Assembly (NCBI RefSeq): GCF_018873765.1
Contig: NC_057918.1
Coordinates: forward strand, 65,722,871 to 65,786,870
DNA: 64,000 bases
Reading direction: 5' to 3'
From: Telopea speciosissima
Lineage: Eukaryota > Streptophyta > Magnoliopsida > Proteales > Proteaceae
In this document: one piece after another, positions 1-64,000 of the stretch
How the letters are laid out: every line of letters starts with the position of its first letter
How positions within the stretch are numbered: the stretch's first letter is position 1
Position numbers and translations under genes: made by a program
Notes under the pieces: generated by a model
Database searches by the model: none
The model's input: only the letters and a program-made list of their open reading frames with translations
Told to the model about the DNA's origin: nothing

Positions 1-777
1 TGTCTTGCTTAACAATGTCATACATGTGATAGACTGATAGGTACAACCAGTAATATCTTCTAATGTATCGTTGAAATGCTTTCTATCAGCTTTTCTCCTA
101 TTTGCTTATTACTTTCCTTTTAAAATCTAACAAGAATATGTTGAAAGCTTAAAAAGAAAAGTCTGAAGAGGGTTCTCCAGGTGGACCTTGGTTTTGCCAC
201 ATGTTAAGTCAAATGGGGGCTGTAATTTTGTGGGCAAGTGAACCCTAGGATCTTGTGGGCAAGGGAACCCTAGGATCTTCTGCTCACATGTAACCAATCC
301 GCATCCCCCCCCCCCCCCGCCCCCACTTTTTTTTTTTTACCCTTTTCACCCAGAAATTGATAAGGCTGGAATCTTGGGTGATATTTCATTTTTGTCAATT
401 GGAAGGGCGATATAGCAATTCTGGCTGTTGGACATCAAGGGAATAATGCAGATTGATCACATGTTAAATTTCGGAGTCTAATTTAATCAATTATTTTGTC
501 GTGTATTGGCATATGAATATCAATGCATGCAGACAGGGTAAGAGCAGTACCATGCACTTTCCATAATGTAAGTCCAAGATTATTTTGCCACTTGACAAGT
601 TCTTTCGGTAGAAACTTAGATGTGAAAAGGGGGGGGGGGACCTTGGGATCTATCTTAGGGTCTACATCTCCATAAATTTGAATCCCGCTTGAATTGCACC
701 ACGTGGCACATTTAAGACCTATCAAAAGGTTCCTTTCTCAATGAGCAGCTTGGAAAACCTCTTTCTAAATAAATAAT
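1..777. other. Intergenic, no gene seen
   Basis: No convincing coding region. A roughly 25-bp segment (core GGGAACCCTAGGATCTT) is tandemly duplicated at about 228-278, and a poly-C/poly-T run lies at about 306-340. The short open frames here have no recognisable protein features. Confidence 0.5.
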
Positions 778-936
778 GGAGAGTTTTCCTTCACCACACG
801 ATGAAGGTTCATTGCACCATCTTAGGGTTCACAAACCCGTATAGGGTTTTAATATATTCCCCAAAATACCCTCCTATGTGCATCTGAAGCCTCCCAAAGC
901 CCAATAAATGGACCATGCCATAAGGAAAACTCGATC
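778..936. mobile_element. MITE, family A copy 1 (Mutator-like candidate)
   Basis: Terminal inverted repeats: the left end reads GGAGAGTTTTCCTTCACC, and the right end is an imperfect inverse (AAGGAAAACTCGATC). The interior (CATCTTAGGGTTCACAAACCC, then TAGGGTTTTAATAT) is shared with the elements at 21861-22035 and 26205-26380. Flanking sequence (ATAAATAAT against AATAATAAT) is compatible with a decayed 9-bp target duplication. No coding capacity. Confidence 0.6.
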
Positions 937-1107
937 GAATAATAATAGTACCTTGAGCTTGTCAACTGTTATTGCCTAATAAAATTTCACTCCAATTTGG
1001 ATCCTTTATTGTCGCATGCCCATGCGGCCGGTGTGCAACCTCACACAGGCAGGGCGTAGACCCCATCCGGGCAGGGTGCTCGGGCAGTGGGTAGGGCGGT
1101 CATTTCG
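937..1107. repeat. GC-rich repeat fragment split by the adjacent LTR
   Basis: A GC-rich stretch (GCCGGTGTGCAACCTCACACAGGCAGGG) resembles the sequence resuming after 4322 (CCTGCCTAGGTGAGGCTGCACGCTGG). This suggests one older repeat interrupted by the 1108-4322 insertion. The 88-codon open frame at 1016-1279 runs across the junction and is not a gene. Confidence 0.35.
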
Positions 1108-1284
1108 TGTCACACCCCCATTCCAACAAGGCATATTATACAAGTATAATACTCGGGATATGACTAGGACGACACCTGTCATCCTACAAAACCATCAAGA
1201 TCTCGATGCAGTGGCCCGAATCACAGTCAACTCACTTGTAAATCATAATACAATATCGGAGTGCGGAAAGAGGAAATAACATTT

Positions 1285-1334
1285 CATTACAAAAGAATAG
1301 GTTTTTTTTTTGGTAGAACATTACAAAAGAATAG
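1285..1334. repeat. Poly-T micro-insertion with 16-bp target duplication
   Basis: CATTACAAAAGAATAG occurs at 1285-1300 and again at 1319-1334. Between them lie only 18 bp, a run of T followed by GGTAGAA. This is the footprint expected of a retroposon (LINE or SINE, minus orientation) truncated to its poly-A tail. Confidence 0.7.
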
Positions 1335-1719
1335 TTGCGGAAACATTTAATAGTAGTTACAAAATGTTCAATCGTCTAAGTGATAGTTAATAAAGTTATT
1401 ACAGTTTATCTTGACTGACCATTTAATAACTACTCAAAAATACGTATAACAACAATTGTTTATACAATGGAGGTATAAAACAAAAAAGAACAAAAAGGAA
1501 GTAAATCCTTAGTCAATGTGCCCCGTAGGCACAATCATCACATGGACAATCGTCGTCGTGATCCTCGGTCACCAACTCCGGGTCCTCAGCACCAATGTAA
1601 TCATACTTGGGAACATGAGTTTCAGAGCTTGCCACATGTCCATCATCTGAATACACATCTAAAAAGGTGTACACAAAGGGGGTAAGCTCTACTGAGCCTA
1701 GTGAGGGGATGGGGAACAT

Positions 1720-1884
1720 GAATTGTTATCCCCTCCAATTTGTTGCCCTCTCCAATTCCTCATATGGAGGCAGAAATGACCACCCTACCCCCTGCCTGAA
1801 AACATTGCCCAAAGTGGGGTCTACTCCCCCCTATTAGAGGAATTGGATGAATTGGAGGTGCCCGCTTGGAGGTGATAATTATTC
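1720..1884. mobile_element. MITE with 10-bp target duplication (Mutator-like)
   Basis: Begins GAATTGTTATCCCCTCCAA and ends TTGGAGGTGATAATTATTC, which are imperfect inverted repeats. It is flanked by the exact 10-bp duplication TGGGGAACAT (1710-1719 and 1885-1894). A duplication of 9-10 bp is characteristic of Mutator-like elements. A related copy in opposite orientation lies at about 31130-31280. Confidence 0.8.
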
Positions 1885-4322
1885 TGGGGAACATACAAGC
1901 AATAACAGATAGTTCATGATGCATGAAATTAATTATCAATGTTAGCCACCTAGCAAACAGTCTAAGTCATTAGGTCAATGCTACTACAACAACTCGGGAA
2001 TCATTTCGGGTCACTTACGATCATCGCTGCGATGCAACCTCAATTGTTGCCTTAGAGCCCACACTGGTAATGCCACACGCACACAGACCACCCAGTGACA
2101 AACCCCGCATAACCAATAATCATCCCCGACTTGGCCTCTCTCCACTTCATAGGCAAGCAAGGAGTCTTGATTACCCAACACCTAAACCCCTGTTGGTAAG
2201 GGTCGTAGCAAAGGGAACAACATCCTAACCGTTTAATACTATATGATCCTATCATGTCGAGATGTATTCCTGGTACATCAACGTCCCATAGCATCTAATA
2301 CCAGGGTACCAACACAACACAACACATGACAGGCTAACTGTAACATGACAACAATATTCAATAATCACAAGATCCTGGTGTCGTCATACCCCAACCACCG
2401 TATCCCATTCCACAGAATACCAGCACAAAACACATCGCATAATCATTTACAATATTCACATGGTCACAATCATAGTGATAATAATGCAAGAACGAGTTTG
2501 TGCATGGTAGATGACATGCATAGCATATTATAGTGCAAAACACTCCCAAAAGAATTCAAACCCAAACACACTCACTTAATAATTCGAGAATTGGGGTTAG
2601 GGTTCGTCGCTCATTCGTAGATCCACACGCCTCACCGTGTACAACAATTTGCCTAAGAGGTGTAAAAGAGAGTGTTATAAAGAATATAAGAGGTCCCAAG
2701 GGGATCCCCTAAGTCTGCCTAAAGCTATGGCATTTAGAACAGGGGCGGTTGCATCAGCACTGAGACCGCTCAGTACAATTGCCTCGGGTGAGCAGCGGTT
2801 GCAGAGGCAGTTGCATATATATATTTGCAACCAACCCTACGACCTCCAGCCTACAGAAGCCAATGGTTGCACGAGCAGTTGCAATCGTTCGTGTGACCAC
2901 TGAGTACCTGACCCTTACCCTTTTGAGGTCATAGGCTCTTGCTGTTGCATCATTCTTGCTACTAGGCGTGCGATCACCTAATACATTTACTTCAGCGGTC
3001 TAGCGGTTGCACGGATGGTTGCACCAGATTTTGCAACTAGGCATGCGACCGCCCAACATCAGACCCCTTTTTTTGAGACTTTGACTTCCCCAACCCATTC
3101 TACTTGGATTTCAATGCCCCAAGGGCTTGGGGGAAGTGTCCTAGGGTCTCTTAGGGTCCTTGTAACCTATCTAAACCAATGAATCAAGAGATTCATAGGG
3201 TTGATTCAAAGTGATTCAAAACTAGGGTTTTGAAGTAGAAAACCCTAGGTTCAGCAAATGGGTTAGGAGAAGGTTGATGGGGTTCAAGGGAGGTTGTCAT
3301 GGCACCACAATGACCTACCTTTAAGGTCCACAAGTACCTTGGGTCCCAAGTGGAACCCTAGGTCATTCCCCATCCAAGGATGCCCCAAAACCCAAAAATA
3401 AAGAGGGGGAAGGAGGGGTTCAAGCACTTACCTAAGCCAAGAGGAAGAGCCATTAGATGTCCTCCAAGTAGGCCCAAGCTCCACCAACTCTCTCTTCTCT
3501 CTCCTTCCTTCTTTCTCTCCCTCTCCATGGTTTTGGTTGGTGGGAATAGTAAATGGCCAATGAATGGCCAGCTACTTCTATTTATAACTCAAGGGTTAGT
3601 TAAGATCTGTTTGTTTAGGTCTTTAAAACCAAAAACTCAATTAAAGCCCAAGTTGGGCCTTGTGGGCCCACATCCCTGACCCCACATGGTAAGGAGAGTT
3701 GGGGGTGGGGATCACCGTGCCTGGGAACACCAACTCATCGCCTAATTCGTGGGCCAAGTGGGTCCCACGAGGTCCACCTCACTAGGAGCCTCTCAGCACA
3801 GGCGATTGCAAGGCCAGTTGCATCAGCAACTGCAACCGCCCATTCAACTGTTCTTGTTGAAAAGGGCCTTACACTTAGCAATTACATTCGGGCCTTGGCC
3901 CACACTTAAAGGACTTCAAGGAGGGTATGTACACATTGCAATTAGGGTTAGAAACTTACCCCTAGTGTGATCCCCTTGTCCATCAAGGTGTGTCTTCCTG
4001 GACCTCGAAGAGCTTCTTCATCTCAACGTATACCTTGCAAAGGCACTGAGTGTCTAGGTGGCAAGACACCGGGTTCTCCTTTCGGAACTCTACGTTCCCA
4101 GGACTCTTACTAGGAAGATAGTCAATAAAGTCATCGTCAACGAACTTTTCTCATTTCCCGATTGAGGAATCTATCATCGACTACCAATCCCGTGTATTGA
4201 TCGATGATCTTGTGGGTCGGTTTGACGACCATCGCAAACAACTCACCGACGTAAGCTGTTGCTTCATCTATACGATGCAAGAATAATAATAAATTAGTAG
4301 AATTTTGGGTGCGGGTATAACA

Positions 4323-4980
4323 TTTTTCCCCTGCCTAGGTGAGGCTGCACGCTGGCCGCACGAGCAGCGGTAGATCTCCACTTGGACACATAGAAGTCTA
4401 TTAAATGGTTGGAGTTGCCGAAAACATCTTTAAGGTGTCCACCTTAATTTAACTCAAATAGTAAAAAAATCCGGATAAAACTTGACACATGAGTAAGAGG
4501 CCTTAGGATCAACGAATCTGCATATTTTGGACAAAGCTACTACATTGCAAACAGTTGATGCAAGTGAACACCCACCCCCACCCCCCACCCCTAAAAAAAA
4601 ATACTTTTTCCAAGGTAGTGTCATGGGTAATTTCATTACGGGAAGATTTTTTTATCCAAGAGCATAGCCCCTACGCCAACACTGGCACCAATGAGAATAG
4701 GAGAATAATCAACAAGGGCAAGATTTCTACCTTTCATAGGGCAAGGTGACCATTTCACCCCATCCTATGTCTTGGCAAGATGCTTCCCTTTCTTCTTTTA
4801 TTTGTGGGAAAGGTTCTATCAACAAGAAGAATACACTAACACCTCTATGTCCGTCTCTTTCCTCTTCACATGGATGACTTTGATTGCTGCCCTCCAATAT
4901 TCGATTCAATTTTGCTCCACTTCATTGATGTGTTCCTCTATGCCACTTGCTTAGAGAACCATCTCCCTTTAATTATTTAA
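4323..4980. other. Repeat debris, no gene seen
   Basis: Continues the GC-rich repeat split by the LTR. Around 4620-4700 it contains a fragment related to the foldback family at 20412-20580 (GGGAAGATTTT, then CTACGCCAACACTGGCACC). No coding signal. Confidence 0.4.
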
Positions 4981-7636
4981 GTAAATTACACCTAAGTTAC
5001 CCTAAGTTTACAAAATAGACGTTTAAGGTACCCTAGGTTTGAAAAGTGGTGTTTGGAATACCTTGTTGGGTTAGTATTACTCCACAATGAATAAATTTTC
5101 AAATTTACCCTCCTAACCCCACTCTTGTCCCTGACCCTACTTTCACCTCCAATTCCATTTCCAATCGTGTCCCGCAATCACCACCACCGCCTCAACCCCT
5201 AACCCCACCCTCCCATGGTACCTCTGAACTCAAGCTCCCTTGAACTTTATGGCAATTAATCTCACCACCTCATCCTTCCCTGCACAGAAAGTTGGCCCCA
5301 CCACCTACTTCCATGCCTTCCCTCATCGCCCTCACCCATGTTCGATCCCTCTCCCAGTCTCCCCTCTAGTCGAGTCCCCACCATCGCCAATTTCCATGCC
5401 CTCTCCCGTCAGCCCTCCCTCCCATTACCACCCTCACTCGCCCCTTCCCTGCACCCTGCACCGCCGCTTTAAACCTCCCACCTCACCTCTCTGGTCCCCC
5501 ACAACACCCCACCGCACCTCCTACTTCGCCGCCCTCCCTTGCAATCTTGCTCCCCCCTTTTCTTCCTCCCCATCCCCCTATGGAACCCACCCTATCTCCC
5601 AGACTAGGCAGCACCACCGAAATCGACGACCCCCAATACCTTGACCCTCAATTTTGTGACCATCCCTTATTCTTGGCCCATACTAACCGAATCAATCTCT
5701 GTCAAGCAGGAGTCCTTTGATCTTGAAAAGAAACAGTAAGAGACAATTCTGCATTTAATGGGATATGAACAACTTCTTTCCTTTCATACACATGAATACG
5801 AATAAGAATCAACTCTATTTTGCGACTCACGAGCCACGATGGAGGCAACCACTAGTTGGGCGCTTCATGTGCATGTCTGAAGTCAGAAGCCGAAACATGG
5901 CAGGGGGCTGAGAGAGGAGAAGCAGTAGGAGTGGAACGAAGCCACACTGGAACTTCCTCCACCCCTCTGAGAAGAAGACGAAAAACCCCTCCCTCTTCTT
6001 CCTATCCCCAACTTCTCTCTCCCTGGTTTAGTTTTTTTCATTCGAAATACAAACCCATTTTTTATTTTTTTTATTCCTCCTTTCTCTACAACTTGAATCC
6101 TCCCAACCCCAACGTCCATGTTCCTCGCTCACTCCCTCCTCACTTCTTTCCCTGCAACCTTCTCCATCGCCCACCGCTTGCTCCCATCACTCTTCTTCTT
6201 CTTTGCCTGCAACTCACCCCTGGAAAGGTTTAACAGAATAAAAAACATTAAGATTGTAAATAAATAAATAAAAATAATGGGTTTCAGTAGTGTTTTTGTG
6301 TTCATATTCAACATTTTTGTCTTCATACTTGCAGAGAAGGTGGCTGAGAAGAATCAAGTGTAAAAGAAGAACCCATGTGTGTGCAGGTGATTGATGGCAG
6401 GGGTGATGAATTGGTGTTGTAGGGTATTGAAGGCAGGGGTAGGGGGGAGGTAGAGTGAGAGAGGGTGATGGGAGTCCTGGGGGTGAGTGCAGTGGTATTG
6501 CAAGGCCAAGGATAATAATACGCAGGTGCTGGTTTCAGCAGGGCTGTGAGTCATGATATCATTGACATGAACAGGGCAGGATTGCATGCGGGGAGGGTGT
6601 TGCGGGTGGGTTGGAGCCAGGGGTGGACTCAGGCACGCAAGGAAGACGAGCGGAAGACGAAGGGGTGATGATGCAGGGAAAGAGAGGGTTGGGTGAGTTT
6701 GGTCACGCAAGGAGGATGAAGGTGTGGGTGTTGCATGTGGTACGGATTCACTAGGGGCGGGTGATGTAGCAGATATCAAGGCGCCTTGAAGAGGATGGTT
6801 TGGAGGCAAAATCATGGAATGTCGTAGGCAACCGGAACCAAGGTGTGGCTGCAATTGCAGATGGATTGCAGCAAAGGGACAACAAAGGGGTTACGAGGTT
6901 GTGGTGATCTGGGGGTGTTTGAGGTAATCAAGCACTGGCTCACAAGGTTAAAATTGAAAATAATTCTAATTTAGAATAACACCTGCCACAAAGAACCCCA
7001 ATTTACCCTAATTATTTTGCACAATTATTTATCCCAATTTGCAAAATTATTTTGCATCCTAATTTAGAAACGCAGCCTTAATTGGAGGCATCACATTTCT
7101 AAGGTAACATCTTTTGGCACTTAATTTATAGATGACAGAAGCATGGATTGAGATCAGATCAGCGGTATAGACCAAGGCCGATCCCAATCTCTGACTCATC
7201 CTGGATCAGGAATCGATATCACATCAAGGGTAAAAGACTAAAAAAAAAGGTTGATTTTTACTGGAATTTGGGAGTAACCGACCAATCCAAGCTAATCCAG
7301 ATCGTACGAGCAAAACCCGATGAGTGGAACTGGACCACTGTACCGGGCAGGGAACAGCACAGGAAAAAAATTTGGGGATTGGGAGGGAGAAATGAGAGAA
7401 GGGCACACAGAAACATCATGAGGAACGGGATTTCTACCTTTCATATTTTTTAGTCACAAGGAAGAGATGCTTCTCAATGGGAATGGAATAGATCAAATTT
7501 CAGTTTGTGCTTTGTTGCTGCTTTCAGGAAGCTTGCATTTGTTAGTTTTCCTGCCATGGCACCACCTCGGTGGGCATCCTACTGGGGGTTGTGTTCTTCT
7601 CCTCCCCCTTCTATATTTCAAACAAACACAATAAGT
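4981..7636. other. C-rich repetitive region, probably transposon-derived
   Basis: Starts with a motif (GTAAATTACACCTAAGTTACCC) that also ends the MULE-like element at 51633. It continues into C-rich, pyrimidine-biased sequence similar in style to 52100-52550. Long open frames at 5240-5644, 5856-6233 and 6354-6854 (minus) are low-complexity Pro/Ser/His-rich translations without domain structure; I do not call them genes. The right boundary of the repeat is not visible. Confidence 0.4.
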
Positions 7637-7645
7637 CAAAAAGAG

Positions 7646-7834
7646 GAATTTGGATCCTCTCCAATGAGCATCCCACCCAATGAGGCATCCAAAGGCTGAG
7701 CTGCCACGCATACATCCCGGCACATGCCAAGTCAGTATGCGTGGCACACCGGGATGTGTGTGCAGCTGCCCAGCCATTGGGTGCCTCATTAGGCACTCAT
7801 TGGGCATTACCCTCATTGGAGAGGATCCGGATCC
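7646..7834. mobile_element. Foldback MITE with 9-bp target duplication
   Basis: The two halves are inverted copies around a centre at about 7730. Left end is GAATTTGGATCCTCTCC and right end GGAGAGGATCCGGATCC. The flanks CAAAAAGAG (7637-7645) and CAAAAAGAG (7835-7843) are an exact 9-bp duplication, pointing to Mutator-like transposition. It could fold into a long RNA hairpin if transcribed. The element at 22046-22557 shares its core words (CACATCCCG, GGATCC). The open frames across this stretch are artefacts of the palindrome. Confidence 0.85.
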
Positions 7835-7843
7835 CAAAAAGAG

Positions 7844-9423
7844 AGGGCTCAGATCATCCCATTGAACAGACCAAAAAACACAAAATACATAAACAGAAAA
7901 CATTTTCTTGCAAAACTGTTAGACAGGAAAACCAAGAGACCTGCTGAAGTGCCATGCAAACACAAAAGCCTGCTTCTTAAATCTTATGAATGAAAATGAT
8001 GCACAAAATTTTTTGTACAACCATCAAGCTTAAACAAAGAAATTGCAATATCTTTAATGATAACCCCAATCAAAATCCTTCTAACTAGCAAGATGAATAC
8101 GGCTATATTTTGAAAAGCAAAGCAGAAAGAGAGGAAGGTAAGGGATGAATGGCAAGACCAGGTAAAACAAAAGATGGGGAGGACAAAAAGGGACAGGTTT
8201 TCCTACTTTACCAAGTACCTTCATCCGAAACCAAAATAAAGATCTAACTTGATTTAAATTCACTATAAGAAAGACAAAAAGGAGTGATAGTCACATAAGA
8301 ACGAACTAACTAGTTATAAATTCACTAAATGAAAGAAACAAAGGAATGAAAGTTCATAGGGTCACACCACATAAATCACCTCAAAATTTTTTAATCAGAG
8401 AAGATATTGAGGTGTTTGCTGTAAGGAGCATCTTCAGAGACGGAAAGTGTAAGGACAAATTGTAAAACATGGAACCATCATAGCCCGATTAGTAGACATA
8501 CCACAGGTCCATCAGATTTGTAGGCTCTCCAAGGATCTTCATGACATGTATCTGAAGACTCCTGGAAGTATGACAATGTTGTTGGCCTGATCTGGGCCCT
8601 CCCTGCCTTGCTTTATTGTGTTGGGCAAATTGGACGAGTCCTCTTTAAATGCCATTCCACGCCACAAACCCCCATTAAAAACCTTTTGAGATCGCCCACA
8701 AGGGTAGACACCTGGTTCCCATTCAGACGACGGGCATCTCCCTCTCCTCCTGTACAACAAGGGCAAATACAGGAGGAAAATGATTATGCCATTTTCAAAT
8801 ATCTCAACTACCACTACCATTATCGCTAGGCATTACGCAGAGTGATCAGCCCAAGTGGCCTAGAGCTCCACATTGACTACCAAGAAGCCTCTCTACATCT
8901 CTACGTCTGTATTCTCTATCTACAATACCAAAAGAAACTACCAAGGATACTATTACTATCAAGCATGAGTTTCCAATTATAAAGCTTCATACTTGCACCA
9001 GCAAATTCCTACTCAACTGCCAGTAAAACAACACTAATTCCACACATTAAAAGAAATACTCTTAGCTATGTGTCATCAAGATGAACAAAGTAAGAAGTCT
9101 AACAGAAACTCTAGCTTTAGCACCAGAGAGAGAGAAAGCAAATCAGCTATGAGACACAAGACTAAGCACGTCAAATATAACACTACAACTTGAAAGCAAA
9201 TACTAAGAGTATCAACTATTCCTCAGAACTAATACTCATCATATAATAATAAAAATAGCCACTACTGCAAACTACTGGGATTTAAGCAATCCAACCAGTC
9301 CCAAAATCTGCTGCCATCCACATGTACCACCGCTTCATGTCAGATGAGAAGCACAGTCCCACAGGAAGAGAAGCTCTGTTTGAAAAACTAAGCCAATACT
9401 CAGACAAACACAAGTAATCTGGA
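7844..9423. other. Region 3' of the hnRNP1-like gene
   Basis: The part next to 9424 is expected to hold the 3' UTR of the minus-strand RNA-binding protein gene; no clear polyadenylation signal was chosen. A 93-codon minus-strand frame at 8539-8820 has no recognised domain. No RNA gene or transposon end was recognised. Confidence 0.4.
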
Positions 9424-12124
9424 TTACTGCTGTTGTGCCTGTCTGGCCTGAGCACCACCATAGCCACCACCATAACCAACCTGCCCACCTGAAGATCCGT
9501 TTGCTTGGTTGGCTTGGGCAGTTCCATAGCCTCCTGCTTGTGAGGCATCAGACCTCCAAACAGCATTTGGATACCCTGAACTCCCATTAGCATCACCATA
9601 ACCACTTCCCATATAGCCAGCACCAGTCCCTTGTTCACCCCCACCAGCACCAGCTGGAGCATTGCTGCTTGGGGTACTACCAGCACGTCCTCCAACAGCA
9701 CCATATCCACCTGGGTTAGCATAAGATCCATCTCCTCCACCATAACCACCATAACCATAACCTTGATTACCGTAGCTGGCAGCTCCACTTGGAGACTGAC
9801 CTGTAGATGCAGAAACAGAACCCCCACTACCAGCAGCACCACCAGAACCAGTAACATTCCATGGAGCAGCAGCTCCATAACCTGCATTAGCACCATAGCC
9901 CGTGGAACCATATCCAGAAGGTGTTTGATTACTCCATGGGCTTCTTGGGCCACCAGGTGGGCCACTCAGATAACCAGCACTCGGAGCATTAGGATTTCCA
10001 TAAGCCCCAGCAGGGCCACCATACCCAGCACTAGCACCACCATAGCCACCAACACCATAACCACCATAACCAACACCATTGTTTGCTGCACCATATCCAT
10101 AGCCAGGTGCACCATAGCCTGAAGAACCATATGCCGGGTAACCACCTCCGGCTGTTTGAGGTTGCATGTATCTAGTGGCATCCGCCCGACCATCATAAGT
10201 ACTTGTGTTACCACCAGAAGAACCATATCCCTGATAATTCCCACCACCCATTGCACGGCCACCACCTCCAGGGTTTGCATCTTTTGGAAGAGCACGCTTG
10301 ACTTCAACTAGTTTACCATTCAATTCATGGAAAGTCTTGTGCAAGACTCTATCAACGGCTTCCTCCGAATCGAAGGAGATGAAACCAAATCCACGAGGAC
10401 GTTGGGTAGTCTGATCATACATAACTACTACATCAGTTACATGGCCATATGTCTCAAAATACTGGCGGAATCCATCTTCTGATAGAGTAGGAGGCAACCC
10501 TCCAACAAATATTTTCTTGGTCCTAACATTGCCCCCACCACCACCACTTCCAAGATTTCTGCCTGCATTAGGGTTTCCAGACCTAGAGGAAGTGTGTTGT
10601 TCCTCTCTTGACAAAGCTCTTTTAGCTTCAACCTGAATAATCAAAGCAGGGGTTATACTGCAGAAGGACAAACATATTGGTAGCAATGACGCCAATGACA
10701 CTATATAACTATGTATGCAAAAAGATTCGAAACATGCAGAAAATGACAAAACCTTCCAGGAACAAGGTTATAACAAGATTGATACAATATAACTAAATAT
10801 TGACACTAGCTCACAAATGTTCAAATTGTAAACCTCCAAAAAAAAAAAAAAAAAGTTGGGTGGTATATGACAGCCAATTGACCCGTATCTGGCCCACAGC
10901 CCAAAACAACCACAGGATATCATACAGATGCAAAGGGAATAGCATGATACTATTGAAACTAACATAGAAGAAAAGGGATATCATCATAAAATAAAAGAAA
11001 CAGACCACTATTACTATAATACCTAAAGAAGGAATATTGCAGTGCAAGTACGAAATGATTTTCTGTTTACCCATAATTAAAAATACTTCATTAACTTTCT
11101 CTATTAGCATGAATACCAGCATCACCCCCTGCTGGGAAGAAAGTGATGGCTCATTGCAAGTACCAGGAGAATCACAAGCCAAATTTATGAGCCAATTCAG
11201 AAAGTCCTTAAATAAAAAAAAGGTATAACACGCGACTACTATTCCTACACCATCACCACTGAATCATTAAGCCATCCGTTCAATCCACTAATAAACATAT
11301 AGATGATCATTTGAACCAGAAGTTAAACCATTTTCAACTGAATCATATAATCATTATGCTCAAATAAAATCTGACATACATATTTCTATAAATAAATAAC
11401 CATAACCATTAAGTTACTTAAATAAACAACTCAAATCCAAGTAGTACCCTAGTAATTATCAAGAACCGAAACTGTAGATATCAATAAGAAAATTCCATAT
11501 AACCATTATCTCGCACAACACCTACCCCCCTTCCCACATTCCAGCCACCGGACCAAAATGTAAGATAACTTAATCGCAGCAGAAAATATATATATCGTTA
11601 AAACAGAAACCCTCAAACCGGATCCGAGCAAGAATTTTTACCCTAATGTTCTCAAAACACATAAATCAATAGAAAATAAAACAATGAAATGAGAATCGGT
11701 GTCTCATATTGAAAATAACCAACAAATAACAAAAAACTACGAACGAAAACAATGAGACCAAAAAAAAAAAAAAAAAAAAAAAGGAAGATCCACCAATACC
11801 CATCAAAGATAACATCTCCAAGCATCAAAAAACAAGAGGACATAAACGAGGATTAAACCCACGAAGCACATTAAAAAAAAAATAAAAAAATCAAAGTCGT
11901 ACCGTTCTCCCATCAATGGTGTGCTTTTCCTGAAGAACCCTATCGAGGATTGAGGGATCTGAAAACACAACAAAACCAAACCCTCTCGGCCTCCCAGTAA
12001 TCTTATCACGCATTATCACAGTCTGCGATACCTCCCCATAGTTACCAAAATAGTCCTTCAGTTTATCTTCTGAAGTATCCCAAGAAATCCCACCAATGAA
12101 GAGCTTCCCTTGATCTGAATCCAT
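9424..12124 (-). CDS. hnRNP1-like two-RRM RNA-binding protein (musashi-like)
   Basis: Two exons: 12124-11903 (74 codons) and 10632-9424. The intron of 1,270 bp has GT (ACG|GTACG) and AG (TTCAG|GTTGAAG) borders, and the joined frame gives 476 residues. RRM1 (about residues 6-80) has RNP2 LFIGGI (8-13) and RNP1 RGFGFVVF (47-54). RRM2 (about 113-190) has RNP2 IFVGGL (115-120) and RNP1 RGFGFISF (154-161). The split falls inside RRM1, at GRT|VEAKRA, as expected from the family motif. Residues ~200-476 are a Gly/Tyr/Ser/Ala-rich low-complexity tail ending in a Gln cluster, of the kind that promotes ribonucleoprotein assembly. The family binds mRNA in nucleus and cytoplasm; the target here is unknown. 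Length matches plant members (400-480 residues). The start ATG at 12124 directly precedes RRM1. Poly-A runs at 11760-11782 and about 10839-10855 lie in the intron. Confidence 0.93.
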
Positions 12125-13178
12125 TGACCTCTCTCTATCTGACTATTTGATTTTTTGACCCTACCTCAGTTTCAGTTCTATAAACACTCTTATCTTCTTC
12201 CCCCTGTTCTTCACACTTAAAAGCTGAAGAAGAGGAGACGATGGAGAAAGGGGCAAAAGGGTTTCTGCCAAAAAGGGAACGCCGTTTGGCCTTGGAATCC
12301 AAATATCTACAACTATCGTATGCCCTCGAGAGAGTAAGGAGGAAAAGCTAACATTAGAAACTTTTACATTTTTAACGGATGAGATGAGATGGGTTGTTTT
12401 GGATGGTCAGGTTTTCTTCTATATTACTACTTGAATTGACGGTCCTGATTCAATGTAGGGTTTTGAATTTTAATTATTGCGAATTTGGAATAGAATACAT
12501 GTCTTCCTATCTTTCAGACTGATTTTTTTTTTGTTTAAAAAAGGAGATTAGATTAACAAGTGCCTAATTACTTTGTCCCAATAACAAAAAGATATTTCTT
12601 TGGGGTTTCATTCAAGGATTTAGGGCTCATGAGGCCGATTCGGATGTGATTCCAAGTCAACTCGGTCATAACTCATAAATCGATTGAGTCGATCCAAATG
12701 GAGGTAAAAATACACTCACTTACAATCAAGTTAACAAGGGGGGATAGGCAAGCCAATTAGGATCATTCCCAATTAATATTATAGGGCAAGAAATTGTTGT
12801 CTGGTTGTGCAGGAGCCATTACGAGTGCATGCAGGAGCATCTGACTAAAAGAACAAGGTTAAAATAAGACTAGTGAATCATTTCACCTCACTCTTCATAT
12901 TGACGTATAGAAGGACATTATTCAATTCAACATCATTCCAGGATTTAGCCTTATCCCTTTTGGATGTAATCACACTCTCCTTTCTCTAATTCATAAGAAA
13001 GAGATTTCTCTAATTCATAAGAAAGAGAAGGCTAAACGAGTAGAAGATTTCTAACCCATTAGTTTGTGTACATGTGATTTCTAAGATAGTTACTAAACTC
13101 CTAGCTTGTGGAGTTCAGATCTTTTCTGGACAAAATTATTTCTCTATTCCAAGTTGTTTTTGTTAAAATGTGACAAAA
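12125..13178. other. Upstream flank of the hnRNP1-like gene
   Basis: Should contain the 5' UTR and promoter of the minus-strand gene (about 12125-12400); I saw no certain TATA box. The rest is AT-rich and repetitive. A short tandem duplication (GATTTCTCTAATTCATAAGAAA type) lies at about 12985-13030. Confidence 0.4.
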
Positions 13179-13776
13179 AATGAAAGGAATATCTTATCGA
13201 GGCAATCGTATTTGTTTCGGCAGATACGCTCTTCAAGCACTTGAACCCGCTTGGATGCCCAGGCCAAATATCCAGTCGTCAAAAGGGAAGCCCTTACCAC
13301 TTGCTCAACTGCGCAAATCGATTATGCCAATTTTGAAACAAGAGAAAGAGAGTGGCAAGGGAAATCTTACACGGATGCACTCCTATGGTCCCCTCTCCTA
13401 AGCGTTAGCTTCATCTTACAAAGGTGAGAGAGAGAGAGCAGAACTATTCCAAAATGTGGTGGAGTCCTCAATATCATGACCTTCTTTGGCAAGTTGATCA
13501 ACTAGAGAGTTTCCCTGTCAAAATGTGTGAAGAATGCGCAGATTCGGAGGCATAAGAGAAAGGCAATCCCGGATCTACTACTTTGTTTGATTCAAAAGGC
13601 GAACAACCCCCCCCCCCCCCCAACTAGTCGTATGGGGTGGGGTGCTTGTGGTAAGCTGCCTTGGATATGAGGAATTCCTAAATCAAAACATCTAGACAAA
13701 TAGAAGCAGGGCGACGAGCAATGACACGATATGCCCGTCATGATGGAAAAATATGGGTACGTATAATTCCAGTCAA
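13179..13776 (+). pseudogene. rpl16: Plastid rpl16 fragment in nuclear DNA (NUPT), split
   Basis: 13179-13256 encodes [20 protein letters not shown] then EPAW, the conserved core of plastid ribosomal protein L16. 13688-13776 encodes [20 protein letters not shown] then KIWVRIIP, the next part of the same protein. In intact rpl16 these blocks are contiguous (EPAW-ITSRQIE), so a 431-bp segment (13257-13687) interrupts the fragment. Within that segment, minus-strand translation at about 13435-13515 reads NSLVDQLAKEGHDIEDSTTFW, typical of the RNase H-like end of plant LINEs. Only an internal part of L16 is present and it is not expressed as a ribosomal protein. A mitochondrial route is possible, but the residues match the plastid type. 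Confidence 0.85.
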
Positions 13777-13904
13777 TTGGCACTCTTTTAAATGTGCACT
13801 ATAAAAAACAAGTCGGATGACTCCTGCTGCACGAGATTCAATGGAAGTAGGGATTTAAGCATAATTGTGATCCTTTTTTTTTTTTTTTTTGGTATAGGGG
13901 CGTA

Positions 13905-14135
13905 GCGAGCTTCCCCTCATGTGACTTCCTCCATGCCACTTGTCCTCGCAATGCCTCTTGGGGATGGAAATCTGTTTTCAAAGCTCGGGATCTCCTCTTC
14001 ATGGGTCTCTTTATCCGAGTTGGGCCACGGCCGCAGCATTAACCCATGGATCAATCCCTAGATTCCACATCTTCCCCCTTCCCTAGCCCCCTATCTTCTT
14101 CCCCCCGACGCGCCTTCTTTAGTGGCTGATGGAGA
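13905..14135 (+). mobile_element. L1-type LINE fragment (zinc-finger RVT region)
   Basis: Translation around 13905-14070 reads CDFLHATCPRNASWGWKSVF then KARDLLFMGLFIRVG. This matches the segment after the reverse transcriptase in plant L1 ORF2 (the SWxWKS..ARDLL type). It is preceded by a poly-T run (about 13867-13890) followed by GGTATAGG, which may be a separate antisense retroposon tail. It is out of order with the RT fragment to its right, so it is a second LINE piece. Confidence 0.6.
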
Positions 14136-15769
14136 AGAATTGATTCGTAGGATCCTCTTCTTATCAACGCTTCTCAGGAGCTGTATAAACAAGATCGAGA
14201 GGCCGTATGAACAGAACATAACATTATTATAGCCCACGAAACTTTTGACCATCTTAGAAAACATAAAGGCAAACATGGTTGGATGACTCTCAAATTAGAC
14301 ATGTCCAAGACATACGATAGGCTCGAGTGCGGATATTTGGGAGTAATTTTAAATTTTTAGAATTTAACCAACACTGGTGTGATATAATCAGTTATTTGAT
14401 ATTTACCTATTCCTACTATAGAAACTCCAAGGAGGTACTTTCGATTTTTTTTTAACCCTCTAGAGGGATCAATCAAAACTATCCTCTTAGTCCATTTGTT
14501 TATCTTAACTATGGAGGATCTTTCTAGACTCTTGCACGTTCATCATGATCTTAATTTGTTCAAGGACATGAAGGGTGGAGCTAAAATCACTCATCTATCG
14601 TTTGTAGAGACACTTTGATCTTTTGTCAAGCAATTGAGTATGATACCATTTTTATTAGCACTGTTAAATATCTTTTTAAGATTTGTTGGTCAACGGATCA
14701 ATTTTTCAAAAAATAGTGTTTTTTTTTTTTCAATTAGGATATTTCCTCAGCTAACAAGGAAAAAATAAATAGTATTCTTAGTGTGCCTCTTATGGAGGAG
14801 AAATCTCCCTATCTTGGGACTCTCTTGGTGTCAAAGAGAGGGGAAAGGTGCTATGGAATAGTGTTATTGATCATGTTAAATCTAAGTTGAGCTTATGGAA
14901 GGCCCCTTTATTGTCTCATTCTTGAAGGTCTGTGCTAATAAAATATGTTCTAAATTTTGTTCCTATTTTTTGGATGTCTATTTTCCATTTCCCTATTGTA
15001 GTGTGTTCTCATTTAGACATTCACCCCCAAAAAAAAAAAAGTTTTCATTTGGATTCTATCAGGGTGAGATTTTGGCAGAGCTGATCAGATTATGGTAAAC
15101 GTTGGTCTCTCGTGTCTTGGAATACTTTGTATTTGCCTAGACCATTAGGTCTATTAGGGCACGTTTGGTTGAAGGTGTCGTAGGAGTCGGATTCTTAAAT
15201 TGGATCGGGTTCTTAAGAATCTGGTTCATGTGGATTTGGATTCTGATAAAAAACCTGTTTGGTTACCCTGAGTCTGTCAGGAGGAATCCAGCTAAAAAAT
15301 TGTTTGGTTGCCCTGGTTCTGTCAGGTGGAATCTGGCTGAATCCATATGTAAGACTGTTTGGTTACCCTGAGTCTGTCAGTTGGATTCTACTTGAATTTT
15401 GTCTGAAAAAATATTTTAACCTTGTTTTGTTATACAACATATGCATACATTTAATATGACTTTATAAAAAATAAGATAATAAAAAAATTGGATTAAAATT
15501 CTCAAAAGAAAGTCTTTCCCAATTTTTCACGTATCCATAAAAATTACAAAATTAGCACTAATTGGTGTTATGTTACTTCAACAAAGCAAAACTCATAGTA
15601 CGAGCATTTTCAAACAACAGAGATCTCTATATATGATAAAAAATCCATATCCATTTAATTTAAGTACATACATATAAATTTTTTGTGAAATTTCAAAGAT
15701 GTCATTAAAGTTGGGTTCTTGAGTGGATTAGTGTCATAACTGACTATACTATGAACAGTTGAATAAAAA

Positions 15770-15847
15770 AGGCCTTGGTGGATTCGAACCACCATCCCTG
15801 GAACATGCGCATGTTCCAAGTGCTCTACCAATTTAAGCTAAAGACCC
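15770..15847 (-). tRNA. tRNA-like gene with oversized, palindromic anticodon loop
   Basis: Minus-strand reading gives a good cloverleaf: acceptor GGGTCTT pairs with AAGGCCT, the D stem is GCTT/GAGC, and the T arm is GGTGG-TTCGAAT-CCACC. There is an A-box-like TAGCTTAAATTGG, a perfect B box GGTTCGAATCC, and TTTTTT immediately after the 3' end as a Pol III terminator. The anticodon stem CTTGG/CCAGG closes a 14-nt loop instead of 7, because GGAACATGCGCATGTTCC (15800-15817) is a perfect 18-bp palindrome. Position 33 would not be U, so normal decoding is unlikely. It is either a tRNA pseudogene or an unusual Pol III transcript. Confidence 0.55.
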
Positions 15848-18439
15848 ATCAAGTGGAGCTTGGAATTTACAAATAACTAAAATAAAAGAAAAGACTAACA
15901 AAAAACAAATCCTATGCTTCCACCATACTCATTCAAAGCCTTTCCAAGTTAATTCTCCAATTCTGAATTGAAGCCCACAGATCACAAGAACCATTGGTCC
16001 AGTAAGTCCAGAAATGAAGAGAGAGCAGCCACTTACATTAAAAGAGAAAAAAGAAAAGGGGGAAAACTGCTATTATTAGGTACGTAGAATAAACCATGGA
16101 TCTATTTAAGTATTGAAAAGGAAATGTAAACATAGCCAAGGTGAAAGGACTCACAGTAATGTAGAATAGCCAAGCTGCAACCAATTCTACAGGAGGATCC
16201 TAAACTCTTCAATGAAGAAAAGCATCCACAGGGCGTTTTGATTCTTTCTTCAATCAGCAACTATGGTAGCATGAAATCTTCTATTGAATGAATGAATCTC
16301 AGCAGTAGTTTGGAACCTCAGTTGATCTCAGGGTATGTAGCCTAATCATTAAGCACATAATATATATGCACATAATATCCAAGTCATACTACATAATATG
16401 CACATAAGGCCGCAAGGGTATGTAGCCTAATCCCCATCCTCGGGGCAGAAATCATATCTCATTGTCCATAGAGAGCATGGTATACCAAAAAAAGTATGTG
16501 CATCTGTGGCTCAGTAAGCTGAGTATCTTCTTAACATGATGTATAAGAATAAGCTTTTATACTTGATTTCTAAAAGCAGACAAATTCCTACCTCACAAGA
16601 ACCATATGTAATGACTGAAGATTCTGACTTCTTAAGATTTATAATCATGACATTTCCACTAACATCCCTGATTCCCTGTCCCTAACTCAAAAAATAGTAA
16701 TTCTCCTTTGATCCTTAGATTAACCACCTTTTCCAAACAGCCTTGTGATCATCAAAAGAACATCAATATCTCCAAATATAGAGGCTCACATCATTATTTA
16801 ACTCAAAGCAGAATGCTTTATCATCAAATGAAGTCCTCAATCCTCTCAGCACATTAGAACTCTTTGCAGCTTATCAGCAGTAGTTTTAAGAAAGCTCTAT
16901 GAATTTCATTTGAATTATGTTTTGAGAAAGTCCTGAAGACTTGACTAGGGCATGACCTGGGAACTCAAAATCATTGATGTGGGCTTACCACCTAACTTGT
17001 GAAGCATGTATGGTTTTTAAGCATACATATGTTTGTTTGAGTGCCTTTATTAAATATCTGTTCTTCTACAGGTCAAATCTCTCTTTCTCATTCCAATGTT
17101 ACAGGAGGTCTTTGAAGAGAAAATGATATACTGGAGAAGATGTAACTTTCTTCCACATTTCACTAATGATCGGATAATTTGATTAGTATTCCCAAACAAA
17201 TAAGAACAGAACGAATGTAATTCATCCTCCTCCATCACATGATTGCAATCTACACTAGGCAGGGATATACTTCACTTCAGAAAACTAGTAAAACATTTAG
17301 GAAAGAAAATTACAGAAATAAACAAGCAAAACAGCATAAACCACAAATTAATCAGTTTACCAATTAGTGTGAGCATTATAGGACTCATAATAAATGACAA
17401 GGATCTTTGCCATGAGGAGAAGCTTAACAGATTATATCCCCTAGAAGATCTATTTGTTCCAAGTTTTACAAAAACAGACCAGTCCAACTTCCTGATCTGT
17501 TCATCTTATCGCCATAAGTCCAACTTCCTGATGCCTCTCATCAGCATCTTTCCATGTTTACAAGAAATATCAAACTGAGTTAATAGTCTAATACATCTAC
17601 ATCCTAGAATTAGCCACTTGATGTTTGAGTTTGACTAATCTAAATTTATTTAATTACCTTATCTCACTCCATTAATCTACTTGGAATGGAATGTTGCCTA
17701 CCAGATTACTAATAACCATTGAGTGGATTGACCACCTTATTATGTAAGGACAAATTCCAGCTATCCAAACCCATAATTCCAGGTACTCATTCCCAATTGT
17801 TTCTATCTCATCTGCCACTGAAAAGGGACAGAGCAGCTTAGGCTCAATTAAAAGCATAGGTTTCACCCTTTTCAAATGGAAATTAATGGGTTTTTTTTTT
17901 TTTGTAAAAAAATTGTGACCTTTTTGTACTTAGTTTCCAACATCAACCCATTTGTATTCCCTGGCTCGGAACATTTTTCAACCACACAGAATAAATTCCA
18001 AGTGGAAGAACACTATCCTCTTGTATGCTCTTCATTACTTAACATAACAAAACCGTCTCTACCCCTATTGCAATGCATCCAACCTTTACAGAAATAGTCC
18101 AAATCAAATTTTATTGGTTGTTTGATGTATAATGACTGATAAAAAGAACATGAAATTAAGTTATGAATGAGTTTGGAGCATAAATACCCTATAGTAGCAG
18201 CAATTTTACATACTTAACTTATGTATTATTAAAAAACCATAACTATAATGCAGTTGTCTCAGAGAAGGGAGACAGTGAAGAAATGTGCCATATATACCTG
18301 CGTTAATCCAAGATGTTCCTTCCACTGGAGATTTTCAAAACGACCCTATTGAACTTCCTAGAACCTGAAATGGAGAGAAAAATTGGTTAGCAATCAATTA
18401 ATTCCAATTTTTTTTTAAAAAAAAAACCCTAACTACAAT

Positions 18440-18565
18440 CGAACAAGAATGATAAAGGGAGAGACAGGGAGATACATAGACATAGAGAGAGAGACAGAAA
18501 CAACGATAGAGATAGAGAGCGAGAGACAGAGAAACAAAGAGAGAGAGAGAGAGAGAGATAAAGAG
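18440..18565. repeat. (GA)n-rich low-complexity tract
   Basis: AGAGAGA-dominated sequence, densest at about 18533-18560. Open frames on both strands here are simple-sequence artefacts. Confidence 0.7.
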
Positions 18566-19325
18566 AGTAGTGAAGAACCTTGTAGACGAAAACGAGATGG
18601 CTGAATCCTGGAGTTGCAGATTCGTCTTCGGTTCCTTGGAGAAGAAGACGAGATGGCTGAAGACCAGAGAGAGAAAGAGAGTTGTGAAGACGAGATGGCT
18701 GAAGACGAGAGTTGCAGAGACTATCTTTGTCTTCGGCTCCTTGGAGAAGAAACGAGAAGGCTGAAGAGAGAAACCCTAGCAATCGACTTCCTTCGTTTCA
18801 ATCCCGATTTTTGGAGTCCACAAGATTCCATCCTATGTATATGAGGGCTTGGAATCCTGGACTTGATTTGGAATTCACCCCAAGGGGCAAATTCTTGTGG
18901 ATTCCCAAATTTACATAGAAAAATGGATTTTCATGGATTCTCGGAATCCAACATGGAACCGGATTCCGAGAAACCAAACACGCAAAAAATTAAGAAAGGT
19001 TCTCTTATATGGGATAGGATATGTCATGTGGTTCCTATCCTTAAATGCTTGGTGTGTCAAAAAATTAATCACCAAACCTCAATTTCTATTTGGATGAACC
19101 TTGAGTACCCTCTTTAGAGAACTTTCACATCCCTAATATCTGTCATTTCTCAAATAGATTATTACATTATGTTCATGAGCTTATGAGCAGGGACTGTTGG
19201 AATGTGAGACTCATTTTTTCTCTTTTCCCTTATAAAATTGTAAAAGCAATCTCTATGAGACCAATTGACCTTACATAGAATTTGGATTCTTGGTTTTACA
19301 ATTAGTCTCAAAGTTATGTGGTGAT

Positions 19326-20109
19326 TAGGGGTGTCAATTCTAAGTCCACACCAATAGGATGGACTTGCTCCGGCCGGTGAAAGCCCGAAACCGGCCCAAC
19401 ACATTAGATAAACATGTCGTTCACAATTCAAGGGGATAGACTAACGGGCACCCGATCGAGCCCAACATGTTTAAGGATCAACACATTTAAGCCAATTTAT
19501 GGACCGTTTATTTTATCTCAATTATCCCATAAATTTTCTATTTTATCCCAAATATATCATTTTTTAATCTCCTTGATTAATTGATCATCTTGCATTACAT
19601 AAGTAATATTAAAGGACTATGGGCCAAGTTAAAACATAGTATTGATGATTGAATATTAATGCACTATGAAGTTGATGGGCCAAAAATTAATAAGACACAT
19701 AATCAAGGTCATTTATATCGTTTGAAATGTCATTATATGTTTGTCCATTGAGATTGAGACACCATAGACTTCCAAATAAATTTGGGATTTACTTATTTAG
19801 TCATTAGCCCAGTGAGGAACTCTCTAAAGTAAGTTATTGTTTCATCCCAAAAACTTGAATCTCATTAGAATCTATATGGACCAAACTTACGTAGTCTAAT
19901 TGTAGTCCATTTAGTATGAGCCCGTTTATAGCATGTTTAGTAAAAGCCCGATTATAGGTCGGTACTCGATCGAAAGTTTATTAATCAGACCATGCCAAGC
20001 CTATGAGGACCGATTACTTAAACAGGTCAGCCACAGTATAGGATCCTAAAGTAGGGGGACCGATTAGGCCCAACCAAAATCGGCTTGGACCGACCAATTG
20101 ACACCCTTA
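19326..20109. mobile_element. hAT-type non-autonomous element, 784 bp
   Basis: TIRs are TAGGGGTGTCAATT and AATTGACACCCTTA. Flanking octamers GTGGTGAT (19318-19325) and GTGGTGAC (20110-20117) form an 8-bp target duplication with one difference, the hAT signature. It lies inside the L1 LINE, so it is younger than the LINE. No transposase coding is visible. Confidence 0.85.
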
Positions 20110-20411
20110 GTGGTGACTACTCGATTGGTTGGTTGTAAAGTTCCTTATTAAGCATAGCTTGGGTTGTTCATTCATGCGCTATAAAAAAAAGAATTTGGAC
20201 TATTGTTTGGAAACATAAGGTGAACCCTCGATTAAAGGAAATTTTTTGGAAAGTTTACATAATGGGCTTACAACAAAAGATAAACTTGCTCAATTTTTCT
20301 CTGTTGATAATTAGGGAATGAATCGACTTGGCATTTGCTTTTGTCTTGTCGTATTGCTAATACATTTAGCTAAATTTTTTATCTCATATAAAACATTTGT
20401 GATAAATAGAA

Positions 20412-20580
20412 GGGAAAAAGTTCTCAGTCCGGGAATGTGGCCTACGCCAGCATTCCCATGAGTCTATCTCTCTCCTCCCCATTTGAAAAGACACCTCTGT
20501 CCCCTTGTTTTAAGGAGGAGAGAGATAGACACATGGGAGTGCTGGCGTAGGCCACACTCCCATACAGAAAACTGCTTTCC
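20412..20580. mobile_element. Foldback MITE with 9-bp target duplication
   Basis: Arms at about 20431-20478 and 20514-20561 are near-perfect inverted copies (GGCCTACGCCAGCATTCCCATG against its reverse complement, with few differences) around a ~35-nt spacer. Ends are GGGAAAAAGTTCTC and ACTGCTTTCC. The exact 9-bp duplication TAAATAGAA lies at 20403-20411 and 20581-20589. Duplication length points to Mutator-like transposition. A transcript would form a long hairpin and be a good small-RNA source. Fragments of the family occur near 4620 and 60725. Confidence 0.85.
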
Positions 20581-20945
20581 TAAATAGAAACTCAATTTCT
20601 CTTCATCCATGGTGAAGAGAGTATCTCTTCAACCATAAGATATTGGATTGGGAAAGGATGTTTCCAGGCTCAAACAATAATGAGGGGTAGGAGTTATATG
20701 GTGACATTAATCTTCATAGAGTCCAACCACAAGGTCAAAATCACCAATAGTGAAACTTAATCCATTAAATATTGTTTTCTTTTCTCTCTCTTCTGGCTTG
20801 GGTTTGAAGTGATTTCATTGGTAGAAAAAAAAAATTTATGAAAAAAAAAAGATAACTAAAAAGAGGAATATACAAAGGTATTGTTTCAGTCCAGAGCCTT
20901 TTTGGTCATATTAGATACTACTGCAAAACAAAAAGGATCCCCTTT

Positions 20946-21092
20946 GTGGTCAAGTGCCTAGTGCACTTGGTAGCTAGTGCTAGGCACTTGGTAGTTAGTG
21001 GTGCGTAAAGGCCCATTGCTACCAGGAGGTCTTGAGTTCAAGTTTCCTAGTTCACATCCTACATCCCACCTTACCTATCAAAAAAAAAAAAG
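20946..21092 (+). mobile_element. tRNA-derived SINE with poly-A tail
   Basis: Contains repeated A-box-like TAGCTAGTG/TAGTTAGTGG words, a B-box-like GAGTTCAAGTTTC (about 21033-21045) and a 3' end CCTTACCTATC followed by about 12 A. Imperfect target duplications AGGATCCCCTTT (20934-20945) and AGGATGCCTTTT (21093-21104) flank it. The same CCTATC-poly(A) end appears in reverse at 23235-23253. Confidence 0.7.
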
Positions 21093-21104
21093 AGGATGCC
21101 TTTT

Positions 21105-21860
21105 TGAACTAAAGTTCAAGTCCAAGTCCTGGGCTATAAAGCCGATGTGCAAAAAATTCTATAAAAAAGGTCATGACCAAGGATTAGTAGTTGGAGATGG
21201 AAGAAGATCGGAGATTTTCGATTCGAGCACCACACTTCTTTCCTCTTCAACCCTAAGTTGGTGGCATGCTCAAACCTCGTACGAATACTAAACGACTTTG
21301 CCAGTTGCACTTACTTGTGATATCTTGAACAAATTAAGACGGGAAATTTGAAAATAGGCAAATGAGAAAAAATAAAAAACTGAGAATATACATTAGTAGA
21401 AAGCACTTAAGACGGCTAGAAGCATGAAACATTACAGACATAAAACTACAATAGGAGAAAGTTTCTTTTTTATCTTTGATGCTTACAACATTACTCCCAA
21501 TCCCCTTAACCACCCACCCCCACTCAAAAAAATAAATAAATAAATAAAAACAAACTCAAGTCAAACCCTAAAAGTGAAGACAGGTTTTGATCCCAAGTCC
21601 TTGCGTTAATGGGCCATGATCCTTACTATCATGCAAAGTTTTCAATAAGTCCACCAATTGGTATAATCCAATGTACCTTCCATTTGGAGCATTAACAAGG
21701 TCAACATAGATGAGAATCTAATTTAAAAAAAAACAGACCCTCGCTTGCAAGAGTCACTATCATTTTTGTTAGGTAAACCTAAAGTCACTATCATTCCAAT
21801 AGTTGGGTGGTTTAATATGAGAATGAAAATTTAATAGAACATTTCAAAGTACTTAATATT
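21105..21860. other. Intergenic, no gene seen
   Basis: AT-rich sequence with short A runs. No coding, RNA or element ends recognised before the MITE at 21861. Confidence 0.4.
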
Positions 21861-22035
21861 GGACCGAGTTTTCCTTCGGCTATGGTTAATGAGAGAATCC
21901 ATTCGCCACAGTGGCTTCAGATGCGTGTGGGGGTATCGAGAGGGTATTTTTGAGAATAACTAAACCCTTGTTAGGGTTTATGAATCCTAAGATGGTGGCT
22001 GAACGTTCACTGTGCGGTAGAGGAAAATTTTGTCC
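21861..22035. mobile_element. MITE, family A copy 2
   Basis: Ends GGACCGAGTTTTCC and GGAAAATTTTGTCC; interior reads (reverse) CCACCATCTTAGGATTCATA, as in the other family A copies. Target duplication CTTAATATT/TTTAATATT (21852-21860 and 22036-22044), 9 bp with one difference. Confidence 0.8.
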
Positions 22036-22045
22036 TTTAATATTT

Positions 22046-22557
22046 GGGAAAAGGTTCTCTGACCCACCCAAATAGGTATGCTAGCACTTTTGTGTTTGTC
22101 TCACTCCTCACATGAAATAACTTTGCTGCCCTCTAATGTATGATAACGTTTTGTAGCATTTACTGAAAAAAAATTAGATAACATTTTGTAGCCTCTCAAT
22201 GGTGCATTCCTCTATGTTGCGAACTGCATCCAGACATAGAGAGGGGCGAAATGACCCACCCTGTTAATGCTTCTACATACATACTGCCATTGGTCCCCCA
22301 CATGTGCTGGGCCATCCTCCCCCCCAGACAGCTAGATTGAGCTCCTCTCCAGGGAGCCCAGCACGCAGGGAGTACCCAGGGGGTGTCCAGCGGTTGGGCT
22401 GTGTTGCACACATCCCGATGACTGACTGTGCGTGCATTGGGAAGTGAACGACACAGCATAGTCCTTGGATACCCCCTTGGGCACTCCCTGGGAGCTGAGC
22501 TCCCTGGATGGGAGTTGGGCTCCCTGGAGAGGAGCTGGATCCCAGAGAATTCTTCCC
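22046..22557. mobile_element. Foldback MITE with 8-9 bp target duplication
   Basis: Ends GGGAAAAGGTTCTCTG and CAGAGAATTCTTCCC. Long inverted arms around about 22440 carry repeated CTCCCTGG words. Flanks TAATATTT at 22038-22045 and 22559-22566. The left duplication overlaps the right duplication of the element at 21861-22035, so the two inserted into the same few bases. Confidence 0.75.
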
Positions 22558-22571
22558 CTAATATTTATTAA

Positions 22572-22708
22572 GGCTGATGTTCTCTGTGCTGCAACACAGA
22601 CTACACCCAAACACAATGGGGTAGGTATTTCTGCCATTTAGGGGGGTAGGGTGGCACCCCCATGTGTCTGGGGACAGCCCGTGCCCCCGGCACAGAGAAT
22701 ATTTGGCC
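22572..22708. mobile_element. MITE with 10-bp target duplication
   Basis: TIRs GGCTGATGTTCTCTGTGC and GCACAGAGAATATTTGGCC. Exact duplication TATTTATTAA at 22562-22571 and 22709-22718. Its left duplication overlaps the right duplication of the element at 22046-22557. Confidence 0.8.
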
Positions 22709-23224
22709 TATTTATTAAGGAAAAAATGTTATGAGGAATTTAATGAGATAATGTAGGTTTTTTTGTTACAACTCATTGGGGCTACTTATGTAATGAAATT
22801 TGGCCCCAACAGTTGTGGCCCAAAAATATCCAGAATCAGATGTCCACGACATTCTTTACATTTTAATCAGACGGTTGAAAAGTCATCTTATCTATATATG
22901 GATCCAATCAATTGTCGATTCCAATCCTACAAAAATGAGACAGGTGGTAGGTTATGAAGCACTCAACAGTCAATACCCATCGTACAGCTCCACTCCCTCA
23001 CCGAAGTGGCCAAAGACAAATCTGCTTTCTTTCTTTAAATTGTTACCAAAAATTTTTCAGAAAAAAAAAATCTGCTTTCTTCATTGAAATGGAACTGTAC
23101 TGTAGGAACCCACCACCACAAAGTCCATCCACTATCAATTCTAACGGTCATATTTTTAAAACCCTCAGGTGGCAAGTTTTGATATAGTTTCAGATTCACT
23201 TTACCGTTTTGTCCTCTACGTTTC

Positions 23225-23263
23225 TTAACTTTCCCTTTTTTTTTTTTGATAGGTTAACTTTCC
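23225..23263. repeat. Poly-T micro-insertion with 10-bp target duplication
   Basis: TTAACTTTCC at 23225-23234 and 23254-23263 flank 19 bp: a T run then GATAGG. Reverse-complemented, this is CCTATC followed by poly(A), the 3' end of the SINE at 20946-21092. It lies about 180 bp upstream of the start codon of the next gene. Confidence 0.75.
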
Positions 23264-23438
23264 TTTTCTTGATCCTTTGTTGGACTACAAAACGTATAAC
23301 CCTCTTGTCCGTTTTAGAAGCTTTAACTTCAGACTTCACAGTCCCTTCTGTGTCTTAAGCCATGAGAATCCTCTGACTGATCTTCCTTTCAAGGAGACAG
23401 ATTAGGTTCTGAAACCTAGCAGATCGAAACCTCTTCTA

Positions 23439-24841
23439 ATGGGGTGCTTTCTTGCTTGTTTTGGTTCCTCCAAGGACAGGAATCGAAAGCGCCGCCATAG
23501 ACACAAAATCCTCCCTGGAGATCCGGTAAGTTTGCTATTTTGGGTTTTATCGATTTGGTTTACATTAACGAGGTGAACTCGGAGTAGTTAATTACTTACT
23601 ATTTTTGAGTTCTGTTGCAGAGACATGGAAGCTATGAACCTCTGAAACCAGCTCTCTCTTTGAACCAAGAAAGCAAGGAAACACTCATTAGCTCCGTCTT
23701 GGAACAGAGGTTGGTTCTGGATTTTGATTTGGTTTCTTGGGTTTTCTTGGTTCTTTGCTCTATAGATGGCTTATCCTTCTTTTTTGTTTTTTTTCGCTTT
23801 CTTTGAAGGAATATTAAGCCTGAAGAACAATTGAGCTTCAGCACAAGAAAGAAAGTCACCTTCGATTTGAATGTGAAAACCTACGAGAACATATCAGCAC
23901 CTGAAACCACAAATTATTCATGGGAGAACGATGAAGAGATAGAAAGGTGTAAGCAAGAAGAAAAAAGGGCAAAACTAAGCCTACTACCAGCCTCTGAGGA
24001 TGATTCTGTTACATCGAGCTTGGGATCTTACCCCCCAAACCACAGATACCAAAATTGCTGGGACAGCAACGATGAGGAGGAAAATATAGACTTTAGTGAA
24101 AGCGATCTGGACGATGATGATGACGACGATGAAGACGATGGATACTATGATGAGGAAGATGATGAACCAAGAGAATACAAAGCAGATTCTTCCGAATCGT
24201 CTCTCTCTTCACCAATTGAGTCACAGACACAGGGTCGTGCTACTCCACTCAACGATAAGGAAGTTGACAGGTCCATGCCGATCTGTGGTTCACCTGAAGG
24301 GGAACTGAAAACACTACCGTTGAACCAGAATGCTCGAGATAGGAGCAAATATGTTCACTCGGTATTGAACCCAGTTGAGAATCTGTCACAGTGGAAAGCT
24401 GTCAAGGCGAAACCAAGAGCAGCAACAGCCCAATTACAGAATCAGAAGGAAAATGGCAACTTTGAGCAGGAAACACAGATACCCTTCAACCCAGAGCTAA
24501 CTTTCAAGCTATCACTTTTGCAATCCAGCCAAAGCTTCAATCAGTTTAGGCCTAAAAAGCAAGAAACCGCCGTTGATGCCAGCCTTTCAAACTGGTTGGT
24601 GAATGCTGAAACAACACCTGCCATGGATTTGAACTCTAGTTCTTCGTGCAAAGGAATACCTAATACTGCTACCAGCAAATACAGAGAGGTATCAGTGAAG
24701 TAATATTTCTGGTTTGGTTATCATTGGTCAATGGTGGGCTCTTCTAAAAGGTGTTTGGCTGCTATGCAGGATAAGAGAGTGAATTGGCAATCCTCTCCAT
24801 TTGAGACGATTAGAGAAAGCTATAAACAGAGGCTCTGCTGA
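23439..24841 (+). CDS. Plant-specific acidic protein with MGC acylation-type N-terminus
   Basis: Four-exon model: 23439-23525, 23621-23709, 23809-24688, 24770-24841, with GT-AG borders and consistent phase, giving 375 residues. The N-terminus MGCFLACF has Gly2 for N-myristoylation and Cys3/Cys7 for palmitoylation, followed by a basic patch (KDRNRKRRHRHK), which together suggest membrane-surface attachment. Further recognisable blocks are RHGSYEPL, LSFSTRKKVTFDLNVKTYE (with a KVTF motif that resembles a PP1-docking RVxF site), a long Asp/Glu tract (about residues 145-180), and VLNPVENLSQWKAVKAK. I know this architecture from uncharacterised plant proteins but not a biochemical role. If intron 3 (81 bp) is retained, the frame ends in EVSVK-stop at 24703 instead of continuing DKRVNWQSSPFETIRESYKQ to 24841. 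Retention would be a small alternative C-terminus. Confidence 0.82.
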
Positions 24842-25590
24842 AGAGAGGCCAGCAAGCAGTTTCAAATTGTTGTTGTGGTTTCAAGTCATTGATTCCCCTT
24901 TTTTTTGTGATTTTAAGGTTACTGATACTCTTCTGTATGTGTGTGTGAGATACTCAAGCTATTGTTTGTATTATTGCCAAAGTAGTGCCATGCGGTTGTC
25001 TGGTTTTTTATTGTATTTTATTTTATTTGTTTATTCATTTATTTTTTTGCAACATACGGTTGTCTGTTGGATTTAAGAGATTGAAAGTGAAAGATTACAC
25101 ATACTTGTAGTGTATTCAAATTTTAGTATCTCAAATTCATTTCTAGAAGAGAGAACCCTTGAATTATCTTCTGATTAATGTCCTAGGAGCTGCATATACT
25201 GGTCACAAAATGTTAGCAACTTAAACTGTGAATCATCATTCACTTTACAAACAAATCACCTTACTTGCAGGAGATTCACCAGATCCATTTCATGAACATA
25301 AAAAGTATGAAGGGGTCTTTCATTAGCTTTCGCACTGCATTTAATTACAGAAATTCCCCTGGAATGCCTTTTGCTACCATGTCTTTTGGGTGAGCTAGTA
25401 GGTCACACTAGTGATGTGGTCACTATCTGTTCCAGTTACTGGTGGAACCTGGATGGGCTCAACCTTGGAGACAGGGAGGTTTTGAAGCTTCTTACCCCTA
25501 CTTGCTATTGCATGCAAATATCTTTGCATTGTAATTACAGTGTTCCACTGGGTGTTTTTTTGTTGGGAGGGGGGAGGGGGGAGGGGGTTG
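24842..25590. other. 3' flank of the MGC gene
   Basis: Probable 3' UTR up to about 25080 (T-rich, with ATTTTATTTGTTTATTCATT). Then unassigned sequence ending in a purine-rich GGGAGGGGGGAGG tract at about 25565-25590, immediately before the tandem array. Confidence 0.4.
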
Positions 25591-26134
25591 GAGTTTGGTG
25601 GACTTAACACAACTTTTAATTCAAGAAGGTATTGAAGCATGCATTAAGAAACAGGGTAGCACTGGGTTGCAGAATTTGCTCCATTGCTTCCACAGGTCAA
25701 GCTAGTATTATGGGCCAATGATGTCCGAGTTTGGTGGACTTAACACAACTTTTAATTCAAGAAGGTATTGAAGCATGCATTAAGAAACAGGGTAGCACTG
25801 GGTTGCAGAATTTGCTCCATTGCTTCCACAGGTCAAGCTAGTATTATGGGCCAATGATGTCCGAGTTTGGTGGACTTAACACAACTTTTAATTCAAGAAG
25901 GTATTGAAGCATGTATTAAGAAACAGGGTAGCACTGGGTTGCAGAATTTGCTCCATTGCTTCCATAGGTCAAGCTAGTATTATGGGCCAGTGATGTCCGA
26001 GTTTGGTGGACTTAACACAACTTTTAATTCCAGAAGGTATTGAAGCATGTATTAAGAAACAGGGTAGCAGTGGGTTGCAGAATTTGCTCCATTGCTTCCA
26101 CAGGTCAAGCTAGTATTATGGGCCAGTGATGTCC
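25591..26134. repeat. 136-bp tandem repeat, four units
   Basis: Units begin GAGTTTGGTGGACTTAACAC at 25591, 25727, 25863 and 25999, an exact 136-bp period. Units differ at only a few positions (for example GCATGCATT against GCATGTATT, CCAATGATG against CCAGTGATG). The last two units share variants, so the array grew stepwise and recently. No protein domain recognised. Confidence 0.95.
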
Positions 26135-26204
26135 AACATGCTATTGGCTGTCTACTGCTTAGTACGTTCTAGGATTTGATCAGAAAAGTTGATAATTTTT
26201 CTTT

Positions 26205-26380
26205 GGACAGTTTTCCTCCACCCATAGAGGACGGTTCACCCACCATCCTAGGGTTCACAATCACAAACCCCTACTAGGGTTTTAGTATGTTCCAAATACC
26301 CTTCTGATTCCCATTCCCGCCCTCTCCCACCCCTCGGTGAATGGGATCCCTTTCACCATGGGTGAAGGGAAACTCGGTCC
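26205..26380. mobile_element. MITE, family A copy 3
   Basis: Ends GGACAGTTTTCCTCCACCC and GGGTGAAGGGAAACTCGGTCC. Flanks TTTTTCTTT (26196-26204) and TTTTTCATT (26381-26389) form a 9-bp duplication with one difference. Interior CACCATCCTAGGGTTCACAA is shared with copies at 778 and 21861. Confidence 0.82.
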
Positions 26381-26389
26381 TTTTTCATT

Positions 26390-27241
26390 TATAGTACTGA
26401 AGTATGAAATATTTTTCACTTTTAAGAGGTCAAAAGTCAGATGAAAGATCCTCGGATGTGCAAAATAATTTTTATACATAAAATAAAATTGAGTAAAAAA
26501 TATGAGACAATTTTTAGATGTTTTGGTACAGAATAGAAGTGCTTTCATCTCTAGATTCAAGATATATTTTCCTTTTAAATTGTTTGTCTGGGCATTTTTG
26601 GTGATCAGTTCTTGGAAATTACTCTTTGAGATACAGAGCTTGGCTCCATTGTACCAGATTTTCATAATGCAAGTAGAGAAGCTCAAATTTTCATACATAT
26701 AGGGATGGGATGCTCATTTGTCTCAGTAAACAATTTAAGGAAATACACAAGCCAACATCAGAAACACAACAATTTAATCCCAAAAAAACCCTACACACCA
26801 CAAGAGAATTATGGAACAGAAGCCATGGATTATTTGGCTACTCGTGCAACATGATTGTATTTGGTGGATGAACATTTCACTACTTACAATGAAACTATCA
26901 GAAACGTGGAAAAATTACAAAGGTTCCATGTCTATTAAAATATATTACATATTCGGGAATTCTCACTATCGTAATCTACTTGCATTCCAAGGGGTTGATC
27001 CACATCAATGAAATCTATATCAGAATACCCAACTGGCAACTTCAATTTAGTCTGACTTCCTTTCTGATGAAAGAAACAAAATGAAGCCAGAGCACGATAT
27101 AATGTCTCTATTTTCTTGTTGGATGGTCCATGTTTATGTCCACAAGTTGAAGAACAATAAAATCCCAGAACATAATCAAGTTAGAGTACGAGGTGGCGGA
27201 CCCTTGATATTCAACTGACAAATTTGCATTTTTGACTTGAT
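26390..27241. other. 3' flank of the CaaX-protein gene
   Basis: Part next to 27241 should be the 3' UTR of the minus-strand gene. AT-rich; no other gene recognised. The 138-codon minus frame at 26282-26698 overlaps a MITE and is not convincing. Confidence 0.4.
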
Positions 27242-29688
27242 CTACATTATGCTACAGATACAAGAGTCCGCATCCTCATCATCAGAGTCACTTGCATCGC
27301 TGCAAGCAGAGACAGGAGGTTATGGGTGAAACAATGATAAAATAGAAGACGAGAAATGAAGGCTTAAAGTAATATAATGAAAAGAAAAAAAGGGGGAGGA
27401 GGGATTGGGGAACAAAATTGAACCAACTCGTGGCAGCAAACTTCTTGTCAGATATGCAAGGTAATATTCTCAATGATTTCCTTTAGAACCCTTTTACAAA
27501 GTAAATTAGTATTGCAAGCATGGATCACTGTAGACCATTGGATCTACTATACTATTCTCATGGAAGCAAAAACAGCAAGTAGAAAAGATTTGCAGGACAG
27601 ATGATACCCCTTGTTCTAGCTTAAAAGTAAGGCCTATAGAACTATATGAAACATGAAGATTCTTACTTCTCAAAAGCTTTAACTTCTCACCAAAGTTAAA
27701 TAATTGCTGCACTAAATGAAGTGCCCACTTGATAGAAAATCAGTGCAATAACACATATGCCAGACTATCAGCAGGAATTCAAGAGGGAAAGAGCGAGCTG
27801 AAAGCAGAGGTTATGACCAGTTCTTTATAGTAAAGCTCCAAAATAAGCCTCAAAGCTCCTAACTTAAAGAGCCTAATCTCTCTTTTTCATAATAAAAAAT
27901 GATAGAGATAATCTGCAACTTTCTGTAAAATGACAAAAGCATTCACCCATATGGTGCCTTCTCAAAGCTTGGGTTCATTAGTGCAGCAATTTCAGTCACC
28001 CTCAACCACAGAAAAGAAACAAATATTGTTGCTTCCAATTGTTCTAACCATCTGGGAAACAGCACTGAGCTCAAGACAACTGGTTCAATGACTTGCAAAC
28101 AATTACTGACCATACCACTATCTGAGCACATTATCATATAATGGTTTCCCTGAATGCATACCTTTGTAATGTGGAGAGGACTACATTGGTAGAAAGAGAA
28201 GTCTATGAGAAGCTGGAGTTTCCAATAAAGTTTTGTCTTGAAGTAGATTAGTCGAAATATCATTGAGGAAAAGGAAAAGGAAAGGCTATAAGGTACCAAA
28301 GTTTTTCCATCGCAGACCATATTAGAGTAATAGCTCATGAGCAACAGATAGGACAGAGAATGTGGAGCTAGAGTATCCTATAATTATAGATCAACCTAGC
28401 CAGATAACTCTTCACTAGAGCATAGGCTTGAATAAAATAATAGCAATTAAGGCTTCGTACTACAGCAACATATTAGCACACATAATTGAGGCTAGGTGCC
28501 ACAGCTAATACCTCCAGAGGTAATATGGAAATTATGCTACATGGATTCTGTCACTTAGAAATTTCAAACTCTGGAAATAATGACATATTACTGCACGATA
28601 AATTTGCACACTGAAGTTTTAGAACTTGTGATTAAATGGAAGAGGTGATTAGTAGAAAACAGAGTATACTGAAATTAGGGAAAAACTTATGCAATTCCAT
28701 TAAGGGGTCACCAGAAGATATCTTGTCTTTTAGTTTGTGCAAAGTTATCACACACCACCATAAGGGATATATCATTTGAGGCTCTCTCAGGGTTGTAGTG
28801 CCAGAACCAACAGACTGAAGAGGATAATGATGGCATTCATAAGTTTGGAAGGATTAAATAAATGTCATTAATACAACGCCTCCAATTGGAATATGATAAT
28901 AACAAGTTCAAAATACAATTCAAAAGAATGAATAACTCCACTGGGCAACCATCTTATATGTTCTGTCTGTGCAGCATTTTCTGTCATTATTTTTAAATGT
29001 ACCGCACTTCGCAATGCCTCAAACTGCCAATCAAATAGAGGATATTAAGGAGGAAATTTCTAAAGATTGGGAGAACTGCTGAAACAGTAGTTGATGTTGA
29101 ATGAAAGATATGATAATAAGGCATTAAGGTTTGGTCATACTGAAGTAACAGTGACAACAGGAGGAACCGGCATAACAATTTAACCCTAAATTCGGAGCAC
29201 CATCACATCCTTCTTTACACAAACTTTAGGCATTTTAACACTTAATAATTCAAGCAAACCTTGCTATGCTGCACATAAAAATTATCAGCCATTAAAGATG
29301 CACCATTTAATATTCCTATGCTAGATTTTACAGCCTGCCCAAGCAAGCATATTAAATTTAGTGCCTAAATGAGCTAACCCTTCTCAAAATTATACAGATG
29401 ATCATAAATGGATAGGGAGTGAAGAAATGAGAAGAGCGAAGCTGAATCCATGGATTACCTTGGTTGGAATTCCAAAACTTCCACAAGCTTATTACCGTTT
29501 CTGTCATTCCACTGCACTTTCCGCCGCGACTTTTTGGGTTTCTTCGACATACAACCCTTTCGAGGCGATAACAAAGGGTTTAATTCATCATCCTCTTTTC
29601 TATCAGGAGCAACTTCACCTCTCTGAGGCTCTACTGTCGCGGATGGCTTGATTTTGCAGCCATTAGGTTGAGAAACGTCAGTATCCAT
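27242..29688 (-). CDS. Small protein with basic core, acidic tail and CaaX-like C-terminus
   Basis: Two-exon model. Exon 1 is 29688-29459, ending CCA-AG|GTAATCC; exon 2 is 27299-27242, starting TTGCAG|C-GAT. The intron of 2,159 bp is phase 2 and the product is 95 residues. Blocks in order: N-terminal MDTDVSQPNG, acidic RKEDDELNPLL, basic KKPKKSRRKVQWND, then RNGNKLVEVLEFQP. The Ser/Asp/Glu tail (SDASDSDDEDADS) ends CICSIM. The final CSIM fits a CaaX prenylation box, with another Cys two positions upstream that could be palmitoylated, so a lipid-anchored protein is possible; this is inference. The RKVQWNDxNGxKLxEVLEF block followed by an acidic Cys tail is conserved in uncharacterised plant proteins as I recall them. 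The second exon is only 58 nt and would be missed by ORF scanning. Confidence 0.83.
27300..29458 (-). other. Intron of the CaaX-protein gene
   Basis: 2.16 kb, AT-rich, without long reading frames or recognised element ends on either strand. Boundaries follow GT (29458-29457) and AG (27301-27300). Confidence 0.7.
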
Positions 29689-31129
29689 GGATCAGTTACA
29701 CGAATCACACAGCTCAGTGGATCCTTAATTCAAGTAAAAACAAGATCCCGCAGTGAGCGATCAATAGAAAAGCCACCACCTTTCGACAACAAATGGATAA
29801 ATCCATTCGTTTTGATATGGGAAATTCAAAATTGAGAACCCTGGCTCTCTTTATGGGATTGAAAACAGATCCTAGAATTAAATAATGCAAATTTCGTTGA
29901 CTTGGTCCACTGAATTGGAGTCTCCCCTCTTAGAGCCAATTTTGAAAGTAAGGAAAGAATTCCAAATGGAGATCAATCAGAAACAAATCAAGATATTTCT
30001 TAAAGAGACCTGATGCTTCTGTAGCAGAGTTTACCCCCCAAAAGAAAGGAAGTAGGAAGGAGGAAAAGAGAGAAAATGAATTGGAGATGAAAGGGTTGGA
30101 TCACCTATTGGAGAGGGAGAGAGAAAACAAAACGAGAAACAGAGACTGGAACCAGAAAATAACGCTTCGTTTGGAGTATGGACGATGATTGATTTTGTTT
30201 TTTGTTAGAATGGACGATGATTGATGAATGATGGAAAAGCTCTGAAGGCTTTAAGAAGTTATTACTTCTTCTTCTATTCTCATTTACTCTATAATCTGAG
30301 TACGTGGCCTAAGATGGTGTCAAATTGGAATCGAAATCAGATCCAGACCAAATAATCAGAATCGAATCGATTAAAATTTGATTACAATCTGGAACTAAGG
30401 AATAGAATCGAAGAGGGATTTGGTTTTATTTTCCGGATCCAACATAGGAACGGCAATTATAACCAAAACTGGCCGAATTTGGATATCAGTGATTCAGTAT
30501 GTTATAATAGATATTTTACAAGTATTAGATTTTATAATATTATTATATTATAATATAATATATTATACTATATATAGTATAAATCAAGTATATGAACCAG
30601 ATTCAAATCGAAATTTTTGGAACTGGAAACCGAACCGCATAGATTTGGTATGAGTTCCAAATTTCAGAATCGAGGTAAGACTTGGTCTGAATCTGAATCA
30701 CACTAATACTTCTTAGAATCCAATCGGAACGAAACCGAATATCCAATTTTAGACCGATTTAATTAATGAAAATAAAAAAATAAATAATGAAAAATAAAAT
30801 AAAACTTTTTGTCCAAAAAAGTAATGGGAGTATGTGCTAAGATGCGCAAGTTGACCGTCCGCCCACGGTAGTGCGTACGTTAGTTAATCGAATAAGTGCT
30901 TTAGATATTTACCACCAAAAAAAAAATTTGCTAAGATGCGCCAGTTGACCCGTACCCATGGCGGTGCGTAGGTTAGTTTATCTCGTTGGATTCCTCGAAT
31001 CCTCGTTCATGTTCCGCACTTCTCTGGAGCTTGGGGCTGCCGCTGAGCTTGAATGTGTAGGGTCAAGCCGTTTGTCAAATTATTAAAAGGAGAAATGTTT
31101 TCTCTGGGGGTTGGGGATTTTGGATGGAG
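29689..31129. other. Upstream flank of the CaaX-protein gene and AT-rich repeats
   Basis: 29689 to about 30150 probably holds 5' UTR and promoter. 30300-30760 is AT-rich repeat sequence with GGAATCGAA and ACCGAA words, including a palindromic TATAATAT tract (30535-30590). A roughly 50-bp segment (GCTAAGATGCGC, then GTTGACC) occurs at 30836 and again at 30930. Confidence 0.4.
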
Positions 31130-31285
31130 TGGGGGTGGGGGTGCGGGTGGGGTGGCCAATTCTTTCAATTCCTCTAATAGGGAGAGTGGATTCCATCTTG
31201 GACAGTGTTTTCAGGCAGGGGGGAGGGTGGGTATTTCTGCCCCCGTGTGAGGAATTGGAGGGGATAATGATTAGGGGGGGGGGGA
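31130..31285. repeat. Diverged copy of the 1720-1884 MITE family
   Basis: In reverse orientation it shares GAATTGGAGGGGATAATGATT, CAATTCCTCTAATAGGGAG and TTTCAGGCAGGGGGGAGGGT with the element at 1720-1884. Ends are obscured by G runs. Confidence 0.5.
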
Positions 31286-31296
31286 CTTGGAAGGGG

Positions 31297-31711
31297 TAGC
31301 AATCGGTCCAGATTTGGATTATTAGTCTGATTGTTTAATGGTTCTAGTTCTAAATAGTCAAGATTAGAACTAGACCAATAAACTATACGATTCAAAATCT
31401 AAGATCTGGGACCATTAACTAATGGGTAAGCCAGTTCCAGATCCTAATTGGGGAAGAAATTTTTAGGGTCCTTCTGCTCTTCCTCTTCCCCTTCCCCTTC
31501 CCTCGAGTATTCAACTTCCCCCTGTTCGGCAATTCTCCTTTTTTCATTAAGGATTATATATATGATATGATTTAGGGTAGGAGTTGTACAATTCTTCCAG
31601 TTCCTTAACGGTTCCTGGGACTAGACCAGGACCAATAACCTATCACTAGAACTAGATTTGGACCAATAAGCTATTGGGTGGGTCGGTTCCGGTTCAAAAG
31701 TGACACCCCTA
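31297..31711. mobile_element. hAT-like element remnant
   Basis: Left end AGGGGTAGCAATCGG and right end AAAGTGACACCCCT are inverted relatives of the hAT AGGGGTGTCAAT ends seen at 19326 and 54255. Interior rich in GGTTC/GGACC words. No clear target duplication. Confidence 0.45.
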
Positions 31712-33070
31712 CGCCTAGATACATTGGGGGGGAGGAGGGGAGGGGGGACCAAAATGACTGCCCCACCTCCCATGAAAAGCAGTAATGGTCACCCTATTGA
31801 TGCCAACATGATTGTATAAATTATTTAAAAATTTTACTATATAATCTATAGAGGCTGATCTCATCGATTACCTTTTCTTTTGGGTCATTTCCAATGAGAG
31901 GACTCATAGGCAACTAGGAGTCGAACATGCAACCTCTCCTGGACTTAAGTCAAGGCTCTACTACATTAGGAGCCACCACCATCTCGACGATCTCCGTGCT
32001 TAAATTTGGGTTTTTTAACTTTATTTTTCTCTAATCCACTGTTTATTGAATAATAAATTACATAAGGCACCTGTTACCAATGACCCCCTTGTTGACATGA
32101 TTATTCCATGGAGTATAAAATATGTGCAATTGATGATGATGCAACAATCTTGTTTTTATTTCGTTGGGGAGGTTTCCCACGCTTCAGTGTGGGAAAGAAT
32201 CTGCACACTCCATCCATTGGTGTTCACAAAAAGATATCATCCATGTGAAACCGATATATTCATGATAAAAAAAAGGGAGAAAGAACACTGCTAGGACGTG
32301 TGGCTCGTGCGCCAAGATATAGGAACGCGTGAAATTACTGCCCAACCCTCTTGACAAAAAAAATCTCATCCACATTGGTACCCCTGTAAGTACTCTCATT
32401 AGCTCCCGCACTACTGCAAGGGCTGTATTACCAAACAACAGTCTCTTACCATAAATAAAATAAGGGAAAATTTTTCCTATGGGAGAAGGTGGCCCTGCAC
32501 ACACGAGTGGGGACCAATAAGAATGAATGCATGCAGAAGCATCAAGCAATACAGTCATTTCACATTTCATTAGAAGGGGGTGGTCATTTCGCCTCTCTTT
32601 ATATAAATCATTCTCATAACAAGAAAAAAATACATGTGGACCCTCATTTTTTGTGGGAGAGTGTGTAAAAGAGTCCATTCCTCTATTTTGTTATGCTGAC
32701 CAAGTCACAAGCCACAATTCACAATTCAAAACCTCACAAGCCACAATTCTTTTTTTGGCCAACTCCATCATTAACCGAATATGTAGTTGGGAGACAAAAT
32801 GATCTGTTGGGTCTCCAATGGGAATGAGTGAGATGTTCCAAATGGTATGATTACAGATAAGCCTGGAGTCATTCCCATTCCAACAATGATGGTCATATGG
32901 CCACAAAGATCCAACAATGATGGATGAGTCTCCATTCACTAGCAAGCCTAGTCTAAATTTGTACCTTACAAGCCCTTTGCTCTACAGGTCTCTCAACTAC
33001 TCTCAACAAGAATCTTCACTTAAACAATGACATTAAATTTTGATGGAAATTTAATGCTTTGGGACTAACC
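31712..33070. other. Intergenic with TIR-element debris
   Basis: Around 32465-32600 is a half-element beginning GGGAAAATTTTTCCTATGGG, related in style to the foldback MITEs. The 164-codon minus frame at 32184-32678 spans this debris and is not called a gene. Confidence 0.35.
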
Positions 33071-33076
33071 AACTTA

Positions 33077-33139
33077 GGCTACGATGGGTATGCATTCTAG
33101 CTCAATAATGCATTCCAAGAAATCATACCAAACACAACC
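33077..33139. mobile_element. Tiny Tourist-like (PIF/Harbinger) remnant
   Basis: 63 bp between TTA duplications (33074-33076 and 33140-33142). Ends GGCTACGATGGGTATGCATT and ATACCAAACACAACC are imperfect inverted repeats. Confidence 0.45.
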
Positions 33140-33265
33140 TTAGACATCTGAAGTGATCGACTCTTTGAGATAAAAGAGAGGATTTCTCATGACGCCATAT
33201 GCCACACCAATGGTAGTGTGGAAAACAATGTCATTCATATAGGACCCACTTCACTACTATCCTTA

Positions 33266-33868
33266 GATCAGATTTGGTATGATTTCTATTTTGATTTCGG
33301 ATTGAATTCATGAAATAGTCAACAAATAGATTTTTGATCAAGAAATTAAAATTGTTTTGGTTACATCAACCTGAAATATTTCAAGATTCAGAAATCCATT
33401 GGATAGTTCAATTTCTGAGAATAGATTCTCTATATTTCTTTGAGAGAGTGTGGTGGGGGCTAGTGGCAGGTGTAAGGCTGTGAAGGGGGTGGTGGTGATG
33501 GCAGCAGTGGCGGTGGCGGAGGTGATCAAGTAGTGGCGGTGGCATGGTAGTGGTAGTGGTGGCGGTGGTGGTGATGGTAGTGATGGTGGCGGTGGTTGTG
33601 GTGGAAGTGGTGGCATGGAGCTGGTGAGACCATCAAGAGAAGAAGGGTGATGTTATATTTTTAACATGAAATGACTACTTTTCCCATCAAATTAACCATG
33701 TGCTCCTTAAAGAGCAAGAATGAAATCAATTTTAATTTAAAAAATGAAACAACTCCTCAGTCATTTGATTGCTATTTCATTGAAATAAGGTGTAACAATC
33801 AAACCAAACAATTTCAGAAATAGAAATCAACCCATGAAATTGAAATAGAAATCATACCAAATCAGGCC
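33266..33868. mobile_element. Tourist-like MITE (PIF/Harbinger), 603 bp
   Basis: TIRs GATTTGGTATGATTTCTATT and its inverse AATAGAAATCATACCAAATC, with TTA target duplications (33263-33265 and 33869-33871). The interior holds a GGT/GGC-rich tract (about 33480-33620) that creates a spurious His/Pro-rich open frame on the minus strand. Confidence 0.85.
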
Positions 33869-33871
33869 TTA

Positions 33872-35491
33872 GTAGTGAAGTAGTTATTTTTTTGGCATCA
33901 TGGGCCTATGGCACTAAACAAATAATGTCTGCATAGTAAAAACTAAAGATTCAATGGTAGAGGCAGATGGATTAGCTCCCAATTATTTCAATGCAGTCTT
34001 CTCTTTCACTCATTTACTGACTCTCACAGTGCAAGCATCCTCATTCCTAACTTACAGAGTATATATGCTGCAATGTGAAGCTAGAGAGTCCAACCAGTTC
34101 TAATACAAAAGCTGAAGATGGCTTGTCTCAAAAGGGTGTCACCATCATTGAAGGTCTTGCTCAAGTTGCATTGGTAATCTTGTGCCCCATAACTTAGCCT
34201 ATTACCTGCAGAATCTATAGATAGCAAAACTTGTTTCACTGCTTTATCCATTGCATCAGAGTTATAATTACCTGTTTTGATGTTGAGAGCAGTGTCTATA
34301 GCTTATGAGATCAACATTTTGATCTACTACTATATAGAAGATCATAACCAAATGAATATTGCATTCATTTGCAAGGCTGGAAAAGAATACTGATAAATGC
34401 CATAAAAAAAAAAAAGAGCTTTTCATGATGGATGGATAGAACCATCTGACTAGATATCTTGTTTATAAACCAGTATTGCTCATCTAGAATACTCTAATCA
34501 GTTACTAGCTAATGCTTTAAACATGCTCAACTAAACACAGTTGAAGATACATACAGTACAGTTCAGTTCTATAGATAATATAATGACAAATCATGGAGAA
34601 TATCATGTGAGACATTAGTTGATTACTCTTCTTCAAAATAACATTGACATTAAGTTCATGACAGTATGACAACAGGAAAATACAAGTTCTTTGATACCGG
34701 ATAATAATGCTATGTCCCTCAGTCGAAGACTGCCATATAAGTGACAAGATGATGTAACATCTAGTTAGATTTAACACTCAAAGACCACCTGAGGCTTTAT
34801 TTGAACACAAAGGTTTCAAGCTGAGACATCATCAAAGATCCAGAGATCCCATTTGGGGAAGAAACTTTTTCCCATTATTTTGGTTGATTTATTAAATGCC
34901 AAAGTCAATTTCATAAGATTTCAATCTGATCAAAATCCATCACTGACTGATGTTTTTATTTTTGTCAGAGTCTGAAAATTCCCATGGAGATTGATCACCA
35001 TATACATACTGGATCTGTCCAATAACATATCCAGGTAAGACCATAATAACATATGAGATTAGTGTGACAAGGTTGAGGAATACAAAGATTCAAAATATTT
35101 CTTTAATTTAATATGCTGAATTTCAACTGCCTCATAATATGTTCCTACAGGTAAAATGGATTGAAACAATATTTCATTTTTGTCATCATAGTTGATGGGA
35201 GAATAAGAAAATCACTCCTCTTTGATGCAGATCAAAGCATGAAGCGCAGGACAAAAACAGATTTAAAAAACAAAGTTACTGTTCACATGAATAGTGTTGT
35301 GACTCCCATCTTAGATCATGTATGCTTTTATTCTAGAAGCTTTGGACAGCAAGACACTCCAGGATCGATGGGACAGCTTTTAAGAGATTGAAGACCAAGT
35401 TAGCTTCCTTTTTTGACGAGGATCTAGTTTCAATTCTTGTTGCTTAGCTTTTATTTAGAAGTTTATATTTTCTGAAGTTTCTATTTATGGG
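33872..35491. other. Intergenic, weak coding-like traces only
   Basis: Mostly AT-rich. Minus-strand translation at about 34100-34270 reads KAVKQVLLSIDSAG and a little more, which looks protein-like but matches no family I recognise. No element ends were found. A plus-strand 76-codon frame (35161-35391) is unassigned. Confidence 0.3.
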
Positions 35492-35506
35492 TTTTATGAA
35501 TTAGTA

Positions 35507-35644
35507 CAAGGGCATACCCAGTGCACGAGGCTACCGCTACTGTGGGGTCTGGGGAGGGTCATAATGTACGCAGCCTTACCCTCGTTCGCGGAGAGGCTGT
35601 TTCCAGAGACTTGAACCTGTGACTACTTGGTCACAATGAAGCAA
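35507..35644 (-). mobile_element. Au-type SINE with 15-bp target duplication
   Basis: Read on the minus strand it has TTGTGACCAAGTAGTCACAG, a B-box-like GGTTCAAGTCT, GGAAACAGCCTCTCCGCG, GGGTAAGGCTGCGTACATTA and a 3' end GTGCACTGGGTATGCCCTTG, the diagnostic order of the angiosperm Au SINE. TTTTATGAATTAGTA occurs at 35492-35506 and 35645-35659, an exact duplication, so insertion is relatively recent. The surrounding sequence (TATAAATAAGAG near 35696) may itself be LTR-derived. Confidence 0.92.
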
Positions 35645-38310
35645 TTTTATGAATTAGTAATAGATTGGGACTGGGTTGCTTTGTAATTGGGTTATTATAA
35701 ATAAGAGTATGAAGCTGAGCAAAAGAGGACAGAGATTGAAGAGAAAACAGTTATGGTTGAAGCTGTGATACGCGGCAACGGTGAGAGACTATGGATGAGA
35801 GCCTGGCTGAGAGAGCTGATCCTATCCCCCCTTCTATATCCCCTTCTTCTTCTTATTATTATTATCCTTTTATGTTTCTTCTTTCATATGCAAACAATTT
35901 AAACAACAATAAAGTGGATTCAACAAAGCACCCAGAAAGGGTATGTTAAGTGTATGTTCCTCTAATGTATCTCCTCGGTCTATTAAGTGTATGTTCCTTG
36001 GTTACTCTTGCACTCAAAAAGGGTATAAATGTTTTGATCCAGTTTCTAATACACAATTTACCAGTGCTGATGTCACTTTTTTTGAAAATACTCCTTATTT
36101 TTCTCGTTCTTCTATACTGCCCACAGTGCATAATGAAGATCTTTTTAGGTCCTCCATTACCTGTGCCCATACCCATTCCCTCACCACCAGCGGTTCAGGT
36201 CTATAACCATTGCCGACTTCGACCACCGGTCTTACCATCCACCACCACTACCATACCGGCTCCCACTGACCCAACCACTACACCTGGTCCATCACACTCT
36301 ACTTCCCATATGCCGGATCTGCCATCTACTACAGCGGACACTGCTCCTCCTCACACATAATCTGATTCTGATGTTGAGGGCTCCATCGACTTACCAATTG
36401 TTGTTCGTAAAGGTACTCGCACTTGTACTCACAAATCCCGCCAATCTTTGATTGTTTATCCTATTGAGCAGTATGTTTCCATTTCTCATCTTCCATCCCA
36501 CTATCACCCGCTTGCTTCTAATTTCTCTACTAACTTTGTGCCTAAGACTCACCCTGAGGCGTTTTCTCACCTTGGTTGGAAGGCTGCCGTTACCAAAGTG
36601 GATGCTTTATTATCTCAAAATACTTGGACTCTGGTTTCCTTGCTCACTGGGAAGGACGGTGGATTTATACTATCAAATACAATCCAGATGGTTTGTCGAG
36701 CGGCTCAAGCCCCGCTTTGTTGCTAAAGGCTATACTCAAACGTATGTGTCGATTACTTTGAGACTTTCTCACCCGTTGCGTGCCTGAATTCAGTTCGTAT
36801 TCTTATTTCTCTGGCTGTTAATTTTGACTGGCCCTTATATAAGATGGATATCAAAAATGCTTTTCTCTATGGGGATCTTCAAGAGGAGGTTTATATGGAG
36901 CAACCTCCAGGGTATGCTGCTCAGGAGGAGAATTCTACTAAAGTTTGCAAGCTTCGTAAGGAAATTTATGGGTTGAAAGTTGAAACAATCCCCACAGGCA
37001 TGGTTTGATAAGTTCAGCTCCATTGTCACTAAGGTTGGGTTCTCACAGTGTCGTTATTTTGATCGTTCCATTTTTGTTCGTCGTTAAGGCTAAAAAATGG
37101 TGGTGATGGTGGTCTATGTGGATGATATTATTATATTTGATAATGATGCTTCTGGTATTGCTTAAGTTAAATCATATCTTCATCAGCATTTTCAGATGAA
37201 ATACTTGGGTGTTCTCAAGTATCTCCTTGGTATTGAAGTGTTGCGAAGCAAGAAAGGTGTTAGCTTATCTCAAAGGAAATATGTTCTTGACCTTTTAACT
37301 GACACCGGAATGCTTGCTTCCAAACCTGCAGGTACTCCCATGGATCCTCATCAAAAGCTTGGGTCCGTTGAGAGTAAGGATTTTTCTGATATTCATCGGT
37401 ATAAAAGATTAGTTGGGAAACTCATTTATCTTATTGTCACTTGCCTAGATATATCCTTTGCCGTTGGAGTTATTAGTCAGTTCATGCAATATCCAAAGAA
37501 ATTTCACTGGGATGCTGCCTGTCGTGTGTTGCGATATCTAAAAGGTGCTCCTGGTAAGGGTCTTATTTATCGGCCTAACCGACATGCTAATCTGGTTTGG
37601 TTTTTTGATGCTGATTGGGCTGGTGCTGATGATGATAGCCGTTCCACTACTGGTTATTGTACATTTGTGGGTGGTAATCTGGTCACCTGAAAAACAAGAA
37701 ACAAACTATTATTACTCAATCAAGTGTTGAGGCTGAATATCGGGCAATGGCTCATACTACAGCTGAGTTGATGTGGTTAAAAGCATTGTTCCAAGAGTTG
37801 GGATTTCCTATTGCTCAACCTATGAAGATGTTTTGTGATAATCAAGCCGCTATTTATATTGCAAGTTATCCAGTGTTTCATGAGAGGACTAAGCACATTA
37901 AGGTTGATTGTCACTTTGTTCGGGATGCAGTTACGAAGAAGTTAATTTCTACTCCCTTGGTCTCTACTACCAATCAACTTGGTGATATGGTTACTAAGCC
38001 GTTGTTTGGACCTGCCTTTCGGAGGAGTTGTTCCAAGTTGGGTCTAGGTGACTTATACGCTCCAGCTTAAGGGGGAGTGTTGAAGTATATCGAGCACATA
38101 GAGAATTCTGATCGAGATTCCCTCCTCCTATGTGTCTCTTCTATTTGTGGAGTTTAGTTAGGATTGTCTAGTCCTAGTTTCTGTCTATGTTAGTTCCTAT
38201 TGTAACTAGGAATAATTTATATTTTAGTTTCTATTTTTCATATTGTAACTAGGATTCCTAATTTAATTAGGAATCCCCTCTTTTGGCTGTAATCTAAACT
38301 ATATAAATAA

Positions 38311-39544
38311 GGGAAATTTACGTTTACCACCCCTGGGATTTCAAACGATTACATCTACCACCCCTGGAATTTCATCTATTTCATTAACTTCCCCTATATT
38401 TTGAAAGATTCTTACAAATGTACCTATACCGTTAGATGAGAAGAGTTAAATGATGATGTAATCACCCAAATATTAACTAAATGCCCATAATACCCTTAAT
38501 GAAGGTGCTTTTACACATTTACCCCCATTTGTTTGTAGCCCTAACCTGCTGGTTAATTTCTCTATCCTCTCTCTCCTTCCTCTTGCTGCCGGAGTCCCCT
38601 ACTATTGCCAGAGTAGCCCTCGGAGATCCCTTCCGCTGCTGCTCCCTCTTACGCTTCTCCCCTCCCATCAACTCCCTCACAAGCCCCTCCACTTCCTCTC
38701 TCTTTACATCACTATCGATCTCCATGCCTATCCCCCACTTGGTGCACGCATACAGGCAATTCGTCTGTTGCTCTGCAAAGAAAGGCCAGCTAATCATGGG
38801 CACCCCTTCGCGTATACTCTCCAGAGTAGAATTCCATCCACAATGTGTCAAGAAACCACCAATCGAAGGATGACGAATAACTTGTTTTTGTAGGCACCAA
38901 CCTGAAAGCAAACCTCTATCTTTAATCTCTTCCATGAATTCTCCTGAAATGATCTCTGAACCACCATTCACAATATTGGGTCTAATGACCCATAAGAAGT
39001 GGTATCTGCTATCGGCTAGTCCCCAAGCAAACTCGTTCAGCTGTTGTGGCATTATAATCGCTAGGCTTCTGAAGTTCACATACACAACTGATTTGGGTTT
39101 TCATTCATTTAACCACTCCAAGCATCCCCTGTCTTCTCTCCACAGATTTGATTCAATACAGTTCAATTCAGCTTCTGCCTCTTTTGATTCTGATGAGACT
39201 TGCCTTAAGAGCATAGATAGTGGACCTATGGTGTAAAGCTTGGGAAATTTGGATTTGATGGCATCGATAAACTCAGCTTCTAAATCATCAAACGTTTTAG
39301 AATAAGACCCTGAGTTTTGAGGTCTTCTATCACTGAATTATTATTCTATCTTTCCCTTTTTTTTATTCAATGATGAATCCCTCTACCGTTAGGGTTCAAG
39401 AGTAGAAATAAGGGAAGAAGAAGAAGATGAGTACAAGGGCAATATTGTCATTTTCTTACAAAACTAACAGAAGTAATTTTTGAAATTTCAGGGGTGGTAG
39501 ACGTAATTGTTTGAAACCCCAAGGGTGGTAGACGTAAATTTCCC
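38311..39544. mobile_element. Pack-MULE carrying a UDP-glycosyltransferase fragment
   Basis: Terminal inverted repeats begin GGGAAATTTACGT and end ACGTAAATTTCCC. They continue inward as imperfect repeats with tandem CTACCACCCCTGG-type subunits (38323-38375, and inverted at 39490-39535). The exact 9-bp duplication TATAAATAA (38302-38310 and 39545-39553) identifies Mutator-like transposition. The interior carries host gene sequence instead of transposase (see 38640-39325). The target duplication is the TATA motif of the copia LTR. Confidence 0.9.
38640..39325 (-). pseudogene. UDP-glycosyltransferase fragment captured in a MULE
   Basis: Minus-strand translation runs FDDLEAEFIDAIKSKFPKLY, then [31 protein letters not shown], and the PSPG donor-binding box (about 38765-38899: [27 protein letters not shown]). 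This is the C-terminal half of a plant family-1 UGT, most like the UGT85 group, which transfers sugar from UDP-sugars to small metabolites. The N-terminal acceptor-binding half, including its catalytic His, is absent. There is an in-frame stop after LNE (about 39100), and UGT similarity stops near 38640, followed by unrelated sequence. An open frame of 188 codons (39085-38519) persists over the PSPG region. The fragment is probably non-functional as an enzyme but could give antisense or small RNA against the parent UGT. Confidence 0.9.
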
Positions 39545-39649
39545 TATAAATAAAGACATGGTGAGGGAGACAGTTAAGTTCGATCCCTCTTAACAGCTCT
39601 CCTCTCTTCTTCTCTCAGTTCTGGTTCTCTCTTGTTTAATTCTGTTACA

Positions 39650-40277
39650 GGCTTGAAGAAAGACAAACACAAATCTATAATGGAACATAAAATGGAAGAG
39701 TATTCTTCCCTCAAGCTGGCATTCTCTGATGTAGATATGATAGGCTGCAAGTTTACAACACTAACTAACCTACTGAAATCCAGAATCGCAGTGAACAGAA
39801 TAATAGAATAAACAGGACAGCGTACAAAAGAAGCAAATTACTTAATTTCCAGCAATAGGATGGGACTGGAAATCAAGTCGAGTAGGCTTTATGTCCAGTT
39901 GAATGAGTGCTCCAAAGGTGGGACTGATCCGATGGACTAATCTGCAGAAAACTCTATAAACAGAAATAGAAAGTACACAGAAATTAGAATTGTAATAGGG
40001 GAACTCAAATATTTCCAGATCCAGAATTCAGATCCGGTCCAAAGTCAGGTAGAGGAGAGGTCCTATATGGCTGATTGAATGCCTAAAATTCCACATTCAT
40101 CTAATGGAGTAATTGGGAGAAACAGACAGAGACTGAAATTATAACGTATGATAAGCAGAAAATAGCAACCAAGGGAAAGCTACTCTAGCTTATAACCCCT
40201 CAGTCTGAGGGATGTCAGACTCAGATCGAAGGCAATAATAGGGTGGTTGGATTACATACTCAAAACTCGGATTATTC
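39650..40277. other. Unassigned repeat-like sequence
   Basis: Lies between the copia LTR and the next LTR copy. No coding or element ends recognised. Confidence 0.4.
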
Positions 40278-41135
40278 TGATGGTTTGATTCATAGAAATC
40301 TAGGGTGGAAAATTAGACTACTATGCTGTTAAATGTCCAATTGCAGGCACCAAAACTGAACTGGAAATTATCAGAACTTGAACAACAGCAGCAGTGAATC
40401 AATCAAACATTAAAGAGAGACTGATATTACCAGATTAGAAGCCCACGAAAGTGAGCGATGGCTGCTGGACTTCACTGGACAGAGTAGCAATTGAATACTA
40501 AACAGGACAAAAAAAAAAGAGCCTCTCACCATAAACAGTCTCCCACAGCAACTGACTCACTCAGCACACAAGGCAAAGCCCATTCTTTCAACATCCAAAA
40601 CCGATAGAGGTGTCCTCCTTTTCTTCTATTTATAGAATAAAGTAAACAACTACAAAGTAAAGCTCTCCATGCATGGAGGCCTCTTGATAGAAAATAGAAA
40701 CTAAGTCTCCCTGTTGCTATTACATGAAATAGAAAGAAGGAAATTAGAAACTTGCTAATAACTAACAGTTACAAGGAATAAGAAACCAGATAATGGCAGC
40801 ATTATGATAGAAACTTTCTCCACTTGATATATCCAATGGGGTCCACAAGATCATCTGAAAATTATTCCCACGCAAGGCTGCAATTATCTACTGAAATATC
40901 TCCCCTGGTATGGCTAGTATGGGTCCCACACAATCTGGTAAATATTCAACAGATTCCTCTCCATGCAAGCTGTCCATAGGGTCCACCATAACTTTCAAAA
41001 TATCCTTCAAATATTTTTGGTTGATGTCCATTTTGGGGCAGAACAAAGCTGGTCCAGTGGGCTGAAATATACCCAACAGTTGGGCTCAAATATGGGCCTG
41101 CCTAGGAGTCAAATCAATGAACTTGTACTGCATCA
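40278..41135 (-). mobile_element. LTR copy 1 of an antisense LTR element (fossil)
   Basis: Read on the minus strand it begins TGATGCAGTAC and ends AACCATCA, giving 5-bp inverted ends TGATG/CATCA. Immediately upstream on that strand (41136-41150) is a purine-rich tract CAAGTGGGGGAGAGC, a plausible polypurine tract, so this would be the 3' LTR. It is near-identical over most of its length to 43812-44724. Superfamily not assigned. Confidence 0.65.
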
Positions 41136-41790
41136 GCTCTCCCCCACTTGGAAAAACTCGAACTCGAGTTTTAGTGAGTCGAGAAATCAATAGAGTATGA
41201 TGGATATCAAGCTTCTGTCCAAACAAATACTCCGGCAGCTCACGATAATTATAGATGCAGTACTCCAGACCATAGTTTAAGATCTCGCGATATATCGGTA
41301 TCTCGGGCTTGTCGAGATGGCCAAAATATACCGAAATATCGCCAAAATATGGTATTTTCTCTGCCATATTTCGGCAGTCCATCTCGATGGGTTTTTGGCC
41401 ATATTAAGGCCTGATACTTCATGTACACCCTTATTTAAGCTAAATAAACACATTTAAACCTTCATATTACCAAAAAATGAACTCAAAGTGGTGTTTTGGG
41501 TATGCACCATTGATTGATAGTATACGGTCGCCGACCCTGATGTATAAATAGTTAAATACACATTGTTTAAATACTCAAAGACATAATAAGAAATTTAAAC
41601 AAAGTAATGAAACAAAAATAAAGTCAAATGTAGCCTTTAGTTTAAACTTTAAAGTTTAAACTCATAAAGTCATAAGTGCATAAGTTCATAAGTCATAACT
41701 CATAAACTAAATTAGAAAGCATGATAAGATTACCTTCTAATTAAAAGGGGAGTCCCCAAGTACATTTACTGATAATGTGGTCAAACAAGA
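41136..41790. repeat. Remnant interior plus another repeat fragment
   Basis: 41136-41285 appears to be what is left of the LTR element interior. From about 41286 a different repeat begins with CGCGATATATCGGTATCTCGGG-type words, with a partial inverted arrangement around 41330-41400. From 41560 the sequence is A-rich. Confidence 0.4.
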
Positions 41791-41799
41791 CAAGTGAGA

Positions 41800-43811
41800 C
41801 TTTGAGGGAGACACAAATGTGACATGGACTGAGATGAAGACTTGTATTAAGAGGGTTGCCAAAGATGTTCTAGGGGAAGAAGGGTAGTCACCAGGCCCCT
41901 AGGGAGAATTGGTGGTGGGACGTGGAGGCCCAAACAGCCCTTAAGACCAAGAAGGAGAGTTAAGACATGGCAACGGACTGAAGAATTAGATGATAAAAAA
42001 AAGGTATATCAAGGCCCAAAAAGAGGCTAAAAAGATGGTGGGGATGGCTAGGGCAAAGAAATGAGGACCTCTATATTAATCTAAACACAAAATAAGGGGA
42101 AAAAACTATTTATAAGATAGCTAAAATGAGATAAAGGAAGAGTAGAGAGTTCGATCAAGTGAGATGTATCAAAGGGGATGATGGACGAGTGTTGGTAAGG
42201 GATGAGAACATTGCGAAGAGATGGGACGACTATACTTGTGAACTACTTAATGGAGATAGCTCGAGTAGGATTGACCTGGAGGATTGCAGTATACACCGAG
42301 ACACCATACACCATCAATATATACGTAAGGTTGGTGTGGCGAAAGTTAAAGAAGCCTTAAGAAAGATGAAAGCAGGTAAGACACCAAGACCAGATGAGAT
42401 CCCAATAGAAGTGTGGAAAACCTTAGGAGATTGTGGGGTATATTGGTTAACCATACTGTTTAACATGATTATGACCACAAAGAAAATGCCAGATGAATGG
42501 AGGAAAAGCATTGTAGTTCCGATCTACAAGAATAAAGGGGATATCAAGAGATGTGATAACTATAGATGCATAAAACTAATGAGTCATACAATGAAACTAT
42601 GGGAGAAGATTATTGAAGCCCATTTGAGAAGGGAGACTCATATCTCGGAGAACCAATTTGGCTTTATGCCGGGTAGATCCACGGCAGAAGCTATCTACCT
42701 ACTGAGGAGGCTCATGGAAGGTTATAGAGCTAGCAAGAAAGATCTCCATATGGTCTTTATCGACCTGGAACAAGCCTATGACAGAGTCTCTAGAGATTTA
42801 ATCTAGCATGTTCTTGTGAAGAGAGGGATGTCGAGTAGATATGTGGAGATAATTAAAGGTATGTACACAGGCGTGGTAACTAGTGTGAGATCTGTGGAAG
42901 GTCAAGGCAAGGAATTCTCAATTACGATTGAGTTACATCAGGGATCAGCCTTAAGCCCTTATTTGCTTGCGCTCATCATGGATTATTTAACCAAGAGCAT
43001 CCAAGATGAGATCTTGTGGTGTATGCTCTTCGCCGATGATATTGTTTTGGTGGATGAGACAAAAACATGGATTAACGATAAGCTAGAGCTTTGGAGGTCT
43101 ACCTTGGAAACAAGAGGCTTTAAGATTAGTAGATCAAATTAGAGTATTTGATGTGTAACTTTAGTCACACAATGACAAATAATGAAGTGGTGAAAATTGA
43201 GAAGAGAGAGATACTGCAAAGTGACTGTTTTAGATATTTGGGGTCAATTATAAACAACGAAGGTGACATAGAGAATGATGTTTCACAGAGAATTAAAGCG
43301 GGATGGATGAAGTGCAGAGGTGCGACCAGAGTGTTGTGTGACCGACGTATCCCTTTAAAGCTTAAAGGAAAGTTCTATAGGACTATTGTCTGACCGGCTA
43401 TGATGTATGGGGCAGAATATTGGGCAGTTAAGAAGTGTCATATAGAGAAGCTATGTGTGGTTGAGATGAGGATGTTGAGATGGATGTGTGGCAAAACTCA
43501 GAAGGATAAAGTGAGGAATGAACGTATTAGAGCTGATTTGAGAGTTGCCCCGAATGACAAGCTCTGAGAAAGTCGTCCAAGGGGGTATGGCCATGTTCAG
43601 CGGAGGCCTAGGGATGCCCCAGTAAGGAGGAGCGATCTGATCCTGATTTAAGGAACTAAACGAACTAGGGGCAGGCCTAAACTGACTATAGAAGAAGTAG
43701 TGAGGAAGGACATGCATAGTCTACGTCTTGTCCCAAGTATGACTTCGAATAGAGCCTATTGGAGGGCATGATCCATGGAGTCGACCCCATTTAGCTGAGA
43801 TTCTCCTGACG
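41800..43811 (+). mobile_element. RTE-clade LINE, 5' truncated
   Basis: Reverse transcriptase frames: 42159-42806 ([63 protein letters not shown]), then 42816-43142 ([15 protein letters not shown], the catalytic FADD in [12 protein letters not shown]) and 43148-43393 (CFRYLGSIINNEGDIENDVS, RIKAGWMKCRGATRVLCDRR). An in-frame stop near 42804 and a frame change near 43142 inactivate it. The 3' end CGACCCCATTTAGCTGAGAT (about 43780-43800) is the conserved tail of plant RTE LINEs. The endonuclease is missing, so it is 5' truncated, as most LINE copies are. Its 3' end abuts LTR copy 2 directly at 43812. Confidence 0.9.
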
Positions 43812-44724
43812 TGATGGTTTGATTCACAGAAATCTATGGTAAAAAATTAGACTAATATGTTGTTAAATATCCAATCGCAGGCACCAAAACTGGACTGGAA
43901 ATTATCAGAACTTGAACAGCATCAGTGAATCAATCAAACATTTAGGAGATATTGATATTACCAGATTAGCAGCCCACGAAAGTGAGGGATGGTTGCTGGA
44001 GTTTACTGGACAGAGTAGCAGTTGAATAACAAACAGACAAAAAAAAAAAAAAGAAAGAAAGGAAATGAAAAGATACAAAGGAGGGATAGGGAAGGGCCTC
44101 TCACCCATACAGTCTCACACAGCAACTGACTCACTCAGCACACAAGGCAAAGCCCATTCTTTCAACATACAAAACTGATAGTGGTGTCCTCCCTTTTTTC
44201 TATTTATAAAATAAAGTAAACAATTACAAAGTAAAACTCTCCATGCATGGAGGCCTCTTGGTGGAAAATAGAAACTAAATCTCCCTATTGCTATTACATG
44301 AAATAGGGAGAAGGAAATTAGAAACTTGCTAATAACTAACAGTTACAAGGAATTAGAAACTTATCAAAAAGAAACTAGATTATGGAAGCATTAGGATAGA
44401 ATCTTTCTCCACTTGATATATCCAATGGGCCCCACAAGATCTTCGTAAAATTATCCCCACACAAGGCTGCAATTATTTACTGAAATATCTCCCCCGCTAT
44501 GGGCAGTATGGGTGCCATACAATCTGGTAAATATTAAAAATATTCTTCTCCGTGCAAGCTGTCCATGGGGCCCACCATAAATTTCAAAATATCTTTCAAA
44601 TATTGCTGGTCGATGGCCATTTTGGGGCAGAACAAAGCTGGTCCAATGGGCTGAAATATACCCAACACCTGAGCACAAATATGGGCCTGCCTAGGAGTCA
44701 AATCTATGGACTTGTACTGCATTA
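43812..44724 (-). mobile_element. LTR copy 2 of the antisense LTR element (fossil)
   Basis: Direct-repeat partner of 40278-41135, about 55 bp longer mainly because of an A/G-rich stretch at about 44040-44095. Begins (plus strand) TGATGGTTTGATTCACAG and ends CTTGTACTGCATTA. A primer-binding site is not visible next to it. Confidence 0.65.
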
Positions 44725-45350
44725 TTGTCATCTCATCCTTTTTCTTGTAGTTCTCCCTCCCCCCTTTTTATTCTTTAGATTGACACGCCAATTTATGAAG
44801 AGCATAGTTTTGATAAGACCAACAGAATTAGGAATGCTAGAAGCAGATTATATCACTTCCATCTTGGAAACTCAACTGTGGATCTAGAATCATTTCACCA
44901 CCTTAAAGAACTAGAATCTTAAAGAATCTATTATGTCTCCAAAACAATTGTGATGCATTAAGCAGAACACTGTCTGTTTGGTAGGAGAAAATTAGCAGCA
45001 CCAATGAACATCAATTTAATAACATAATAATTAAATTTTTTTTTTACTTTTCTGCTTTCTACGGAATTCACTTAGGGTCAGTCCATTATTTTACAAGAAA
45101 TCCATAAGAATAGCAGCCAGCAACAGGGTCTAAAAGTAAATGAAAAGTATTCTATTCTTTTTTTTTTTCCTTGAGACTGAGAAAGCACTTTCTACATTGC
45201 TCAAACCTTTTTGCTATGATACTCGACAATGTATACCTAAGGAGTTAGGACCATGGCAACTAAATCATTACCAATAAAAATGGATATGTACCTAACTAAG
45301 GAGCTTATCAATAGGGAGCCAAAAGCTAATCTTAGAGATGTTCCAACTGA
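44725..45350 (+). other. Intergenic with a possible orphan exon
   Basis: After a TTCTTTAG acceptor-like site, 44779-44922 is open for 47 codons (IDTPIYEEHSFDKTNRIRNA, then RSRLYHFHLGNSTVDLE) and ends in TAA. It looks protein-like but I do not recognise the family, and the LTR at 43812-44724 lies directly upstream, so any partner exons may be lost. The rest shows nothing recognisable. Confidence 0.25.
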
Positions 45351-45421
45351 GCACCCAGACAGGTATGAACCGATGACCTGTTGATCTGCAGTCAAATGCA
45401 CAACCACTTAACTATGAATCC
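45351..45421 (-). pseudogene. tRNA-Cys(GCA)-like sequence, decayed
   Basis: The minus strand keeps GCATTTGACTGCAGATCAA, the anticodon arm of plant tRNA-Cys with anticodon GCA, followed by AGGTCATCGGTTCATACC where CACCGGTTCGAACC is expected. Acceptor, D stem and T stem carry mismatches, so it is a pseudogene or a tRNA-Cys-derived SINE head. No Pol III terminator directly follows. Confidence 0.65.
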
Positions 45422-47279
45422 ATAATGAGTGCATTTCAGACGATCCAACCATGCATGTAAGTCCAACAAATGCACTAGCGAGAAGAACTATCTTTTTGCA
45501 AAATTAGAAACATTAAGAGGATGGGGGGTGGGGGGGAGAGGCAGGAAATAACTTTGATTTGAGTCATGAGGAAAGACAAGTGCTCATTGCCTTACATAGA
45601 GTGATTGGAGGCACATGTTCAGGAAGCTGCTGCCGAGAAGTTCACTAAGCCAATGCTTGAACACACTAAAATCAATGCAAGCTAATTAGTTGCATTGTAT
45701 CAGAAAGCCTTGATGCCCAGAAGAACATACTTGGATATAGCAAAGATACATGCAATATGGAAATTATACCTGGAATATGGCTGTCGCCTTGAGCGCCTTG
45801 GACTCTGCCAGGCGTTGCCTATACAATATGGCAGCTTGGCTTCATCTCCGATTGTCTTGCAACTATAGCAACTATGCTTCATACCAATGAAGCTATCCTT
45901 GCCACTTCTCTGATCATCATGGTCTTGATATCTCCCCTATTATGCTACACCAGTCAAGATATGCTCAAACCCTTTCCATTCCCTTATTTGATTCTGTCTT
46001 GTTTTTTCTGTTTTTCTTAATGGTAGAACAGTAACAGTAACAATTTTACTCATACAATTCCGTTGGTTTACATACTCACAAATCTCCCAGATGCAGTGTC
46101 TTGGAATTACGAAGATAAATAGCTCATTATATGATGAAATTATCTCTCAGTTTATTACTGTTCAAAGAATATAAATTATAACTATCTCAATAAGGATTTG
46201 ACTTTTTCATCATTTCCCCCCTCTTGTTTTCCCCTCAGAGAGTGTAAAGGTGATCACACACATCTCCTCGGTGCAACCAATGATATTGAGTTCACAGCTG
46301 AAAGAAATGTCGTGCAATCTTGGTTCCCAGGATATCTCTCTAGTGACGTACAAGCCCACTAAACTTGTTTATCATCCAAGAGAACCTTTCTTTATTATCA
46401 GAAGGGTAGGCTCTTTGTCTTTCTTGCATCCAAAATTTCCATCTACTGAATAAACAGGACATCATACTTATTCAAAGCTAGGAGGAACAACCAATTTTCA
46501 GGATAACCTGAATTTCCATTTTAAACATAAAAGGTATCAAACCATTAAAACCTAACAAAAGTACACTGACCTACTGCGTAAGCTTGTACTAACAGTCCTT
46601 AGATCCATCTGATTAATGAGAACCATTGTATTCTAAAGAATACATCAAATGAGATTTTTTCATATGAAGTAATTGTGTTTATAGAAGAGTGTGTTGTATG
46701 GACCATTCAATAGGTCCCTCCAAAGTTTCAACCATATTTATGCTGTCCTGTTCTTTTCTGTTTTTTCCTTTCTCCAATGGATACTGAATTGGGAGTGTCC
46801 GCTGTTTTTTTGAGAAACAGCATGCACCCGTTCCCGACCAATGCATGGGCATTTTTCCCAGTTTAGAAATAAATTTCTGTGAGGTACATCTAAATTGAGT
46901 TTGTCTATGACTGTCAATTCCTTTTCAATTACTAAAATTGAAGTGGAAGTTAATGCCACAGAATCACTCTCCTGTTAGCAAAAACAAAGCAGGAGAGTTC
47001 TGCTCAATTCGGATTCTGACATACATAGTAACACTATGTGCTTGGTTATGCAACTACACATTGACTATGAAAGTCCTTCCATGCGTTTCACAGCCAATGA
47101 AGATCACAGCAGTATTTCCCATGTATTTTAAAGACAACTCAGATGTGATTATTGTGACATCCTTCTTTCAGATTGTTGGCTAATATAATTTACAAGTATG
47201 TCATATTTTTTCTGAGTATCAATAACATTCAAGTAAAGCTGTCATCATCAACCTACTTACCATAAAAAAACAAGAACTC
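45422..47279. other. Intergenic, no gene seen
   Basis: AT-rich. Open frames at 46250-46453 and 46938-47183 have no recognised domain. The region may include the promoter, or undetected 5' exons, of the plus-strand gene model starting at 47280. Confidence 0.35.
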
Positions 47280-48682
47280 ATGGATGTGGGATGTTCAGAA
47301 GAATGGGCTAAAGCACCTCCTTGCAACTGGTCACCCATTCCTCTGCCAGAGTTAAGAGGAGAGATTTTTGAAGATCTGCACGCAAATGGAGGATATGTCT
47401 CCCTTGGTAAACATTTTCAATTCCTAGTTCTGGGCAGAAACCAATTCAACCTTCTGGTGTAAAAAGAGCGGATAATAGACAATGGCGATTTTGGCCACTG
47501 AACAAATCCCTTAAGGACAGTGGTACCCAATCATCAGGAGTACTTCAGTTATGAAATGAAAGGGATCTCACAAATGTATGCATGTAATACCACCATGCAA
47601 TACAACTTAGATTCACTAGTACCTGAAATAAGTGATGCCATTAAATATTTAGAAAATGATTTTCCTTCATATATGGAAACAAAATAAAATTTCATACATG
47701 CAAAATGCTTTTTCCTAGAGTGTATTTACAGTAGATTTTTTCATTTTGTAATGGTGTACTGCTGGATAGAATGACTCCAAAACATTTCCATATCACATGT
47801 TTACAGATTTTTTTTTCATGTCATGTTGAAGGGGAAACCTTGACAGGACGGTATGGAGTCTATTGAACTTCTACGCTTATGTGCAGTATCATGTATAGGT
47901 AGAAACCTAACCCCCCCACCTCTCCCCTTCAACTCTTGGGTTTTTTTAAGTCTCTGTGAACTACCTCTGTTGATATTTAGGCTGACAATATATGATTCAA
48001 CAGTGTTCTAGAGGCTTTATACAAAGAAGGATGAGGAGGCATTTGGAAAGTCTGGCACAGGTGATGGGCCTCAAACTGAAATGACCTCTCTTTCTATGTA
48101 TGTCTTACTAAATTTTCAACCCTCTCTCACAACTCAACTTGCAGGTCCTGCAGAAATCAGGGATAAGAGAAGACGAACAGAACAAGGAAGTCCAAGGTGA
48201 ATATATACAACTAAATTATATTTATTTGAATGTTTCCATTTAAAATATCCCAAGACCGTAAACAACCTATGTTACTCAGATACCTCAAACGGTATGCCAT
48301 ATTGTGTGGATAGGTATATTTTTATAAACTTCGTCAGATACTTGAAAATGACAATGCCCTTGCCATATGTGGGTAACATAGCACACAGCTGGTGACATCA
48401 CTAACCCAGTCCAGTAATACAGAATTGCTTCAACTTTAAGCTTTTACTCAGAAGAAGGATCAGGTTCTATGGTTCTTCTCTCTTCCTCCAGACCAAAGTT
48501 CTGCTGCAATGGGGTAATCTTAGCAGAACTGCCAACAATTAACTGGTGACATTAATTTTGTTATGGTAGTTGATTTTACTGCTATAAAAAACTGTGTGGT
48601 TTGATGCAGGTTGCAAGTACATGACAAAAGTGGTAATCTCCTCAAAATAAAAAATCTTCAGAGGGAAGTGTTGCCCTTTTAG
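47280..48682 (+). CDS. Candidate small three-exon gene, function unknown
   Basis: Model: 47280-47406 (ends CCCTTG|GTAAAC), 48145-48196 (starts TTGCAG|GTCCTG, ends CCAAG|GTGAAT), 48610-48682 (starts GATGCAG|GTTGCAAG). Phases agree (127 + 52 + 73 = 252 nt), giving 83 residues that read MDVGCSEEWAKAPPCNWSPI, then PLPELRGEIFEDLHANGGYV, SLGPAEIRDKRRRTEQGSPR, LQVHDKSGNLLKIKNLQREV and LPF. The junction residues join naturally and composition is protein-like, with a basic patch (RDKRRR) and a possible short amphipathic end. I do not recognise the family. There could be further 5' exons, since the upstream sequence offers no decisive start. It is convergent with the DUF716 gene. Confidence 0.5.
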
Positions 48683-49654
48683 CAAGAAGATCAAGAGAAT
48701 CAATTCCCTGCTTAAAATTCATGCATTCAATCGACTCCGTCGGCAATGGTTAAAAATTCCAAAGTTTTATTCCTTGAAGAGATAGAGCAAGTTGGATTAA
48801 TTCAAGTGAAGTTCCAAATTATGTATGTAACTAATTTGCTTATTGTAACAGTAAGGGATGCATGTAACTAATTTGCTTATTGTAACAGCAATGAACTAAG
48901 CACGATGAGTGTTAAATTCAGACTATAGAATTATGTCTAGCTGAGTTATATTATGACAAATTTTTCATTGATCATCTGACCATTTTCATCTTTGAACTTT
49001 GAAAAGCCGAAAAAAGCAATAGGCCCACAAAAAGTATCCAGTCTCAGGAAAGATGCACGTCCCCTTTGATGGAGGATGTGGTCACACCAAAGTTTGTAGA
49101 CACCTATGTAATAAAGACAATGCTTTTGAGTTTATTATGAACCAGACATCTAGATCATTCATCCTTTGGCTATTTATACAATAAAACTATGTCATATCTG
49201 TTTCCTGAAGCAGCTTTTTAGATGTTAATGGAACTAGTGGAGCAAAAAACAGCAAGAGAAACAAAGTTTAATCACTGAAGAGTCTCAATAGAAAAAGGTC
49301 GGGCATGTAATTAATGGCTTTTGCAGCATGTTTGTAAACATCTCACACTACTAGTAAAGTCCATCAATTAGTATACAAGAATTGCAATATTAGTTCCTGC
49401 ACTTGAACAGGCTCTACAAGATTCTTGATTTGAGTGACCATTTAACTCCATAATTCTGAAAGGTGAAGGGGACGAATTTAGGACTAGATTATGATCTACA
49501 GGAGTAAAATTCTGTGTAAAACTACAAGAAATGGAACAGAAATTGAAACTGCATATTTGTAGAAAATGAGGAAATATTTCACTAAAACTAATAAATTCTA
49601 TTCAAAACTTACTTTTCTGTATCCAAATACAAGAAAAAGAAGACCCAACAAGTC
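48683..49654. other. Convergent 3' flanks, no gene seen
   Basis: Should contain the 3' UTRs of the plus-strand gene (left) and the DUF716 gene (right). A 25-bp segment (GCATGTAACTAATTTGCTTATT) is repeated at about 48820 and 48860. Confidence 0.4.
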
Positions 49655-50521
49655 TCACTCCAACTCAAATTCAGGAAGTGGGCGCATCAACATACTTTCC
49701 GACTCAAACTCTGCCAATGAGGGACCAGCACCCTCCCCACATCTCAAGTTGCGATTGCAAGACAAAGCCCCAAATAAACTAAAACTCATGAGCAAGATTC
49801 CAATCAAATGTAACACAAACAACAGATTTATCAGAGCTACACCTCTCAACCTATCCTCTTCCAGATCGCACTGAACGTCAGTGGTCGATTGAGCCGGAGA
49901 AAATGAGATCTTACGACAACCCTTCAAAGAGAAGGTGTCAGAATACAAGGACAACCCAGCCTGCAACACCCAAGTCCCCTTGAAAATAAGACTTGAAGAG
50001 AGTGCCACTTCTGCGAAAAAAGCGGTAGGCAGAAACGAAAGGTAAAAGCAAGCAGCAGCACATAAAAGCGTGAGCCCACCTAACAATTCGTAAACACGGC
50101 TACCGAGCCCTGTAATTTCCTTTCCGATCAGTGAATACTCTATGAGAAACGCAATTCCAGCGAACACAAAGACAAGACTTTCGTGCATGAGAAAAGGGTC
50201 GATATTTTCTCGGAGAATCACCAAAATGACGAGGATCCAGAAGAGACTTCCCACTGCTGCTTGCTGAAAGAAAGCGAATCGGTACGTTGCATGACCAGAG
50301 AACGATAAGAAGAAGAAAATCTCGGAGAATGAGGCAATGGGGAGGGCGATAAGGAGGACGTATAAATCAATGTTTTTCCATCTGGGTTCTGACATATACC
50401 ATATCTTTGATCTGTAGGCGCATGGGTTCTTGAGATATAAAGAGAATGAGCAGAGGAGGCGACGAATTCCAACTGGGACGAAGAAGAGAAATGCAAAGAA
50501 ATGTGTTGCTAATGATCCCAT
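49655..50521 (-). CDS. DUF716/TMEM45-like multi-pass membrane protein
   Basis: Intronless 288-residue frame starting MGSLATHFFAFLFFVPVGIR. It has about seven hydrophobic segments, including around residues 5-25, 50-72, 82-105, 112-130, 142-165, 168-190 and 230-252. Recognisable family blocks are YLKNPCAYRSKIWYMSEP near the N-terminus, FAGIAFLIEYSLIGKE in the middle, and TFSLKGCRKISFSPAQSTTD before the last membrane segment, which in the family is the conserved C-terminal portion. The hydrophilic tail is Glu-rich. Length fits plant DUF716 (TMEM45B-like) proteins of 270-300 residues. The family is integral membrane; members have been linked to stress or pathogen responses, but no biochemical activity is established. 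The start is the first ATG and the family N-terminus begins MGS/MGT. Confidence 0.92.
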   Translation of the reverse strand: MGSLATHFFAFLFFVPVGIRRLLCSFSLYLKNPCAYRSKIWYMSEPRWKNIDLYVLLIALPIASFSEIFFFLSFSGHATYRFAFFQQAAVGSLFWILVILVILRENIDPFLMHESLVFVFAGIAFLIEYSLIGKEITGLGSRVYELLGGLTLLCAAACFYLSFLPTAFFAEVALSSSLIFKGTWVLQAGLSLYSDTFSLKGCRKISFSPAQSTTDVQCDLEEDRLRGVALINLLFVLHLIGILLMSFSLFGALSCNRNLRCGEGAGPSLAEFESESMLMRPLPEFELE

Positions 50522-50720
50522 TTTCCTGCTCTGCTTCCTTCTTTTCCGCTGCTGGTGGAAAAGAGAACGAAGAATTCTTATCTAATTCTTCCTAATAGAG
50601 ATTCAAAATCCATAGCAGATAATAGTTCTTGGAGTGTTACCCTTTCATAATTCGGTGTAAAATCCTGCAGAACTGCGTTTGAAGTTTCATTTATCTGAGA
50701 ATGATAGAAGTTGAAAGAAG

Positions 50721-50759
<39 letters not shown>

Positions 50760-50961
50760 AGAATGATACAAGTTGAAAGAAGATTTTTTTGTTTTATGCG
50801 AGAGGGGGGGGGGACATTTACAACCATGGACTATGGAAAAAATGGGGAATCGAATCGGCGAATTTGGATCGAAATTGGTTGACACCAATCCTGATTTCCA
50901 CCGCTCCAAATCATTGCTTCTTGAATTTGAATCAGATGATCCGATTCGTAGTCATTTTCGT
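50522..50961. other. Upstream flank of the DUF716 gene
   Basis: Presumed 5' UTR and promoter (minus strand). Contains the poly-T micro-insertion at 50697-50783 and a G run at about 50806. No certain TATA box. Confidence 0.4.
50697..50783. repeat. Poly-T insertion between 25-bp direct repeats
   Basis: GAGAATGATAGAAGTTGAAA and five more bases (50697-50721) recur with one difference at 50759-50783, separated by A plus 36 T. Fits a retroposon reduced to its tail, or a duplication with homopolymer expansion. About 120 bp from the DUF716 5' end. Confidence 0.65.
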
Positions 50962-51232
50962 TAAGGGTGTAAATGAATAGTCAAAATCCGTTTTCGTATC
51001 TGTGTTCGTATCCGTTTAGCATTATCCAAATCCATCCGAAAGTTAAACGGATGCGGATATGGATAAGCTATAGCTATTTGAAAAGCTCTATTTACATGTA
51101 AACAGATAAAATATTTGATTCTTATCCGTGTCCATATCCGTTTAGCATTATGCGAATCCGTCTGATAGCTAATCAAATGCGGATGCGGTTATAGCACTAT
51201 CCAAGCCGAATCCGATCCATTTACAGCCCTAA
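50962..51232 (-). mobile_element. hAT-like MITE, family B, inverted copy
   Basis: Same family as 51248-51493 and 60991-61266, in opposite orientation. Ends AAGGGTGTAAATG and TTTACAGCCCTA. Interior alternates CGGATRCGGAT and GCATTATCC words. With the copy at 51248 it forms a large inverted repeat. Confidence 0.7.
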
Positions 51233-51247
51233 GATTATAACGAAAGT

Positions 51248-51493
51248 TAGGGCTGTAAACGGATCGGACTCGGCTCGGATAGTGCTATATCTGCATCCGC
51301 ATTCGATTAGCTATCGAACGGATTCGGATAGTGCTAAATGGATATGGATCAGATATTTTATCTGTTTACATGTAAATATAGCTTTTTGGATAGCTATAGC
51401 CTATTCGTATCTGCATCTATTTAGTTTTCGGACGGATTCGAATAATGCTAAATGGATACGAAAACGGATTTCAGCTATTCAGTTACACCCCTA
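51248..51493 (+). mobile_element. hAT-like MITE, family B, direct copy
   Basis: Ends TAGGGCTGTAAACGGATCGG and GTTACACCCCTA. Only 15 bp separate it from the inverted copy to its left. No clear target duplication. Confidence 0.7.
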
Positions 51494-51632
51494 CTTGAAT
51501 TGGATTGATTCATAAGTCGATTCTCAGATTGATTCAAATCCAATTAGGAACGGAATCCTCTTTGACCTATTCGGATCCCGATTCCGAGTTTTAAAACCTT
51601 GGGTAATTGGCATGTGAGGTTCCCAATGTTTT

Positions 51633-53400
51633 GTGTAAATTACACCTAAGGTGCCCAACTTTTGGAATCTTATTATTTGGGGGAACTCATGTTTCATAAT
51701 ATGAAGTATGAGGTACCTCAGGTTTCCCTGCTGGTACAGTTGCGGTTCTTTATTTTTATATTTCCAATTTTATCCTTGATGTTTGCTTTGCTGATGGAAA
51801 TGAATAGGGAAAGAAAGCAGGGGAGGGAGTGGGAGAACGGACTAGAGAGGAGGGCTATTGCAAGTTTACCACAGTGAGGGAGATGGGGAGAACAAGGAAG
51901 TAGGGAAGCAGGGTTGGATCGATCTAAGAAGAAGATGAAGGGTTGAAGCAGGGACGATGAAGGAGAGCAAAGACGGTTGGAGGCGGAGAGACTAAGTTTT
52001 CTAGCAGCGGGAGGTAGAGCATTGCAACAGTAGGTGACTAAGCTTTCTAGCGACGGGAGGTGGAGCTCTTGCAGTAGCGTGAGGTGGATGTGAGTTTGCA
52101 GCAATGATGATGACATTACCTTTGTTCTTCCTCACCCAACCCCCACCCTGTCAAAAATTCACAATCCCTTCCCACCCCACCATTGAAATCCTCTTTCCTC
52201 GCCATCCCTAGCCCTAGACTCCCCCCTTTTACAACCAACCTCGACCCCAGTCCCTACTGCTGCAACTACTGTCCCCACCATTCTTGTCGTACCCAGCACC
52301 TCATTCTGCGACCCCATTATGCCCCTTTCCCCACCATCTTTTTCCCTGTCCCCGTGCCCCCCTCCTCTTCCCTGCACGCCCACCACCACTTCCACTTGTA
52401 GCACCAAAATCCCACATCTTCGAAGTGCACCCTTTGCTCATCACTAACGATCCACACACCCATCTCTACCCTCTCTTCAATTTTTGGGAGGAGGAAGGGA
52501 AGGCCGAGGAAGCAGAGGGTGGGGGAGGGAAGAAAGAGGGGGAGAGGGATGTTAGATTAAAGTGATCCGAATAGGGACAAAATCCCAAAAGCCAGGATCT
52601 CCATAGGGCGTTCAAGAACACAATCAAATAAATAATAGAAAATAGGGATAGAACCACTGACCTTGTTTCGCATCCATAGTGATGATGATTGCAGCGGAAA
52701 ATAAAGAACAAAGATCTAGGTGCTTCCCCTCTATTCCCAAAGTAACTGGCCTGATGAGAATACCGAATGCACAGGGACGACGAACACTGAATATCTCCCT
52801 CTCTTTCAAGAATGCACTCCTCAATAGTAATTGAGAATAATAAGTTGTGATGGGTAGAGGGGGGGACCTAGCTCTCCTTATATAGTAATCCCTATAGGGT
52901 CTGACTCATCACAGTCCCAATAGGAATCTATCTGGCCCACACTAAGCCAGTCCACATTAGACTTCTAATATAACTTAATGACCCCACTTTATTAGACCAA
53001 AACCCTAATTAGCCTGGTTTAGGGATTTAATTATGTCCATATAGAATTTTATTAGAACTAAAATTCTAACAAGGGAGAGAGAGGGAATCAACAAAAGAGG
53101 GGGTGTGAGAGGGTGGAGGCAAAAGCCGATGGGTAGCAAACCCTTCCTGTATAGATGGTGTGGGGTGAGGATTGGCCGACACTGGTGATGTACGTGGCAA
53201 TGACGGTGGCGATGGCGGTGACTGTAGCGCCAATGATGGCGGTAGTGGTAATGGTGGTGGTGGAAGCAGCGACAACATAAATTATGATTGAGGGTATAAT
53301 TGGAAAAATAAAAATAAATACCTTAAATATAATTTAACAAACGTTGGGTACCCGACATAAAATATCTCTAAACTTGGTTACCCCAAATGTCATTTGCCCT
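51633..53400. mobile_element. MULE-like element with degenerate TIRs
   Basis: Left end GTGTAAATTACACCTAAGGT and right end (inverted) AGGGCAAATGACATTTGGGG are similar. Both continue inward to TTTATTTTTA and TTTCCAATTATA words, as expected for long Mutator-type TIRs. The interior is C-rich and resembles 5000-5650; no transposase was recognised. A solo LTR (52550-53071) is nested inside. No target duplication was seen, so the call rests on ends only. Confidence 0.5.
52550..53071 (-). mobile_element. Solo LTR, copia-like, with 5-bp target duplication (fossil)
   Basis: 522 bp with inverted ends TGTTAG/CTAACA and exact flanking AGGGA at 52545-52549 and 53072-53076. The minus strand contains a TATATAAGGAGAG promoter-like motif near 52885. 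Absence of any internal coding region and the single target duplication indicate a solo LTR left by recombination. Confidence 0.9.
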
Positions 53401-54254
53401 AATCAATATAGGGAGGAGCCCAACCATGACCCCATGCGCCATTTTCTCCATTTTCTATCCTTTTGAGCCCCTTATCCAGCCTCTTGGATTCGTTTTCAAG
53501 TTTCATCTATTCGCATCCATGAATTAGACTCCAGTTACTCCATCTGATAGTTGAATCATCTAAAACCCCATTTTTCACATTTCGTATCTACATTTAGTCT
53601 CATATATAGCCGTTACTATGTCCAAGGACAAGTAGCAAAAATCTCGTTTACAACTGTTGTCTGTCCAAGTATAAGTAATAAAAGTCTCATTTTCAGTCGT
53701 TATTCTGCCCGAAGTCTTAAAATCGAAAGCCTAATTTCTAACCGTTATTCTGCCCGAAGTTTGAGTAGTGAAATTCCTTTTACATAATCATTACTCCATC
53801 TGATCAGTGGGAGGCAAGCCTATCGTCCATCTCCACCTAAACCGTGAGACACCTCGTATTTCATATCGTTTGCATTTTCTTTACTTTGATTAATTTTGTT
53901 CGCAGATTTACATTTCTATTTTTTCCTTTACTTTAAATACAATATAGACCATTAAAGTAGTTTACTTTACTATACATAGTAAATAATTTTTTATGTTTTT
54001 CTTTCTTATGTTTGATGTATCATAATCTAGTAGAAAGAAAGACCGGTTTAACCAGGTGAGATGGGGTGCTAATACCTTTCCACGCTCGTAACCTGACCAC
54101 TTACACAAAATCTTTGACCATACTATATGGAATCACATAGCCCTTTTCGCTCACTGCGGATGGGGCTACATCCATTGGGTTCTATACCCAAATCCTAGGT
54201 GGTAACTCCATTAATTTTGATATATGAATTATGAAGTATGATCCCAACCTCCAT
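53401..54254. repeat. Gypsy-type LTR debris with ~47-bp subrepeats
   Basis: About four imperfect units containing CGTTATTCTGCCCGAAGT lie at 53605-53770. Downstream words GGGGTGCTAATACCTTTCC (about 54063) and AGGTGGTAACTCCATTAA (about 54198) resemble LTRs of plant Tat/Ogre-type gypsy elements. Boundaries are not visible; the hAT at 54255 interrupts its right side. Confidence 0.4.
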
Positions 54255-55215
54255 TAAGGGTGTCAATCGGTACGGTATCGATAATCCGATACGGTACATA
54301 AACTAGATATCAGATACCGATATCGTACCATACCGAATAAGATGCACTTTCCTAATACCGATATTGTACCGAATCAATACGATTTTGGTACAGTATATAT
54401 TTTGTATGAAAAACGGAATGAATCTGGTATAAAAATGGTATTGAATTGATATTAGAAAACGGTTTTAAAACGACATTAAAAATGGTATTGCTTCTTCTCC
54501 ACCTCCTTAGCATTAGACTTCTCCTCTAGCTTCTTAAAGAATTGAAACACATATGAAAGAAAAACATTAAGAAATGTAGTTAAAATTATCTTTTGTTGAG
54601 ATAGAATTAAATAAGAAAGAGAATTGGGTTTGATGGATGCCTCCTTTCGTTTTTCTGCTCTTTCACTACTTCTCAAGACAAATGAAGAAGATGAGCCAGA
54701 CTGCAAATGATCTACAGAAGCTGCTTTGAGGGGCCTGCCATAAGGGGAGAGAGGAGAGAAACACAGTGAGAGGAAAGTACATATTGATAACATGTATTTC
54801 CTTTTCCCCTAGTTGGATCAGGTAATCCATGGTGCAATGGGTATCTATTTAACCAATTTACATGCCTTTGTCTCTATTATGAGATGCAACTTCAACCGAG
54901 GAGAGAGAGAGAGAGAGAGAAGAAGAAGAAGAAGAAGAAGAAACATGGAGAAGATTCAGATGAAACCGATGAATGGATTAACCATATTTACTGAAGGCCA
55001 GAACCAAAAGCACACCGTCAGCCGCAGAGAACTTGAGCGAACTTAGAAGTCGAGTTTTAAGAAAGGCCGAAACTAGAAAGGGAGATTAGGTCTTAAGGTT
55101 TTCACTTTTTAGTTTATAGTTTGTTTTACGTTTTTACTGTTTGGGTATAATATTAAATCGGTATAGTTTGGTACGATTTTATACGGTCGGTTTTGGTCCC
55201 AAATTGACATCTTTA
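54255..55215. mobile_element. hAT-type element, 961 bp
   Basis: Ends TAAGGGTGTCAATCGG and CAAATTGACATCTTTA are inverted. Flanking octamers ACCTCCAT and ACTCCCAC could be a decayed 8-bp duplication. CGGTAC/GATACGG repeats lie near the left end and GGTACG near the right. A (GA)n(GAA)n microsatellite lies at 54899-54942. No transposase seen. Confidence 0.65.
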
Positions 55216-55307
55216 ACTCCCACATCAACAAACTCCTTGTCACCAAAGGACCAAGCGAAAACTGGTTCCTCCAGATTCGGACCCCAATAGTCACACATTT
55301 TTTGAGT

Positions 55308-56785
55308 GCACATGTCAAATGACATATTTTACTCTCACGGAAAGAAAAGAAATCATGTTAAACTAAGAGAACAAAAAAAATTAGATTACAAATTATTTGA
55401 CACTTTAAGGGATGTCAATAAGAAATTCCATTTTTGTTGACATAAAGGATAGTATTTTATCCTCACTAAATAGAGAGGGGTGTTATAAGAGAAAAAAAAG
55501 GGGGGGAGACAAATTACTTACATCTCGAGGGATGTTATGAAAATCCCATCAAGTATTGTATTGGAAGCATGTGGTAAGGCTCAGAGATAGTAAGACATGA
55601 GCTCGATGACAAATTCTCAGAGACTTAATGTTGGATTGTATTTGTATTTTAAAAAATTCAATATATTCTAAAAGAAGATTCAAAAGGTCTTTATCACTTG
55701 TCTAAAAGGTCATTTTCATTGTCCACTTTTATTCAAATTTGAGTTTTCATTTTCCTCCATTTTTTGAGTTGGATTTGTAAAAGAACCAATGATGTTTAGT
55801 CCCACATTGGTTAGCTTCAAGAATGTGAGTTTGCTTATAAGTATTCATGAGTCCTTAAGGGACATTCTTTAGAGAGAAGTGTGTCCTCTCACTTGTGTGG
55901 GGGTTGGTCCGCGGTGCTTTTAAATCACGCGCACCGAACTAGGCCAGGCCCGGCCATGGTCGTGGCTGAGTCCGAGTCTGGGTCCGGGTGTGGGTGTGGG
56001 TAATGTATAAATACAAGGGTATTGGCAGGGGTATTGTTCACTTCTTCTGTACCCGTTTACTGCAACTTATGGAGAGTGTTTGCTTCTCTGTTTCTATCGG
56101 AGAGAGTTCCTTCTCTGCTTCTGTCTGTCTTTGTTTTTTCTGTCTCTGGAAAGAGGAGTGTTGAGTATAACTTTCGGACCCCTTCTGTAATCATTTTTTG
56201 GAAGTGCTGCCTTTAGTGATCAGTGGATCGTTTCATCTTGGAGGTATAAGCGCACTGTACCCGGTCTGCACTCATAAGGGGTGATTAAAGACCTTAAGGA
56301 GAGTGTCATCTAGATACGACTCGATCCAACCTTCTATGTTCGTTGGCTATATTCTGTGAGTTACAAGTACATATATTTATTTGGATATTTACATTTATAT
56401 TTTCGCACTGTTGCTTATTCTTTTATATTGTTATGCACGTAGTCCAGATCTAATACTTAATGCATGATGGGTCGAGAACTGGGATCTGAGCGTGTGCATG
56501 CCAACGCAAGGATCACTGCCAAAACTAGTTCTTGTGCTATTATACTAGCAGGAGGTGGTGGTAGCCGCTGGTCTAATATTGTACTTACATATAGTAATCA
56601 TCAACTTCAGACTATTGTAAGGATGTAAGGAGTTCACCAGGGTGCTTTCTCATTACTACTTCTAACACAACCACTCAAAAACTGTATACATCACATTTCT
56701 CTGTTACCTTCATTGTGGTCGTAAATTCTGAAAAAGATAATGATAAGAAGAACAATAAGAATACAAAAGATATGAAGAAACCTTA
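55308..56785 (-). pseudogene. Decayed duplicate of the receptor-kinase last exon
   Basis: 55308-55630 and 56455-56785 are together colinear with 59193-59830, which contains exon 2 and the 3' UTR of the receptor kinase. Minus-strand translation of 56727-56463 still shows [14 protein letters not shown] and [12 protein letters not shown], but with several stops (for example directly after CDVYSF, and after TSLQ). The acceptor TTTTTCAG is preserved. No upstream kinase exon accompanies it. The copy is interrupted by an 824-bp insertion (55631-56454). It arose by local duplication from the functional gene. Confidence 0.9.
55631..56454 (+). mobile_element. LTR-like insertion in the kinase pseudoexon (fossil)
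   Basis: Flanked by ACTTAATG at 55623-55630 and 56455-56462. Begins TTGGATTGTATTTG (TG at 55629-55630), contains TAGTCCCACATTGGTTAGC and a TATAAATACAAGG promoter-like motif (about 56005), all typical of plant copia LTRs. The right terminus lacks a clear CA, and the duplication is longer than the usual 5 bp, so exact ends are uncertain. No coding region. Confidence 0.55.
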
Positions 56786-59190
56786 CTCTGCATGTGACTG
56801 CCTTCATTGGATGCCATCCAAAATCGTCCTCAATATCAGTTCTAACCTGAAGCTATTAGTCTTCCTCCTTAGGGCACTAGGCTCTAATACGACTTGAAGT
56901 TCTCATGTAGACATTGAGAGGGGGGGGGGATGAATAGTGTCTCCAAATAAATTTTTCTAATCAATGACCCTGTCTTTGCTTGTACTCCCTATTGTTTCAC
57001 TCAGATTGGTTGGGGCAATCCCAATTTTACCAGTACCCATACACAATCATATGCTTGTCTACCTTACTACCATCGAGTGGCAAGTCTATCGGACAAGGCA
57101 TACCCATCTTGCACACATCCACAACACTTCTATGTCCACAGCTTACAATCACATATACATTATACACAATATACATGGTTCGATAGCTTGCCTATATCCT
57201 CGGAGCAATGTCCTACTTAGGGTCTCGTATATTACCCAATAATCAACTCAGTTTTGACTACTACAACAGTCCAAGTGCTACAACACCTGCTTCAGTCCAA
57301 AATACAACTTAGACCGGGTTATTACCCTAACTTCTGCCAAGTCCCTACTTAACAGGTTACAATATGTATATCAAGATAAATACAAATCCCACCCTTTTAG
57401 TACAATGCCTTAAGTTTCCAACAAATGTACAACCTAAGTCAAACAAAAATGAACTTGTAACTGAGTGATAAACTTCCCTTGGGTATTGATGCTCTCCTGT
57501 GGTCTCCAAATGATCATTGGAATCTTTAATTGGCCCTTGGGAATGGGGGAACTTGAATCTTCAAGTGATTTGGCAAATGGGACCCTTTTATAGCTTCTCT
57601 CTCTTCTCTGGTACACTAAAACTATCAATGATGCTCAACCATTCTTCTATCTTCTTTAATGGCCATTAAACAACATAAGAATGGAGTTTGAAGGTGATTA
57701 ATGCAACTCAAGCCTTCATCAAGTTTTTTATCACAAAGATGCAAAGAGAAGCAAGTTGCACTTTGAACTAGCTCATTTGGAGCCAAAATGACTGAGATAT
57801 GCCCCTTGGAAGTTGGGCCAACCAGGAGATAGGAAATGGATTTTCTCGAGCTTGATTCTTGCACATTTGATACATGGAATAGGTGGCTTGGGATGTGGCC
57901 ATCTGATGCGAATCACTAAATTGTGGGTAAAATCAGAGCCATACAATCGAAGTCATGCTTGTCATCTTATATAGCTGATCACACGATTGCTAGATGCCAT
58001 TTGATCAGCATCCAACGTGAATGGCAACACATCACCATGAAAATAGCTGATGATGTTTCGGCCTGTGATTGGACAATAGACGAATCTTCAATTGGCACCG
58101 TCAGATTTAAATTGATGATGGACAGTCAAGATGAGAGAAGAGAGAATCATAAAACACATTTAAATGCATGTGTGTTTAGGCACTGGGATAGATACGGTAC
58201 TCCTCGGCGCACTTTGCCCTCTGCATCTGACCAATACACAGCCTCTTGATGAAATCCCTTTGACTGACATTCGTGCCTTTCACGTACTTTAATCTTGACT
58301 GTCCCATTTGAATAAATGGGACATGACATCACCTTGCATGTGGATCTCGACATTTTCACAACTTCTGAATTAAAACCCCTGAGACACACAATGACCTATC
58401 AAGAGCATTGTGATTTTGGTCTACATTCAAATAAAAGGTCAAACATAATGCAGGCATTCAAATACTTTTTTTTTTTAACTTATCGGATACGACTGGCCAC
58501 CCTATGCCCAGGGGCCCAGCTCATACGGGCTGCACGCGCGACATGCACATGGTGTGCGGGCGCGGCCACAAGGTCTGCATGCAGGCTGGCTGGCCAAGTG
58601 CCTTGCCACCTCTCCACAACTCTAGCCAATCAACTGCCATGTTAGCAAGGTTGCTGAACTCATATAAACCCCACCAATAGTGCGAATTGGAAATCTACCT
58701 TCGTTGGGGCATTTTGACAAACACTTAGTCCTCAAATACTGACTGCATTGAAACTTCAATATCTTCCTCATCCAATGTTGGATTGACATGATTCCAGTTG
58801 CATGGAAAGCTGGCTCAACATTATACATATCTCAAATACATCCCATTTTATGAATCATCCATTTGGTCTATCCAAACTGGCTTTGAAGATGACCCAAATG
58901 CATAGCACTTGACTGGCCTATCCACCATTGTCCAGTGCATCCCAGTCACAATCTGACATCCCCAGACACTGCCTTGAAGCCTTGCTAGATCATCATACAC
59001 TGCTCAACTGTTGCCAACAATGACAACCTACTTCTAATGGCTGTCTGATACTGCCAGTTGCGCAGTACCCTTGGTCCTATTCCTAATAGTTGTTAAGTTG
59101 AGGGTAAAAAAAGATTTTCAAAATTATTTGAAAATGACTTGCCATTACGTGATTTTTAAGAGATCATTGTTTCGCGTATTTTTTGCATAC
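56786..59190 (-). mobile_element. Antisense LTR-retroelement fragment (fossil)
   Basis: On the minus strand, TCGTATTAGAGCCTAG (about 56880-56896) closely resembles the plant initiator-Met primer-binding site TGGTATCAGAGC. It is preceded by CTCTCAATGTCTACATGAGA as found at LTR ends. An LTR would therefore extend rightward from about 56897; its far end was not located. No pol domain recognised. GC-rich debris (58500-58610) resembles that at 1016-1090. Confidence 0.4.
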
Positions 59191-59431
59191 ACATGTAAAA
59201 TGACATATTTTACTCTCACGAAAAGAAAAAAATGTGTTAAACTAGAGAACAAAAAAAATTAGATTACAAATTATTTGACACTTTAAGGGATGTCAATAAG
59301 AAATTTCATTTTTGTTGACATAAAGGATAGTATTTTATCCTCACTAAATAGAGAAGGGAGTTATAAGAGAGAAAAAAAAGGTGGGGGGCTGAAAATTTAC
59401 TTACACCTCGAGAGATGTTAAGAAAATCCCA

Positions 59432-62400
59432 TCAAGTGTTGTATTGGAAGCATGTGTGGTAAGGCTCAGAGATAGTAAGACATGAGCTTGATGACAACTT
59501 CTGAGAGACCTGATGCATGGTAGGTCGAGAATTGGGATCTATGCGTGTGCATGCCAATGCAAGAGTCACTGCCAAAACTAGTTCTTGTGATATTATACCA
59601 GCAGGAGGTGGTGGTAGCCGCTGATCTAATATTGTACTTACAAGCTGCTGCTGATTGACTTCAGACTGTAGGGATGTAAGGAGTTCACCAGGGTGTTTTC
59701 CCATTATTACTTCTAATGCTACCACTCCAAAACTGTACACATCACATTTCTCTGTTACCTTCATTGTGGTCGCAAATTCTGAAAAAGATAATGATAAGAA
59801 GAACAATAAGAATACAAAGATTATGAAGAAAGAAGAAAATATTTACTTCTTCAGAAAAAGATTCAAAAGAAAATTTTGCAAACTAACCTAGTGGTTGGGT
59901 GCTTCCTTATACTTGTGGACTTTGAATTGCATTTATTACTTTTGCTTGATTATCTATTGGGGGAAGTTTTCATACACGGCTGTGTAAGCCATGCTTGTGA
60001 GAGGGTGGGAGTTTCGAGGCATTAAATATGGGTGGGGGGTTTATGACTTTCCTACTTTTTGTGAGAGGGGACACGACCGTGCATGCTTGCACGGCCGTGT
60101 ATTAAATCTTTGGCCTTATCTATTTAAGATAACAATGTTTATTAAATGGTAAGTATAAGATAACAGTATTTGAGAAACTTCAAATATCTCCATTGATTTT
60201 TTTTTTTAATCCAAGTCATTTCAAGCAAACTCTATATTCCTTTACAAGGATAGAAAATTTTTGCCTCACTTGTTTGAGCTCAACACAAAATTCTCATAGA
60301 CTACTGTCCATTTCCAAAACATTGTTGGATTTTCTTTAATTTACTGAAATTGTCTTGTTTATTTTCTCAATTTAATGTTGGGGGTTCAAAATTTAGACCC
60401 TTAGGAAGTTTTGTTCAAAACTTTGTGGTGGATTACCTTAAGAGTTTATCTTAAGTAGGGGTGCAAGTTTGACCCGACCAGCCCGAACCTGCCCTTAGCT
60501 CGTTAGGGTTAGGCCTAAGCTGAGGCCTTGCACACTCACACACATGGGAAAATATACTAGAAAAACTGAATATGAGTAGACATACCCTACACCTCATGTT
60601 CAGAGAGACTTTTCCCTAAAAATTATTAATATTTAAGGTTAATTATTTAAGGGCAGAGGTTGGGCATGCCGCTAACTTGCCTAGAGCTAGTGACTCGACT
60701 AGTTGGAAAGGGGCTGGGGGGTTGGGGGACTTTTCCATGGGAGGAGAGATACAGACACAATGCTAGCATGCCAGCCTTTACCCTTTTTTAATATTAAAAA
60801 AACATAAAAATGAGAAGAAAAAAAACCATGTCTAAGCTTAGCTAGCTTTGAGCCTGACAGATCTAAGGCTAGGTTGGGATATCTTAGCTTGACCTCAAAC
60901 CAGATTGGGCCTAGACTGAGCTTGGGTTTTCAAAACCTAAACCAGTTCAGCCCTGTTGCACTCCTATTCCTGAGAAGCTGAAGGGACAAATAGGGATGTA
61001 AACGGATCGGATTCGGCTCAGATAGTGCTATATCCGCATCCGCATCCGATTAGCTATTGGATGGATTCGGATAATGCTAAGCGGATACGGACACGGATAC
61101 GGATCGGATATTTTATTCGTTTACATGTAAATATAGCTTTTCAGATTGCAATAGCCTATCTGTATCTGCATCCACATCCGTTTAGCTTTCGGATGGATTC
61201 AAATAGTGCTAAATGGATACGGACACGGATTCGAAAACAGATTTTGACTATTCATTTACACCCCTAGAGACAAGCTAGCTAATAACATGGAAGTGTAGGC
61301 TAGTGTATAAACATACCTGGAGCAATGTAGCCATAGGAACCAACTGGTGCTGTCCAGTTAGACTCTCCAGCTCTCAGGGACCTTGCAGTCCCAAAATCAG
61401 ATACTTTAGGCTCAAAGTCTAAATCCAACAAAATGTTACTCGGCGATATGTCTCTGTGCGCAATAGCCGGCCTACAGTCATGGTGCAAGTAGGACAAGGC
61501 ATGTGCTACACCTCTGATAATCTTCAATCGTATCAACCAGTCCAAGGCCATGGCTTCTTTCTCCTCATGGAGGAATTTTCTCAAATTACCTCTTTCCACA
61601 TACTCGCAAACAAAATACATGAAACCCTTCATCGAACAGAACCCAATCATCTTTACAATATTCCGGTGCCGGATTCCTGTCAGTGAATGAATTTCTGACT
61701 CAAAATTCTTCTGCCATTCATCCTGAAGAAACCCATCTTCATCTGATGAACATTCATGAAGACGTTTGACAGCAAAGATTTCACCGGTTGGAAGAATTGC
61801 TTTATATACACTCCCTTGTCCACCTTCCCCTATGAAATATGTCTCATCGAAGTTATCTGTAGCAGCTACAATATCCTTGAACTCTAACTTCACTTTGCAA
61901 TTCCATATTGAGAATGATTCCTCAATTGCTGAATCATGGTTTTCTTTGTTTAGATCTTCTCTGTGACCATGACGATAGATGAAGACTCCCAACACAATCG
62001 ATACAAGCAAAATAGAAGCGACAGGAACGACAATAGCAATGATCAGCTTCTGTTTATTCTGTTTGCTGCGATTTATAGATGAAGAGTTGCCGTTGCAGGA
62101 TTTCAAACCTTGTGCACTTTCACCACAAAGACCTGGGTTACCTGCTAATGCATTGGCCGAAGCATTCTGAAAAGCCTGAATTTCTGGAAGAGAACCCTCA
62201 AGATTGTTATATGATATATCGACAGATTGAAGACTTATCAAACCTTGCAGGGACGAGGGTATCGAACCAGAGAGTCTGTTGTGAGAAAGATTCAGATTTT
62301 CTAGTGATTTTAAGTTTCCAAGCTGTGATGGTATATCTCCACTGAGCAAATTTTGACTGAGGTCTAGAAGAGACTGCAAGGCCACCAAGTTTCCGATCTG

Positions 62401-64000
62401 GTAAGGGATTGTCCCATTTAATTCATTATCTCTGAGATTCAAGGATATAAGTTCTTGACAGTTCCCAAGTTCCTGTGGAATTGACCCAGTGAGATTGTTT
62501 GCAGATAGGTCTAAACTTTGCAGATTTGATAACCTTCCAAACTCTGTTGATATCTCCCCTGAGAGCCTATTGTCACTCAAATTAAGCCTGTATAGAGGCG
62601 AAGTTGAGTTGAAGAGCTCCGATGGAATCTTCCCTGTTAGTTGATTTGAAGAAAGGCTGAGATATTGCAGAAACTCCAACTTTCCAATGTTTGATGGGAT
62701 ATTGCCTGATATCATATTAGAAGATACTCCGAAGTAAGAGAGATTTGCACACTTTCCCCAATTCAAAGATAGTTCACCAAATAATTGGTTATTGCCCAAG
62801 TCAATGTACTCAAGATCTGGGTATACCCCAAATGCATTTGTGATATCTCCATCAAGAAGGTTCTGGTCAAGGCGAACTCTGATCAAACCTGTACAGTTTT
62901 GCAGGCTTTCTGGGATTGGCCCAACAAAACTATTTGCATTTGCTCCTAAATAAATCAGCTGTCTTCCTCCGCAGATTTGGGGTGGGAGCTTGCCAGAGAA
63001 GTTGTTATAGGAGAAAGTCACATTTGTGAGAGAACTGGGGCCAAAATCTTCTGGTATACTACCAGAGAAATTGTTATTAGCTACAAAGAAGAGACCCAAT
63101 TTCTGCAAATGGGTGATCGATAAAGGCAAGTTTCCCTGCAGCATGTTTCCACTTATATCAAGAGTTTGTATGCTTTCCATGTTACCAATTTCATCTGGTA
63201 GAATCCCACTGAGCAGGTTATTGGCAAAATTTAGACTTTGTAGCATAGATAAATTTCCTATGCTGGGTGGGATGGGACCACTGAAAAGGTTGTCAGCTAG
63301 GTGAAACTCTGTTAAATTTAACAAGTTTCCGATCTCAAATGGTATTTGACCAGATAATTGATTCTGAAATAGGAACAAAATTCCGACCTTAAGAAGGGCT
63401 CCAATTTCGGGAGGGATCGATCCTGTGAAACTATTGATTTGGAGTTGCAAAGAGATGAGTTCAGTCCAATTGGAGAGGAAATATGGGTGGAGTTCTCCAG
63501 ATAGGTAGTTGCTAGACATTCCAAGCTGAGAAATCTGGGTTAGTGAGGCCATGGAACGAGGCAAGGGACCTGAAAGATTGTTATTCGACAATTCAAGATA
63601 AGTAAGGTTGGTGCAAAAGCCAAGCTCATCTGGGATGCTTGAACTGAGGCTTGCATTCCCTAGATTAAGTGTTTGAAGCATCCTGAGGTTTCCTATTGAA
63701 GATGGTATTGACCCATGAAGAGGATTATCATGCAATTCTAGGATTGTGAGGTTATGCAGGAGACTAATTTCATCGGGTATTGTCCCATTCAGCATGTTCA
63801 TTCCCAGCTGCAGGCCTTGAAGTTCAGTTAAGTTCTTCAGTTCTGCTGGAATTGGTCCTTCAAACTGGTTATTGGTCAGGATAAGGTATTGGAGTTTCTT
63901 GAAACTGGCCACAATTTGAAGTGGTATCACACCTATGAAATAATTATCTGACAAGTCCAGATAAATGAGATTCGGACATTGAAAGATGAATGTTGGGATC
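59432..64000 (-). CDS. LRR receptor-like kinase, MIK2-type (5' end outside window)
   Basis: Exon 1 runs from beyond 64000 to 61317 (ends GCT-CCA-G|GTATGT) and exon 2 is 59778-59432 (starts TTTTTCAG|AA-TTT). The joined sequence reads [16 protein letters not shown]. Order: about 20 leucine-rich repeats (LxxLxLxxNxLxGxIPxxIGNL type), a juxtamembrane segment with a membrane helix ([20 protein letters not shown], about 61985-62045), then a kinase. Visible kinase motifs are GEGGQGSV (glycine loop), AVKRL (Lys), [11 protein letters not shown] (catalytic loop, RD type), DFGTA and APE. The last exon adds [20 protein letters not shown] and [12 protein letters not shown]. This is subfamily XII/XI-like MIK2 (MDIS1-interacting receptor-like kinase 2) architecture, which perceives extracellular peptides and cell-wall signals at the plasma membrane. 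The split between AP and E is typical. Signal peptide and first repeats are off the edge. All core kinase residues are present, so it is likely functional. Confidence 0.93.
60456..60966. mobile_element. hAT-like element, 511 bp, in kinase intron
   Basis: Ends TAGGGGTGCAAG and GTTGCACTCCTA. Flanks ATCTTAAG and TTCCTGAG match at 5 of 8 positions, consistent with a decayed 8-bp duplication. Interior rich in GAGCCTGA/AGCTTGG words. Confidence 0.6.
60991..61266 (+). mobile_element. hAT-like MITE, family B, third copy
   Basis: Ends TAGGGATGTAAACGGATCGG and ATTTACACCCCTA. Flanks GGGACAAA and GAGACAAG match at 6 of 8. Interior closely similar to 51248-51493 (CGCATCCGATTAGCTAT, GGATTCGGATAATGCTAA, TTTACATGTAAATATAGCTT). 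Confidence 0.8.

Follow-up and report, generated by a model that had tools for sequence, protein, structure and literature searches.

Pack-MULEs are best known from rice, in which Jiang et al. are said to have described them in 2004; the Proteaceae, to which Telopea speciosissima belongs, are early-diverging eudicots. The rice elements are non-autonomous and carry terminal inverted repeats (TIRs), target site duplications (TSDs) of the type left by Mutator-like elements (MULEs) and fragments of cellular genes in place of a transposase (available sections of PMC13317346 and PMC8903248), features which have all been found in the T. speciosissima element presented here. For Pack-MULEs of rice and maize, a preference for GC-rich sequence is reported (PMC3310237, in part), whereas the cargo here has a GC content of 43%, compared to 40% for the window, meaning the whole 64-kb stretch of DNA that was analysed. 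A resemblance is also seen to the tandem-TIR MULEs of tomato, including the Pack-MULE PM-ZIBP: these also come from a eudicot, have repeated TIR motifs and include amplified gene-carrying members (PMC3310237, in part), and tandem TIRs at both ends occur in some members of the present family (4 of 37 loci: L027, L035, L037 and L042). Nonetheless, PM-ZIBP is represented by one cargo family in 13 tandem-TIR copies according to the same sections, while several different cargos are present here. In grapevine, another eudicot, transduplicating MULEs, hATs and CACTAs have likewise captured genic and non-genic sequence, including intronic sequence, although with other cargo, UDP-glycosyltransferase (UGT) cargo being unnamed in the sections available (PMC2528002). 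Animal Pack-TIRs attributed to gap filling or FoSTeST share with this element short microhomology at junctions and filler DNA from elsewhere (PMC8277862, in part). In the open-access literature, no paper on a Pack-MULE with glycosyltransferase cargo was found by title, UDP-glycosyltransferase combined with transduplication gave no match, and Pack-MULEs were unmentioned among the matches listed on Nelumbo, Macadamia, Proteaceae and Telopea. The event is of a known kind, and the family appears to be new.

The element occupies positions 38311-39544 of the window (1234 bp). It is, with high confidence, a non-autonomous Mutator-like element of the Pack-MULE type from a large family, one which would have acquired pieces of a UGT gene and of a repeat and then transposed into a long terminal repeat (LTR). 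Its features and those of its host are as follows.

37196-38070, plus strand: degraded 3' remnant of a polyprotein of copia type, in short frames; RVT_2 at 22.5 bits (37196-37690), below the cut-off of 31.6; 37747-38070 without a family
38078-38310, plus strand: left portion of the copia-type 3' LTR split by the insertion, starting TGTTG after a polypurine run; LTR copies occur elsewhere
38302-38310: left TSD, TATAAATAA, an exact 9-bp match with 39545-39553
38311-38374, plus strand: left TIR, with two units (38318-38343 and 38349-38374) spaced 31 nt; an inverted and direct repeat of a genome-wide family
38311-38649, plus strand: left family arm, 83-91% identical to other members
38519-39085, minus strand: open frame of 188 codons, starting at GTG and made up of about 146 UGT codons followed by about 42 of transposon arm; UDPGT on residues 2-146
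38646-39320, minus strand: captured UGT85-type fragment, apparently exon 2, 92% identical to C7:2635707-2636394; overlaps the left arm by CTCT
39318-39383: second piece of acquired sequence, similar to an interspersed repeat (87%, 86% and 83% to C6:36468529, C6:34730867 and C9:48050653)
39381-39544, plus strand: right family arm, 81-90% identical to the arms of L014, L028 and L040, and found in other members too
39481-39544, minus strand: right TIR, with two units (39479-39506 and 39510-39537)
39545-39553: right TSD, TATAAATAA, exactly matching the left TSD and seen in empty-site copies
39545-39649, plus strand: right portion of the split copia-type 3' LTR, ending TGTTACA, where the alignments of the uninterrupted copies L059, L060 and L062 also end

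The inverted ends, the exact duplication and the internally repeated subunits reported by the first-pass annotation are all real, and most of its interpretation holds. The arm pair 38310-38374 and 39481-39545 spans 65 nt at 91% complementarity, one nucleotide per arm belonging to the TSD, which leaves TIRs of 64 bp; each element end contains two CTACCACCCCTGG-type units of 26-28 nt at 31-nt spacing, and the flanking TATAAATAA is identical at 9/9 positions. When genome-wide matches to the 26-mer end were sought at up to three mismatches, 117 + 128 were found, compared to 0 + 0 for a reversed-pattern control. Of 41 other loci, 24 have TSDs of 9 bp (17 exact, seven with one mismatch) and 17 gave none, and the arms are common to 21 other TSD-bearing members. 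The left-arm match stops at element base 339 in L010, L012, L013, L014, L020 and L022.

Assignment to the Mutator superfamily rests on the 9-bp TSDs and the form of the TIRs, since the search yielded no transposase flanked by such ends. In a comparison by eye, the TIR places listed (100 of 245 and 100 of 242) were all more than 10 kb away from the PF10551 and PF03108 matches listed (150 each); one arm, that of L032, lies about 9 kb from a PF03108 match at C9:245365, with about 0.9 such pairs expected by chance. Transposase families were also absent from four frames of L063, five of the seven in L066 and, of eight listed at the L065 locus, three that lie inside the element. This lack of a partner, together with tandem-unit TIRs of 64-65 bp, below the 100-500 bp typical of MULEs (PMC3310237, in part), would favour another TIR superfamily or a foldback-like element. 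Such an origin is nonetheless very unlikely, considering that the TSD length here and in the 24 other loci falls within the 9-11 bp range of MULEs, that tandem-TIR forms like L027 and L042 have been described for MULEs (both from the available sections of PMC3310237), and that the genome is rich in Mutator transposase domains (827 PF10551 candidates, 150 of them scored).

The Mutator-like element has landed in a copia-type retrotransposon, interrupting its 3' LTR; the remains of this host include an SH3_retrovirus match above cut-off (53.9 bits, 35943-36206). The insert is absent from all five other LTR copies that were read; four of them hold a single TATAAATAA and in the fifth the motif has diverged, so that the empty site agrees with the Pack-MULE reading. 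It had also been proposed that the insertion silenced the LTR. This is not supported, because the TSD restores TATAAATAA beside the original downstream LTR and because the retrotransposon body is already broken: its open frames between 32.5 and 38.1 kb do not exceed 164 aa, and no second LTR was found within the 64-kb window. The duplicated target does correspond to the LTR's TATA-like motif, as claimed, and L028 has the pair TATAAATAA/TATAAATTA; a specific targeting of TATA boxes in LTRs or promoters is, however, most improbable, as the TSDs of 23 elements are A/T-rich yet varied (AAAAAAAAA, TTTAAATTA and AACTAGAAA, for example). A and T account for 199 of 207 TSD bases over these 23 elements, compared to 66% in the flanks, and the target seen here is one instance of an A/T-rich site preference across the family, which replaces TATA-specific targeting.

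In place of a transposase, the element carries on its minus strand a UGT fragment with a Pfam UDPGT match of 73.7 bits (cut-off 19.5), while two further frames of at least 60 aa have no Pfam transposase match. The UGT match is confined to 38646-39320, with both cargo ends inside the element and no UGT in the flanks, and it comprises part of a UGT's second half only; an extension past the inverted repeats, which would have counted against a Pack-MULE, was looked for and the match stops inside the TIRs. The closest gene is one UGT85-type gene on another chromosome (C7:2635707-2636394, 92% identity). Among the 40 of 51 candidates that were scored, the runner-up by score reaches 71% over 492 bp, identities of 73-88% are confined to short pieces (58-114 bp), and no second copy of the UGT composite was found. 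The protein of this parent gene has a UDPGT match of 91.1 bits, and its best PDB chain is 2pq6_A (E 2.1e-117), followed by 7zer_A, a cyanohydrin beta-glucosyltransferase; we take these chains to be UGT85H2 and UGT85B1, respectively. By best similarity and the plant UGT domain, the parent is predicted to belong to the UGT85 family. The parent locus (L009) has frames at 7275-6763 and 5106-4084, probably exon 1 and exon 2 separated by an intron, and the UGT segment lies within the larger frame.

The frame at 38519-39085, which had been presented as a still-open reading frame over the donor-binding box, is indeed open across the UDPGT match, but it starts with GTG and its last 42 or so codons are transposon arm; an in-frame ATG is first met at residue 12, giving an ATG frame of 177 codons. 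The open frame, a pairwise dN/dS of 0.29 between cargo and parent, a value that includes the constrained parent branch, and the three-base length of four of the five cargo-parent gaps could be taken to indicate a selected or functional fragment, either a gene for a chimeric peptide or a source of small RNAs directed at the parent UGT. Against this, the cargo, read in the parent's frame, is interrupted by one stop codon and a single 1-bp frameshift, two of the three-base gaps look like parent gains (absent in all seven outgroups), and just part of a UGT's second half is present. Polarised changes by codon position number 7/5/9 in the cargo, the pattern of no constraint, and 2/2/10 in the parent, the difference between the branches not being significant (Fisher p 0.17). 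A function of either kind is very unlikely, and a functional peptide is not supported. The UGT cargo looks like a decaying gene fragment under no clear constraint, and the UGT element, taken singly, like an ordinary case of this.

The 66-bp segment at 39318-39383 had not been noted in the first-pass annotation. Short overlaps are present at all three junctions: 4 bp (CTCT) between the left arm and the UGT piece, 3 bp (TGA) between the UGT piece and the second segment, and 3 bp (CTC) between the second segment and the right arm, a combination with a chance of about 4e-5, computed after the fact with equal bases assumed. We propose that an ancestor consisting of the left and right family arms took up a piece of about 675 bp from the UGT85-type gene, or from a now-lost sister gene, as well as 66 bp of the interspersed repeat. 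The likely route would be break repair inside the element, with template switching guided by the 3-4 bp that adjoining pieces share; the composite may then have transposed into the A/T-only 9-mer of the copia-type 3' LTR, duplicating it. The acquisition route is not uniform across the family, because the junctions of L038 lack microhomology (one is blunt, and the others have gaps of 5 bp and 12 bp). The cargo of L019 is one contiguous genomic match, which fits DNA-level capture; going by the structure of ICE1-type genes, it presumably includes intron sequence.

A different order of events is plausible, though we lean against it: the UGT piece may have been gained after landing in the LTR, through transposition-independent gap filling, so that the composite never moved as a unit. 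Consistent with this are the junction overlaps, the lack of a second composite among the candidates searched, and the attribution of most single-copy Pack-TIRs in animals to gap filling (PMC8277862, in part). The available sections of that study also describe a same-chromosome donor bias (59.8%) for gap filling, whereas the parent here lies on another chromosome, and another member of the family, carrying a different UGT, has moved together with its cargo, being found in three places with unrelated flanks.

Elements with the same ends and different cargo, which the first-pass annotation had suggested seeking, were found: pieces of a different UGT and of GRAS, Hsp20, F-box, Neprosin and NdhB types are carried elsewhere in the family. 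In a sample of 22 frames from 16 other elements, chosen by eye so that the counts do not constitute a rate, seven frames exceed the Pfam cut-off, in five elements (L012, L028, L033, L038 and L063), and nine elements have no recognised cargo in their hand-picked frames (L010, L013, L017, L023, L025, L026, L027, L044 and L046). The cargo of L014 is backed by PDB matches, that of L019 by a weak HLH match below cut-off together with its contiguous donor, and L038 has a GH35 piece below cut-off. Among 22 members compared, eight have no interior piece of at least 60 bp in common with another; the other 14 have some, so the interiors are not all independent captures. It is conceivable, if doubtful, that the family constitutes a gene-shuffling system, in which a small set of constant arms would time and again receive, by template switching, fragments from unlinked genes, from repeats and even from plastid-type DNA. 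UGT sequence would then have been taken up at least twice, and some composites would have spread, with small RNAs as a possible means of feedback on UGT genes. As likely donors, junctions and empty sites of one MULE-like family are readable in a single assembly, fragment acquisition could be tested with this material. L033 and L041 were discarded as transposed copies, since their flanks are homologous (about 90%), which makes the pair a larger duplication.

The interval at 38302-39553 reads TATAAATAA, then GGGAAATTTACGT... to ...ACGTAAATTTCCC, and TATAAATAA again, and the ends, inverted arms and exact 9-bp target duplication described there by the first-pass annotation have been confirmed, with two units detected in each inverted arm at a spacing of 31 nt. 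The features referred to below are as follows.

Features of the element, its host LTR and related loci
38078-39649: host LTR, probably of copia type, including the insert
38302-39553: interval with TATAAATAA at both flanks, exact 9-bp target duplication
38311-39544: element proper, 1234 bp
38310-38374 and 39481-39545: inverted arms, 65 nt each, 91% complementary
up to 38649: left arm common to family members
38646 to 39320: UGT segment
39318-39383: repeat piece
from 39381: right arm
L014:2044-3191, L016:1272-2889, L021:922-2602: second, different UGT fragment in three other members
L032:2569-2903, at C9:254568: left arm at another locus

The earlier interpretation, a Pack-MULE carrying a UGT fragment in an LTR, was right in its main part, and a Pack-MULE-type element that captured UGT cargo and transposed into the LTR is very probably the explanation. 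The host LTR has at least 42 matches elsewhere in the genome (best 40 of 116 candidates scored), and the insert is absent from all five other copies read (L058-L062), where the alignment is continuous across the site. One TATAAATAA is found at the insertion site in four of these (L058-L061), the motif having diverged in L062. Silencing of the LTR, as had been proposed, is unsupported, since the TATA-like motif was duplicated by the insertion and its right copy still abuts the original downstream LTR sequence. A second LTR was not found within the window, and the polyprotein region (32.5-38.1 kb) has short frames only, the longest of 164 aa, with SH3_retrovirus above and RVT_2 below the Pfam cut-off. 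At 38252-38276, on the upstream side of the TATA motif of the LTR, lies a perfect 12-bp inverted repeat whose loop is 1 nt (GGATTCCTAATT/AATTAGGAATCC); comparable palindromes were seen in L058, L060 and L061.

A whole-genome search with the element gave, among the best 40 of 697 candidates scored, one other place matching the interior over its length, G000:C7:2635707-2636394, with 92% identity over query 345-1019 (38646-39320). A cargo-only search (best 40 of 51 candidates scored) again ranked this place first. The runner-up matches at 71% over 492 bp, the remaining ones score lower still, and short pieces of 58-114 bp have identities of 73-88%. When 80-90 bp of flank was added to the alignment, no similarity outside the UGT segment was evident. 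At the parent locus, L009, two frames on the minus strand (7275-6763 and 5106-4084) look like the two exons of a UGT; the larger is a UDPGT in Pfam, its best solved relatives being 2pq6_A and then 7zer_A (cyanohydrin beta-glucosyltransferase), and the smaller matched no Pfam family. Because the captured piece lies wholly within the larger frame, intron retention is not readable from the cargo.

The ~60 bases that separate the UGT from the right arm match repeats at C6:36468529 (87%), C6:34730867 (86%) and C9:48050653 (83%). The overlaps at the three junctions are CTCT, TGA and CTC; with equal bases, overlaps of this length or longer have a chance probability, computed post hoc, of 0.016 x 0.051 x 0.051, or ~4e-5. 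Passages of PMC8277862 describe microhomology at capture junctions of animal Pack-TIRs. In the member L038, consecutive pieces match C5, C3 and C4 (88, 85 and 95%). They are separated by gaps of 5 and 12 bases, and the left junction is blunt; microhomology is therefore not universal.

Over 229 parent codons, with 6 gapped codons and the stop excluded, cargo and parent gave dS 0.141 and dN 0.040 (ratio 0.29); the cargo shows one in-frame TGA, a single 1-bp gap and 3-bp gaps at four places. Of these 3-bp gaps, two are missing from all seven paralogues used as outgroups for polarising changes (68.6-71.8% in the matched part) and thus look like parent gains. Polarised changes at codon positions 1/2/3 numbered 7/5/9 for the cargo against 2/2/10 for the parent, and another 5 were ambiguous. 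Third-position changes make up 10 of 14 in the parent (p 0.004) and 9 of 21 in the cargo (p 0.24); the parent gene is constrained and neutrality is not rejected for the cargo, the difference between the branches not being significant (Fisher p 0.17). The open frame of 188 codons has a GTG start and its end lies inside the transposon arm; it is most simply a remnant, and the earlier claim made for it is unsupported. The UGT fragment and an F-box fragment enter the same left-arm tail, NQQVRAxNKW, in frame (38519-38645, minus, and L012:2269-2535; by eye, two members), and in L010 and L013 the tail is read in other frames. As predicted from sequence, unlike fragments can thus acquire similar C-termini from the left arm.

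The outer 26-mer occurs at 117 + 128 places in the genome (up to 3 mismatches; reversed-pattern control 0 + 0) and the inner unit at 112 + 130 (control 0 + 0). Among 41 other loci read, the 37 best matches of the whole-genome element search plus L063-L066, a 9-bp duplication lies no more than 3 bases from the predicted ends in 24 (17 exact, 7 with one mismatch), and none was detected in the other 17. A or T accounts for 199 of 207 duplicated bases in 23 elements, including that of the window, with 200-bp flanks averaging 66%; TATA targeting is unsupported. The arms common to members extend over as much as ~205-339 bp at the left end and 80-165 bp at the right. Eight of 22 members (the window element, L012, L014, L019, L023, L025, L028 and L038) have no interior stretch of at least 60 bp in common with another member, and the other 14 each share some interior piece with another. 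L033/L041 and L037/L042 are similar throughout; L033:1257-2722 and L041:1192-2647 agree at 88.8%, and their flanks are also homologous (about 90%), which indicates origin by region duplication and led to their rejection as transposed copies. Two outer TIRs in tandem, 142-208 bp apart at both ends, were observed in 4 of 37 loci (L027, L035, L037 and L042), a form resembling tandem-TIR MULEs in tomato and Arabidopsis.

The interiors shared between members, together with the short TIR, count against the main explanation, and membership of a superfamily other than Mutator is accordingly given a slight chance. As for the favoured Pack-MULE reading, gene-capturing MULEs are a known kind, with passages reporting capture in rice, Arabidopsis, Lotus, melon and grapevine (PMC2528002), in tomato (PMC3310237) and in further sources (PMC8903248, PMC13317346). 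The family may be undescribed, searches of open-access literature having given no match. No autonomous partner was seen by eye among the matches listed (100 TIR places per search, 150 domain matches per family), nor any transposase in the searched frames of L063, L065 and L066. The L032 left arm has no right end within that locus and lies ~9 kb from a PF03108 match (C9:245365-245553); with 0.9 TIR-PF03108 pairs this close expected by chance, the two possibly represent an autonomous element, or chance.

Other cargo was detected in hand-picked frames, 7 of 22 scoring above the Pfam cut-off: HSP20 in L033, GRAS in L038 and L063, Ndh2_N and DUF4283 in L063, F-box_5 in L012 and Neprosin_AP in L028. 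The Ndh2_N match (133 bits) is to a 168-aa frame that probably derives from plastid ndhB. The L014 cargo matched no Pfam family and matches plant UGTs in PDB (best E 5.1e-11); this piece recurs in L016 and L021 (88-91%); C7:4480141 and C9:53376999, where it also occurs, are possible donors. The 800-bp flanks of these three members are unrelated, and the second-UGT composite therefore transposed whole, after capture. The L019 cargo gave a single contiguous 1181-bp match at C3:1515766-1516980 (89%) and a further match, at 80%, on C8. L063:174-4401 (G000:C8:5062773-5067000) constitutes a 4.2-kb member with an exact 9-bp duplication, carrying both GRAS and DUF4283.
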